Shown here in pieces: positions 1 to 64,000 of a DNA stretch of 64,000 nt. The DNA lies in assembly GCA_004764695.1 (NCBI GenBank), contig SMSO01000036.1, positions 2,454,001 to 2,518,000 of the forward strand. The letters are read 5' to 3'. The notes under the pieces were generated by a model that was not told the origin of the DNA, did no database searches, and worked only from the letters and a program-made list of their open reading frames with translations. The number at the start of each line of letters is the position of its first letter. Position 1 is the first letter of the stretch. Position numbers and translations under genes: made by a program. This DNA comes from Schizochytrium sp. TIO01. Its lineage: Eukaryota; Sar; Bigyra; Thraustochytrida; Thraustochytriidae.

Positions 1-2
1 AA

Positions 3-839
3 CTTTCTGAAGAGCACGTTCAGGAACACCACAAAGACCTATTTGCTTTATTGATGACTTGCACTGATCTTCTTCGTGATGAAGATACTGATGGATTATT
101 GCATGCGCGAATCACAAAGTCAATGCAGACGCTTGTGGGCACCACACAGGAATCTGCTACCATTATCTCCACCGTCTTCAAGTCTCAGGTCGTCGATGTT
201 GTTCTATCAGGAGAGGCTCAAGGGAAAAGTTTTGCGTCAACTTCATTAGCGGGGCAAACGCAAAGTTCAGCGCAAGATTTAGAGACTCTGCAAGGCCAAG
301 CTTTTATTGCTCATCAGCTAGAGGTGCTTGATATCTTTATGGATGCTGTCAGTAAGGGAAATCCTTATTTAGTAGAGCAACTGATCGATCTTATCAAGAC
401 AATACCTGTTCACATGGGACCTTCGCAGGCAACAGCACTTCAAAACAGATCGTTCTCTTCATCAATTGAAGAAAAGAACATTGGTCTAAAAGAATATGGT
501 ATTGAAGCAGAGGAGAAGCACCAAACGGGCCATTTTGAATTATCCCAATCTCTTGACCCTGTGCAGTGTACATTGCGTCACCTCGAGGGTTTGCTTTTAA
601 GCCGTGATTCTGAAACTCTATCACCTTCCTCCCCACCTTCCTCTTCTCCGCCTTCTCAAGAAAACGACGAGGCTAGCAGCAATCTGGCTGACAAATCTGC
701 TAGCACTACGAAGTCATTATTTGGGGATAAGTTAGGTGATTCTCAGACAAGTAAATCTGAAGATCCTTCGAACACGTCCTCTGAGGTTCACGGATCTTCA
801 TCGAGGGCTTCTTCAAGGGCTTCTTCAAGAGCTTCATGA
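3..839 (+). CDS. Hypothetical protein, 3' fragment with Ser-rich tail
   Basis: The reading frame is open to the left edge of the window, so this is the C-terminal 278 residues of a longer protein; the true start is not visible. No family is recognised. The visible part is mostly predicted helical with many Leu, Gln and acidic residues. A Ser/Pro-rich low-complexity stretch follows from about residue 205. The last 13 residues are built from an SSRA-type repeat (12-bp DNA repeat near 800-836), ending in TGA at 837-839. The ATG at 54 is internal to the open frame and is not taken as the start. It could be a helical-repeat or scaffold protein, but nothing in the sequence proves that. Confidence 0.6.
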   Translation, partial: LSEEHVQEHHKDLFALLMTCTDLLRDEDTDGLLHARITKSMQTLVGTTQESATIISTVFKSQVVDVVLSGEAQGKSFASTSLAGQTQSSAQDLETLQGQAFIAHQLEVLDIFMDAVSKGNPYLVEQLIDLIKTIPVHMGPSQATALQNRSFSSSIEEKNIGLKEYGIEAEEKHQTGHFELSQSLDPVQCTLRHLEGLLLSRDSETLSPSSPPSSSPPSQENDEASSNLADKSASTTKSLFGDKLGDSQTSKSEDPSNTSSEVHGSSSRASSRASSRAS

Positions 840-1544
840 CAGGTCTCTACAACAAAGTGAAATGTGTCTATTGTGCAACCAAACAATAACGCCCGGACGT
901 TATATTCTTGAATCAGCCTCACTGTTAAACTTTGATAATTAAAATTTGTCTCCTTTCATTTTATTCTTAGCAACAAGCTTGAAATCAAAATACTTCGAAT
1001 CTACATCAAATTTTTGAAAGTAAAAGGTTGGTCATAAGATAAGAACGAAAACTATTTTATTGTTTGTGTGTAAAGATCACTGTTGCCTGATTGTTTCGTT
1101 GGCTGGTTGCATGGATGTTTAATTATATTATGGGGTAAATGCAGATGCGTGCTTCGTGAAATTGCAGATGCATCATGAAAATGAATAGTAGCCAGATCGC
1201 TTATCTGAACCAAGTCACTCCTGGCTCATGCCCAGTTTGCTCCTCACACACGCACAAATAAGAAGAAAGGGTTCTGTTACGCTTCATCTAGCTCATGTAG
1301 CATTCACCAGAAGATTTTCCAGGACAAGATTGTAGTAATAGCAGTGTAGGGAAATGTGTATGCCACAGGGTTTAATTTCGTTCGAAATTATTCAGGCGCA
1401 CAATCACTTTACACTCTAGCAATCAGCCTTGCAAATGGTACATTTCTTCTTAATCTGCATGTGAAAGGTCTGCTCTTGAGCAAATAAGGATGTTTTGTAA
1501 TTTTTGGTGTTGCACACGTCTCGTCGGTGAGAACGAGAGCAAGA
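840..1544. other. Intergenic region between two convergent genes
   Basis: This is AT-rich DNA between the stop of the left partial gene and the stop of the minus-strand Rpc11 gene. It must hold both 3' UTRs. I see no coding frame, tRNA box or long repeat. Confidence 0.6.
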
Positions 1545-1880
1545 TTACTCCTTCCACTGTTGCTTACACCGCGTACATTTGAGGAAAATAGTCATGGGCT
1601 CATCTGCCGAGCGAGTCTGGATCTGCATGTAGTATGCAGAGTTGTTGCCACACGCCTCGCAGCGGGCCTCTGTTTGCGGTGCGTTCGCCCAGGCGTCTTC
1701 GCCACCGAGGACGTCGCTCTGCTCCTTAACGCGAACCAGTTCTCGCACACGAACCGGGGCACCACGAGCGATCTCATTGACGTAGGGGCAGGCTACGCAG
1801 CGGAAGCGGTAGGTATTTTCGGCGCTGCGGTTGTCAACGATAAGGAGAAGACCATCCCATGGGCAGTAGCGCATACTCAT
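1545..1880 (-). CDS. DNA-directed RNA polymerase III subunit Rpc11 (RPC10/POLR3K)
   Basis: This is the small RNA polymerase III subunit that performs intrinsic RNA cleavage and supports termination and reinitiation; it acts in the nucleus. At 111 aa it matches the family's usual length of about 108-110. The C-terminal TFIIS-like zinc ribbon is intact: Cys pairs CEAC and CTRC, with the invariant TRSADEPMT loop between them holding the catalytic Asp-Glu. The middle carries the diagnostic DVLGG segment. The N-terminal ribbon is odd. The first pair reads C6-P-W-D9 rather than CxxC, so one zinc ligand is replaced by Asp, while C28 and C31 remain. The start at M1 places C6 close to the position usual in homologs; M3 is also possible. 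The gene is divergent from the TatD-like gene, 604 bp away. Identification is firm. Confidence 0.93.
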   Translation of the reverse strand: MSMRYCPWDGLLLIVDNRSAENTYRFRCVACPYVNEIARGAPVRVRELVRVKEQSDVLGGEDAWANAPQTEARCEACGNNSAYYMQIQTRSADEPMTIFLKCTRCKQQWKE

Positions 1881-2484
1881 GGTGGCAAAAAATCAAGTAG
1901 AACAACCTCAGACCACGACAACGCTACTTCCAAAGCGAAACACCGAAGCTAGCCGCTTTGATTACCTCTGCCCTGGTACAAGCCACCCGAGGCCGAGGCC
2001 GTCAATTTTGATTTAGCATAGAAAACAAATTGAATTCTTTGGTTGGCATTCATTGTCATTCATTTATTATTACTCACTCACTTATCCATACAGAGGCCTA
2101 TGTTTATTCATTCAATTATTCAAGTATTCATTAACAAAACATGGCAAAGAAATGGCTCAGATCGTCCATGGAATTAACAATGTCAACATTTGCGCATTCG
2201 TCGTCCGTATTTTAAGCAAATATGCTCTCTTCGTTGGCGTCTAGAGAGATGACCTCTTTGGCTTCAAATTTGATGCTTAGTGTAAATGATTTGGTAGATT
2301 GACGGCACATTTATTCACGTAAAAAAGAATAGCAAAAGTGATTTATAATATTCAACGAAAGCAAGCAGATTTGACGAAGACCACATAGGAAGTGCAATTG
2401 CGAGGCAAACCCGAATCAACGTTAGGGTTTCTGCTGGAGGTCCTCTGGAGGACTTCAGATTGACAACGTGTAGAGCACTCTGAC
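1881..2484. promoter_or_regulatory. Divergent intergenic region, likely shared promoter
   Basis: This 604-bp stretch separates the starts of Rpc11 (leftward) and the TatD-like gene (rightward), so both promoters should lie here. It is AT-rich, with short ATTCATT-type runs near 2048-2070. No specific promoter element can be named with confidence. Confidence 0.45.
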
Positions 2485-3600
2485 ATGCGAAAGGCGGTAA
2501 CAACGGGTGGTGCAGGACTAGCAATGGCGTTCTGCGAAGGAGGGAGTAGAGCCACAGTGGTCTGCTCAGAACTCCGTGACCAAGTCATAAAAGAACGAGG
2601 AACGACACAGTGGGGAGTCCGCAAGGCATCTGGGCAGACATTTCAGGCAAACTTAACAACGTCTGCAGCAAAAATGGATGTTGAAGACATTGATACTCCA
2701 TTTGACAAGCTTCCAAGAGGCGGAATGTACAATGGTGAACTCTTTGATGTAGACTGCAACCTTACCCACGACATGCTGAAAAGCCTCGGCGTGGAGCAAA
2801 TTCTCCAAGTTGCACGGGACTCAGGTGTGGAAGCGGTTTTGGTTCCTGGTTCGAGTGTGTCATCTAGTCGTGAAGCTCTCGAGTTAGCCAAATCTAGAAT
2901 TGGTGAAGTCAATACAAGAATCTTTGCCACAGCGGGCATTCATCCATACGAAGTCGAACGGGAGTCTCAGACTCACGAAAGTCTGAAGTCGGCTATGCGA
3001 GAGCTTAAAGCAATGGCGTCAGATGCCGCTGCTATTGGAGAGTGCGGTCTTGATTTTTCTGAAGGCTTTCCAGAGCGAGAAATCCAAATGCAATGGTTCG
3101 AGCCACAGGTGGCACTTGCCTGCGAGATCGGAAAGCCTTTGTTTCTTCATGAGCGTCTTGCTCATGATGATTTTATCGCTGTGCTGAGTAAATTTAAGCA
3201 TATCCTCCCACCTGTCATTGTGCATTGTTTCACAGGAAATGCGGAGGAACTCCAAACGTATCTTGACATGGGTTTCTCTGTTAGCGTGTCAGGTCTCATT
3301 TGCAGAGAGCAATCCGGCCAGGAGCTTCGAGATGCCTTTGCAAAGGTGCGCCCTTCACTTGACAAGATTATGATTGAAACAGATGCACCTTACTTGGGTT
3401 TCCCAGGTTGCCAAACCGCAATGATTCCCAAGGATGCCTCAGCCAAGATTCGCAAAAAGATGCTAAAAGCAGTTTCTCCAAATGTGCCCAGCGCCTTACC
3501 TTCTGTTCTTGAGACCCTTGCGGTAGTTTTGCAAACTGAGAAAACTGCTTTGTCTCAAGCCACGTATGAAAATGCGTGTTCCTTCTTTAACGGGCGTTAG
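2485..3600 (+). CDS. TatD-family metal-dependent deoxyribonuclease (TATDN1-like)
   Basis: TatD proteins are TIM-barrel metal hydrolases with 3'-5' exonuclease or deoxyribonuclease activity, linked to DNA repair and apoptotic DNA breakdown. The protein has 371 residues, and the barrel starts near residue 85 with FDVDCNLTHD. The usual first HxH pair is missing here, as it is in the TATDN1/TatD subgroup. The other family motifs are present: TAGIHPYEV, IGECGLDF with Glu186 as a metal ligand, LFLHERLA, VIVHCFTG, and IETDAPYL near the C-terminus. The first 63 residues before the second Met (2674) have no counterpart in bacterial TatD and could be an organelle presequence. Alternatively translation may start at 2674. 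The gene is divergent from Rpc11. Confidence 0.88.
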   Translation: MRKAVTTGGAGLAMAFCEGGSRATVVCSELRDQVIKERGTTQWGVRKASGQTFQANLTTSAAKMDVEDIDTPFDKLPRGGMYNGELFDVDCNLTHDMLKSLGVEQILQVARDSGVEAVLVPGSSVSSSREALELAKSRIGEVNTRIFATAGIHPYEVERESQTHESLKSAMRELKAMASDAAAIGECGLDFSEGFPEREIQMQWFEPQVALACEIGKPLFLHERLAHDDFIAVLSKFKHILPPVIVHCFTGNAEELQTYLDMGFSVSVSGLICREQSGQELRDAFAKVRPSLDKIMIETDAPYLGFPGCQTAMIPKDASAKIRKKMLKAVSPNVPSALPSVLETLAVVLQTEKTALSQATYENACSFFNGR

Positions 3601-4006
3601 GCTCGGCAAATGTGTAAAGAAATTTGAACTGTGTTGGTTTTAAATCCTGATACCAGCCTATTTATATTCTAGGATCGTACGTCAATAATGATGTGAGCTA
3701 TGCAACCTTTGATTGTACCATATTTGGAAAAAGTGAGACATAATTGTACATCTAAAAGTATTTATCCCTGCGCTTGTATTGTTGTGTATATGCCCAATTC
3801 TTAGTTTCCACAAGACCTACTATTCCTATGGGTCGATACTAAAATTTGAATTAGGTTTATTCTTGCGAGAAAAGAAGGAACCCCGCGCTTCTCTTGCAGG
3901 GTCTTTGAAAATGTGTATAGGTCTTTCTTATAAGAAGATGCAGACTTTTAGGTTGCACAATTTGTGTATAAACAGGCGTAAATCAAGTAATAGGTTTCTC
4001 CTACGG
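3601..4006. other. Intergenic region between convergent genes
   Basis: About 400 bp of AT-rich DNA lies between the TatD-like stop and the glycosyltransferase stop. It is probably two facing 3' UTRs. Nothing else is recognised. Confidence 0.55.
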
Positions 4007-5908
4007 TTACGATGTGAAGGAACTCAGAATCAGCCCGGCGCTCTTCGTTAAAGCCTGTTTAGCCTCCTCACGAAGATTGGAAGCGGCCTCTTTTACTGCC
4101 GTGGTCGTGCTATTTGAGAGAAGTTGGGCGATTGCTGCTGTTACCTTCTCAATAAACACTTCCTCACCTTCATGTGCCAAAATCTCCCTTGAAACATGCC
4201 GCGCAACGCCTTGTGCCTCAAGGCGATCTGCCCAGAGAGGCTGGTCAGTCCATAACATAATAGGCACAACTAGAGCAGGACAACCGCTTTCGACAACGCG
4301 GGCGCTCGTCCCAGCACCGCCGTGGTGAACAACTATGTGACACTTTGGAAAAAGAAGCTCGTGGGGGATCTCTCGAAGAATTAAGGCATTTAAACTCGGC
4401 ATCTCTTGGGTATCTTCTGGTACATCGGGGTCCACCACAACCAGTCCAAAATCCTCACTGGCGAAACTTTTCAAGATTGCATCAAGAATTCCGAGCTCCC
4501 GTGCAGCTTTCGTCATTGACCCAAAGTTAATGCAACCAACATAACGATGCTTCTTTGTTACAAAAACATCAAATACTTCCACAGTTTTGGTGTCAGCCAA
4601 CGACGACAGTGAATCTTGAGACACCAATGATCTTGATGAGCACGCGGCAGGGGCTTTCTCATCACCGTCGAGAAACCATGATCCGGTAATAGTGCAATTT
4701 AAGGGCCAATCGGCAGGCTTTGGAACTAATGTAGGCGAGAATGCGCAAATCTTGGGGATGCTACGAACCTGTCTGATACGCTTGCCACCTCCAAGAGGTT
4801 TGAGTCCAAGTGTCTGCGTGCGAAAATCTTGTTCAGGGTTACCACGCCCGCGCAAACCACGACGAGCAGCAAGCCCAAGGCGCCCCCAGTGCCAATACCA
4901 ACGCACAATATTCAAGAGACCAATTGTGGAGGTGGGTGTGTTTGGAGGTGAAAATGCTCGTGTTGGTTGCTCAGGCGCTAATGCTACAACCCAACATGGG
5001 ACGCCATAGTATTCTGCCAGTGTGAGACCGAAACCGCTAGTCACTCCCATAGCAATGATCATGTCACAATTTTTACAGGCATTCATAAAGCCTTTGGCTA
5101 CTGTGGGGTATTGATCAAGAATACGTCCCTGTGCAACGTCGGCAAGTTCAGAAATGTGTTTGGCAGTGCGCCAAATAGGCCGGTGAAGCTCCAAGTCAAC
5201 CATCCCACAGTCTGCTGCCTGCAACCCATGCCGTTCAACGAGATCGCGAAACTTTGCCATAGTTGCAATTACAACATCCGCTCTGCCAGTTGATTCTAGA
5301 GCTCTACCCAGTGCGATAAATGGCTGTACGTCGCCACGGCTGCCCATGGTCATAATTACTACTCGGCCCTTTTCGCCCTTGGGGACATTTCTAGTCAAAG
5401 GAGGAAGGTCAGCACAAGGAGGTATTTCAAACATCTTGCTGGTCGAGCCTTCGCCAAACATAATCATAGCCATAAGCAATGCCATCTCTACTGCCCAGAC
5501 CCACCAACCTGCCTGCATAGCCCATGCAAGATAGAAGCTATTTACACGAAGTGATATCCCACATGCCTTGCGGCCCGTGGCCAAACTCACAACTTGGAGA
5601 ATCCCAGCAAAAATTGTTTCAGCCTTGACAATCCAAACTGATAAATCTTGGACACTTACTGACCCCGCTAAGTCTTCATGAAGTTCCAGATTCTTGTCAT
5701 TATTTCTGCTGTACAAGGTTGCAAGACCCAAGAGTGTCAGAGCCTCCAGGCCGACCGCCGCCGATTCCGCAGTGCCGAGGAGCTCTGGCCAGAACTTGAA
5801 CCCCCGACGGAGCCCAGTAGCCTCCAAAAGGCGTAGCACCACTGGTACGCCTAGGATAGCGCCCAGTGCCGCTAAGTATGAGTTCATGACGCCAACCTGT
5901 TCGTTCAA
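4007..5908 (-). CDS. GT1/GT28-type glycosyltransferase, sterol glucosyltransferase-like, with membrane N-terminus
   Basis: The protein (633 aa) resembles UDP-sugar:sterol or lipid glucosyltransferases, which move a sugar from a UDP donor to a lipid hydroxyl. Two Rossmann halves are visible. The N-terminal half begins near residue 178 with the acceptor-side signature MGSRGDVQPFIALG. The C-terminal half contains the donor-binding HHGGAGT motif near residue 526, followed by PIMLWTDQPLWADRL. Before the catalytic part are about 160 residues with several hydrophobic segments (around residues 8-24, 45-65, 95-110 and 127-152), absent from the textbook family architecture. They suggest the enzyme is membrane embedded. 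No PH or GRAM domain is seen. The acceptor cannot be read from sequence. The neighbouring ABC transporter is on the same strand, 570 bp upstream. Confidence 0.85.
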   Translation of the reverse strand: MNEQVGVMNSYLAALGAILGVPVVLRLLEATGLRRGFKFWPELLGTAESAAVGLEALTLLGLATLYSRNNDKNLELHEDLAGSVSVQDLSVWIVKAETIFAGILQVVSLATGRKACGISLRVNSFYLAWAMQAGWWVWAVEMALLMAMIMFGEGSTSKMFEIPPCADLPPLTRNVPKGEKGRVVIMTMGSRGDVQPFIALGRALESTGRADVVIATMAKFRDLVERHGLQAADCGMVDLELHRPIWRTAKHISELADVAQGRILDQYPTVAKGFMNACKNCDMIIAMGVTSGFGLTLAEYYGVPCWVVALAPEQPTRAFSPPNTPTSTIGLLNIVRWYWHWGRLGLAARRGLRGRGNPEQDFRTQTLGLKPLGGGKRIRQVRSIPKICAFSPTLVPKPADWPLNCTITGSWFLDGDEKAPAACSSRSLVSQDSLSSLADTKTVEVFDVFVTKKHRYVGCINFGSMTKAARELGILDAILKSFASEDFGLVVVDPDVPEDTQEMPSLNALILREIPHELLFPKCHIVVHHGGAGTSARVVESGCPALVVPIMLWTDQPLWADRLEAQGVARHVSREILAHEGEEVFIEKVTAAIAQLLSNSTTTAVKEAASNLREEAKQALTKSAGLILSSFTS

Positions 5909-6477
5909 CTTTTGCTATTGCATGACGATGATTTTGCATGTGCTTCTTCTGTTTCTAAAAGAAATACTAAGGGGTTCCCAGTCCAGTGATTCCCGGATCG
6001 TTCCGTGGGGGAGTGAGGTTGTTCACAATCTTTGGCGGAGTTCTGTTCACCTGACCATGGCGTAGAGAATAGATGGCAATGATGAAGGGAGAAGACACGA
6101 AGAAGAATATTCATTCAAGCTATTGTTATTAGTAGATAGAACACATGGGCAGTCGCGGGCGAGGTGGTCAAGAGGATACCTCGAGAATACATCGCACACA
6201 CCATTCGGAGACAGCCAACAAAAAACCATATCAATTGCGGCATAATTATAATTGCTTGAAAAAAAGTAGAAGCATGTCTTCAGTGCAAAATAGGAGAACG
6301 GGCTGAATATGTCACCACCAGGGGAAACGCTTCCTCCAAAAAGTAGGACAATGGCCTACACCGTAAGATGTCTTGTTGCGGAAGACAGATTTGGCTTTGT
6401 TCATAGGGCCAAACGTTACGTTGCACATGCATGCATGGTGAAATAAAAGGGAGACGATTAAACCACGAATGAAGGGT
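5909..6477. promoter_or_regulatory. Upstream region of the glycosyltransferase gene
   Basis: This 569-bp stretch holds the glycosyltransferase 5' flank and the ABC transporter 3' flank. No open frame of interest or clear element is seen. Confidence 0.4.
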
Positions 6478-9400
6478 TTACTGAGATCCACCATCTGACA
6501 CAATGTTTGCACGTGCTTTAGCAGAAGAGTGAACATTATCCTCTTTATCGTCTGCAGGCGAGCAGGACTTCCTTTCCTTATCCTCCTCGTATAGGTTGTT
6601 GATCGTTGGCTTCATAAGCGCAGGTGGGAGGGGTTTCGTCTTTTGGGTATCTGATTCTTCCGAAGGGGATGCTGCTTGTCCAGGTTGCGAGGACGATGCG
6701 GACGATGATACTGAAGATACGTCATTACGCTCAGCCTCATCTGAATTTTCTTCTTCGGCACTCATCATAATTTGCTTAGCAGCAGCAACAAGTTTCTGCT
6801 GCGCTTCTGAGGGAGTGCTATTATCACCTTCTCCATCAAAATTGATCGTCGCACGGGTAACGTAGTTGGCAAAGATACCGTCCTTGCGTTTTACAAGCTC
6901 CGATGCGCGACCCTGTTCAACAACGCGACCCTTGTCGAGAACGATGAGGCGATCCACATGCCGAAAATTAGAAATTCGATGAGCAACAGAGAGGATTGAA
7001 AGTCGTCGGCCAGACTGCTCGTAAAGCGCCTGGATAGCCTCTTGAACCTGGTATTGAGATTCCTCGTCCAATGCAGAGGTAGCTTCATCTAGAATTAGGA
7101 TGCGTGGTTTAGCAAGGATAGCACGAGCGATACAAAGGCGCTGACGCTCACCGCCACTGAGATCTGCTCCATTGCGGCCAATATCAGTGTGCCATTGTTG
7201 GGGAAATCGTTTCGTGTCAAAGAAGAGGTCTTCACAACGCGCCATGCGCAAGGCAGCCCTCATTTCCTCGTCGCGCTTGTGCTTGTCCTTAATGGGAACA
7301 TCAAAAAGACCATACGCAAGGTTCTCCTTAACCGTGCGAAACGGGAGATAAATGTCCTGCGATACGATTGCAATATGCCGCCGCAACCAGAGGGGGTTCC
7401 ATTCCTTAATACAACGTCCACCCACCTTGACACTTCCTGCATCAGGGTCGTAAAGGCGCATCACTAGTGAAATTAGGGTAGATTTGCCGCACCCAGATTC
7501 ACCCAGAATTCCAACCTGTTCGCCCTCTTCAATCTCAAATGACACATTGGTGAGTGCCTTCACTTGCGGTCGTTTGGGGTAGGCAAATGTGACATTCTCG
7601 AATGCAACGGACCAATTCACAGAATCCTCATCGGATGGCATTTCCGAGATAGGAGGGGAGTCAATGCCAATGCCTGGCTGGTGATTAAGGAGATCATACA
7701 TTTTCTCAGCAGAGTCCACAATGCCATTGTTAGAAAACAAGCTACGGAACTGGTAAAACACAGCGCGACCGCGCTCAAACGCGTACGAGGCCGTGGACGT
7801 GAAAGAGGCCAAGTCAGACACGTCAAGCTCACCCCGAGAGGCAAGCGTGCCACCGTACCAGAGAGCAGCAATTTCGACGGAGTTATCCACAAGAGAACGC
7901 AAAATTTCAAAGATATTGTAGAGAAGCGTGACACGATCATTGGAGCGGTCCTTGACCTTGAGGCCTTGAGAAAACATAGCAGTTTCTAAAGGCTCGCGTC
8001 CAAAGCAACGCAGAGTGCGCAAACCAGTTGGGTTGACGAGGATAGTCCACACGTCGCTAAAGTTAGTCACCTGGGCGGTGAGCATGCTTGATTCAATTTG
8101 ATATTGAACCTTATAAAGAAGCTCAGACACAAGAACGCGCAAGGGTAACATGACAGCCATAAATGTACTAAGTTTGTGGTTTTTATGCCACAACATCAAA
8201 GCACTTGCACTCATGCTTGAAACATTTTGAATTGTGTCGATCGGAAGATCAAAAAGAGAAAGGCATGTGTAGTCTGTGTTTCCAATAACCTGCCGTGCCT
8301 CATAGAGGTCGTGGGTCTCAAAATATTTGACATCTTGAGTAATGAGGCTTCGAAACAAGTCTGTTTTGAGTTTCAGCACAAATTGGCGGCGGCCCATGGA
8401 CTTTGTCTTGGTGCTGACAAAGTCACTGATTAGACCGAGGATCTCCAACATGAACAAAGTTTGAATGGTTTCGCGAATCCGCATGGCTCCCGCTGCACCC
8501 GCGGCTGCTGCAGTTGTGCGCTCATAAGCAAGTGTCATGACCTGGCTCATATAGTGCGCGCGTAAGGCATAAATTGAACCGTGCACGATCGATAAGATAC
8601 CTGAAACAACCATATATGGAAGCTGGGTCTTTGCACGTTCCAATAATACTAAAGTCTTGATAATCTGGTTAGTGCGTCGCAAACGAATGACGTGTTTAGC
8701 CTTTTGTACAGCCTCACGCATAGCCTCACGATACGGACCCTTGTCGAGGCGAAAAGTATCAGCATGTTCAAAGATTTCTTCCTCAAATTCAAGCTGCTCG
8801 ATGAGCTTGCTTGCTGTCGAGGATGTGAGTGTAGAAGCCGACTTTTCTGGGTCTACGAGATCATCAAGCTCCCCAAGGTGCAGGATGTTATGACAAACAG
8901 CGCGTGAGGCACCCAACAAACCTTGGTGCACCAATGGATCGCTACGGTCGAACTGGGCAACGTCTTCTGTTGCATCAATAATGACAGCGACATCTACGAC
9001 ATTTTCATCTTCGTGCTCTGCGGCTTCGGAATCTTCTCCATCATCCTCAACGCTAGCACTGTCTCCACTGTCCTGGTCATCGCTAATAGCATCACTTGGT
9101 TCCACAGCATCACTATTTTCTTCTTTGTAATCAACGTTCTCAGGTTTAGAACTGCGATGTAAACTCGTAACCCCGTTATTGACGTGGCTATCTTCATAAA
9201 GTTTAGGATCTTCTCCTACTGCCGCTGCTGCTGCAGCCATGATAGGGGGTAATGAGCTATCGGCTTCTGATGACCCCGCTTCCACCATCGCAGCTGTCGA
9301 CGCTGCTGACGTTGATTCTGATGTCGAAGAGGCAAGATTACTCGGTTGTCTTGAAGTTTCACTGCCAGCATCCGACCTGGTGGTAATTGATCCCCGAGAC

Positions 9401-9807
9401 CGAAGTCTAGCCCTCTGACGTTTTGCTGTAACTTCCTTGAGCTTTGTATCAGCAAATGCGAGCACGCCTTCAAGGCGGTCGCGCTGCTTGGCCAGCTCGC
9501 CACGGATCCAGGACTCTTCATCTGCATCCATCTTGGAGTTTAGCCTAGATTTATACAGCAAAAGCACTGCGCTTGCTGTGAGAACCCATGTCATTTTGCC
9601 GCCATGACGAACTAAGAAAGGGCCCCCATTGCGGTTATTTTCGATACCCCCACTCAGGAAGTCAACGAGAAACTCACGAACCTTGGTCCGAAGAGAGTGA
9701 CGTTCTGAAAGCCATGCTGATGCGAGCACTATCACAATCCAAAGTAGTGCCTTAGAGTTCTTGGGCCCCGGAGCGCTCGCAATGAGCTTTGTAGAGCCTC
9801 GTGCCAT
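6478..9807 (-). CDS. ABC half-transporter, ABCB/TAP-like, with acidic N-terminal extension
   Basis: This is an ATP-driven membrane transporter of 1109 aa with one transmembrane domain and one nucleotide-binding domain, so it should work as a dimer. Two hydrophobic segments lie at about residues 21-36 and 70-86. A long Ser/Asp/Glu-rich region follows (about 130-290), then an ABC-type membrane domain at about 390-680. The ATPase domain is complete: A-loop Tyr in FAYPKRP, Walker A GESGCGKST near 770, a Q-loop, signature LSGGERQR near 882, Walker B ILILDEATSALDEE near 900 and switch His in SVAHRI near 940. About 110 further residues form another acidic, Ser-rich tail. All catalytic residues look intact. 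The substrate is unknown. The two acidic arms could be regulatory phosphorylation targets; that is inference. Confidence 0.92.
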   Translation of the reverse strand: MARGSTKLIASAPGPKNSKALLWIVIVLASAWLSERHSLRTKVREFLVDFLSGGIENNRNGGPFLVRHGGKMTWVLTASAVLLLYKSRLNSKMDADEESWIRGELAKQRDRLEGVLAFADTKLKEVTAKRQRARLRSRGSITTRSDAGSETSRQPSNLASSTSESTSAASTAAMVEAGSSEADSSLPPIMAAAAAAVGEDPKLYEDSHVNNGVTSLHRSSKPENVDYKEENSDAVEPSDAISDDQDSGDSASVEDDGEDSEAAEHEDENVVDVAVIIDATEDVAQFDRSDPLVHQGLLGASRAVCHNILHLGELDDLVDPEKSASTLTSSTASKLIEQLEFEEEIFEHADTFRLDKGPYREAMREAVQKAKHVIRLRRTNQIIKTLVLLERAKTQLPYMVVSGILSIVHGSIYALRAHYMSQVMTLAYERTTAAAAGAAGAMRIRETIQTLFMLEILGLISDFVSTKTKSMGRRQFVLKLKTDLFRSLITQDVKYFETHDLYEARQVIGNTDYTCLSLFDLPIDTIQNVSSMSASALMLWHKNHKLSTFMAVMLPLRVLVSELLYKVQYQIESSMLTAQVTNFSDVWTILVNPTGLRTLRCFGREPLETAMFSQGLKVKDRSNDRVTLLYNIFEILRSLVDNSVEIAALWYGGTLASRGELDVSDLASFTSTASYAFERGRAVFYQFRSLFSNNGIVDSAEKMYDLLNHQPGIGIDSPPISEMPSDEDSVNWSVAFENVTFAYPKRPQVKALTNVSFEIEEGEQVGILGESGCGKSTLISLVMRLYDPDAGSVKVGGRCIKEWNPLWLRRHIAIVSQDIYLPFRTVKENLAYGLFDVPIKDKHKRDEEMRAALRMARCEDLFFDTKRFPQQWHTDIGRNGADLSGGERQRLCIARAILAKPRILILDEATSALDEESQYQVQEAIQALYEQSGRRLSILSVAHRISNFRHVDRLIVLDKGRVVEQGRASELVKRKDGIFANYVTRATINFDGEGDNSTPSEAQQKLVAAAKQIMMSAEEENSDEAERNDVSSVSSSASSSQPGQAASPSEESDTQKTKPLPPALMKPTINNLYEEDKERKSCSPADDKEDNVHSSAKARANIVSDGGSQ

Positions 9808-12477
9808 GGCGTACGTCGCCTGCGACGAAGTAAGTAGTAGCTTCCTGTAGTGGCAAACCCAAACTAGAGATTGCTTTAAACCTTAAAACAATAGACTTCC
9901 GCGTATCGAGTGAGAAAGTTAACCTTCAACAAGACAGGTCGCAAATTGAAGACAAGGGCGCAGAGACCTTTCGATTTCACCAATGCTGCGTCCACAGGTT
10001 TTCTCGAGCCTCAGCCCCCAAAAGCTTTGAGAAAACCTCCCACTGGTGATTCACGACGCACCGTAACAAAGTTTCTGCTCGAGGGATCTATGGGTAATCT
10101 TAAGAGCGAGTGCTAACGAGATGCGAGCCCTACAAGGCCGTCTTCGTGAGCGTCTAAATGTCTTCTGCTGTCTCTCCAATATTTAATATTCAGAGCTCTT
10201 CGATCGGCGGCACTGAATGAGGAATATAAGGAGTGAATAAATCGATGAACGAATGCCGATGGCGCGGAGGTCTCGCTGGCGAGTTCGCTGGCAGCGCCAC
10301 GAGCGACCTCGAGTGAATATACCCCGCTGCGGAGCGGAACGCTGCAGGCGCAGCCGTGAAGCCGCCTTCCTGCCGGTGTTAAAGGGCTGCGGACACGGGA
10401 GCCCGCGTCAGAGAGTTCCGCGACTGGCCGCCTTAGCGCCTTTTCAAAATAATAAAACTGATTGATCTCAAGAGACACAATGATACAATACAAACACGCG
10501 TAATATACTGTACACACCTTTGGCATACTCCGTTCATGCAAACCGGGTTGGCGCTGCCATACAGGAACCGGAGCATTATAAGCGCTCGCGAAGAATACGG
10601 TTGTTTAGACCATTTACGCAGGAGGGAGAATTTCAATACCAATGCATGAGATAAAATACGCGGACGTGCTATAGTTTAGCATATAAGGTGTTCTAGGAGA
10701 GCAATTTCAGACGGAAGTCCAGGTAACCTGTGGAACCTGTGGAACAAGAAGAGGATAGAAGCTCAGTAGGAGTTTGTAGGCGCGAGTTAGAGGTGCAGAA
10801 CGCAAAAGGAGAATGGGGTAGAGAAATAGACCATTTTGCAGACTGAGGACAGAGGATGGAGATGGAGATGGAGATGAACTCAGTTGTGGAGAAATACTTG
10901 AGGATGTCTGAAACAAAACTGAGGCGTCAACGCATGGTGTTGCTTTGAATAAACTCTGGAAATTCATGGAGCAACGAGTTGACTCTGTCGCAGATGAACA
11001 TGCGTGTCAAGTTGAGGGAGAAGAATGTTAACTTAGTGCCTATGTCCGTCTCTTCGAAATGAAGTGGGCGAACAGTTAAGAAATCGGTCTCAGTCAGATA
11101 CTTAGTTTATGCCATACTGCAAAGATGCTCTACGGGAACTCGTAATATTCGCGTGATAGGATTTTAGTTGTCAAAATGCAACCTCGTGACCTATTCCTCC
11201 CAAGATGCCTTGTTGTGGTTTTGCACAACGCAAGACATGATTTCTCAGATTTACTGCTCAAGTGCTTCGCTCGTTTGCACACCACCTTGTCTTGGGTTTC
11301 TGCCAGCCAGAATTCGTGATTATGGAGCGTCTTACTTTGGTTGATGACTCGTGTTAATTTGAGAGACCTTGCATTCTTAGGTGGGGGTAGGTTAATTTAT
11401 GAAAGATACTGTTCATTGGTGCGATCCGTTGCCCGATTCTGTAACCATTGTAAGTGGGAGTAAAGCTTGTATAGAGGTTTATAAAAGAGATTAGTTTAAG
11501 AGGTACGATTCGTAGTTAGAAGCCCTACAATTTGGTTCGAAAGGTTAATGCTTGGTGACCGCATACGGACTAATAGGTAAATCATGTAATGCGAAAGGCT
11601 AAGAATATGTAGCAGTATGTACCGAATATGGGATGATATTCGTAACTGTCTATATTGTTGGAGGATCAAAGAAGTTGATAAAAGTGATCCTTCATGATTT
11701 CTCAAAAGCAAAATTTGGCGCTTTTTAATCATAGCAACTAGATCATTAGATGGACACTCTGGATTTTCGTCTACTGGAGAAAATGTTGTAGAGTAAAAGA
11801 ATAGATGAGCTTTTTAGAAACTTTACTTAAACCTTCGTTGCATATTGTTCTTTCAAAGGTCTCATAACTTTGTGTTTTACATGCTGACTGCAGAGAATTA
11901 GGAATATCCTACAACCCAACACAACAATTTACAAGCACAAGGTTTTGATGAAATACGAAAAATACTTCAATCCTAGAACTATTTAGTTCGGGCAAATCAG
12001 GGAGGTTATTTGTTACCTCTTGACTTTAGTGGCCAGTGAATCGTTCATGCTCAAATCATAACAAGGGGCGACTTGCCCATGACAATCATGCAATAGTGTG
12101 CTAATTATCACTGCTGCGAAGTCACATTAAGGAGGGTTCGTTTACTTTAAGTGATGGTTTGGAATATATTGCAATGTTTGGTTGAAATATCATGATACGT
12201 TGGTTTTCAAAGAAGATTCAGTTTCTTGATTGTTTGTTTGCTTGCTTGCTTGCAGGTCTACTAGAAATGTGATGAGGAGGACAGAATGCTAAAAGTCTGA
12301 TGCACAAGAGGAATGAAGAAGAAAGGAGGACTCTGTGCAGCTGCTACTCACTTGGAGCAGCAAGGGATTCTTGATAACATTCCAAGTCCCACGACACTAC
12401 GCAACGCTATGCAATGTGATGCGTGTGAAGTGCCTGCCACAGGGCTTACTAGGTACACAGAGACAGAGGATTGGAAT
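9808..12477. other. Intergenic region, 2.7 kb, without a recognised gene
   Basis: This stretch separates the ABC transporter start from the FTR1 stop, so its left end should hold the ABC promoter. Apart from a compact GC-rich block near 10250-10440, described separately, it is AT-rich with short unsupported frames. A short TTGCTTGCTTGC run lies near 12235-12256. No tRNA A/B boxes, rRNA or transposon termini were found. Confidence 0.5.
10250..10445. other. GC-rich island of unknown nature, possible structured RNA
   Basis: About 195 bp of clearly GC-rich sequence is embedded in AT-rich intergenic DNA. It contains local complementarity, for example CCGCT/AGCGG around 10323-10336, and several Gly/Arg-poor frames that do not resemble a protein. 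It does not match the tRNA, 5S rRNA, SRP or RNase P motifs I know. It could be an unannotated ncRNA, a CpG-like promoter island or a short exon of a missed gene. Confidence 0.25.
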
Positions 12478-13764
12478 TTAGGGCTTCTCGCCACGGCGGC
12501 AGATGTAGTACTTGATGAGCTTCTTAAAGCCAGGCTGATTGTTCTTGGCACGCTTGAACTTGATGTAGATAAGAGACCACATAACAAGGTGGTAGCCAAA
12601 GTACATGAGGAAGTCCATGCCAGTGGGCTCAGGGTTCCATCCAAAGAGAACGCGCATGAGGAGCCAGAACTGGTTATCAAGACCGCAGCAGCCGGTGACG
12701 TCGTAAACAATGCGGTGAATAGGCTTGCGATCCTCTTCGGGGTCCCAGGTACCGAGCACACCAGCCTCGAGGAGTTCACGCCAACCGTTAGACCAAACAC
12801 CAGCACCGATAAAGACAAGAAGGATCATAGTAGCACGGAAGAAGAGCTTGATAGTGAGCTTGCCACCACCCTTGTAAAGAAGGACACCGCAAGCACCACC
12901 GATGACGATACCAAGGAGAGCAGGGATAGGCAGGGACTCGGGCGGGTAGGTCGCAGTAATACCGACAAAGAAGACGACAGTTTCGAGACCTTCACGGATG
13001 ACAGCAGTAAAGGAAAGGAAGAACATAAGCTCAGCAGTGACCTCACGCTCAATGTCGGCGCGATCCTCATGATCGAGCTCATCGAGAACGAGGCCGTTTC
13101 CGCTGGTGATCTTCTCAATGGCAACTTCCTCAGCCATGACGATGCCGTCAGTGGTCTCACTGCCGCTTCCGGAGCTGTTGCCAAGGGAGGAGGTCTTCTC
13201 GGGTCCAGCAACACTGTCGGTCTTCTCAAGAGCGGGGCTAACAGTGGCAGTGTCAATATCGGTTAGGAGTCCAGCATCGTTGCTGTCAGCAGATTCAACA
13301 TCCTTGAGCTTGGCATCCACGGGGGAGTTACCCTCGCGGCTAAGACGTTCCTCCTCGGCCTGTTTAGCTTGGACCTTGGCAAGGATCTTGGCCTCGATAC
13401 GGTCCTGGATAGCATGAATGTCACCAATAGAAAGAGCAACAATGGCGATGAGAACAGCGGCGATGATACTAATGGAGCCCTCGGCAAGCTCCTCCTTGTT
13501 ACCCTCGAAGAGAGTATCCTTTGCATAGTTAATGAGAAGAATGACAAGGATGGCGCCAGCGATGGTGAGGAAGAATGCAGAGCCTACGCCGATCCATACC
13601 CATTTCTTGAGGTGGGGCATGCCGACACGGCTGAGAAGACCGAGAAGGACACTAATGACGATAGCGGCCTCCAGGGTTTCACGGAGGGTGATGAAAAGGG
13701 CAGGAATGGCGAAGAGGCCGACGCTCTCGCCATCCTCGAGCGCTGTAATTTCAACGTAGCCCAT
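12478..13764 (-). CDS. FTR1: High-affinity iron permease FTR1
   Basis: FTR1 imports ferric iron across the plasma membrane, normally in a complex with a multicopper ferroxidase. The 428-aa protein has the two family RExxE iron-binding motifs inside membrane segments: RETLE at residues 28-32 and REGLE at 257-261 in IREGLETVVFFVG. About seven hydrophobic segments are visible. An acidic, Ser-rich linker of about 90 residues (roughly 140-240) separates the two halves and is longer than in yeast Ftr1. The C-terminal part keeps the tryptophan/glycine pattern (FGWNP, MYFGYHL). The coding sequence favours C- or G-ending codons, as expected of a highly expressed gene. The open frame on the opposite strand is a codon-bias shadow. 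No ferroxidase is adjacent. The copper ATPase about 15.6 kb away could supply copper to one elsewhere; this is inference. Confidence 0.93.
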   Translation of the reverse strand: MGYVEITALEDGESVGLFAIPALFITLRETLEAAIVISVLLGLLSRVGMPHLKKWVWIGVGSAFFLTIAGAILVILLINYAKDTLFEGNKEELAEGSISIIAAVLIAIVALSIGDIHAIQDRIEAKILAKVQAKQAEEERLSREGNSPVDAKLKDVESADSNDAGLLTDIDTATVSPALEKTDSVAGPEKTSSLGNSSGSGSETTDGIVMAEEVAIEKITSGNGLVLDELDHEDRADIEREVTAELMFFLSFTAVIREGLETVVFFVGITATYPPESLPIPALLGIVIGGACGVLLYKGGGKLTIKLFFRATMILLVFIGAGVWSNGWRELLEAGVLGTWDPEEDRKPIHRIVYDVTGCCGLDNQFWLLMRVLFGWNPEPTGMDFLMYFGYHLVMWSLIYIKFKRAKNNQPGFKKLIKYYICRRGEKP

Positions 13765-14802
13765 GGTGGATTTTTATGTGTGTTGTGATACTCAATCAAA
13801 TTCGTGTCTGATTAAGCAGGTTCGTACGCACTTGCGAACGAACGAAGTTCCCCTAGAGCTTGATTCCTCAAATCGGGAATCACAGCTCTGTCTTTATGAA
13901 TATTAGACGCAGGCCTCGACACTGGCCTCGCCACGATTGCTCTTCGGGAGATGCGGGTTTGCTGCTCGCTCATGCCTGATTTTGCTCCTCCCTTTTCTCC
14001 ATTGCTCTGATAAACTGATTCTTTCTTTTACTGCCATAAATTATAAAAAAAAGTGAGTGCAAAAGCCTTTCATTTTTCAATTCTTTGTCCTTCAAAAAAG
14101 AAAGAAAACATTTGTTATTTTACTCTCTCCGCCTTTTCCAAAGTTACTATCCTATAAAACATACATCATTAAAATTTAAAATCAATCTTGAAAAAAAGAA
14201 AAGAAAAGAAAAGAAAAAAAGCGAGGAAAGAAAAGCAGTCTTTGTACAGGTAAGCAAATAATTCAAAACAGCTCCATCCATTCGCCCTCACAAGAAGAAG
14301 AAGCCATCTCTCAAACGCCTGCGACAGCCTTAATTGATACCTACGCGTCTCAACAACCAAACTTTCGCGACCCCTAAGCCCATATCGTGGCGACTTAGTA
14401 GCTCCCAAAGTGTTTCTCCTCTTCATTCAACAACGTCCTTTTAATTCCTCTCAACTCCTTTCACCACTTTCTAAATCCCCTTCTTTTTAATAAAATAAAA
14501 CTTTATTTATTAAAAAAAATAAAAAACAACACAAAAACACTATTTTTTTTTTTCTTTCTTCAAATAACCGGGGATCGATAAGACGAGTGAGTGAGTGACC
14601 TTTCTTTCGCGTGGTCGAAATATCTGCCGCTCGTAAAAGTAAGTTATCTACCCACGGTAGGAGCGGCCGTGCCTGGTCCAGCCTCAGTTCTCCTTTTCGA
14701 CTCTCTTTCTTTTCGCGCGCCGTCCCTGCCTCTTTACGAGGCGCCAATCAACGGCGGCACGAGGCTTTTCATCATTCCTTTAATTCTCCTCTATTCTATT
14801 TC
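13765..14802. promoter_or_regulatory. Upstream region of FTR1
   Basis: The FTR1 promoter should lie in the first few hundred bases. The sequence between 13820 and 13850 contains a cluster of CGAACGAACG-like repeats and their complement, and TGATAA occurs near 14007. GATA-type sites regulate iron genes in fungi, but whether that applies here is unknown. From about 14040 the sequence becomes A/T homopolymer rich. Confidence 0.3.
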
Positions 14803-14853
14803 TTTCTTTCATTCTTTCATTCTTTCATTCTTTCATTCTTTCATTCTTTCATT
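14803..14853. repeat. Microsatellite, 8-bp unit TTTCATTC
   Basis: About six head-to-tail copies of an octamer built from CTTT and CATT. Confidence 0.9.
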
Positions 14854-15156
14854 TAAAAAGAAAAAAGAAAAAGGAAAAAGAAAAAGAGGACAAACAATTC
14901 TATAGACTTTGAAGGTAGGTAAAGTGAAGACAGCGACTTGCTTGTTGACAATACGCGGGATAGGATTTTCAACGCAAGCAAGCTCAGCGCCTCCCTTCGA
15001 CGCGCCTGTCGTGGCCTCTGAAGGACGGAGCGGCCTTCGGCGGTCCTGGTCGCAGGCGCTTTCTTTCCTTTCCCACTCCTGCACGGCGATCGATCAGGCA
15101 AGAACCCGAAGAATTCACGTACATTATCCGCGGCAGAGAGAAGAGACCTCATACGC

Positions 15157-15175
15157 CACACACACACACACACAC
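15157..15175. repeat. (CA)n dinucleotide repeat
   Basis: Nine CA units in a row. Confidence 0.9.
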
Positions 15176-15265
15176 TACGCAAAAGCAGACCAAACTCGCA
15201 CATTTTATGGATTTCATACTATGCGTTTTGTGCACTTCAAACTTTTATTTAAACATTCCAATAAG

Positions 15266-15302
15266 GTAAAATAAAGTAAAATAAAGTAAAATAAAGTAAA
15301 AC
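15266..15302. repeat. Minisatellite, 10-bp unit GTAAAATAAA
   Basis: Three to four tandem copies with no mismatch. Confidence 0.9.
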
Positions 15303-15879
15303 ACCTAGAACAAACAAGAACAACAACAACCCTACACTCGCTGACTTCTCGCCCGTCTTTTCTCTTCTCCTTGCCTGCAGCGCTCTCCACTGTCTAGCTA
15401 GCTAGCTAGACGCCTCCTGCCTATCCTCCGCGTTGAAGAGGACTCGACCCGCAGCCTTCTTTCTCTCCCTTTCTCAGGTCTCGTTTTCAGGTTTCGAACT
15501 TTTCTTCACAGTCTTTCTGTTTTCAGTTAAATGGCACATCTTTTTGCATTGTTCAGGCCATATCCAAAGTACTATGTACGCACTCCGCAGCGCCTTCGTG
15601 TGGAGGGGACGATATTCAGGTGTCACCTAACGGAAGAAGGGGGCGCTCGACTCCGTGCCGATCCGAGTGGAGTCTTTTATTTACTTTTATTTAAAAGGGC
15701 AAACAAAAGGTACCACTTCTATATCGCATTGCCTCAGCCACTGGAATATCATCATGAAAGCAGGCGTAGTATATTTGAAATAGCTAAGGACTAGCGGCCA
15801 CTTAGCTGCGAGTAGTGGAAAGAGCATGAGAAGAAGGACTCATTCGAGTAAGTTGAATATGGATGATGGATAAGGCAGT

Positions 15880-15950
15880 GAATGAATGAATGAATGAATG
15901 AATGGATGAATGGACGAATGAATGGATGAACGAATGAATGGATGAATGAG
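15880..15950. repeat. (GAAT)n-derived tetranucleotide repeat
   Basis: GAAT/GGAT/GAAC units in tandem; perfect at the left and degenerate to the right. Confidence 0.9.
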
Positions 15951-15970
15951 AAAATCAGAGGATGATTCTG

Positions 15971-16055
15971 TTTTGTTTGTTTGTTTGTTTATTTGTTTGT
16001 TTGGTCAATTGATTGATCGATTGATTGATCGATTGATTGATCGATTGATTGATTG
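15971..16055. repeat. (TTTG)n followed by (GATTGATTGATC)n
   Basis: A TTTG tract (15971-16003) is followed directly by GATT/GATC dodecamer repeats (16008-16055). The pair forms a compound microsatellite. Confidence 0.9.
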
Positions 16056-16710
16056 GAAAAGGAATCACGAATCATACGCTCGAATTGCGGAAGAACTTGA
16101 GAACCTGTGGCTATTCGAAGACGCGGAAACTCCAAGTAAGTGAGTGGTCTCAGCTCTTCTGCCCAGAATAGCAACCTTCATTAGCATATTGGATGAGCTT
16201 GGCTCAAGAAAGTCTTACTTTTCGAATGCCACTTATTCATTGCCTTCCAGGTTTTTGCCTGATCTCTCTCTCCTGCAATCTTTCTATCAGCTAGCTACGC
16301 AGAAAGGTAAAACTACAGGAACTACCCTCAAACATTCAAGACAGCGTCATCATCAAATGAGGTTAGATCAAATGAGATTAGATCAATCAAATCAAGTCGA
16401 GTCAAATCGGGTTCTTAAATCAAATCTCATTCTTAAAATCAGATTGAATCGAATTCTTCAAATGAGCACAAGCCAACTTGAAATTCAACTCGAGAAGGAG
16501 GAGGAGAAACCTGAAAAAGTGCGTGCAATCATGGGAAACATGCGTCAATTGACCTCTGTCCATGGTCACTTACAAAGCAGACGGCCCGTACTCCTCGGTT
16601 CTGAAGACGTCTTTAGTTTCTTTCTTATGCTCAGGTAAGTTTTCACGAAGAAGGCTCTGCTTTGGGTGGTTCTGTTCCACTACACGAGAACACCAAGAAC
16701 TTGAACACGT

Positions 16711-16744
16711 CCTCTTCTTCTTCTTCTCCTTCTTCTTCTTCTTC
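16711..16744. repeat. (TTC)n trinucleotide repeat
   Basis: A polypyrimidine tract of TTC units with one interruption. Confidence 0.85.
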
Positions 16745-16989
16745 GTTGTTCTGTTCCATCCGGGCACTCGAAGCGGCTCAGCCAATCAGCCTCAGCCATT
16801 TAGAAGATGGCACTTTGAAGAAGTGAGAGAGGAACACTTCCCGAGCGAGCACGAGAACACGAATTGAATAGGAACAAATAAATAAATAAATGTAAACAGA
16901 GAAATGCCTTCGCTCGAAAGTGCGTGCCGCTGTTGTTTTAAATAGAATGGACGCTGCAGAGAAAAAAAGAAATCTTCGCTGCGATGACT

Positions 16990-16990
16990 A

Positions 16991-17026
<36 letters not shown>

Positions 17027-17039
17027 ATTGATTGATTGG
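16990..17039. repeat. (ATTG)n tetranucleotide repeat
   Basis: About 12 units with a single substitution. Confidence 0.9.
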
Positions 17040-17567
17040 AATGGCTGAGAGGCCAACTTTCCTTTCCTTCTGGCAGAGAACACGCAGGAGAAATAGTCGA
17101 AATGTGTGCGGGCGTGTTTGACACAGACCTATCATGCCTAAGGCCTCACGTTTCTCAGCATTCATTCTCCAAAGGGAGAGAGTCACTCAAAAGTTGTTTG
17201 TTTATGCAGGGACGAGGAAAGCGAGGGTTTCCGCTTTCTTTCCGCTGACAGCTATTTTCTTTTCAAAAGTTATACAAAATTTAAAAATAAAAAATCAAGT
17301 TATGCATATTTTCAGATTAAAAAGCAAGTAACTGAGAAAAGAGGTTTGCTTCGAGCAAGGATCCTCTTATTTTAGAACGAAAGGACCATCATGCTAACAC
17401 CGCGTAAACACTTTCACTTTCAACATAGATTATATCTGTTCATTTTAACTTTTAAATTCATACTAAATAATCTGTTTTATTGATATCTTTATTTTTAAAA
17501 ACTCTAACAGCGAAAGAAGTGAAATTATAGTATTTTACTATACGCAGATAAGAAGGAGGGCCTTTTG

Positions 17568-17617
17568 GTTTGTTTGTTTGTTTGTTTGTTTGTTTGTTTG
17601 TTTGTTTGTTTGTTTGC
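17568..17617. repeat. (TTTG)n tetranucleotide repeat
   Basis: About 12 perfect units. Confidence 0.9.
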
Positions 17618-18170
17618 AAGTCTGGCTGTCTATCTGTCTGGCTGTTGGCTGTCTGTTGATCAGCGATCCCTGCGCCTAGCGAGGTCCGGAGGCTGCGCTG
17701 GCCATGCATTCGGCGCGGCTCGTGGCGCGCGGCTCGACATTCATCAATAGCTATCTACAGCTTTGGCAGCGCATTGGCGATTGCCTGATCGAGCATCGAT
17801 CGATTGCATGAAGAGTTCACGGAGCGAGGAATGAGGGAAACATACGATATGTATAGGCCATGTGTATCTATCTATCTATCTACCTACAGAGCAAGCACCG
17901 CGAGCCAGGTTCCAAGTGGAGTCCCGAGAAAGGTCTGCGGGGCCCACAGTGCTGGTGTGGGAACCGTCGCACGTGCTCGCGTGCATGCCTGGGAACCCGC
18001 ATCGCCAGGCTCGCTCGCGCCTCTTCCCCTCCTCCTCTGTATCTTTCTTTGCGCAGAAGGAGGCAGCGGAGCCGCTGTCTCGTCTATTCCTGGGCACATT
18101 CGCCTACGTACTACAGGATTTATGGCCAAATGCTTGTTTTCGAAATGATCTCCATTCCTTCCTTCATTCC

Positions 18171-18224
18171 TTGATTGATCGATTGATTGATTGATTGATT
18201 GATTAATTAATTGATTGATTGATC
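18171..18224. repeat. (GATT)n tetranucleotide repeat
   Basis: About 13 units, with GATC and AATT variants. Confidence 0.9.
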
Positions 18225-18463
18225 GCTGCCCGAGACCTTTGCGGGGGCCTAATCTCGCAAAGTGATGATTTTGCCGCTAAATTCCTCGAATTGCGAGAAC
18301 TAAAGAAAGAAAGAACACAGGCAACAAAGAAAGGAAGGAAGGCCTAGCTGGCGGTAGGCCTCGCTAGTCACTGTGAATGCCTCTCTGCACGTCTGTTGTT
18401 ATTTCTCAGGAGCTCTGAGTGCCGAAGACGCTCGCGATGGTATCGGTTGTCTGTTGAAGACCT

Positions 18464-18515
18464 GTGCTGCTCTGCTGTGCTCTGCTGTGCTCTGCGGAGC
18501 TCTGCTGTGCTCTGG
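18464..18515. repeat. 10-bp minisatellite TCTGCTGTGC
   Basis: Four to five GC-rich decamers with one variant unit (TCTGCGGAGC). A related GCTGT repeat occurs at 21243-21267. Confidence 0.85.
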
Positions 18516-18789
18516 AGAAGAGGCAAACGCCAGCGAAAGCAACGGTACGCTGGGAGAAGAGAGCGAGCGGCCAGCACCTCTTCAGAGGCGTGTTCTGTCG
18601 TTCTCTCCAAAGCGGCCAATCGATTAGATTATTAGAGGAGCCAAGTTCATGCCTCAAACATACTGAAAGTCTTTCTTCTGCTCCTGATTCAACAATCTGA
18701 AGAAGGCAAGGAAGCAGAAGGAGGCCTGGGAAAGGGAGAAGGAGCGAAGTTTAAGCATGCATTTGAGAGTAGGACTTGGTGAGTGAGCG

Positions 18790-18838
18790 ATCATCATCGT
18801 TATCATCATCATTATCATTATCATTATCGTCGTCATCG
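18790..18838. repeat. (ATC/ATT)n trinucleotide-type repeat
   Basis: Imperfect ATCATC/ATTATC units. Confidence 0.85.
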
Positions 18839-19106
18839 CCGTTCTTCTTCGCCACAGAGAACAAATTGAAACACCCGTTCGCCCATTCGCTGTTCCAAAC
18901 GACGGCCAAGCTTGAGTGGATGTGCAAGCAGGTGGTCCGTAGAAGTTCCTACAGTCCTTCTACCTGGCTCCTTTTCAGGCCGGTGTTCCAAAGACCACGG
19001 GCAGAGAACCAGAGAACGCACGTTGAGCGAAAGCGCGCGCCTTCTGTTCTAGTTCCTTTGCTTGTCATATATGTTGAACGTTTGTTTGTTTATTTGTTGA
19101 TTGAAA

Positions 19107-19154
19107 TTGTTTGTTTGTTTGTTTGTTTGTTTGTTTGTTTGTTTGTTTGTTTGT
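19107..19154. repeat. (TTTG)n tetranucleotide repeat
   Basis: About 12 perfect units, in the same strand orientation as the TTTG tracts at 15971 and 17568. Confidence 0.9.
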
Positions 19155-20525
19155 CGGACCGCTGTCTGACTGTCAATTTGTTTATTTATTTGCCGACGGA
19201 GAGCAGTTCCAAGCGAAGTCTGAGGCACTTGGGCATTCAAGATGGCGTTAACAAGAGTCACTTCGATCCGAACTATCTGCAAAGCTAGCGCGCGAGTGGG
19301 AAGTAGTCGCCTCTGTTCTGTTGCAATCGTCGATCCCAAAGAAATCACTCATTTTTATCAAAGTAGGCTCTCGTAGTTACTATGAATCGGAAGATACAGC
19401 AACTGGCGACAAACAAGAAAATTTAATTTAAAAAGAAAAGAAAAGAAAAGAAAAGAAATACTAAAACTTGAAAAGTGATAAATTATTTTCTGTTTTAGTC
19501 TTTTGGGGGGGCAAGTTTTTTTACGGGGAAGGAGAGGAGGAAAGGATTTCTTTCCTTCTCCAGTTCTTCCGGGTTTTCCCTTCTTTCATCCACCAGCGAT
19601 GAGCTCATAGCGGCGCCCTCTGTAAGATTTCGGTTTCGTAGGGTAGTACTACACAGCATTCTTGAACAGGCGTCGTCTATTCTGTAATACCGCCCTCACT
19701 GGCACCACTGGAACTACCTGAAAGTAGTACTAATCACGAAACCCTGTCAAATAAACACATCAAAGCTGATATATATACCTATGATGTTTAATTCGAAATT
19801 ATTACATTTTATAAAATGCTTTTTTAATCAAAACGGGTCATAATAGCCTGAGATAGATAGTTGGATAAATAGATGACCGTAAGCGAGAGATTAGGCGCCA
19901 AAGGGACTCCAAGTCGCCTGGAAAAGCTGCTCTGCCTTCGATGGTCTTGGAAAGAACGGCATTTTGGGCGCAGGTCTACGCGTATCTGTCTTAGTCGAAG
20001 CAACTCAAAAAGGAGTCTTGGGTGTGTCTAATTCACGAAACACAAGGCCGCATTTCATGTACTGGTGGATCTTAGGCACTACTACGTCATCGCCATCTGC
20101 AGATTACTCGCCATCGCCATCTTCCTGTGAAGTCTCGGCCCAGAAATGAATGTTTTGCAGAACCAAACAAAAAATCAAAACGACGAATAACAATTACAAT
20201 AGAAAGGCCTCCTGGAGCTCAAAATGGCAGGTAAGAGCGGCGCCGCTGCCTGCTGATACGAAGGAATTGCAGACATTTCAGGCGAGTTGAAGGTCGGTCT
20301 TCTTGCTTGATTGATTGATGAACGAATCGACTCAAGTTTGAGTTGCCTGGCGAAGGACGGACGCTTGTCTATCTGTCTGTGGCGACATGCTTCGACAAGC
20401 TTGTACAGCTTTCGAAAATCGCCACCAATCTTCACATAAGAGGTACCTTCTTACTTGTTGCAGTGCGTTAATTAGTTAGACAGGTATGCTTTTTATATTT
20501 ATATAGATAGTTTGGCTTTAAATAA

Positions 20526-20618
20526 AAAAGCTGCAAACTTAGAAAGAATGAAAGAAAGAAGCTGAGAATAAAGTTTAGAAAGAAAGTGCTTTAATTTTGA
20601 TTAAAAAGCTGCAAATCT

Positions 20619-20649
<31 letters not shown>
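20526..20649. repeat. Local duplication ending in (AAAG)n
   Basis: An AAAAGCTGCAAA segment followed by GAAAG-rich sequence occurs at about 20526 and again at about 20602. The second copy runs into a perfect AAAG tract (20620-20649). Confidence 0.75.
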
Positions 20650-21904
20650 GGCAAATTGGGCATTACGCGGAGAAAGTACAGTGGAACAGGTTCAACGGCG
20701 AGATGTGAGGATGCAAACGATAGAAACTGATCAGTTGAGCCCCACCTGACCCGCGTTTCGGTCAGGTCCTCTCAGGTTTACATGGTAATTTGTCGAGGCT
20801 GCTGTCAGTTCTTGGTTTTCTCCCATAACTTTTAGCTCCTGAGCTTGAGACTATTAGAGACTATCATAGTTGTAGCACACACCGAGCTGGCGCTGTCTTC
20901 TGCCGCAAATCTGAAGAAGCACCCATCCCTCGCTGTCATTTGAAGCATTCCACTCGCCGGGGGAGTGAAGGAGCGAAGGCAACGTCCAGCAGCTGTCCCG
21001 TAGGCCGCCTCGCCGAGTTTTTGCGAGATCTGGGCAAGACGTCTTCGCTTCATAAGCGTTGAAGTTCGCCCTTCGAAATCTCCATCTTCTGCAGCACCTC
21101 CGCAGACTGTAACGTGTGCGTTATGAATTAGTTAGGGTGGTCCTGCGTGTGAGAATTCATCGGTTTTGGCTCTCAAAGTGGTTTCTCCGCTGCGGAAGAG
21201 ACTGTTCCTTCCCGCGTAGGTCTCGCCTGATGGAGATGAGAGCTGAGCTGTGCTGTGCTGTGCTGCCCTGTGAATGGGGCGGGCTGGGCCGTCAATTTTC
21301 TCAAAAGACAGCCTCAGGAACTCCAACCTTTGGAATAGATTCGAAGAAGGAAGAGGTCCTTTCATTTGCACTTTCGAAAATGTTTTAGTACTATTTTTTA
21401 AAAAAAATAAAATTAAACAAGTATTAAGCAAGATTTAAAATCAAAACAAGACATTGTAAAAAGTGTTAATTCGTTTTTAAAATTAAAAAATAAATAAATT
21501 CAAAAGGAGACGAAAAGAATGAAAGAAAGAAAATATGGCGAAATGTGCCGAGGAAAAGATAGAATAAGGCTAAGGAATAGAGAAAGTGCTGGGACAGCAT
21601 TGCCTACGCAAGGCTAAACGGACGCTGCTTCATCCTCTGAAGCGCAATTAGAGCTCCAGTGTGACTTTACATCGATCGAAGGAATTGACTCACTCAAGTT
21701 CTTTATATGCGAGTTAGCGCGACTGCTAGGCGTTGCCTACCTGACTACCTCTAGAGTACCCACTCACTTACGTACGTACTTTCACCCTCTCACTCAATTA
21801 TCACCGGGCAGGGCAGGGTATTAGCATATCGCCTAGGTGCGTGGTTAGCAGGATTGGTCGATTCCGTTGCCTCGTTGAAGATGGGTCTCAATGAGTTTGT
21901 TTGA

Positions 21905-21976
21905 TTATTGTTCATTGTTCATTGTTTATTGTTCATTGTTTATTGTTTATTATTTCTTTGTTTCTTTGTTTCTTCG
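21905..21976. repeat. 7-bp repeat TTGTTCA/TTGTTTA and TTTC tract
   Basis: Heptamers alternate between TTGTTCA and TTGTTTA, then pass into TTTCTTTG units. Confidence 0.85.
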
Positions 21977-22460
21977 TTGAAAGCCCGTTGGACACCTGGA
22001 TAAGGCGGCTGAAAACACGGCCAAAGCCGGCGGGAGTAGCGTGCATGTGCACCATACGCGACGAATCGATGCACATGGAGCTGAAGAAGCGCAGCTTGGC
22101 GATGAATCGCGCGAGAAGAGCGCCGAAAAGGCCTCGCCCAAAGTCTCAACTGCTGCTTTCTAACAGAGTTTTCAGTTATTCCGTGGAAAGAATGAGCCTG
22201 AATCATAGCGGAAAAGCCAAAGCCGCCTTTTTCTTCTTTAGTACCCGTTTCCATGAACTGTGATTTAGGGCGACCAAAGATAACAAAAGAAGAAGCGTGT
22301 GGGAAAAGGGGCGTCTCAACGTTCGAAAATATCAGCTCGAAGGGAGAAGAAGAAGAAGGAGACTTGGACAAAGGCGAGATTGGCCAAAGGGAAAGGGCCT
22401 GGAGTGCGGAAGAGGGCGCTTAAGGTGAAGTTGAAAGGGTTTCCGTTGGTTGCCACCACT

Positions 22461-22513
22461 TTGTTTGTTTAGTTGTTTGTTTGTTTAGTTGTTTGTTTGT
22501 TTGTTTGTTTGTA
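22461..22513. repeat. (TTTG)n repeat with AGTT interruptions
   Basis: TTTG units broken twice by TTAGTTG. Confidence 0.9.
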
Positions 22514-23819
22514 AGAAAGAAATCAATGAATGGTGGAAAAGAAAGTGGAGTAGTACTGCTTCCAAAAAAAAAAAAAAAGGGTATATTTTGCCTTTTTATC
22601 TCTGTTCAATCTATATTTTCTAAACTGACTGGTTTGATACTATTCTTTTTCTTTTTCTGAAAAAGAAGAAGAAAAGCGATTTCTAAAGCTGCAGAGATTT
22701 TATCAGAAAGCTGACACTATTCTATGAAAGCGAACGATCGACCTGAAGAGACCCCCGGTTTATTCGCTCTCACGTCTGTTGTTGTTATGACTGTTGTCAT
22801 AATTGCTGCCATTCATTAATGTTCGAAGAGGAAGAGAAAGGCTAAAACCTAAAAAAAGAAGAAAAAAAAAAGCAACAACCAAAACTAAAACACTTCTTTT
22901 CTTCGGTTATGTTAGTGTTGGACGAAAAGTGAAACCAAGGCATCCGAAAAGACCAAAATCTCACCCACTTCTCCTCGTTACAGGTCCTTGCGTCCAGTTA
23001 AACTCGCGAGCAAGCTGGTGGTCGAGACGCGAAGCAGAAAGCAGCGGCATTGAAGAACGCAGGAAACGTAAAGGCCCGTGCTGAGTCTTCAACAACAAGT
23101 CGGCTTGGCGTTGAGTTTTTAAGTTTTTCCATCTTCAAACTTCTTGGACCAATTCTTACGTAGCTGCTCCTGGTACTTACTACCTTCTGCTTGAGTTCGC
23201 AGGACCTCGATGTACCTTGCGAATACGAACGTACAGAGTACTGAGTTGAACCTGCATAGATATTCCTACACGAAAAGGATTGTCGCCTTTGGTTGAGGAA
23301 GCCAAAGCGCCGGGGAATAATGAACTTTGAAAGCAACCGAGGCGACGGAAAGATTGAAATCCATCGTCAACGAAGGCTTTTACTCGTCATGATATGATCC
23401 ACGATGCACGAGGATCCACGATCCATGAGCGTCGGTTGGGAAGGAGGATGGGCGCATGCAAAGAGGTCTGGCGATGGTAACGGCTGTGAGGGAACATCCG
23501 CCGTTTCCACGAAGGTGTTGAGCGGCCGCCTTGGAGGGGCTTATGGGTCTTGGCACAGCTGCTGCGCTCCATCGCGATCCTGGGCGTGAAGTTATAAGCC
23601 GAAGTTCAAGCGGAGGTCTTCCTCGCCCAGTCGATGCATATCACAGCGGCACTCTTGCAGTTGCCATCAAGATCGCAGAAGCTCCGAGCCAGCGAGGAAA
23701 CCGGAGGTAGACCTTGGCGCCTCGATCGCTCGCCCCATGACATCGTGATCTTGCCAACCCTTGTAGAAAACGATATTGGAGATCTTCAAGATATAGTCTC
23801 CATGCTCGAGTTTTCAACA

Positions 23820-23876
23820 TTCAAATTCAAATTCAAATTCAAATTCAAATTCAAATTCGAATTCAAATTCAAATCT
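23820..23876. repeat. (AAATTC)n hexanucleotide repeat
   Basis: About nine units. On the minus strand it reads GAATTT and encodes an artefactual EFEF-type peptide. Degenerate copies extend to about 23910. Confidence 0.9.
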
Positions 23877-26800
23877 AAATAGCTCGAACTTCAATATTTC
23901 AAATTCAAATACCCAATTCAGACTGCGAACCAAATAGAAGCTCGAGTTCGAGTTCGAGTATGAGTTGAAGGTGGTCGTAATTTGTAAGCTTCTGGCGGAG
24001 GCCACGGGTCGTGGCAGATGCTTAAGCGATAATCGGCGGCGGATCGAACAGACGCCGGCGCCTGGATTCGGAGTGACCTCTGAATTCTCAGCGTGCGTGT
24101 CACTCGAATCATAGTCACCGAGATCTTCTTCCACTCCGACATCCTCGGTTTCAAGTCCTTCCCCAGAGGAACATGACAGACAGATAGACAGGCATTTAGT
24201 AGAGTTTCGTACCTTACTTACGAAAAACACTCACAAGAAACAAACTCTGTATGCGAGAATGGGCTTTGGCTCAGGCTCTGATGCCGATGGCAGGTCGAAG
24301 GCTTTCTCCGAGTAGCGTGGATTGACAAAAGGGTTGAGTCTTCTTCAAGCTGAAGCCTACCACGATCGATTTTCAAACAGATGATCCTTCATTCATTTTC
24401 AACAAGAAAGAAGCGCTTTTCGCTTTTGCCATGAAGGTGTCTGTCTAAGTAGGTAGGTATAGCTCCTGGAAATAAACAACAAGAATGGCTTGGAAATGAT
24501 TGTCTCTTTTCAGGCTGGCTGAAGCGAGATGAGCTGTCGTGCCAGCAAGATCGAGGCGTGGGCCGGGCAAAGATCTTTGGTTCTGAACTCGAGGCGAGAT
24601 AGGTAGTAGGTTTTTAAGAGCTCCGGAAGCCTCAAAACTAGCCCAACCGGCGACTCCTCTCCTCAGGATTTCGCTTTTCGAGGTAAAAGCAGTTCTTCTA
24701 ATTCATTCTTTATCAGCTCGTTTGAATGCTAGTTCATAGAATGTTTGCGATGGCTTTGACTGCTGTTGCTACCACAACGGAAGGCTTGATTGTACCTAGT
24801 ATTTTACGAAAACATGCATATTCTTTCTCAAGGCTTTCTTTTCTTTGCAGATATACATTTTGAAACATTTTATCACTGCACATTAAAGAATACATATTTA
24901 AAAAGTAATTGTTTGAAAAAAAAACAAAAAATAAAACTACGAGAGTCTCTGCTAGAACCACTAAACGTTGATAGATGATATATTCATTTCGTTTAAAATA
25001 TTTGTTTAAGTTTATTTATTTATTTTAGAATATCTATGACTAAGTAGAAACATTTATTTGAAGTTATTTCGGATTATAAATGCTGATTTTGAAAAATGGA
25101 TAAAAAACATTTTCAAACACAAACAAACTAAGAATAAGGAAACTATTAATTGTAAGTGTTTTGTTTAAAGAAGTTGCCACGCACAATATAAAATAACCAT
25201 CCCATCTTGAAAAGGACACTATCGGGGAAAGCGTCTTCGTGCAATACGCTCTCCGTCCGGAAACCTTCTCCTATGCGTGCAACCCCACGCGAGAACAAGT
25301 TATCAATCGAAATCCCATGCCCTTCTTCTCTCGCTAACACTTTCACATTAAAGTATTATGAAAGATCCAGCTGCCTCAATGACACCATTTCAACTCCATC
25401 ATCATGCAAATACATAAATACCTACTACTCACTTTTGTACTACGAAATACCTAGGTACCTGCTGCCTACCACCCACCGTTTAAAATTGATGCTGTGTTGT
25501 AATGAAGAAGAGCTAGTCATGGTAACCAATATGCAGCCAGCATCATCTTACGATTCAGGCCAGGTGGTCTCCTCGGATGGCAAAGAAAAGCGGCGGCATG
25601 ATTCATTTCACCAGTGCTGTGAGCAAATCCAAGTCTGGTCAAGAACGCCACGAATGCTAGGTCCAGTGAAAACGTAGACACACGAGAATCCAGAATCACG
25701 ACCAGAGAATCTAATTGGGCTGCGGGCCATCCAATAATTTTAGCTTGAAATTTACCCATTATGGCAAGGTGCGAAGTCGCTTTACTCATTCTCCAGAGGG
25801 TGACGCAATAGAAGAACACCTCTACAGATGAATGAATTCTCATCAGATTTGCCTCACTATCGATAGCACGTCTGGCGTTCAAGTTGATGAGATTATCTGG
25901 GTTTTGTGGGAAATGTGGCGGTTTTTAATCATCTCGGGGTTGATTCTAATTTCGTCGAATTGGTCGAATCATGCTGCTACATTTTGACGGTCTACCCATA
26001 AATGCGCAAATGATCGATTTCAACAAGCTTGAAAATGCACATTCTATTTGATATTCTTCTTGTTACAAAGTTCGGGTGTCTTGAAAGAGTAAAATTCCAT
26101 AATGTAGCTGCATGATTCGTAAGCCCTAAATACTTTTTTAGACAGAAGGCAACCCAGTATGCTAATAATCCCATACTACCGAAATGTCGTACAAATATAC
26201 ACTCAACTTGACTGTAAATAAAGTACTCCATAGTTCTTTATAGCTCTTCCTAGGTTATGGCAGGTACCCTGCCTGCGAGCTATTTGTAAAAATAAAAGAG
26301 CTAATCAGTTGATCAATTTATCTATCCAGACGATAACAAAAACTTTCCTTGTGCATGCATGATATCTTGCAACTTGGATCGATCAGCTGCATTTATGGAC
26401 GTCTTCAGACCATTGATAGTGCCGGAATATACACATTCCAGTTTCAGAGTGACTCTCACATAGCTTAGAGCAATGTAACTTCCTTCATTCTGGTCGCTGC
26501 AGGTGGCACATTAAAATAAGCCATGGCATTGCAAAAAGCTGCTACCCATGCTTCACTTCCACTAACTCCAAGTCCATAAACACTGTATTCGCAACCAGTC
26601 AAGCTATCCATCCTTTCAAAGTCAAATCTACTCCATTTGCCTCATCATCCTCGCCTCACAATTTCATTTATCCCTCCAAAAAAAGAAAAAGGAGAAAGAT
26701 TCCAAACTTGGTACGATAATCCCAAACTTCAAAACGATTAGCACTCGTGCGAGAAGTGACAGACTTCATGCTGAATCGCAGCTCCATCCGTCAGCCACCT

Positions 26801-27420
26801 CCATCTCAAAGAAAGAAGAAATCTCCATTTCCTCAAGCTTCTACCCAGCTAATACCAGCTAGCTGTGGCTACTGGCCAGATCCCACTGTTTCCAAGACCC
26901 CAGCAGCAGGCTCAAGGTCCCCCATTCACGACATGGAATCCATCTTCGCCTTCGAAACACGAAGCACGAAAACTTTGTTCGGGCTACCACAATCACACAC
27001 AACGAAGGAACTCAGCACGCGACTGCACGTGGGCTCTTACATTTACCTGTTCCTGTTCCTTCTCCACCTGCCTCTCTGCGCCGCGACCCTCCTTTGAGCG
27101 AGTGGGTGAGCAGGCAGGCTGGAGGTCGCTTTCGAGGGCTCTGTGGCGCCGCCGAAGATCGCAGAGTGACCGGAGCAAGAAGGAAGGCGCAGCTGTCGAG
27201 GCCGTCGAAATGCATGAGAAGCGCGCACGCGAGCACGCACGCACGCAGGACTAGCTAGCTAGGTATGGGCAGCAGCAGCAGCACCACTCGGCTATTGGCT
27301 TTGCAGGCGTTCCGCTCCGCGGCAGTCACTCAGGCAGGCGCAAGCCAAGCTTTCGGAAAGCTTCTGAAGGTCTCACGCGTGCATCGTCTGTGCTGTTGTT
27401 TGATTGGTTATTTGTTTGTG

Positions 27421-27586
27421 CGTTTGAATTTTTGGGCGTTTGAATTTTTGGGTGTTTGAATTTTTGGGTGTTTGAATGTTTGAATGATTGAATATTTGAA
27501 TGTTTGAATGTTTGAATGTTTGAAAATTTGAATGTTTGAATGTTTGAATGTTTGAATGGTTGAATGATTGACTAAATGATTGATTA
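27421..27586. repeat. Minisatellite of GTTTGAAT octamers and longer GTTTGAATTTTTGGG units
   Basis: Three longer units of about 16 bp are followed by about ten octamers with small changes. This is the longest tandem array in the gene-poor region (about 165 bp). Confidence 0.88.
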
Positions 27587-28358
27587 AAGCGCTTTGAACG
27601 ATCCATTGACAACAATCCGCAGAACTTGAATGAAAAACATCGTCTCTCAAAGTATGAAAGGAAGGGAGAAAGGGAAGAACCCAAACAAAGAAGTAGGCAC
27701 AGCCACGGTTAACGTAAACACTAGGTAGAAGATTAGGGACTGCCGAAGGGAGTCTCTAAAAAGCAAAAGTCTCAAGGTTTCCGAGGAAAGGCTGAGGGGT
27801 CAAAAACTAAGATAAACAAATTGAAATTGAGGCGAGAGCGAGCTCCTCGCGCCGCAAGGAGCCGCCACCTGACAGAGAAGCGTCCTGAGGCGTGCCCAGG
27901 GACGAGCAAGGGAGGAGGCGGCGGCAGCGCCACCAGAGAGACGGAGAGCCAGACAAGCTCGGCACAACTCCGTCAAGCAAAAAGGTTCCACGCGCTTGCA
28001 GAAACTCGATCAAGCTTGGAAAAACCTCTTCTTATTCATCGCTTTCATTATTGTTATTTCTTTGAACTAAAAAAAATAAAATAATAATAATGGGAAAAAA
28101 AGAATAAGAAAACCTTCAACGAAAGAATCTCTCAAAGGCTGGTTCTTCTTCTTCCCAACACGAGTCCTACTTTACCTACGGAGACTCCTACCAAAGGTGC
28201 GCTCGTGCGGCCCAGGCGCGTGCCCACCCCCACAGCGAGGGGAACCCGCACTTCGTTTTCGACCCTGGCCGGACCAGTTCCCTGTGTTCCCTCGAGGAAT
28301 CTGGGGTTTCCCCGCGTTCCCTTATTGTTCAATTTGTTCCATTTCGGAGGGCACGTGG

Positions 28359-28403
28359 AGAACGCGTTCTGGGTGTTCTGTTGGTTGCTCGTAGAGAACA
28401 CCC
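28359..28403. promoter_or_regulatory. Cluster of AGAAC/GTTCT inverted motifs
   Basis: A perfect 12-bp palindrome AGAACGCGTTCT (28359-28370) is directly followed by a 9-bp inverted repeat (GGGTGTTCT at 28371-28379, AGAACACCC at 28395-28403, spacer 15). It lies about 940 bp upstream of the copper ATPase start. It could be a protein-binding site or a hairpin in a transcript; no function is known. Confidence 0.3.
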
Positions 28404-29344
28404 GACCTGCGGCCACACGTAAACACAAGACACGGAGTTATGTGTAGTGGTTTGGTATGGAGGAAACGAGGGTTCTGGTGGGAAGTAAGCAAAAAGGCAC
28501 AGCCGCAGTGAAGAGATGGCATGAAAAGAGGATAGGCAAACCGCGTTAGATAAAAGTCCACCTCGATCTGCGGGTCCCTCTCCCGCGGAAAAGCTTTGGC
28601 GTCCACGACGTCATTGGCGGAGGAGGAGAGGCGAAGCTGGAACAGGGGCCTCTGCCTCTATCCAAACGAGCGGAGTAGATAACCAGGCTATCCTCCGGAG
28701 GAGAAGGGCCTCCCGCGGCGGTGTTTTTTTAGATCGAAATCGAATCGTTTGGATTTGACTTTTAATAGTAAAAAAAAGAGAAGAAAGAAGAAGAAGTCTC
28801 AAGCTTTTACGAGGGCCGGTGCAGGAAGACAAACGCGAGCCGAGCCTGCAAGAAAGCGCCTTGCTCGAGAACCAAGCTACGGGGTTTCCTCTCCTTCCTC
28901 CTGCAACTGCCACTTCTCCTTTCACAAGGTCTCTGCTTCGTGAAAAACTTGTCGTATAGGCGGGTTCGCACACACAAACATCAAAAGCACAGAAGGAGGC
29001 GTGTGCTCTAATATATTACTACTGTCTTATTGCACATCGCGTACGAAAGATCAACTTGTGGTCCTTAGAGTATAAGCAACATCATCTCCTTGTGCAAAAG
29101 GTGAGGTTAGATCAGGTCGAAATCGATATCTTCATCAGATTGCTGTTTGAGGATCTGCGACTTTCAGGAACTGGCCACCAGGGACAACGTGTGGGTGCTC
29201 TGAAACTTGGACTGCGAGCAACGAAAAGACAGCACAGCCCATAATTGGTATAAAGGGTCCCTTTACTCTATAGCAGAGTTATTTCCACACCAAAGCGGAG
29301 TAGTTTCCGTGGACGAAACTGCAAACAGCGAACTTGTAAGGGAA

Positions 29345-32300
29345 ATGACAGCTCCTTCACCAACAGTAGTGATGGCCATCGAGGGAATGATGTGTCAGAA
29401 AAACTGCGGAACAACAATTGAAAATTCACTACGAAAAGTAACACAGCAGTTCAGTCCTGTGGAAGTTATCGTTTCGCACGCCTTGTCCGCAGCGCTTGTT
29501 TATGCACCCAAGCAGCATCTGAACTCGAATCAGCTAACTGAGGCGGTTGAGATGATGGGATTCGATGCTATCGAAGTTGTTGAACCTGAACATGCCCAAG
29601 CTCTGGAATCGCACCTCCGCCGTGATGCAATTAAACGTGGTGCACCTCATTTCCAAATTATGGTCTTCAGAATCGAGGGTATGATGTGTCAAAAGTCCTG
29701 CGGAACAACAGTTGCTAATTCTATTCAATCAGTAGCACCAAATTCTCACGTTGTGGTCTCACATCCCTTAGCTGCAGCACTCGTAGAAGGCTTGGAAATT
29801 CCGAGTGCAACGACGGTTATTGATTCTATCGAAATGGTAGGTTTTGATGCTGAGGAAGTCTTGGATCCTAAGGAAGAAGACAATCTATGCAAGCAACTTC
29901 GTGAAGAGGCGCGTCTTCGTTCCCCGCCACCCCTTCCTCAAAAAAAGGCGCAACGGTTTAGCACAATGATCACAATTGTGCTGAAAATTGAAGGTATGAT
30001 GTGCCAGAAAAATTGTGGATCCACAGTGAAGAGCTCTCTTCAATCGGCAGCACCAAATGCAAACATTATTGTTTCCTTTGCGCTTGGTGCAGCACTGATT
30101 GAGGGAGCTGAGATCCCAAGTGCTCGTGATCTCATTGAGGCCGTAGAGATAGTGGGGTTCGATGCAGAGCAGGTTTTTGATTATCGTGAGCTCGCCGACA
30201 AACTTCTCAATGAGGAACGTCTTCGCCTGCAAGATGATTTGTCTCTGCCTCTCCCCCCGAAACCTCCTAAACCTAGTTCTTTATTTCTTAAGCCACCGCC
30301 GAAGGCTATTGCCCCAGAGAAAGTGGTTGTATTGAAGATTGAAGGCATGATGTGCCAAAAGAACTGTGGAACGACTGTGTCAAATACACTGAAAGCTGCA
30401 GCCCCTGGGGCCATGGTTCTGGTATCATTTCCCCTAGCTGCGGCATCTATTCGAGGGCCTGCGATCCCAGACGCCAAGGTTCTTGTCGAGGCTGTTGAAA
30501 TAGTTGGGTTTGATGCGGAAGAAGTTTCTGCCCCAGTGGAAGCCCAATCTCTAGCGCAACGACTTTCTCTTGAATGCACTTCTGGTACACCCAAGTCTTC
30601 AGCTTCTGACAGCAAGTCTTCACAAATGGTTCTTTTACGAGTTTTGGGAATGGTGTGTCAAAAGAATTGTGGTTCAACTGTAACGACTGCTCTGCAGCGG
30701 GCGGCACCTCGTGCAGACCACGTTATTGTTTCTCATCCTTTAGAGGCAGCCCTAATTGAGGGAGATGACATCCCACCAGCACATGACTTGGTAAGCGCTG
30801 TTGAAATGATTGGATTTGATGCTGAAGTCTTGAACCCGGTTGGCCAAGACGTTCTTATTCAGGGTTTGCGCATGGCGACTCCCTCACTCTCGGCCACCAC
30901 CCAACATGCATTGCCTTTCCAAGAACATAGTTCAAGCAACAAGGATCAGGATGATGAAAATGGTGGAAGCGAAACAGACCGCCTTATGAGCTTCCAACCT
31001 TCTGGACACAGCAGCACTGATTCAATTGCAATTCGTGTAGATCAAGATATTTCTTCGCTTGCACATTGTCGCCGTGCAGAGCTCCAAATTCAAGGAATGA
31101 CTTGTGCAGCATGCGTTGCCAATGTCGAACGGAACGTGGGTAAAGTCAAAGGCGTGCACTCTATCTCGGTAGCCTTGATCGCCGAAAAGGCATCTATCGA
31201 GTACGATCCTGCTGTTGTAAACGGCCAGGCACTTGCAGACGCTGTGAGTGGGCTCGGTTACCGTGGTACGGTGCTTGAGGAGGACCTACCCTTCGGAGAA
31301 GGCCAGGCAGGGATGGGCACTCTTTGTTTGAATGTTTGGAGTTTAGGTGGAGGTCCTGGCTTCGAAGATGTCACGAAGCATCTTCTTGAGCCTTTACGCA
31401 ACACTGAGGGTGTCATTTCTGCAGATGTAGATCTCTGTGGGCTCTTGAAAATCAAACATATTAACGCAGAGATCGGCGCGAGGACACTTTTCGAGACTGT
31501 TGAAAAACTGGGGTACGGCTGTGAGCTTGCTCAGAATGAGACCGCTGCTGCTTCTGATGATATGATGGTGTACTACCGCCAAAAGTTTTTTGGATCGCTT
31601 TTGTTCACTTTCCCAATCATGTTCCTCAGCATGGTTTGCCCTTCAATTCCTTTCCTGATGGGGCCTCTCGAGCATATGGTAGGTCCTCTCGCCGTGAACT
31701 ACCATTCGTTGCTACTTTGGCTTTTGACCACCCCAGTTCAGTTCTACTTCGGTGGTCGCTTCTATAGGAACGCCTTTAACGCCCTACGCCATGGTGCAGC
31801 CAATATGGATGTCCTGGTGGTTCTTGGGACCAGCTCGGCTTACATCTACTCCATGGCCTCCTTAGTCATTGCGATTTGCAAAAATCACGTGTCGAAGGAA
31901 GGCATGCGCGATGCTCATTTCTTTGAGACCTCAGCCATGCTTATTTCTTTTATCTTGCTTGGCAAGTTTTTAGAGTCTTACGCGCGGAGTCGCACCGCAG
32001 ATGCAATTACTGCTCTGATGGATCTCCAGGTAGACTATGCTACGCTTGTTGAATATGATGTAGCGGATGACCCAGCGGAGAAATCGAAGAGTTTATCAAA
32101 CAAAAACCATGCGTCAGAGCGTGAAATTGATGTTCGCCTTGTGCAGATGGGTGATCACTTGAAGGTTTTTCCAGGACAACGAGTTCCTGTTGATGGCGAA
32201 ATCGTCTCAGGATCATCAAGTGTGGACGAATCAATGCTCACGGGCGAGGCAGCACCAGTGCAAAAAACAATTGGGGATAACGTGACTGGTTGCACTGTGA

Positions 32301-33925
32301 ATTGTACAGGCACTTTTATTATGAGGGCAACCCGCGTAGGATCAGATACTGCCTTGGCCCAGATCATGCGCCTTGTGGAGGACGCTCAGACAAGCAAGGC
32401 GCCAATTCAGGAATATGCTGACACAGTGGCAAAATACTTTGTTCCAATTGTTGTGATGGTAGCCTTTCTTACATGGTTCGTGTGGACTTGTATTATCATG
32501 TTCATGAAACCCACACCTTCGTACCTGGAGCATCTCGATCCTTCAGAAGAGTTCGTCTTTGCGTTTAAGTTTGGTGTCGCAGTGCTTGTTGTTTCATGCC
32601 CCTGTGCCCTGGGTCTCGCAACACCGACCGCTGTTATGGTAAGCACTGGAGTTGGTGCACGCCATGGTATCTTGATCAAGGGTGGTGACGCGATCGAGGC
32701 AGCTTCTCGTGTAACTGCAGTCGTATTTGACAAAACAGGTACGCTTACCAAGGGAACTCCTATTGTAACTGAGGTACTTAACACAAGTTCGCCACCTATT
32801 CGTGATGAGGAATTGTTTGCGTACGTTGGAGCTGCTGAGAAAGGGTCTGAGCACCCTGTTGCAAAAGCAATTGTTCAGTTTGCAGAAAGACACTGCTCTC
32901 CTGGTGCATTGGGACAATATATTGCAGATAGTTTTGAGGCTTTACCCGGCTTTGGCATTGATGTGACATTTGCAGACCAGACACGTGTCCTCGTAGGTAA
33001 CCGCAAGCTTATGAAGCGAGCTCAAATCTCTATCCCGTCTGAGCATGAATCCTTCATGAACGAACACGAGGGGCAAGGTACAGTAGTTCTTATCGCTTTT
33101 CAGCCGGCTGTTCGGCCTGGAGACATGCCTTGTTTGGAGGTTGTAGGTGCCATTGCAGTTCAAGACCCTCTTAAAGAAAATGCTGCTTACGTTGTAAGCA
33201 TGCTTAGAATGCTGAATGTGCGTGTATATATGTTATCTGGCGACAACCAGCGCACGGCATCTGCAATGGCTGCCCGCTGTGGAATCGACCCAGACTGTGT
33301 GTTTGGCAATTGTTTGCCCAAACAAAAGTCAACCCGTATTTCACGCCTTCAGAAGGAAGGGTATCGCGTGGCAATGGTTGGTGATGGTATTAATGACTCG
33401 CCAGCTCTGACCTTGGCCGATTTGGGTGTGGCTGTTGGTGCTGGCACAGATATTGCCATGAAATCAGCCGACGCAGTTCTTATTCGCTCGAACCTGCTTG
33501 ATGTTGCTGTTCTACTGGATATGGCCCGCGCTACGATTTCTCGCATCCGTCTGAACTTTTTCTTTTCTTTCATCTATAACCTTTTGTGCATTCCGCTTGC
33601 AGCTGGTTTGATGTATCCTTGGTTTCATGTGCGCCTGCCGCCAGCACTTGCTGGTTTCATGATGGCAATGTCATCTGTCTCGGTGGTGTGTTCCTCCCTG
33701 CTTCTTCGCCGTTATCGCCCGCCTCGATTCATGAATGTAGACTTTGATCTTTCAAGTGATACGATGAAGTTTCGCACGCAGCAGCCCCGTTCTTCGGTTG
33801 AAATGATTGACTACAATCTGAACAGACTGCGCCCAGGTCACGGCATCCGGTATGACAAGATTCAGCCGTCCAGCGAATCGGAGAATGACAGCCTCGAATC
33901 AGATGATGAGCCGTTGCGATACTAA
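29345..33925 (+). CDS. Copper-transporting P1B-type ATPase with seven HMA-like repeats
   Basis: This is an ATP-driven copper pump of the ATP7/Ccc2 family, expected in the secretory pathway or plasma membrane. The first ATG is at 29345; the open frame extends upstream only through a TTG, giving 1526 aa. Metal-binding repeats occupy about the first 730 residues. Repeats 1-5 carry G-M-[MV]-C-Q-K-[NS]-C-G with cysteines at 17/21, 115/119, 220/224, 337/341 and 438/442, which is CxxxC spacing. Repeat 6 is canonical, MTCAAC (Cys587, Cys590). Repeat 7 has lost its cysteine pair. The pump core is complete: TGEA, CPC at 1085-1087, phosphorylated Asp1129 in [17 protein letters not shown] and [10 protein letters not shown]. 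The YN and MxxSS residues in the last two helices match the Cu(I)-specific P1B-1 subgroup. No intron is needed. Confidence 0.95.
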
Positions 33926-35217
33926 TCATCCTCGAAAACGAGAAAAAGCTTTTTCTAAAAATATACCATCTGCAACAGTAAACACTGACCTGAGGCTGTT
34001 TATATTAATTCGCCCGTATAGGCAACTCTCTTCTATTGCTGCATGCAGCATCATGTTTTTTTAGTTGAAATAGAATCCCTATAAATTGACTGTTTTATTA
34101 CTCTAGCTAGATAGATGTACCTTTTTGCGTCATGCTTCTTCCTTTCTGGAAAGGAAAGAAGCCCCTCCTCAGTCCGTCGGGTGCCCTTGACATCGTGTCT
34201 ATTACTCTGAATATTCGAGTGACTCGCACTAAGCCAGCACTAGCGGGTCTGGCTGCATCAGCCGTTTGTATGCTTACTATTCCGAACGTTCCACTTGCAG
34301 GAATATTTGGAATTCTTCAGCGTGGATTGATTCGTTCTTCGGACTCTTTCCATGTTAACATTGAGAGCAAAAGAACTCTCTACTCTCCTGCTACTACTAC
34401 ACCTCACCTCCATTGCCAACAACCTGCGAACGAACCATAGCCCACCAACTCCGCATCCAAGCGTTCCATGGAGCAAGAATCGTAGCAGTTCACGGCCTCG
34501 TTTTGATTCATCTCATCATCTCATCGAGCGCCTTGCCTTTTGTACAATCTTCGTCGAAGAAGTATTCCCTAACCAACTCATAGAGGGCACGCTAGGACCC
34601 CGCAAAAGCAAAACCATCGCAGAGGCCATGGAAACGCAAGAATTGCAATGTCCATCGACGACCTCGAAGGTACCTACCTACCCACCACCCACTTGGTAGC
34701 CCAATAGTGGTCCAGAAGCCTCGCTCTCTGCACCGACCTCCACCGCAGCAGCGTCTAGGCCGAGTTCGCGAGCCCCACGCACGCAATGAGGTCGTTGAAA
34801 GCAGCCCGCAGCTTTTCCGGAGGGAGCGGGACCCCTCAAAAGCCCAATGCAATTAACTAATCAATTAAATGCTCAATTAATTGATCCATCCATCGATCAA
34901 TGAATCAATTGCGCTTCTTTGGAGCTGTTCTTCATCACTTTTGCTCTCGAGAGCTGAGATCGAATAGTTCTGACGACTGACGGAGAAGAAGACATTGGCA
35001 GAATCAGCTGTCCCTGAACAGATAGATGGCAATGGCGATCATGGCTGGATGGCTGGCTCGCTTCGAATCGCTTCGAGGCGACAACAGTATCAGAGAGGAC
35101 GATGGAATTGCAATTGGTACGACGACCATTGTCGATGCGGACACTGACGTTGGAAACGAAGTGAGCGAATCAATCACATGAATGACATGAATACCTGTGC
35201 ATCATCCATCTATCTAT

Positions 35218-35315
35218 AAACAAACCAACGAACAAACAAACAAACAAACAAACAAACAAACAAACAAACAAACAAACAAACAAACAAACAAACAAACAGA
35301 CAAACAAACAGACAA
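35218..35315. repeat. (CAAA)n tetranucleotide repeat
   Basis: About 24 units, the longest tetranucleotide tract in the window. It is TTTG on the minus strand, so opposite in orientation to the other TTTG tracts. Confidence 0.92.
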
Positions 35316-35460
35316 AGATGGACCTGTCCAACCAAGTCTCGTGTAGATAGGCGCAAAAGTCGAGAGGACTCATTGACAGAGAAAACAAACCTAAGCAATG
35401 AAGGAATTTCGAGGGCCTATATGGCGAAAGAGAAGGAGAATGAGAAGAAGAAGCAGAAGG

Positions 35461-35513
35461 AATTAATTCATTCATTAATTTAATTAATTTAATTAATTTA
35501 GTTAATTTAATAA
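35461..35513. repeat. AATTAATTT repeat
   Basis: Imperfect 9-bp units of A and T only. Confidence 0.85.
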
Positions 35514-35756
35514 TTGACGGGAAATGGCTTAAGAGGGCACTACAGAGCGGTAAGAGGTAGCTTGCTCGGTAGGAGTGTCTAGTCGTAGTTATAGTTAAAA
35601 TATAAATATAATCGTAATTATAATTGAGTGATTAATTGATTGATTGATTAACTGAATCAACGCATGAAGATAAAGAAAGGACTTATTGAAAAGAAGGAGC
35701 GAAGACATGCCTCGGAATGAAGGGATCATCGATTGATCGCTCAATGGGATGCTCAT

Positions 35757-35795
35757 TGTTTGTTTGTTTGTTTGTCTGTCTGTCTGTCTGTCTGT
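35757..35795. repeat. (TTTG)n passing into (TCTG)n
   Basis: About four TTTG units followed by about five TCTG units. Confidence 0.9.
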
Positions 35796-36128
35796 TGCGA
35801 CTAATCATCTGAGAAAGGATGGAGGTAGGTGCTTGCTGGGTTGTTTGTTGCTGTTTGTTGCTGTTGTTGCGGATATTATTAATAATATTGGCGATGACAG
35901 TAAATGAAAGATAAATAATAATATGGAAAGAAAACAAATGATATTCATTCAATATTTAATTTCGTTGTTCTTCCACAGGAAAGGGCAAGGCAAAGCCAAG
36001 TCTGCGGAGGCGCAGAGGAAGAGCAGGGACGCTCTTGACAGACCTCGACGGCGGCGCGTACGCACGATCTGGACAGGCCGGCCTTCTATCGCTTCCTTCC
36101 TTCCGGCTCCCTCCCTCTCTCCTCCGCC

Positions 36129-38580
36129 ATGGCGGACGAGGAGTCCCACATGCCTGCCTCCACGGAGGCCATCTCCCTAGAGGCCTCCACGCACAACCCG
36201 TCCTCCGACGATGCCGACGACGCACCCCTCGCTGGCATCGAGGATGCCGACGACCGCCCCCGCGACGACGATGACCTCGAGGAGCCCTCCGCCGGCACCG
36301 ACAACCGCTGGCACGACGTCCTCGGCGGCGGCACCGTCATGCGACGCACGGTAAGCCCGGGTTCGGGCCCGAGTCCGGAGTACAAATGTGCAGCATACGT
36401 GCACTACGTTGCACGCATTCAAGGTCACGAGGACACGTATGAGAATACTCGGGACCTTGGAGAAGATCCTGTGGAGGTGGTGATTGGGGACAATATTATG
36501 GAGACCGTGGTGCCGGGTCTGATGTTGGGTATTAGATTGATGAAAGAAGGCGAGATTGCGGACATAAAGGTTAACCATCGGTTTGGGTATGCCGACCAAG
36601 GGTTCAAGGACTTGGTTGGTCCGAATGAAGATATTGAGTTCAGAGTAGAACTGGTCCGGGTGGGCGAAAGGGAGAAAGAACCGGTGGAGATGGACCCCCA
36701 GGAACTTATTCATCATGTGCGCAAGCGCAAGGAGAGGGGAAATGCGTTCTTCGCGCTCGATCGCATCGATAAGGCGTTGCAATGCTATCAAGGATGGACT
36801 CAAGAGGAGTGAGTCTCACCTACCGCCAGCACCACAACCTGGGGAAGAACCGCCCCCGGAGCCGGAACATGACCCGTACAACGATAACCCAGAACTCATC
36901 AAACTGCGAGCTCAGTGTGCAGGAAACGCCGCTGCATGTTTCGAGAAACTCAAGAAGTGGAAGGAGGCAGGAGATGCATGCGTTGCAGCGCTCGCACTTG
37001 ACCCGCAGAACCTCAAGTATCTCCTTCGCGCGGCAAATGTATCAACCATGCGGGGAAACTTCGAGGAGGCCAAGGCCTGCCTCCACACAGCTAAACTCGT
37101 GTACCCGGATAATCCGTCTGTATCCGTTGCAGTGCGCAAGTTTAAGTCTCATGTCAGTGCTTATAAGGAGAAGGAGAAGGAAGCATACGGTGGCTTCCTT
37201 CACCAGTCGGGAGCTTCCTCGTCATCATCCTCATCGTCTTCTGCACAAGCTGCAGAAACAACAACAACGCCCTCCACACGGGCAACATCTTCATCATCTT
37301 CAGCATTCGCCTCTTCGCCTCGTACAACAGGATCTTCATCGTCTTCATCCTCCTCTTCAATGTCTGCTTCGCCACAACAGTATCAATCAGGAATAAATGA
37401 AAGTGTGCCGCACGAGTCTGGATCTTCAGGCGTAGGATCCTCATCCTCAATATCTGGTTCGTCTTCTTCAGTAGCGTCTGGATCTGCTGCTGGATCACCT
37501 GCTTCGAGCACAGACTCTCCAGCCGCTTCTGATGACCCTCATCCCGTGGCAGCTGGGGAGCCAACATCTGGCACGCACAAAAGAAGACGTCGCATGAGCA
37601 CTCAGCAGCGTCTCTTCAACCTCATGGTCCTTCTTGCTCCGACTTTAGTTGCTGTTCTTGCATTTGTGGTTATTCTTCCTTCTCAGGCTACCGCAGCACC
37701 AGTTCTGGCAAAAGAAACAAACCTTATGGGGGCATGGGCAAATGAGTCTAAAGACCTCGCTCAAAAAATTCTGCGTGATGCATCTTTGGACTCTCTAACT
37801 TGCGAGGGAAGGCAGCAACGAGGATCCTGCTGTATCTGCCAAAATATTATGCAGCAGGCTGCAATGCGCCAAGAAAAGGCCAAGAATGCCTACCCGGAGC
37901 GCTCTGTGCAGGTGGGTTTTCGTCAGGACGGAAAGCGCTTTTTGCCATTCCACCTCTCAGAAGAGGTTGGACTCACCATTTTAGAGCGCATTTGCGGTCG
38001 CTTCCCAGTAGATATCCCGGCTGATCACCCAGATATGGATGAAGCTAAGAGGGCTTCTAACAAGGCTTGCCATGCCTTCCTGGACAGCTTTCACGATGAC
38101 TTCCTCAAAGTGTTGACAACGCCATTTCCAGATGAAGCATCTTTGATCAAACGAGCCTGTTCTGAGGTTATTGGGGTTTGCCCAGTGCGCACACATAAGT
38201 GGTATGAAACAATTCGTGAACTTGGGTTTGCATACATGAACATGCCGTGTACTGTTTGCACTGGCGTAAGTAATTTGCTCACTGAGACAAAGCAGAACAC
38301 CGATCTCGATACTCTTTTGGCTTTGCTCCGGGCCCCTTCATCGATGTGTGCTCAGTTGAGGGTAAATATTCCAGCACAGGAAACAAGGGTTTCCCAAGTG
38401 GCCAGTGTGATTGGCGATGCATGCATTGATTTGATCTACGAAAACCGCGCTGTGATCAAGGAGATTCTGAAAGGCGACAACTCTACGGAGGGTAGCTCAT
38501 CTTCCTGTCCTCGTGAGTTAAATATTCAGCTTTGTGCTGCGCACTGCCCTGCCAGTGTTCTTGAAATGGCTGAAATATAA
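36129..38580 (+). CDS. FKBP-TPR protein fused through a membrane segment to two saposin-B-like domains (one frameshift)
   Basis: The first frame (36129-36812) encodes an acidic N-terminus, a divergent FKBP domain (about residues 65-190) and the start of a TPR helix ending KALQCYQ. The second frame (readable from about 36790 to 38580) continues that helix as DGLKRSE and then gives further TPR helices (AGNAAACFEKLKKWKEA, LRAANVSTMRGNFEEA). One extra base near 36790 separates the frames, and no GT..AG intron of the right length fits. After the TPRs come a Ser-rich linker, a membrane segment (about 37617-37680) and a Cys-rich tail. That tail has two saposin-B-type patterns: CCICQ..KACHAFLDSF..RACSEVIGVC and CTVC..DACIDLIYEN..CPRELNIQLC. 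The FKBP site is degenerate (YENTRD where FDSSRD is usual), as in non-canonical FKBP38. It probably spans the ER membrane with the saposin part luminal; that is inference. Confidence 0.75.
36780..36815 (+). other. Apparent +1 frameshift inside the FKBP fusion gene
   Basis: Frame 0 reads ..CYQ then a short tail to TGA at 36810-36812. Frame +1 picks up DGLKRSE without loss of TPR continuity. Removing one G in CAAGGATGG would join them. A GTGAGT lies at 36809, but downstream AG sites at 36829, 36847, 36861, 36892, 36910 and 36915 do not give the required intron length of 3n+1. Confidence 0.7.
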
Positions 38581-39381
38581 TCAGCATGTAACAACATCAA
38601 TAACATCAACAGCCAATACCACATATTTCGCCATCATGGACGAGATGTAGCTGGGGATGACGCTACTTTCGTTGTGTTGGGTGCTAAATGCTTCAACTTT
38701 TACCTTTCAACTCGTATATTTTACATCATTTAAAAACAGAAGAAAGAAAAATGGCAGAAAAGAAGAGACCTCATTCGAATCGGATTGTTAGCTTTGGGGT
38801 TTTGTTTGGTGACGGACTCGGTCGGTTTGCCTGCCTTTTTTCCCTTTCTTTTTTCACGCCCGTAACAACACGAAGAAGCAAGGATCAAGACGTTGATTAG
38901 CGGATATGAACCAAGGATTTGCTTGTCACTTTGACACAAATAGTTCTGGCTCAAACTTTGGCAAGAACAAGGAAAAGAGAAGAAGAAGAAGAAGAAGGAA
39001 AAAAAAAAAAGAGGTTTCTCCTGTATTAAGCATACCTTCATTCATCCGCGTGGTGGCGCCACGAAATTTAGCTTGAATAGCAAGAGAGAAAAAGAAAAGA
39101 AAAGAAAGAAAAGAAAAGATTAATATCGCCTCAAACAACGAAGTTGGCAGCCGCAAAATAAGCACTGGAATGTGGAAGTTGAGACGCTGCATGCACATAC
39201 AAACGTTGCAGCAAAGCTCGTATAACCTGCGCCTATTTCTATATTCTTGGTATTCATAACTTTAAACATAAAGTTCTATTGCTACCCTTTTACTAATATG
39301 CAAATTTGCTCAATCGCCCCCCGCCCCCCCTTATCGTTGTTGTGTTTCTACGTCATGCTGTGTTTGTACACCAAGAAAGAT
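38581..39381. other. Intergenic region between convergent genes
   Basis: It holds the 3' flanks of the FKBP fusion and of QTRT1, with A/G-rich runs near 38970-39015 and 39085-39118. No gene is seen. Confidence 0.55.
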
Positions 39382-40788
39382 TCATTCAGTTTCTTGGGTC
39401 ACCTCCTCTACCTTTGCCTCTGCTTCTGCGCCCCGGACCTCTCGCTCTAAATCTTGATCAAGTTTAATCCCGGCAGCGTCCAAGGCCTCGCAGACCCACA
39501 AAGGTACCTTATCTCCAGTGAATTGGTTACGCAAGAATTCGTTGACAAACGCCGGGTACCGGTCCTCCAGGATAGCCTTCCGCATCTTGCGAACAAGCTG
39601 TAAAAGATACACCAAATTGTGATGCGTGACAATGCTTGCAACGCCATTATCTGCGGCCTGCTTAAAGAGAAAGTGCAAACTAGCACGTGAAAAAGCGGGA
39701 AAACTAGCCCCTTCCTTTGCCGGGCGACAAGCCTGGCAAGGACAATTCGGCGAGATTGGGCTAGCATCCGAAGCGTACTTGGCATGTTTGAGTTTCATGA
39801 GCCCAAAGTCCGTGAACGCAGTGCCAAACCGGGCCGTGCGAGTTCCATACACAGAGTCATACATGTCAACACCAAGTGCGCTGCAGACAACAATATCTAG
39901 AGGATGTCCCACGCCCATGAGGTAACGCGGCTTATGCGTCGGCAGATGGCGGCAGCAGACATCAACAACGCGCCAGAACTGGTCTTTGGACTCTCCTCCA
40001 GCAAGGCCTCCAATGGCGTATCCTGGAATATCTTCATCACGTTTGGCCATCTCGGCCAAGCATCGCTCGCGAAGACCGCCTGGAGCCACATCCAGACCAC
40101 CCTGGACGATTGCGAAAAGGTTTTGATGCTGAGGTCCGCTCTTGTAGCCATTCTTGGCATCCTCCTCACCACCACGTTTATGTTCCTTAATACAGCGGTC
40201 AAGCCATCGAACTGTGCGGTCCGTAGCCTCTGCAAAGCGCTGATCGTCCACAGTACAAGAGTGGATGACATCGTCAAGCATCATCACAATATCTGACCCG
40301 ATTCGATGCTGCGTGCGAATGGACTCTTCTGGCGTGAGCATGAGTTGAGTTCCGTCGGAGGGAGACTGAAAGTTTACACCTTCTTCAGTAATCTGCGCGA
40401 GACGCAGCAGCGAGACCATTTGGAATCCACCAGAATCCGTCAAGATGTTACCATTCCAGTTCATGAATTTGTGAAGACCTCCCATACGGCGCAAGCGGTC
40501 CGCACCGGGTTGGTTGGCGAGGTGGTAGGTGTTGCCGAGAAGGATTTGACAGGAGATGGGATCATCCCGCATCTCCTGCGTTGTGATGCCTTTGATCGTG
40601 CCCTTGGTGCCCACGGGCTGGAAAACCGGCGTCGCCACAGGTCCATGAGGCAGACGTAGCGTCAAGGCGCGGGCCCTGCCGCACGTGCTCTCTACGCAGA
40701 CGCTTAGAGCAGGTCCACACACAACGAAGCCATCGTCACCGGAGGCAGTGGAGACCTCTACCGCGGGCGTGCCATCGATCTGCGCCAT
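39382..40788 (-). CDS. QTRT1: Queuine tRNA-ribosyltransferase catalytic subunit 1
   Basis: The enzyme swaps guanine for queuine at the wobble position (34) of tRNAs with GUN anticodons, usually as a dimer with QTRT2. The 468-aa protein carries the TGT barrel with TDSGGFQM (general Asp), MLDDVIHS, FAIVQGGLD and IGGLAGGES, then KPRYLMGVGHPLD and the nucleophile Asp in DMYDSVYGTRTARFG. The zinc site CxCxxC (CPCQAC) is followed by an extended loop and His in VTHHN. Eukaryotic QTRT1 proteins are about 400 aa; the extra length is about 40 residues at the N-terminus and an acidic tail. The substrate queuine must come from food or symbionts, since eukaryotes do not make it. The start Met at 40788 begins MAQIDG. 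The frame is uninterrupted. Confidence 0.95.
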   Translation of the reverse strand: MAQIDGTPAVEVSTASGDDGFVVCGPALSVCVESTCGRARALTLRLPHGPVATPVFQPVGTKGTIKGITTQEMRDDPISCQILLGNTYHLANQPGADRLRRMGGLHKFMNWNGNILTDSGGFQMVSLLRLAQITEEGVNFQSPSDGTQLMLTPEESIRTQHRIGSDIVMMLDDVIHSCTVDDQRFAEATDRTVRWLDRCIKEHKRGGEEDAKNGYKSGPQHQNLFAIVQGGLDVAPGGLRERCLAEMAKRDEDIPGYAIGGLAGGESKDQFWRVVDVCCRHLPTHKPRYLMGVGHPLDIVVCSALGVDMYDSVYGTRTARFGTAFTDFGLMKLKHAKYASDASPISPNCPCQACRPAKEGASFPAFSRASLHFLFKQAADNGVASIVTHHNLVYLLQLVRKMRKAILEDRYPAFVNEFLRNQFTGDKVPLWVCEALDAAGIKLDQDLEREVRGAEAEAKVEEVTQETE

Positions 40789-42114
40789 GGTCTTGGCAAC
40801 GGGGTCGATGCAGACGGATGGATGTCAGTGGCGCGAGAGAGCGAGAGAAGAGCTCTCTTCCTTTGAAGTGAGCGAGCCGCTTGCTGAGAGGAGACGTGCG
40901 CGGGTCCCGGCTTTCAACGGGGAGCTGAACGCAAGCGCCGGTAGGAAGACGGCACGCGAAGGAGCGCGCCACGCCCCGCAGATTGCTTCTTTGGCGCGAA
41001 CTTTTAATGTCGATCGTTGTCCGAATCCCAATAATATGTGAGGGAATGGAACATCCAAAAACAAGCAAGCAAATACAACACAAAATATGCAAAGTACCCG
41101 CCTTCTTCTAACTAACAGCTGAGACTCCCATGTGAAGAAGATTGCGTCTTCAAGATAATCGAGGCTTCGGCATGAACTCCAGACAAGACATTGGCCATGA
41201 GCTGCTCAGCCTCGATGAGGTTGACAATTTTTAGTTGGCGGTCGTGGGGAAGCATTGGTCGAAACCAGTGCGTTTGTGGTGGGCTGAGGACGAAACCTGT
41301 GGCTCGAGAGGGGACCTGAAACCTTTGGCGAATTATGCAGAACAGCAAATCAGTTCTGGAGATGCATTCAGAGTATGCCGACTTTAGAGCACGAGGTTTG
41401 TTTGAGGAGGGTATCGGGAAATCTGTAGTCGAGTCGCAGTTTATGATCAGAGCACGCACATCAATCAAGCCGAAGCTTGCTTCGAACTTCTGGCTGAGAA
41501 TCGAGCTCGAGCACAATGCGCAGACTGTCTGGATAATCTAGCTGGCGTGGCGGATAAGAGAAAACCTCAGCTCAGGAGAGGTCACTCTCGAACTTGGAGT
41601 GACTTGTTTCGCGTGGCGTGCCTCTAGACACTTATTTCTTCAGCTGGGAACCCTTTCAGCTCCTCGCCACCTTTCAGAACTCATACACGGTTTGCATATT
41701 CGAGGCAGCTCCGGCAATGGTCCTCGTGGAGGTCTTCACTCGCTACGCAAAGTAGTGGTCAGTATCGATCTTGATTGATTGCGATGCAGTATCGCATCCC
41801 ACAGATTCCTAAACATTCCTCGTAGGATTGCCTCGAAGAAAGAAGTCACGCCGCCTTCAGTCAGAATGGAAGTGGCCAACCCCCACGCCGAGGATGCCTC
41901 CGGCCCGTATTCAACTTGCCAGCCTCCGCAGGCAATCCCGCCTGATCGACCGAATATATATATCCAAGTTGTCAACTTCTCCGTAAGACCTTTGACGTAA
42001 GAACTGTGCTCTCGGTACCTAGAAAGGTATACTATTATTATTATCATCTTCAATTTATTCTTAATCCTCATTATCACAACGATTAAACGACGTTATGAAA
42101 AATCAAACATTAAC

Positions 42115-42154
42115 GAAAGAAAGAAAGAATGAATGAAAGAAAGAAAGAAAGAAA
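42115..42154. repeat. (AAAG)n repeat with GAATGAAT interruption
   Basis: About ten tetranucleotide units. Confidence 0.88.
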
Positions 42155-43647
42155 GCGTCAATCTATCATGGGCATCCATCTTCCCATGAGTGGCCACGCT
42201 CCCTTTGGGCCTACCGTTTAGCGTAGGTAGCTTTAGTGCTCATAGATTAGGAGTCGCTCGCAGTTTTAAGGTCAAAAACACCGAGACGAAGTCGAAGCTG
42301 GGTCAAGAAATGAAGAAGTGTTGAGATTGAAGTTGAAAACGTGAAGGGGCGATACCAGAAGGGGGCTACTTAGTGACCTGCTCTCCTGACGAGACTTCAA
42401 AGATCCTGGCTTGCATACACGCCAGGATGTCCACTTCTTATTTTGAGAAGAAAACGGGAAAGAAAGAGAATCTTTATTTAAATAAAATTATTATTTACAA
42501 AAAACAAAAAAACAAAACAAAAAAAACTCATTTGTCTATATTTATATATTATTTTTAGATTCTTTTTTATCTTTCAAGTGCGCAAGTAGGTTGTATTGTT
42601 CTTTCCCAAGCAAGGACGTGCATATTGATGTGTGAGACACCGAAGAAGTCTAAGTGGCCGTGTCGTAGTAGTAGTTATGATGTACTTAGACCAGGGCTGT
42701 TCATTTCTGCTTCTGTACATGGGCAAAAATTGCTACAAACGAGTTCATCCCATCGAAGAGGTGGATGTGGCGCAAAGAGTTTATGCCAAGTTACGAAGCC
42801 GCGGATTATTGATTGAACTGAGGAGGGTGGCTGACAGGTGCTCTGGCCGAGGTTGGTCATTGCCCAAACGTGTTTCGCGAGCAGAGTTGTGTTTTAGAAA
42901 GCCTTTATTTGCGGTCTTTTCAGAAAAGTTTATTGCTATATTGCCTTTATAAAATTTTTATAATGGATGGTAAAAGGGATCATGAAATAAGCAATAGTGA
43001 CGCATACATATATGTTCACTCCGCTCAAAGAATAAACACAAATCGAGGATCAAAGCGAGTGCCGAGGCCTTGGCCACTCACGATGGTCTCTGCTGCGCTG
43101 ATGGCGATGAGGCCAGCGGACACGCACCTGAAACAGGTCCAAGCACGCATAAACTCGTGCGAGAGCTGAAAGCGGCCATTAGAAAGTCACTGCGATCGAC
43201 GTTAAAACTATGGTAGGAACGTCATATTTACAGTTAAAAGAAAGATATTCCTCCTTTCCTTTTCTTTTCTTTTTCTTGGTTTTTTTCTTGATTTTCTCAA
43301 CTTCTGCAAGCGTGGGTTCCTCAGGAGTATGTATCTAAAAATGTACAAGGCGACCACGCATTAAAACGCAAGCATCGGTGGTTGGACCCCTTTGTCCGCT
43401 GCCTCCTCGGGCCTGCAGCGATACTATTCCTCTTCTGCAGACTGCAGTCTAGTACTGGAGTTGAGTCCGGTTCGTGGAGCGGTCTATAGCCTATAGTAAA
43501 CCACCAATAGGCCTTTTGCGACATAAAGTAGAGAATACGCAGAGCAAGTAGAGTATAGTCGGTGCTGCTGCTTGACACTTTTTTAGTAGCTGCAGACCAT
43601 TTCAATCAATTTATCTTTAAATGATTGTGATTATCTTCAAGTTTTGA

Positions 43648-43704
43648 TGGATTGATGTATTGATGTATTGATGTATTGATGTATTGATGTATTGATTGAT
43701 TGAT
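43648..43704. repeat. Octamer repeat TGTATTGA passing into (TTGA)n
   Basis: Five to six octamers followed by three tetramers. Confidence 0.9.
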
Positions 43705-44009
43705 TTTGCAAACTAAAAGTAAAATCTTTGAATGATTGATTCTAAAATTGATTAGGTTAGCTAATCGATACAGTAAGTAGAGCACCACTACCAATGGTAC
43801 ATGAGTATATTTTCTTTTAAGTTTAATGCGACTCGAAATCATGGCACTCATTGAGCGTATAAGAAGAATGTAGAAAAGAAGAAGAACATGATATGATAAC
43901 ATTGGAGTTGTTATCGCTTACTTTCGCAACCACGCGTAGTAGTGGAGCAGAATCCTAATTCGAGGTCGGATCGCGACCGGAGGGCGCGCTCGGCTTGGAT
44001 CGGGGCAGG

Positions 44010-45530
44010 ATGCAGTTCCGGCACGCCAAGCAAAGCCGCGACCGCGATGCCTTACGATATGAAGGGCCGAAGCTGGTGGTCTCGGTGGTTGTCTTCCTAG
44101 GCGTGTCCGCGATCATCCCGCTGTACAACAAGGTTGTCTTCGAGGGTGCCGCGGGAGATAAAGGCTTCCCGTACCCGCTTACAATGACGTTTCTGCAGCT
44201 CGGATTCACAGCCGTGGCTCTGACGATTGGCGAGGTGTTCCGCAGATTTTGGAGGCTGGCATGGGCTCGACGAGACCAGGATTACTACCACCCGGCGACT
44301 GTCCTGCCAACGCAGAATTCTGCATTACTTCGCGAGGGGAGCTGCTCAAGCATCACGAGCACCCAAAGCGAATTCCCATGCGGCCACATGGCTAGTCAAG
44401 ACAGCCCTGACGAAGCACACGAAGAGCATACGGCTCTACGCATTGATAGAACTACCTTCCAAGGACAGTCTGTGGACTCACTGAGCTCGTTGCGACCGGA
44501 CCATGAGGAGATGACTTATGAAAGGCTCCTCGAGCAGAGCTGGATCTTTGGTCCTGATCTGTGGTACAAAATGAGAATCACAATGCCTATTGGCACCCTC
44601 TTTGGAGCAAAGTACGCCGTTACTAACTGGGGTCTCAAGCTCGTTCCGCTTGCACCGCATTTACTCCTCCAGGCCACCGACCTTATGTTCACAGTGGTGT
44701 TTGCGCACATGATCAACCGTGAGCGCCTCAACAGACTTGAACTGATATCCTGCATCGGATCCACCTTCGGCACAGTCCTCGTAGCATACCGCACGAACCA
44801 GCTCCTCCCGCCTGGCACGGGACTCTATGCCGTGACCATCAACTTAATCAGCCCCGTACTGCTTGGTCTCTGTGTCACGCTTCTACGCAAGGCCTCTCAC
44901 CATTTGCTTGTGCGAGAGGCGGGTCCCTTAGGTCGCGTTCCCGGGATGAACCCGGTTGAACTCACCGCAATTAAGCTCTGGTGGAGCTGTGCTGTAATTT
45001 TCCCCTTTGTGATTCTCTTCGAGGACGGTGGCTTGCAGAGGCTGGGCATCTCTGCACCCAGTAGTAACATTCCCGTCTCAGTCTTTGCGCAGACAGAGAG
45101 CCCTGGACTATTTTTGGCTGCTCTCGGAGGTGGTGTGTTTATTCTAGTTTTCCAGGTCAACATGACCTGGATGAGTACAATGGCCACTGCTGTCACGGTG
45201 GGCGTGATCGGCAGTCTCAAGGTCTTTCCACAGTGGGTCGTTGCCATCCTTTACGCTGGTAATCTCGACCTCAGTCTCACAAATGTCACAGGAGCGTTTC
45301 TTCTGCTCCTCTTTTGCACGGTATGGGCCTACTCCCGCTACGACGCAGCAATCACTGATTCCAGACTGCAATACACCACTAAACCAACGAAACGCCGATC
45401 CTCCTCGATCCGCCGCCACCAAGCTCGTGTACATCGAAACTCAAAGGGCTACGGATCCATCGGTACCGGAAGCAACGCTAGCTCACTCAGTGAGACCACT
45501 GCGTTGCTAGCCAAGCAAGCACCAGCGTAA
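44010..45530 (+). CDS. Drug/metabolite transporter superfamily: SLC35/TPT nucleotide-sugar or triose-phosphate transporter
   Basis: This is a multi-pass membrane exchanger of the SLC35/TPT group, expected in Golgi, ER or plastid-derived membranes. The start is the ATG at 44010, since the frame upstream begins with a non-ATG codon; this gives 506 aa. About ten hydrophobic segments are present. The first half has VVFLGVSAIIPLYNKVVFEG, typical of the SLC35C2/TPT family start. The second half has KYAVTNWGLKLVPLAPHLLLQAT, SCIGSTFGTVLVAYR and a terminal MATAVTVGVIGSLKVFPQW. A hydrophilic loop of about 100 residues (about 80-180) interrupts the membrane region between early helices and is longer than usual. 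The basic, Ser-rich tail includes RRSSSIRRH. The exact substrate cannot be predicted. Confidence 0.88.
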   Translation: MQFRHAKQSRDRDALRYEGPKLVVSVVVFLGVSAIIPLYNKVVFEGAAGDKGFPYPLTMTFLQLGFTAVALTIGEVFRRFWRLAWARRDQDYYHPATVLPTQNSALLREGSCSSITSTQSEFPCGHMASQDSPDEAHEEHTALRIDRTTFQGQSVDSLSSLRPDHEEMTYERLLEQSWIFGPDLWYKMRITMPIGTLFGAKYAVTNWGLKLVPLAPHLLLQATDLMFTVVFAHMINRERLNRLELISCIGSTFGTVLVAYRTNQLLPPGTGLYAVTINLISPVLLGLCVTLLRKASHHLLVREAGPLGRVPGMNPVELTAIKLWWSCAVIFPFVILFEDGGLQRLGISAPSSNIPVSVFAQTESPGLFLAALGGGVFILVFQVNMTWMSTMATAVTVGVIGSLKVFPQWVVAILYAGNLDLSLTNVTGAFLLLLFCTVWAYSRYDAAITDSRLQYTTKPTKRRSSSIRRHQARVHRNSKGYGSIGTGSNASSLSETTALLAKQAPA

Positions 45531-45620
45531 ACTAGTAGAGGCAGATGTTTCATCTGCCTTTTGGAGAAACCCTGGGTTTCTTTCTCTCTTTTTCTTTTAG
45601 TCTGTATGCACGCGCAAGCG

Positions 45621-45621
<1 letters not shown>

Positions 45622-45653
<32 letters not shown>
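45622..45653. repeat. (TC)n dinucleotide repeat
   Basis: About 15 TC units. Confidence 0.92.
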
Positions 45654-45656
<3 letters not shown>

Positions 45657-46519
45657 ACTAGCTTGCGATGTTTTTGTTGCTGATTAAAAGGAGGGCTCCT
45701 CTGTAGCTTTTCTCAATACCTTTGATGTTATTGCTCTAATTCTCCCTCACTCTTTCTTCGCTTGGTTTGGCGTAGAAGTCTCAAGTATGACAAGATTTTG
45801 ACGTTAAAAGTTAGGTTCCTTTCTATCTATACATGCGCGCTTTTCCCCACTGATGTAAAAACTCAAAAGTGTCGCTTCAAGTTGGTACCCTGGTAACCCT
45901 TTACCCCCTCTCGCTTCCTCTCTCCCATTAAGTACTAGTGCTACCTTTCTCTTTCATGTTTTGCTTCATGTTTGCTCATTTCTATTTTAAAATCGAAAGT
46001 CTCTAGTGTGAATTTCGTTTGGCTTTCATGAAGAATTGAACAAATCTCGAATTTCCGACAAGATTTGATACCTCTCGATTTGCTCTTCCCCATGCCTGCT
46101 TTAATTTTATTTTTACATTTATCACTTACCCAAAGGCCACAAATTAGCTTCTGTAATTAACATCATCTCCTGATATCTAGCTGCATTTCTGAAAGAGCGT
46201 CATCAAAACACTAGCTAGAACCCCAGGTGATTATACTATTCCACGCCGTTCAGTTTTGTATATTTTTATGCAAAGAATCTATGAATCTGCAAACTGAATT
46301 AGCGCACTTCATCGAGCATGGCCCATCATCACAGAACCTGCCACTCTCAGTGCCATTGCTCATTCTGACGTAACATCATCGGCACTATAGCGGCCTATCC
46401 TCCTCCTAAAGAGGCCCAACGACCTTTTCTCTTTCTCTTTTCTTTTATCACGTCGGACAGAGCGATCCTTCGCATCGCAACGGCGAAGAAGCAGGCAGAA
46501 GGGACTTAATTAAATACGG

Positions 46520-46616
46520 CGTCCTAAAAAGGAACGCATTAATAGTTCTATATGAAGGGCCTCTTTTTGGACCGTCCTAAAATATGTAGTAATAATGGAT
46601 AGGGTACGTCCTAAAA
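46520..46616 (+). promoter_or_regulatory. Three direct copies of CGTCCTAAAA upstream of PSMB7
   Basis: Identical 10-mers start at 46520, 46573 and 46607, with start-to-start spacing of 53 and 34 bp. They lie about 385-480 bp before the PSMB7 ATG. The sequence between copies is not conserved, which points to a motif rather than a duplication. It could be a transcription-factor site, by analogy with co-regulated proteasome promoters in yeast; the motif itself is not one I know. Confidence 0.4.
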
Positions 46617-47000
46617 GAGGGCGGTAAGTAAGATTCTTAGTAGTTAGCTAATGTGGCTAATAAGAGAGAGGCAAATAAATAAATGAAAAGGATAAAATAG
46701 AGAGGAAGAAGAAGAAGAGCGAATAGCAAAGAAGCGAGCAAATCAAAGACGCGAAGAGGTCGCTGAGACCGACTTTGCGAAGGCAAGCGACAGGGTTTCT
46801 GCGTTGAAGGGAGGCTTCAGTCGCTGTTCCTGTAACTAGATTCTGTACTGATTCTGCTGTGTCGGTCGCATAGGCGGTTCGACGGTTGTGGATTGACAGA
46901 TTGGGGGAGCGAAGCTTCTTCTTCACTATCTATCTACAGTAGATAGATAAACCAGCAGAGCGCTTTGAAGAGAAGCTGCGTGTTTGCTTGAGCAAGAATA

Positions 47001-48290
47001 ATGGTTGAGGAGATTCGTGCCGACAAGGCCTACCCGCATGTGGACGGAGGCTTTAACTTTGACAACTTCAAGCGCAATGTCTCTATTATGAACGCGTCCT
47101 CTGGCATCAAGGGCACTATGCCCAAGGCCTGGAAAACCGGAACCACCATCGTTGGTGTCGTCTTTGACGGCGGTGTTGCCCTTGCCGCCGATACCCGTGC
47201 CACGGGTAATGTAATTGTTGACAAGAACTGTGAGAAGATCCACTACATTGCACCCAATATCTATTGCTGTGGTGCTGGTACTGCCGCTGACACAGAAATG
47301 ACTGTAAGTTAGAATTCGAGTTGGATCTTATAACAAAGGCCGTGAATCATGTGCTATGTTTTGCTGATGTGCAAACCTGCCCGCACAAGGCATGCTGAAA
47401 GCATAGTCGTGGGTATTTATTTCTATTATATAGAACGATGAGAAGAGTCTTGATACATAATTATTTGTCTGGGAAATGCAATGCCGTGTTCACTCACTAA
47501 CTCTTCATTACAATGTGGATAATTTACTGCGTTTGATTTCGGGGTGACTTCTTCAATCGATTGAAAAATACTCAGACTGGCCAGATTAGTTCTCAGCTGG
47601 AGTTGCTGCGCCTCAACACAGGCAAATCTTCACGTGTTGTGACAGCTATGACTATGCTTAAGAGGCACTTGTTCAACTACCAAGGTCATGTTTCCGCCGC
47701 ACTGGTCCTTGGTGGTGTTGACTCCACTGGTCCTCATCTTTAGTAAGTTTTATTGGTCTATCCCTCATCCTGGTTGCCACCAACATTCTATTTGAAATTT
47801 CAATTCATGGCGGTGGATAATGGTTGCATATCTACACAAGAAGACTGACAATGCATTTCTCTTTGAACTATGCCTCTCCTTTACCTTTCCCGTTTACAGC
47901 ACCGTATACCCTCACGGATCCACTGACAAGCTCCCTTACGTGACCATGGGATCTGGTTCCCTTGCTGCCATGTCTGTTTTTGAGACTAGCTACAAGGATA
48001 ACCTCACCGAGGCCGAGGCTATCGACCTCGTCGCAGAAGCCATTAAGGCAGGTATCTTTAACGATCTCGGCTCCGGTAGCAATGTAGACGTGTGCATCAT
48101 CACAAAAGACAAGATCGACATGAAGCGCAACTACATTACCCCCAACGACCAAGGTCCTCTCCGTGCCTCTGTCAACAAACCGGCTACCTTCGGCTACTTT
48201 CCCCCTGGCACCACCAAGGTCGTCTCCACCAAGGTCGAGAAGCTCGTCTCGGTCACCACCGATGTTGAAATGCTTGACGCTGCCTCTTAA
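47001..48290 (+). CDS. PSMB7: 20S proteasome subunit beta type-7 (beta-2, trypsin-like), three exons
   Basis: This is a catalytic subunit of the 20S core. It is made with a propeptide and autocleaved before Thr1 of TTIVGVVF, leaving the threonine nucleophile; cleavage after basic residues is its role. Exons: 47001-47303, 47576-47742 and 47900-48290, joining to 861 nt and 286 aa. Splice sites are GTAAGT..CAG (47304-47575, 272 bp) and GTAAGT..ACAG (47743-47899, 157 bp). The joins restore EMT-TGQISSQ and GPHL-Y-TVYPHG, both conserved in the family. The mature part keeps [43 protein letters not shown] and [14 protein letters not shown] propeptide of about 46 residues precedes Thr1. Codons are biased to C-ending forms. 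Confidence 0.96.
47304..47575 (+). other. PSMB7 intron 1
   Basis: GTAAGT donor after codon 101 (phase 0) and CAG acceptor; 272 bp. Confidence 0.9.
47743..47899 (+). other. PSMB7 intron 2
   Basis: GTAAGT donor splitting a Tyr codon (TA|C) and ACAG acceptor; 157 bp. Confidence 0.9.
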
Positions 48291-48830
48291 ACACAGTCAT
48301 TACAATATACTTTACCCTTTTGACGTCTTCTTCTGTTTCACAACTGCAATCCTAAATCTGCGCATTCCTTCCTGCTAACGCTTTTTAGTTTTATCCTCAA
48401 CCTTCGTTGGCAGGTCCATGATGCAGAGCCTTGCCAACCATCGTTTCAGTCTCTCCCAGCCTGCGACTAACTTGCTTCAGCCTGATCTGTAAGTCTTGAT
48501 CTGCAATTGCTGCGCCCTCTGAGCCGTAGAGCCCAAATCATGCGGGTTCTAATAATTTACATTTTCTTCTTCTTCTAAGTATCCTAGTAGTAGCACCTTA
48601 GTAGCTAGTTCTTGTTTATGTTTTACCCTAGATTTAAGATAAACTACAAAAGAAAGGTTATGATGAAGTGACTTTGGAGAAGCCAGAATCGCTTCACTCA
48701 AAAGCGCGAACGCGATCGGAGGGAGAGAACCCTACGTTTTGCGAAGCTTCGTTTTGATCATTTCCAGAAACGAGGTTTGCGGAGCGTCGGAGCTTGCTTG
48801 GATGCCATCGATTTAAACAAGAAGACCCAA
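48291..48830. promoter_or_regulatory. Intergenic region between PSMB7 and the lectin-7TM gene
   Basis: It holds the PSMB7 3' flank and the likely promoter of the lectin gene. Short TTC-rich runs near 48563-48580; nothing else is recognised. Confidence 0.45.
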
Positions 48831-50804
48831 ATGAGCTCCACAGATGGAGGGCGAAAAGGCGGCCCAAGTTCCCAGGACAAGCAAGGCCCGACAGCGAAGA
48901 AAACCTCCAAGCAAGGGAGAGTAGCGGCAAGCGCAAAGAGGATACTAGCTGTTGCTGCCTGTGCTAGCATTTGCACTCGGCCTCAAGGTGCTGAAGCTTT
49001 GGAGAACTTTCGATTCCCAAATTTTCAGAATCGTCCACACTTGAACCTGAACGGGGATGCCGTGACCGAAATTGGAGATCTCGTCCTCACACAACCCTCT
49101 ACGCACCAAGTAGGAGCAGTGTGGTATGACCGAAGTGTCAGTGTTGATAATGGGTTCACAACTCACTTCGGCTTTACAATCACAGATGTGGAAAATAGTG
49201 CAGGCGAAGGGTTTGCATTTGTGTTACAATCGGAGGGACCTTACTCTATTGGCGGCAGCGATGCAGGCATCGGCTACGATGGCCTAGGACCTGGTATTGC
49301 TATTGAGTTTGATACTGTTCAGAGTGCCGCCATGGATGACCCACCACACCCGCACATTTCTGTTCATAATGGACTATTTACTAACGGATTGAGTGCTCGC
49401 GAATCTCGTGAGGGGAGCTCCAGTTTTGTGGGCTCAAGTATCGCTACTTGGGAAGACCTTGCGACTTATGATGAGTCATTGGACAACCAACTGCTTCCGC
49501 GTTTTGTAACCATCAGTTATGATCCACTAGAAGGTGTGATAAAGGTTTCATATTCGCACAAAAGTAAGGACAATCGATATGTTCACAAAGACTTAGTACA
49601 AGCACAAGTAGGCGCGATCTCCGAAGAATGGTACGTTGGGTTCACAGCAGCAACAGGAACCTCGTTTGCCCGCTTCGCGATCCTAAGCTGGGCATTTGAA
49701 GCAGCAGGGCCAGGTGAGTCACTCAAAGATGCCGGGTCGTATTGTAGCCTTGGTTTCGAAGGCCCAAATTGTGCTGTAGATAATGCCATTGCAGAGCGCG
49801 AGTGTCCACGTCGCCTCGCTTGTAACGTCTGCACAGAAGATGTCTACAACTGCGCCTGGTGTAGTACAGACGATAACACCGACCGTTGCATTGTTGGGAC
49901 TGCTGACAACATTCGCAAATGTTCTTCAGTGGCACTTGAACCTCTTAGTTGCACAGCTGGTCTCTCTCGTATTTGGATTTATCTTCTTGGAGCTTCATTT
50001 CTTGTCATCATTGTTTTTGCCGTCGTGTTGTACCGTATGTTGCCTGCTGTGCAGTCGTTTCGAGCAATTTCTTTGCTGGTGGCCCTGGTTGGCGGTTCTC
50101 TGTCTGGCATGCTTTTGTCATATGTTGTCTCTGTTTCACTTGTAGAAATTTCAGAGACTACATTTTTTGGGTTTGCCTATGGTCTGTTCTTCATGATGCA
50201 ATTCATTTTCATATCCACCCATATTTTAAAGATTGAAGTGCCTGATCGTGGTTGGAAAAGTGCACATGTTTTTCTTCTCAGTCTTTGCAATTTGTGTGTT
50301 CTTCTCTCTGCCAGTGCATGTTTTTTGGTAGATCGGCGTTTCATTGTTTGGCTTCCAGAGCGCCCGAAGGTGCTTTTTTATATCATCTTAGGAGCCACTT
50401 TAAATTTTTGCATTGTGTTTTCGGTTGTCGAACTTAGCGACGAAGCATACCAGTATTATCGACTGCGCAACTCTCGGACACGAAACATAGCATCAACATA
50501 TGAACAGCGTGAAGGTCGAAGGCGCTCCTCAGTGGTTGGTTCGCAAGCACGTGCCGCTCTTCTTGCTGCAGCAAGCGTTCTCTCCGGTACCTTTTTTGGT
50601 TTCATGTTTGGTACATTGCGCATTGAAGAAGAAGCACAATATCGAGTAGCACTGGCACTCCAACAAGAAGCTGCGTACACCTATCCGATTGGAGCGCTCG
50701 TGGGAGGAGTTTCAGCCATGTTACTGCAACTATTGCAACTACCCATGGCTACAGATGAACAGATCGACCGTATCTTGCGTGAGAGTAATCGTGATGGATT
50801 GTAA
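48831..50804 (+). CDS. L-type lectin-like / PSI / seven-segment membrane protein
   Basis: The first ATG is at 48831 (the frame upstream starts at TTG), giving 657 aa. A basic N-terminus is followed by a hydrophobic stretch (about 32-50) ending PQGAEA, a probable signal sequence. Residues 57-300 resemble a legume-type (L-type) lectin fold: GFAFVLQS, GIGYDGLGPGIAIEFDT, then HISVHNG and WYVGFTAATGT. L-type lectins bind glycans and often calcium. A Cys-rich PSI-like module follows (about 315-365: CNVC..CAWC..CIVG..CSS). After it come seven hydrophobic segments between about 375 and 645, with no eighth. The order signal, lectin, PSI, 7TM would place the lectin outside the cell or in the lumen. The membrane part does not show GPCR family motifs I know. 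It may be a glycan sensor or an adhesion or transport protein; the function is not established. Confidence 0.8.
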   Translation: MSSTDGGRKGGPSSQDKQGPTAKKTSKQGRVAASAKRILAVAACASICTRPQGAEALENFRFPNFQNRPHLNLNGDAVTEIGDLVLTQPSTHQVGAVWYDRSVSVDNGFTTHFGFTITDVENSAGEGFAFVLQSEGPYSIGGSDAGIGYDGLGPGIAIEFDTVQSAAMDDPPHPHISVHNGLFTNGLSARESREGSSSFVGSSIATWEDLATYDESLDNQLLPRFVTISYDPLEGVIKVSYSHKSKDNRYVHKDLVQAQVGAISEEWYVGFTAATGTSFARFAILSWAFEAAGPGESLKDAGSYCSLGFEGPNCAVDNAIAERECPRRLACNVCTEDVYNCAWCSTDDNTDRCIVGTADNIRKCSSVALEPLSCTAGLSRIWIYLLGASFLVIIVFAVVLYRMLPAVQSFRAISLLVALVGGSLSGMLLSYVVSVSLVEISETTFFGFAYGLFFMMQFIFISTHILKIEVPDRGWKSAHVFLLSLCNLCVLLSASACFLVDRRFIVWLPERPKVLFYIILGATLNFCIVFSVVELSDEAYQYYRLRNSRTRNIASTYEQREGRRRSSVVGSQARAALLAAASVLSGTFFGFMFGTLRIEEEAQYRVALALQQEAAYTYPIGALVGGVSAMLLQLLQLPMATDEQIDRILRESNRDGL

Positions 50805-51295
50805 ACATTAGACCTCCTTGCAGGTTAGCCTTCACTTGGTTCTGCTTCATGACAGTATAATTCTCACTGACTTTTCTGGGGAAAAAATAAACAAAAAACA
50901 TTCTCTATATGAAAGCAATCACTAAACTCACAATCACTCTTTGACACACTGTTGTCGTTTATATACTTGATGAAGCTCAATGCATGCCAGTCAGTATTTA
51001 GGAGGAATTCTATTTTCACCTGCAGCAATCAAAATTCGTCGAAGCATTGCAAAGATTTGGTAGCCTTTTCGTCTTTTCACAAGATTCTGTCTTCAATAGC
51101 ATGAGTCTTTACAAGGGTGAGAATGCATGTGGAAGAAATGTGCGAGGAAAAATAGTTTAGAAATGCTGGTCCTTACTTTTTCAATATTTCAATGTAACTT
51201 TTCAAAAACATGTGCGTCTGTCTAAGGTTTTTGCTTTCCCAATTCACTTATTTCAGAACACAATCGAAAAGTGTAGTATGTGGATCGATGCGGAA
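50805..51295. other. Intergenic region between convergent genes
   Basis: About 490 bp of AT-rich DNA that should be the two 3' UTRs. Nothing else is seen. Confidence 0.55.
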
Positions 51296-54200
51296 TTAGT
51301 CATGCATTGTATCAAGCTGCATTGCAAATAAAAGGTTCGGGAACTTGCGTGCAAGAATCAAGAACTCATCCAAATCTACTGTACCTGATCCATCACGGTC
51401 AGCCTGCTTCATGACGGTATCGACCTTACGGCGTACAGCCTTGGCGTCTGAGGCAAGGTGGTTAGCCTTGAGAATCTCTGTAATCTCATTACGATCTAGG
51501 TTGCCATTGCCATCCTCATCATACATCATGAAGCAGAAACGACATCGAGTTTCAAGTGGTGCATTGGCAAAGTTGCATAAACCAAGGAGGATTTCGCGCA
51601 TGTTCACTTTGCTAATATTCTCGTAGTCCATGAGCTTAAAAAGTTTCTTGTACTCTCCTGTGGGGTCTACAAGCAGAATATCGCACATTGTTGCAAAATC
51701 AACGAGACCAGTGTTTCCTTGTCCACGATCAATCAAGCGGAACTTTTCAAATGCACGCTGCAATGTGGGCATTGAAACATCGTTAGCTTGAGAGAACAAA
51801 CGCATAAGGTTAACCTTTTCGAGTTTTGTTGCTTCGTCACGCTCCTGGCGAGAGGCAATATCTTTTGCGTCAAGACCAAGCGCAGCTGCTGTGGGCGTTT
51901 CTTCGATCAACTCTTTCATGGCACTAATGTCAATATTTGCAGGGTCTGGGTGTAGCATGAGCAAGCGAAATTCTGCGAATGATACTTGACCATCTCCATC
52001 AGTATCAATCATGCGCACCATTTCATCAACTTCTTCATCGGTAATGAGTTCGCCCATACAAACTAGAATATGCCGAATCTCACCTGCACCAATATAACTA
52101 TTCTTGTTGAGATCAAAAAATTGAAAAGCAGCCTCAATATCTGCATCTGAGAACTCGTCGGAGGATCCGGGTGGGCGTCCTCCAACGAGGCCACCTTTAC
52201 CAAAGTTACTCTCCGCGGTTTGATCTTTCTGCTCCTGAACCTCGTCTCGAATGCGATTTTCTCGCTCGCTGTCATCAAAAGTATCCATATCAGGTTGTAA
52301 AAGTGGGTAAGCGACGCCTGGTTGGGCAATAAACTCCATGTGCAAATGAACCTCACCGCATTTTGTGACACGTCCCCAGGTGTCTTTGTTTCGTAGTGTA
52401 ACCCATGTATCAATGACACCTTTCCTAAAGAGTGGAAGCAAAGAAAAAGAGGCTTTTCCAATCAAATCATCCGCACTTATTTGATCCTCATCGTAGACCT
52501 CCATGATCAACTCATGATGATCCACGATCGGCAGCCGCATCATCTCATCCCACCTTGGATCTGTCCCTCCATCTGTGTCTGTTCTGGTTCGCATTTTGTA
52601 ATTGGATGTATCATAGTCAGATTTCATCATATACACAATATATGGATCCTGACGGCCCATGGTATCTTTGTCAACGAGATGGCGAGCTTCGATAGTCTGG
52701 AGCTCAAGAATACCTGCAGGATAAAACTGAATCCGCAGTTTAATTTCTCCCGAAAGCTTATCAAGATTCTTTCCCTGAAAAATTTTGTACCACTCCTCGT
52801 GTATTCTCCCCATTCCGTCTTGCTCAAATTCCTGCATTGTCTTGGCATCAGACATAAACTCAAGCAAATTGAAATTTCGGGCTCCGATCAAATCATCGGT
52901 GCCAATATCTTCGTCGTAGCAAGAGAATTTTAAAGGCTCTGTCCATGTATTAGGACGAATCCATAATCGAACCTCCTCTGCGTCGAATGAACAGTCTGTA
53001 CCTCCATTTTTAATTGTTTTGGTGCGTACTGGTTTTTGCTCAAAAACCTCAAATTTACAGTAAGGGTCTTGTTTCCCCATGACTTCCATGTTTTTCATTT
53101 TTCGACCCTCCATACAATGCACAAGAAGATAACCTAATCTTGCTGGATAAAACCTCATGCGGAGTTTAGCTCCTCCAGCTGGCACTTTTGGATCTGCCTT
53201 ACGCTTTTGATAAAACAATGGATATTCCGCAGTTTGCTCAAAGTTAATGAGTAGCCCTGCGACTGAGATATCTGCTTCGCCTATCAATGTGTCAGAAAGC
53301 ACATTGCTATTCATAATTCGAAACGATAATGTAATGTCATTATCTGAAACAAATTGTTCAGGCTCAATAAGGTTGAATTCCATGGTCTCCTGGAATGATA
53401 CATCTCGACCTTGATTTTTAAGAATTCTCCCCTTATACATTGGTGCCTTCTTCTGATTGCCCAATGTGCATTTCAAGTAAGGATCAATTCTAGTTTCTGT
53501 AATAGCTGAGGATGCATCGTGTTTCGACAATCCGAAGCATTCGATGACTTCCACTACAAGTTTACCAGGAACCAGTTTAGGAAGAATCTTGGCCACTGGC
53601 TGAATATTGTCATCGGCATCGATAGGCGGAGGCTTCTCCATAAGCTCCGTGAGATCCTCTTCAGCATCAGCAGGAGGTCCAAACGCAGAAGCATCGTATC
53701 CCGGTGCATCGGGGAGGGGAATTTCAGGTGGTGGAGGCGAAATAGGTTTGGCTCCTTCTGCAGGAGGTGGTGATGCTGGAGGAGGGGGGGAGGTAGGGGG
53801 CGGTCGCTGTAGTGGGGATCTTGCTTGCGATGGAGGAGGTGGGCCTCCTGCAGGAGGAGGGGGCCTGCCTCCTGGTGGCGGTGGGCTTCCTGCTGGTGGC
53901 GGCGGGCTTCCAGCAGGAGGTGGTGGGCTCCCAGCCGGTGGTGGTGGGCTCCCAGCTGGGGGCGGTGGCCTCCCAGGAGGTGCAGCTGGGCGCCCAAGTG
54001 GCCGTGGAGGCTGTCCTACAGGTCGAGGTGGAAGTCCTGCAGGTCGAGGCGGAAGTCCTTCTGGCAAAGGAGGACCGTCGCGCTTTCTGGCTGGGCGTGG
54101 AGGCTGGCTGTCTGGGCGTGGAGGCTGGCCTTGAGGGCGTGGAGGGGCTCCGGTAGGTTTGGGAGGATTTGCAATTGGTCTTGGAGAAGATCCTGCAGGA

Positions 54201-55004
54201 AGAGGAGGCTGCCCTCCAGGTCTTGGCGGCAGTCCACGAGGCAAAGGAGGGGATCCTCCTGGTGGACTTCGTGGGCCACTTGGCAGTGGTGGCGAACCAG
54301 GAGGACTTCGAGGTCCACTAGGCAAAGGTGGTGCGGCATATCCTGGAGGACTGCGAGGTCCACTAGGCAGAGGTGGTGCGGCAGCTCCCGGAGGACTACG
54401 AGGCCCCCTAGGCAAAGGTGGAGCTCCAGAAGGTAAAGGAGGTCCTTGAGGAGCATTTGGACGAGGTCCAGGAGGCAGTGGGCGGCCTTGTGGTGGACTT
54501 CCAGGAACAGTCGAAACGCCAAGCTTTGGCTCTGCTGGAGCTGGTGGAGATCCTGGAGGAGTAGGAGAACCCGGAGGTAAAGGCGATCCTGGTACTCCTT
54601 TGGCTGCTCCAGCTGGCATCAACTTTGGTTTTTTGGGAGGTGGAACTCCTGGTGGAGGCTTGTTTGGATTTAAAAGATTAGCTCCTGCAAATATTACGGC
54701 AAAGTTTGTTGAAGAGATTGCAGATGGCAATAATCAATACGTTAGGAACCAAACTCTCAGAACTTGTGAATTGCTTTATTCTAAACTTACCTGGGCCTCG
54801 CGGAGGAGGTGAACGAGGCATCCCTACTCCACCTGGAGGTGGGGATCTTGGTCCTGGTGGTCCACGTGCTCCAGGGGGGCCTCGTGGACCAGGAGGTAAA
54901 ATTCCCCGAGGTGGCCCACCCGGAACGCCTGCTGCTTGGTTCGTTGGAGAGCCCCCTGGAACCTTTGGAGGAGGCCCTCGTGGCCTTGGAGGAGGACGGT
55001 CCAT
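51296..55004 (-). CDS. Proline-rich protein with three C2 domains and six EF-hands, two exons
   Basis: Exon 1 is 54791-55004 and exon 2 is 51296-54684; together they give 1200 aa. The intron (54685-54790) has GTAAGT and TTGCAG ends and splits a Gly codon (G|GA), restoring the Pro-rich frame. Residues 1-430 are Pro/Gly-rich, with SGPRSPPG- and GSPPPPA-type repeats. Three C2-like domains follow at about 442-570, 577-700 and 717-860. The later two carry KQDPYCKF, YDEDIGTDDLIG, RQDPYIVY and YDEDQISADDLIG, with Asp residues suited to calcium binding. EF-hand pairs lie at about 909-975 (DLNKNSYIGAGEI, DTDGDGQVSFAEF). Four further EF-like units occur at about 1043-1190, including DEDGNGNLDRNEI and DRDGSGTVDLDEF, in a calcineurin B-like arrangement. 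It is probably a calcium-regulated membrane or cytoskeleton-binding scaffold. The target is unknown. Confidence 0.85.
54685..54790 (-). other. Intron of the C2/EF-hand gene
   Basis: Minus-strand GTAAGT donor at 54790 and TTGCAG acceptor at 54685; 106 bp, phase 1. The ATG at 54730 lies inside the intron and is not the start. Confidence 0.85.
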
Positions 55005-55798
55005 GGTACCCTATGTCTAATTTTTGTTCAACGAAAGATTGATTCCTTGCCTCCCACAATGTTTGAGAATGTAAAGTTCGAGTGGCACCACTTTGGGATT
55101 ATTCACTTTCCATGCATGCGGCTCTCAAAATTCTCAAGAACAATCTCAAAGATTTTGGCTAAGTTATAGATTGATCGCTCGAACACGGCCTGATTGACTG
55201 CAGCCTTCTGCAAATGGGCCACACCAGACTAAGCAAGATTGCGCAACTCCACTGCTCCTTGTTGCTCATACAGCGAGAAAAGCCACAATCGTGGTTATAA
55301 AACGTCAAAGTTAACAAGGTGCGCCAGCACAGCGTAACTGGGCTTTCGCTCTATATTCTACTCTGATCGATCCCATTTATAGAGCAATCAATACATGTCC
55401 CATCTTACGTGTTTCAACGGCTTTTAAAGCCCTCTTTGAGATAGCAACTCCAAGGTTCAAGCGTTACGATTCCTAGGCGTTCTGTACGCGTTCCGTAGGG
55501 TGTGTACTTGGTAGAGTTTTGTGAACTTGAGGTTATTTTGATGAATTATGATGCTGATAATAATGGAAGCTGATAGAACTCTTTTCAAAATAATTGTGAG
55601 CATGTAAATTGACTCTATAGTAGATGAGTCTTGCTGTGATAATATACAAGACAAATAAGAAGATAAGGATGAAAGAATATTATAGTGACTATTCGACATC
55701 AACTACTTACAGGCGTGCATTATAAAGCTGGAGGGATTTGCACATGCCATGCAACCCTGTGTAAGAACGATTTCTATCTTTCATAGCCGATTAACGCA
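55005..55798. promoter_or_regulatory. Divergent intergenic region
   Basis: This 794-bp stretch separates the starts of the C2/EF-hand gene (leftward) and the coiled-coil gene (rightward), so both promoters should be here. It is AT-rich, and no element is recognised. Confidence 0.45.
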
Positions 55799-58204
55799 AT
55801 GGCGGACGATGGCGCAGGCCATGAAGATTCGGAGCGGGCTCCATCGCCTCGGGATAGTAATGACAGTATTGCTCCAACGCAAACTAGCACAACTGCGGCG
55901 ACGGCACGGAGTCGGGTTGAAGCCTTGCAAAGTAATCGTAGGTTAACCACCACAGGTGCAGGAGCGGCGCATGAGGCAAGGAGGTTACGAGAAGCACAGG
56001 AACAACGAGAGGTTCAGGTGAATAGCCTTCGTGAACACATCAAAACTCTCCAAGCCAAGCTACAAGCAGAGACAGAGGTAAACCAAAAGCTAGAAGATGA
56101 AAACACTGAGCTAAAAGAAACTTTGAAGCTTCAGCAAAGCGAACTTGACGAAGCCAAGCAAGCAGCTGCTCGACGTGCAGAGCAAGTTGAGGATGCTGCA
56201 AAGCGGGCCCAAAGTAACGATGAAGACTTCGATATGCTCAGTGAAGCCCTTGCAGAAAAGGAGCAAGAATCTCGCGTGAGGGCTATGCGCATTGTAGAGC
56301 TAGAAGAAACGTTAGAGCGCATGCAAAGTGAAGACGTACGCCTTCGCACAATGCTCCGGAAAGGAACAAATGCTTCAGCTGCTATTGATCTAAAACCAAA
56401 AACGTCCACTGAAGATGTCTGTTTAAGTGCTCGCAGTTTTGCGGAAAACGAGCTTGTTGCCCTCCGTGATGAAGCACTTAATATAAAAGAGAAACAACTT
56501 GCATTACTGAATTCCAGTAATGTGGCTCTTCGTGAAAATATTGATCACCTTGAAACAGAAATGCAACGCATGCAAGTTGATCTTATTGCAAAAGACAAGA
56601 TGCTAAACTCTATGCGCGAGAGCAAAGATGCGGCAGAGTCCCGCATTGAAGAGCTTTTACACAAGATAGAAGTTAAAAAGGGTCGGGAGGCAGCTATGGA
56701 GGTTGCGACGCAACAGAACGCACAGTTATTACTCTTGCTGCAACAGCATGAGGCATCAAATGAAGAGCTTCAATCACAAAATGAATCATTGGAAGAGGAG
56801 CTTCAGACAGCTAAGGAAAAGGTTAAAAATGTCGTGCGTCAGAATGCAGATCATGAAGCTAATGTTACGACCATGAGTGCAGAAGTAAGTAGGCTAAAAC
56901 GTGAATTACTTACAATGCGTAGCTCATGGGAAAAAGAAGAAACACTGCTACGAAGAAAGCTTAAAAAGCTAGAGGCAGAGTCATCGAAAACCATTTCTGT
57001 GCAAAGAGATGAATTACGGGACCGCCGAGAAAAACATTACCAAATGTTAGAGCGTATGCAAATCGCAGAAGACAAAGTTCGTGCAGCAGAGGATAAGGTA
57101 GACCTTATGAATAAGGAGATGGACGAATTCGACGAGGAACGTCAGGAGCTACAGGCTCGTGTTGCAGAAATTCGCCGCTGGGCTGATTCACGGGAAGCAC
57201 AACACCGCGAGGCTCTTTTAGATGCACACAACCAGCGTGATGAAGCTCGGAAATACGCTTCAGAAATGGAGAAACAGCGAGCAGCATTGACGCTGCAGCT
57301 TCATGAGATGTCAGGAACTGTATTGAAAGCTGTTGACAAACAAAAGGGAGCAATTGAAGAAGTTTCTCAGGCCAAGAGTGAGCTTACAGATAAAGAGATT
57401 GAGATACAGCATCTTCAAAAGCAGATGATTCGAGAAGGAAATCTGCAAGGTAAGCGTCGCATGAAGGCCGAGCTTGAGCAGCGCACACTTGCATCACAAC
57501 TTGATTTACTGCGAAGGGAGAATATGGCACTTGCTGAAGCAACGAATGCAACATATGAAGATCAAGCAAGTCGCTCTGATGCACTAGCAAAACGTTGTCT
57601 TAATTTAGAAGCTCAAATTGAAGAAGCAACCAGTGCTTTAGAGGCTCGTTTGCATGGAATTATGACGTACGTCGAAGCAGCTGTGCTTGTTCGGGGGAAC
57701 AATGGCTATCAGTTCAGTTTGCGTGGTTGCCGTATTGGGTCCACACGTACGATTGATCCTATCACTGCAAATAAGGTTGTTATGCAGGTTTGCAAGCATC
57801 TAGCTGGACTCTTAAGTCGTTGTAAAGCTGCAAATGACGCAAGTGTAACATTGGACCTTGCCAACAATGCTCTGTCAGATGAACATGTTCCAGAGGCTTT
57901 GGGTATACTTGTTCAAGCGCCGTTCATAGCATCTTCCATTACATTAAATCTGTGTGAGAACGAGATTTCCCCAGCTGGTTTGAGACTGTTGGTGCTTGCA
58001 CTACAGAAAAACCCACGTGTGCAACATGTTTTCGTCCACCGGGATGGCACGATTCAAGGTTTACGCGGCTCGGAGGTCGTTTATACACTTGAGGTCGCTT
58101 CAAACAAGCAAAGGCCCGAAGATTCATGGACTCAACCAGCTGCAGTATTAACCCAAGATACTATTCCTTCTCCTCGAACATTGCCACGCCTCCCCTCGAG
58201 GTAA
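55799..58204 (+). CDS. Long coiled-coil protein with C-terminal LRR-like part
   Basis: The 801-aa protein has a low-complexity N-terminus (about 1-60), then a nearly continuous coiled coil from about 65 to 625, rich in Glu, Gln, Lys and heptad-spaced Leu. The C-terminal 170 residues differ. They contain VTLDLANNALSDEHVPEALG and ITLNLCENEISPAGLRLLV, which read as two leucine-rich repeats of the ribonuclease-inhibitor type. Such coiled-coil/LRR proteins are often found at basal bodies, axonemes or centrosomes. That would fit the ZC2HC1-like neighbour 390 bp downstream on the same strand, but it is inference. The start at 55799 (MADDGAG) is the first ATG of a frame with no interruption. No family name is assigned. 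Confidence 0.8.
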   Translation: MADDGAGHEDSERAPSPRDSNDSIAPTQTSTTAATARSRVEALQSNRRLTTTGAGAAHEARRLREAQEQREVQVNSLREHIKTLQAKLQAETEVNQKLEDENTELKETLKLQQSELDEAKQAAARRAEQVEDAAKRAQSNDEDFDMLSEALAEKEQESRVRAMRIVELEETLERMQSEDVRLRTMLRKGTNASAAIDLKPKTSTEDVCLSARSFAENELVALRDEALNIKEKQLALLNSSNVALRENIDHLETEMQRMQVDLIAKDKMLNSMRESKDAAESRIEELLHKIEVKKGREAAMEVATQQNAQLLLLLQQHEASNEELQSQNESLEEELQTAKEKVKNVVRQNADHEANVTTMSAEVSRLKRELLTMRSSWEKEETLLRRKLKKLEAESSKTISVQRDELRDRREKHYQMLERMQIAEDKVRAAEDKVDLMNKEMDEFDEERQELQARVAEIRRWADSREAQHREALLDAHNQRDEARKYASEMEKQRAALTLQLHEMSGTVLKAVDKQKGAIEEVSQAKSELTDKEIEIQHLQKQMIREGNLQGKRRMKAELEQRTLASQLDLLRRENMALAEATNATYEDQASRSDALAKRCLNLEAQIEEATSALEARLHGIMTYVEAAVLVRGNNGYQFSLRGCRIGSTRTIDPITANKVVMQVCKHLAGLLSRCKAANDASVTLDLANNALSDEHVPEALGILVQAPFIASSITLNLCENEISPAGLRLLVLALQKNPRVQHVFVHRDGTIQGLRGSEVVYTLEVASNKQRPEDSWTQPAAVLTQDTIPSPRTLPRLPSR

Positions 58205-58594
58205 ATTAGGCCACCCCCATATTCAAAAGCACATAGCTACTACAACACGGTGTAATATGTAAAAGAACATTTTGTCAACTTTAAAATTAAAAGATCAATT
58301 TTTGGAGGGACCGCCAGAATGCCTTTACTTAACTGTAGCCCCTTCCTTTCTGTGCTCTACGTACACATCATCTGCCTCGTTATATTTTGCACATCTTGCA
58401 CTTTCATTTGGGATCATCTCAGAAGATGAGGTCTTATATGTACAACTAGTATAAAATATAGAAGTGTTACCGAGGCTGATCGTTGAATTACAATGTAGTT
58501 TGCAACCCAAAGTAGTTACAGCTGCTTTGTTGACGCAGCTGTCAGTCATCGTAAGCTACGCCCAGGGAGACAAAGGCGAGAAGCTACCTAGACT
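58205..58594. promoter_or_regulatory. Intergenic region upstream of the zinc finger gene
   Basis: It lies between two genes on the same strand and holds the coiled-coil gene's 3' end and the zinc finger gene's promoter. Nothing specific is recognised. Confidence 0.4.
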
Positions 58595-59368
58595 ATGAAT
58601 GGGACTGGTAAACTTGGCAAAGGGCCCAAGGCGGTAACGTGCTACATTTGCGGGCGTGGGTATGGGACGAACTCAATTGGCATTCACGTGAAACAGTGCC
58701 AGAAACTCTTTCTGGCTCAGGAAGCGCTCAAGCCAAAGAATGAACGAAGAGCGTTGCCACAGCCACCAAAAGGCACGGATGTGACGGAAGAGGACATCCT
58801 TAACATTAGACCTGGCCAGACTCAGAATGTCAACTGGGAGAAGTTTAATGACGCTGCTTTTGATACTTTCAATAAAGAGGCGTTGATTCAATGTGAATAC
58901 TGTGGTCGAACGTTTTTGCCAGATAGTCTTAAGCACCATCGAAATGCGTGTACTGCAGAAAAGCCCGCAAGGCGTGTGGGTGAGTCGGTGCGTCTTGGCG
59001 AAGGCCAGGACCAAGTTGAGGAGAAATCGCCCGTTGTATCAAGAGCCAGGCCAAAGTCAGCCTCGAAGGGGCTCCATAATCCAGCAGCAGGGCGTCGCCC
59101 AAACACGGCTTCAAGAGCAAGCGCGTCGTTAAGTCTGGGTACTCACCAGCAACGTGCGAAAGAGATCTCAGATCAGACTGATTTTCCTGCTTCTCATGAT
59201 TCCTCATTCACACGTGACGAAGGAGCAGGCCATTCTTCAACCCCAGCCATGCCAACTCTCGCTCCGGGCCTGGATATATTACGTGCAGTCGTGACGGACT
59301 TAAAGGCTCGTGGAGTATCAGACTCGGCAATTATTGAATGTGTCAAGACTAGTCTGCAGTCGGCCTAA
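58595..59368 (+). CDS. ZC2HC1/ZNF474-like C2HC zinc finger protein
   Basis: The protein (257 aa) carries two C2HC zinc fingers of the ZC2HC1 type. Finger 1 uses C16, C19, H31 and C35 in CYICGRGYGTNSIGIHVKQC. Finger 2 uses C100, C103, H115 and C119 in CEYCGRTF..LKHHRNAC. The first finger's GRxYGTxSxxIH pattern is the family signature. A disordered Ser/Ala/Arg-rich linker follows, then a short helical C-terminus with ILRAVVTDLKARGVSDSAII. In animals and protists this family is commonly linked to cilia and sperm; here that is only a hint. The start (MNGTGKLGKGPK) is well placed relative to finger 1. Confidence 0.85.
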   Translation: MNGTGKLGKGPKAVTCYICGRGYGTNSIGIHVKQCQKLFLAQEALKPKNERRALPQPPKGTDVTEEDILNIRPGQTQNVNWEKFNDAAFDTFNKEALIQCEYCGRTFLPDSLKHHRNACTAEKPARRVGESVRLGEGQDQVEEKSPVVSRARPKSASKGLHNPAAGRRPNTASRASASLSLGTHQQRAKEISDQTDFPASHDSSFTRDEGAGHSSTPAMPTLAPGLDILRAVVTDLKARGVSDSAIIECVKTSLQSA

Positions 59369-59773
59369 ATCGCGCCTGTGGTTTGTTTGAAATTATTGTC
59401 CCTAGAGACTTTATTTGTGAAGAAAGGACTTTGGTACAGATTCAACCTGTGCACCCATGCAAATATATGAGCAAGCCAGCTTCGCGCCACAGTAGTTGCA
59501 CATGCAACTGTCAATCAAGCTGATTTATAAGAATTGAAGAAAAAACAAAGCAAAATAAGAAAGTAAGAAAGAATTCGGTTTATAACATGTCAAGGCCATG
59601 AGCAGCCCAATATCTATCGTGTTGACGAATTTGAGGACACCCAGCCGTTTACAAACACGACAAATAACACAAAAGTGTTGAGTTGACTGCTTGAAGAGTC
59701 GTAGCACTTCGCTGAATGACCTTGCAGCTCAGATTTGTTCATTATTATTTGGTTGTTCAGCTCTAGGTTACCT
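59369..59773. other. Intergenic region between convergent genes
   Basis: It holds the 3' flanks of the zinc finger and JmjC genes. No other feature is seen. Confidence 0.5.
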
Positions 59774-61246
59774 TTAGACCATAGAAATGAACTGGCTCGT
59801 GTCCTGAGCAACCTTAGGGCAGACAGTAAAATCCGGGCGATCACTGCGCAAGGGGTCCTTGTCAAGTGCAATCGCAACGTTCTCGCAACCACGCGTCCAA
59901 AAGTTAACCATAACAGTAGGTCCCATGTTCTGAATGTGGTGCCACCAGCCAGCGGGCAGGTAAAGCATCTCGCCGGCCTTGAGGTCAATCGTGATGCTCT
60001 GAAGAGAATTCATGATGGAGCTCTGCCTCTCAGTGGGGTTCGGGTCATTCGGATACTTGATAGATGCCCAGCAGAGGCTCTGGTGCTTGCCCGTGCAAAG
60101 AATAGGCGCAAGCTGATGCGCCTCCGTGGGGGGCGCAATGAACCAACGCTTGGTGCCCTGGATCATGCTCACCCAATTGTCACAGCAATCGTGGTGCAGC
60201 TTAGTGTCCGAAGTAGAGGTGCCCATCCACATTGTTGGAACCTGAAAGCGCTTCTTGGGCACAAATGGCGGGTATGAGATGTTCATCATGGCCATGTACT
60301 TAGGGCCAATCATCATATTACGGGGGTAGTTGCGGAGGCCAGAAGCCTTGGCAAGTTTGGTGTCCTTTTCAATGGCGTAAAGTCCAGGTCCAAAGTCAAG
60401 GTTGGCATTTGTGAGTCCAGCTTTGCTGTGGTATTTGACATACGGCTTCTCGTTAGGGGAAGGTTCGTACGGGAACTCTTTGCGGAGCTCCGAAAGGGTC
60501 CATCCCTCCGTGAGGAATCCAAGATGGCGCATGAGGTGGAAAGGGATGATAACTGGGGTGGAGGTCTGCCGGAAAGTCTCGTGAAACTCCTGACGGCTGA
60601 TACGTTGGGCCAGGCGCGGGATGTAGCGTCTGTGAGGGAATTTATTGAAAAAATCATCGTGCATTTCTTGAAGAGACCAAAGCTTGGAGTATTCTGCCTT
60701 GGACTTGCCCTGAGGCGAGTTAATCACAGGCGATGCGAGGTACTCTGCACCATCGCTGAAGAGCAAGTTACCGAGTTCCCTCACACGCACAGCGCCAGAT
60801 CCTTCAGCTGCAATTTCCTCTTCCTGTGCAACTTCCTCATCCATTTCCTGTTCGATAAGCTCGAGGGACTCCTCCTCCATCTTGAGGACCTCCGGGGAAT
60901 CAGCATCTTCATCCTCACTGTGGCCAGGTGCAAGTCCTTCGTCGTCAGACTGCTCGGGATACTCCTCCTTTGAGGGTGCCTCAGGAAGGTCGAGGTCCGC
61001 AGCGTCATTGCGAGCAGCTGGGTGCAACGCAGCGTGTTTCTCCGGAGCTGTCAGGTCGATGTCGAAGGAGCCGACCGCAGCTGCAGCAGCTCGTGAGCGC
61101 TCCATGGCCTCTTGTTGAGATGTCACGGGGGAGTATGCGGAGTATAAAACCACAAACACGACCAGCAGCAGCACGGCGGCTACAAGCTCCACCTTGCGCG
61201 GTTGAGACCCGCCGCGGGCCTTCTTGGCACCATCTTCGGAGCCCAT
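59774..61246 (-). CDS. Membrane-anchored JmjC/cupin 2-oxoglutarate oxygenase
   Basis: This is a predicted Fe(II)/2-oxoglutarate-dependent hydroxylase or demethylase of the JmjC class. I start it at the ATG at 61246 (MGSEDGAKKARGG, 490 aa). An in-frame ATG at 61321 would add 25 residues translated from a GATT-type repeat. A basic N-tip is followed by a hydrophobic anchor at about residues 19-39, so the enzyme is probably type II with its catalytic domain in the ER/Golgi lumen. An acidic region (about 60-160) precedes the JmjC domain. Metal ligands are visible: HxD as H351-H-D353 in KLHHDCCDNW and the distal His436 in GWWHHIQN. The 2OG-side KRWFIAPP and the ending PTVMVNFW are as in JMJD/PLA2G4B-type and HIF1AN-like enzymes. 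The substrate is unknown. Confidence 0.85.
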   Translation of the reverse strand: MGSEDGAKKARGGSQPRKVELVAAVLLLVVFVVLYSAYSPVTSQQEAMERSRAAAAAVGSFDIDLTAPEKHAALHPAARNDAADLDLPEAPSKEEYPEQSDDEGLAPGHSEDEDADSPEVLKMEEESLELIEQEMDEEVAQEEEIAAEGSGAVRVRELGNLLFSDGAEYLASPVINSPQGKSKAEYSKLWSLQEMHDDFFNKFPHRRYIPRLAQRISRQEFHETFRQTSTPVIIPFHLMRHLGFLTEGWTLSELRKEFPYEPSPNEKPYVKYHSKAGLTNANLDFGPGLYAIEKDTKLAKASGLRNYPRNMMIGPKYMAMMNISYPPFVPKKRFQVPTMWMGTSTSDTKLHHDCCDNWVSMIQGTKRWFIAPPTEAHQLAPILCTGKHQSLCWASIKYPNDPNPTERQSSIMNSLQSITIDLKAGEMLYLPAGWWHHIQNMGPTVMVNFWTRGCENVAIALDKDPLRSDRPDFTVCPKVAQDTSQFISMV

Positions 61247-61644
61247 AGTGGCCAAGAGTGGACTTTGTTTGGTCTTTGATTGATTGATCTCCAATTGATT
61301 GATCGATTTATCAATTATCATTACTTATTTTCAGAATGTTAAAAACTAGTTAGATAACTAGTAGGACATACTACTGTCTCTATTTAGTGTTATTTTCACT
61401 CAATACTCCATTCAATATATTCCATTCCATTATAAGTTGTTCCAAAGTTTTTAGGATTGTCAACGATTGTATCGCTACCTTCTTCCTAGCTTTACCAATT
61501 AAAAAATAGAAACCAGAACAAATACTAGAACCGTTGTTGCCGCAAAAAAAGGTCAAGCAACCATGCTAGCGAGATCTCAGCCTGATGAAGTGCTAGGGAG
61601 GCTTTGTGTTTAAGGGGTTATTTGAAGGAGGTGAGGGTATTTAC

Positions 61645-61671
61645 TCTTTTTCTTTTTCTTTTTCTTTTTCT
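61645..61671. repeat. (CTTTTT)n hexanucleotide repeat
   Basis: About four to five units. Confidence 0.88.
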
Positions 61672-62344
61672 GTTGAAAATTAAAACAAAAAACAGACGAG
61701 TAAAACACCGAAACGTGATGAAATCTCTAATACTATCCTATAGGTTTCGCTAATTGCGTGAAAATGCAAAGTAAAATTTCTATGTTATGTTTTTAGCGGG
61801 TGAATTAAGAAAGACCTTTCAAGAGTGCTGCTCAAAGCGATCTTCGTGCCTGCGACAATTATCCCTAAGTTTACAGACATCATTGAGCTCACGGATCTCA
61901 CAGGACCTTCGAGCGAGATATACCTGTGGCATTTAGTGCCACCAGAGCATTCCTTTCTTCTTCTCTCACCAGCCTTACAATTTCTACAGTAGTTGGCTAA
62001 AACAAGGGCAACTTGAAATATGGTGCGCAGAACTTAAAAACTTGTTATTCCCACGAAAATATAGGGCAGCCATTGATTAATTGATTCATTGATTCACTCT
62101 TTCATTCATCCTAAATCATTCTAGGCTTTTTGGAATTGGGCTTGTACCGAAGCAAGTAATAGAGACAGAAGCCCCTGATTCGTGACAAAGAGAGAGCAAT
62201 TGGGTTGATTATAGAAGGTGCGGTAGTATTATTATAGCTACCAACCTAATTCTCCTACTAATAGCAAATCTAGTCCCCAAAGTTTGCCGGAAATCCGGGA
62301 CTTCGACTTCTGTGCCCAGTGTTCCCTAGGCGCGGAGAGCGCGG

Positions 62345-62374
62345 GGTACACACCTTGAGAGGGAGGTGTGTACC
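62345..62374. other. Perfect 11-bp hairpin
   Basis: GGTACACACCT (62345-62355) pairs without mismatch with AGGTGTGTACC (62364-62374) across an 8-nt loop. It sits about 390 bp upstream of the CH-like gene in GC-rich surroundings. It may be a 5'-UTR structure, a binding site or part of a small RNA. Confidence 0.45.
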
Positions 62375-62764
62375 GCCACGGTGGGAGTCCGTGAAAGAAG
62401 CGCTCTTCGAAAAGGAGGGAGTTTAGACGGAGGAATTACAGGAAAGCGAAGAAGTTCGGATTTAAGAAAACCAAGAAGCGCGGTAGAGACTTGCGAATCT
62501 AATTTGGAGAATCAAACGCGAAGATATGGATCGCGAGAGAAGCTAGGGTTCTTCTGGTGTTTGCAACTTTACGAGGCCATTGAAGGCAGAGGTGGAGAAG
62601 CAAATCGGAAGGCGTGAGCTCTCGCCGCGGATAGAGTTTCGTTTATTCAATCTGAGTGCCACGGAAGACACCGAAGACGCCTCGAGTAGTTTAGACAGGA
62701 TTACGAGACTATTGGTATCAATAACTAAAATTTGGTGAGCAAGGCGCGACCAAAGTTGAAGAGT

Positions 62765-63436
62765 ATGCCGGCTGGGCCTAGCCAGGTAGCACATCGCCGG
62801 TTAGGAAGAGGGCGGGGTGGTAGTAGCACAATACCAGGAACAAGAATGCAGCAAATGGCGAAGCACCGCTCTGAGGACGGAATACCACATGGGGGTGCAC
62901 AGCTACGACGGAAGCAGCCAATAAGTGGTTCACCAGAACAGTTCAAACAACCACAAAAACATCAGCAGCAACCGGGAAAGCAAGCAAAGTCTACTGCTCA
63001 TCGATCACAACCCAAAGCGCCGTCCGCTTCAAGCGGGAGTGCCGCAGACGTACCTGAGGAACTAGCTATTTGGCTTCGAGACCTTGGTCTTCTCCCGTCA
63101 GAGGTCTTGCACGGGCCCGTGACAGCAGCAGATGTCAAATTATTACGTTCAGGTGTCGTGGCCGCCCAAGTCATGCAGCAGTGTCTCGCTCGTGAGATGC
63201 CTGATGCTATGGTATTGGGGTCAGCTAGCCCTGCAGACACATGGGCTGAAGTCCTCCGTATTGCTAGTGAGTATACTGTTGCTACAGAGATCACCACACA
63301 AGATGGCGTCGCCAAAGAGCTTGTGCGCGGCAACCTGCGTGTGATTGTTGAACTTCTTGTGAGGCTACAGGATATTTTTCAAATGATACGAGCCAATGAA
63401 GAGCTCCTGCGCAACCCCCCCTATGGTAGCTATTAG
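62765..63436 (+). CDS. Calponin-homology-like protein, N-terminal part (frame ends after a C7 run)
   Basis: The start is the first ATG at 62765 (the frame upstream begins at TTG), giving 223 aa to TAG at 63434-63436. The first 100 residues are basic, Gln/Pro-rich and probably disordered. Residues about 103-210 read as a divergent calponin-homology-like helical domain: ELAIWLRDLGLL, KLLRSGVVAAQVMQQ, then LVRGNLRVIVELLVRLQDIF. CH domains bind actin or microtubules, but the match is weak. The frame stops soon after a run of seven C (63415-63421). Losing one C would lead straight into the next open frame, so the stop may be an artefact of a homopolymer error. Confidence 0.65.
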   Translation: MPAGPSQVAHRRLGRGRGGSSTIPGTRMQQMAKHRSEDGIPHGGAQLRRKQPISGSPEQFKQPQKHQQQPGKQAKSTAHRSQPKAPSASSGSAADVPEELAIWLRDLGLLPSEVLHGPVTAADVKLLRSGVVAAQVMQQCLAREMPDAMVLGSASPADTWAEVLRIASEYTVATEITTQDGVAKELVRGNLRVIVELLVRLQDIFQMIRANEELLRNPPYGSY

Positions 63437-64000
63437 TGTCTCAGAGGCAGAGATGAGCCGCCTTCGCGCTGGCGCTGATGCAGACTCACTTGGAATGTTC
63501 CTCATTGGTTCGCTGGCTGGACGGGTCGGGGTGACCCTTGAGCAGGCAGCGGCACTCTTTAATGGCGCAAACACCAATTATTTGAGCCAACTTCTCATGC
63601 ATGGCCCACAGCACAACATCCGTCCCATCTTTGATTGGGTTCATGAGCTGTACGAAAGTAGAGAGCTCCTAGCAGAGCTCGCTAAAACAGTGCCTTCAAT
63701 TGATGACAGTACTGGGCTTTTTCGAATCCTAGGGATGTTTTTGCTTGCCCCTGATGAAAGTGTCTGTGTTAAAGCATGTACATTATTTGCAGAAGTTGCC
63801 AAACAAGTTGCCCAGGAGGTAAGCGAAGCACCTCCCTCGCCTTCAGGTGGTCAAGAAAAGCGACAAGTCTACCCATGGAGCGCCCACGAACTAAGTGATA
63901 CTCTTTGGAATTACATGCGTTCTGGCTTTGGCCTTGCCTCTTTCCTTTCCTGTTGGATGAATATGCCAAAGTGTCGCCCTCTACTCGCAAATATTCTCAG
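63423..64000 (+). CDS. Continuation of the CH-like gene in a second frame, partial at window end
   Basis: An uninterrupted frame runs from the ATG at 63423 through the right edge of the window. It begins MVAISVSEAEMSRLRAGADA and is predicted helical, with segments such as SLGMFLIGSLAGRVGVTLEQ and LFRILGMFLLAPDESVCVKA. The start overlaps the end of the previous frame by 14 bases, directly after the C7 run. The simplest reading is that both frames are one gene, the second part being its C-terminal helical domain. A separate gene starting at 63423 is less likely. The family is not recognised, although the hydrophobic helical pattern resembles ARM/HEAT-type folds. Confidence 0.6.
   Translation, partial: MVAISVSEAEMSRLRAGADADSLGMFLIGSLAGRVGVTLEQAAALFNGANTNYLSQLLMHGPQHNIRPIFDWVHELYESRELLAELAKTVPSIDDSTGLFRILGMFLLAPDESVCVKACTLFAEVAKQVAQEVSEAPPSPSGGQEKRQVYPWSAHELSDTLWNYMRSGFGLASFLSCWMNMPKCRPLLANIL

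Follow-up and report, generated by a model that had tools for sequence, protein, structure and literature searches.

The locus described here raises the question of whether a single gene of Schizochytrium sp. TIO01 joins an FKBP-TPR immunophilin across a membrane to a cysteine-rich tail of the canopy or saposin type. The window, which is the whole stretch of DNA that was analyzed, comprises 64,000 nucleotides, and the gene is located on its plus strand at positions 36129-38580. The initial annotation had assigned the same limits, and both the ATG at 36129, which is embedded in GCCATGG, and the stop codon at 38578-38580 were confirmed.

Gene layout and parts

The encoded protein has an acidic N-terminus, which is followed in this order by a divergent FKBP domain, three TPRs, a linker rich in Ser, the basic patch KRRRR, one predicted membrane helix, and a tail of 294 residues. 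The individual parts and the evidence for them are as follows:

36129..36812, plus strand: first frame with the acidic N-terminus, the FKBP domain, and TPR1 to about residue 221; TGA stop at 36810-36812
36387..36656 (residues 87-176), plus strand: FKBP domain with degenerate pocket; PF00254, AtFKBP42
36789..36812, plus strand: zone of the one-nucleotide frame change; overlapping open frames, codon score, no sensible intron
36793..37218, plus strand: remainder of TPR1, TPR2-3, and closing helix; TPR_19, TPR_2, Cyp40, FKBP8
37219..37593, plus strand: Ser/Ala/Thr-rich linker with the basic patch KRRRR (37579-37593) as its 3' end; reading frame
37621..37677, plus strand: predicted single membrane helix; hydropathy of 2.95 over 19 residues
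37828..38181, plus strand: putative luminal module 1, CNPY-like, from first to last pattern cysteine; DUF3456 with E = 0.0014, below the cut-off, and cysteine spacing
38248..38535, plus strand: putative luminal module 2 with saposin-type spacing; cysteine spacing only, no Pfam match
38578..38580, plus strand: stop codon; end of the open frame

The proposal of an FKBP-TPR protein with a membrane helix and two cysteine modules is borne out by profiles, hydropathy, and cysteine spacing, respectively. A kinship with CNPY proteins is marginal and applies to module 1 only, and a kinship of module 2 was not supported. The combination of FKBP-TPR, membrane helix, and canopy-like tail is a real, unusual architecture composed of known parts. 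A description of such a domain order in one gene was not found in the literature; among the matches listed for FKBP or immunophilin together with saposin, no paper named saposin, which does not imply absence from print.

The gene is preceded by a frame of 1573 aa (29204-33922), which by eye reads as a P-type ATPase of the copper type whose N-terminus contains several repeated metal-binding segments. On the minus strand, a frame resembling queuine tRNA-ribosyltransferase by eye is located at 39385-40824.

FKBP domain and TPR clamp

In a profile search, the FKBP domain was recognized as FKBP_C (PF00254) at residues 87-176 with E = 6.3e-12. When the FKBP piece was compared with sequences in the PDB, AtFKBP42 (2if4, E = 1.9e-11) and wheat FKBPs were leading among the best 60 of 143 matches (E up to 1). 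The alignment with wheat FKBP (3jym) revealed that FD of the motif FDSSRD is replaced by YE and that the tryptophan following VIKG is replaced by leucine. The isomerase activity of this domain is thus likely weak or absent.

TPR profiles match on either side of the frame break described below; the part from 36793 onwards is matched by TPR_19 (4.2e-06) and TPR_2 (1.9e-05). Among the best 60 of 75 PDB matches of the TPR2-3 piece, the leading ones are cyclophilin 40 (Cyp40, 1.2e-11), FKBP8 (about 1e-7), SPAG1, and AtFKBP42. Nine clamp positions of FKBP8, whose residue numbers correspond to the chain numbers plus 90, were taken from the account given in PMC5344419. Five of these are identical in the present protein (N229, N277, N305, K307, R311), one is conservatively replaced (R225 by K), and three are changed (K273 to Q, N276 to G, K314 to N), with the two first-frame positions having been placed by the terminal coordinates of the alignment with 5mgx, where the residues themselves are not printed. 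For FKBP8, it has been reported that an exchange of K307 for glutamate abolished binding of yeast Hsp90 (PMC5344419). The comparison with FKBP8 thus supports a putative chaperone-type carboxylate clamp in the TPR domain. A comparison of the TPR and FKBP pieces with a collection of viral contigs revealed no confirmed relative, which says nothing on other eukaryotes.

Frame change within TPR1

The frame encoding the FKBP domain and TPR1 (36129-36812) and the frame encoding TPR2-3, linker, helix, and tail (open at 36649-38580) are one nucleotide apart. Up to residue 221, the alignment with AtFKBP42 tracks the first frame. From 36793 onwards, the second frame (DGLKRSES...) reads by eye as a continuation of the TPR1 helix when compared with the TPR consensus. 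Nine further long frames of the window, comprising 7,147 codons, served to train a codon score, which was applied in segments of 240 bases. The first frame scored best in the segments 36060-36779, and the second frame scored best in the segments covering 36780-37259 and 37500-38699. A reverse frame was best in three segments of the linker (37140-37619) and barely best in the segment holding the break (36660-36899).

As introns bridging the frame break, 174 GT/GC-AG candidates whose length is 1 modulo 3 were considered. These were rejected, as conserved FKBP/TPR sequence would be lost to varying degrees; the sole candidate with a GTGAGT donor (36809-37157) would remove TPR2-3. A paralog or second copy for checking the break was not found in the own genome assembly (64 Mb, 37 contigs). 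The PUFA-synthase gene of thraustochytrids is known as one continuous frame. In the present assembly, this gene (TIGR02813; best of 20 matches listed on contig C4) changes frame at a site where both frames are open (L033 4040-4551). Since there is no sensible intron and since this second gene shifts frame likewise, an assembly indel is the likeliest cause of both frame changes.

It is improbable that the organism itself has the frame change near 36,790, be it as a sign of a pseudogene or of programmed frameshifting. The two frames do differ by one nucleotide, and no second copy was found in the genome to contradict a real shift, but the coding score remains positive before and after the break, the 1.8 kb 3' of it are free of stop codons, and the similar passage between frames in the PUFA-synthase gene points to assembly indels. 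Irrespective of the cause, the unusual junction between TPR2-3 and the tail is independent of the break because a single open frame runs from TPR2-3 through the linker and the helix into the tail.

The PUFA synthase of this genome is of the PfaA type and contains repeated acyl-carrier-like text. Together with the FKBP-TPR-cyclophilin-like frame mentioned below, it is in keeping with a stramenopile, probably a thraustochytrid.

Continuity across the linker

Within the second frame, the TPR part runs without a stop codon of its own up to 38578, and the region 37151-37800 contains no GTRAG donor. Graded by the Kozak rule, the context of the ATG at 36129 is strong and that of a further ATG at 37594 (CGTCGCATGA) is weak. 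All this argues against a division of the locus into two genes, in which an FKBP-TPR gene would be followed by a separate gene for a secreted CNPY/saposin-like protein starting from ATG 37594, with the hydrophobic stretch acting as a cleaved signal peptide. Such a division would agree with the hydrophobic stretch after ATG 37594, which ends in SQATA and by eye resembles a signal peptide, with an AATAAA at 37392, and with the codon score of the linker, which is higher in a reverse frame than in the frame of the gene. In the latter frame, however, the linker reads as Ser/Ala/Thr/Gly/Pro, and two separate genes are considered unlikely.

Predicted membrane helix and topology

Following KRRRR, a segment of 19 residues at 37621-37677 has a mean hydropathy of 2.95; more than 19 residues off the helix, no other such segment exceeds 1.0 within the scored stretch of 595 residues from 36793 on. 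About 300 residues lie C-terminal of this helix in the same frame, and the helix is thus not located at or near the C-terminus.

According to the positive-inside rule, the basic side of a membrane helix faces the cytosol. Because KRRRR precedes the single helix, the N-terminal half of the protein should be cytosolic. The tail of 294 aa contains 15 cysteines, as compared to 2 in the FKBP piece of 221 aa and 4 in the TPR2-linker piece of 267 aa, and two sequons are present beyond the helix. Both the cysteines and the sequons of the tail are as expected of an oxidizing compartment. An ER retrieval signal was not seen at the C-terminus of the protein.

Canopy- and saposin-like features of the tail

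The cysteines of module 1 are spaced C-x2-C-x51-C-x24-C-x29-C-x6-C, in agreement with the six-cysteine saposin-type pattern, and those of module 2 are spaced C-x2-C-x29-C-x24-C-x27-C-x8-C. A loose saposin/canopy cysteine pattern matches twice in the tail; among 20,000 shuffles of the tail, none had two matches and 890 had one, although this test overstates the case because the pattern was devised after the sequence had been seen.

The initial annotation had regarded both modules as saposin-B-like and had suggested a profile check for SapB and CNPY. This check yielded DUF3456 for module 1 with E = 0.0014 and 19.5 bits, which is 1.6 bits under the cut-off of 21.1, so that the CNPY part of the proposal holds marginally; its SapB part found no support by profile, as SapB_1 and SapB_2 were absent from the Pfam matches (E up to 10) of every slice. 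SapB_2 also gave 0 matches in the own genome, with the controls likewise remaining without a match. The match of module 1 to DUF3456 consists of two stretches, the best of which covers positions 2-62 of the profile, and positions 104-150 were matched at E = 0.05 in a shorter slice. DUF3456 was listed for three of the seven slices holding all or part of module 1, and no DUF3456 match was listed for the tail in full (328 aa), the second frame in full (643 aa), or two half-module slices. When the own genome was searched with this profile, a single place came up, and it is not module 1.

Apart from this gene, a frame with a weak DUF3456 match of 20.7 bits (cut-off 21.1) is located at L003 1288-1704 (G000:C31) and may belong, as one exon, to another canopy gene; the remainder of a canopy gene was not recognized around it.

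Module 2 matches no Pfam profile and is defined by its cysteine spacing only. An alignment of modules 1 and 2 is no better than those of shuffled sequences, which reached its score in 247 of 2,000 cases, and a duplication is thus not supported. Matches of melittin to module 1 (E 0.06 to 0.24) were taken as chance, and an NCBIfam search gave only weak or off-family matches. Neither the whole tail nor module 1 had a match among the sequences of solved structures at E up to 10. Structure models were poor; one had a mean pLDDT of 37.8, and that of module 1, which is mostly helical, had a mean pLDDT of 54.3 and remained without a match in a fold search (E up to 0.001). Relatives of the tail among viral contigs and of the TPR-tail part among prokaryote genome contigs were not confirmed, which says nothing on other eukaryotes.

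Both modules could also be plain saposin-like lipid binders on the same chain that are not kin to canopy proteins. In this case, a cytosolic chaperone platform would be tethered to a lipid-handling unit. The spacing between the third and fourth cysteine is 24 in both modules, and this spacing is probably longer in CNPY proteins, which would favor plain saposin-like domains; on the other hand, DUF3456 is the sole family credibly matching module 1, and a SapB model was not listed for any slice. Studies on CNPY4 can be cited on both sides, because this protein is described as altering membrane sterols, but the purified protein bound none of the sterols tested according to the same account (PMC9065090). 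In sum, plain saposin-like modules are a possible explanation of the tail, but a less probable one than a canopy-like module 1.

Comparison with known systems

The cytosolic half and the membrane helix are similar to FKBP38/FKBP8 of animals, for which an acidic N-terminus, a degenerate FKBP domain, and three TPRs with an Hsp90 carboxylate clamp, followed by a membrane helix, have been described (PMC5344419). In contrast to FKBP8, which stops at the membrane region, the present protein continues with about 300 cysteine-rich residues. To our knowledge, FKBP42 (TWISTED DWARF1) of plants has no luminal domain either. FKBP42 heads the PDB matches listed for the FKBP piece (2if4, E = 1.9e-11) and is likewise a membrane-attached Hsp90 co-chaperone, but it is described with an in-plane membrane anchor (PMC12484997).

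The canopy proteins CNPY1-5 (DUF3456) are connected to the present protein by the profile match of module 1, which comprises two stretches and is below the cut-off. Canopy proteins are known as soluble proteins of the ER and, unlike the present protein, are not known to be fused to FKBP-TPR. A further common feature is the cysteine-rich, saposin-like character of the family, whose canopy members are described as ER-resident (PMC9065090).

Single-celled eukaryotes also have FCBPs (FKBP-3TPR-cyclophilin), in which FKBP-3TPR is joined to an additional folding module; apicomplexans, oomycetes, ciliates, and diatoms are among the groups for which this type has been described (PMC6316441). Instead of a luminal tail, FCBPs carry a second PPIase. 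The own genome contains a frame of 493 aa (L005 1360-2838; G000:C24) with the order FKBP-TPR-cyclophilin, the cyclophilin part being recognized by eye, which resembles such a dual-family immunophilin.

Proposed function

With moderate confidence, the protein is best read as a type II membrane co-chaperone of the FKBP38/FKBP42 type, probably of the ER, with CNPY-like modules extending into the lumen. At the cytosolic side, Hsp70 or Hsp90 would dock with its EVD-type tail to the TPR clamp, while membrane-protein clients would be contacted by the FKBP domain. The single helix would cross the membrane, and the luminal half with one CNPY-like and one saposin-like module may engage lipids, the luminal Hsp90, or those parts of the clients that face the lumen. 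From the sequence we infer one transcript, the ER location, the topology, chaperone binding, the type of client, and the function.

FKBP38 and FKBP42 are described as membrane-attached partners of Hsp90 that work on ABC transporters and channels (PMC12484997), and CNPY3 as a co-chaperone of GRP94 (PMC12651230). The open frames of the genome include potential chaperone partners, namely an Hsp70 ending in VEEVD, an Hsp70 ending in HDEL, an Hsp90 ending in MESVD, and an ER-type Hsp90 ending in KLEL.

The Hsp90 frame without a signal peptide (L022; G000:C13:2825898-2827403) thus has MESVD at its C-terminus instead of the usual MEEVD. K314 of FKBP8, a reported contact of the glutamate in this motif, corresponds to asparagine in the present TPR domain.

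The simplest reading would be that of an ER membrane co-chaperone handling both faces of membrane proteins. It is conceivable, but doubtful, that the one chain also couples cytosolic Hsp70/Hsp90, via the TPR clamp, with luminal GRP94, via the CNPY-like module, and thereby brings both faces of a client onto one scaffold. As a rule, the folding of membrane proteins in the cytosol and their folding in the lumen are regarded as two distinct systems. If true, the co-chaperone platform with its canopy-like module would be a natural link between these systems, and a canopy domain tied to a known chaperone partner would hint at the function of canopy proteins.
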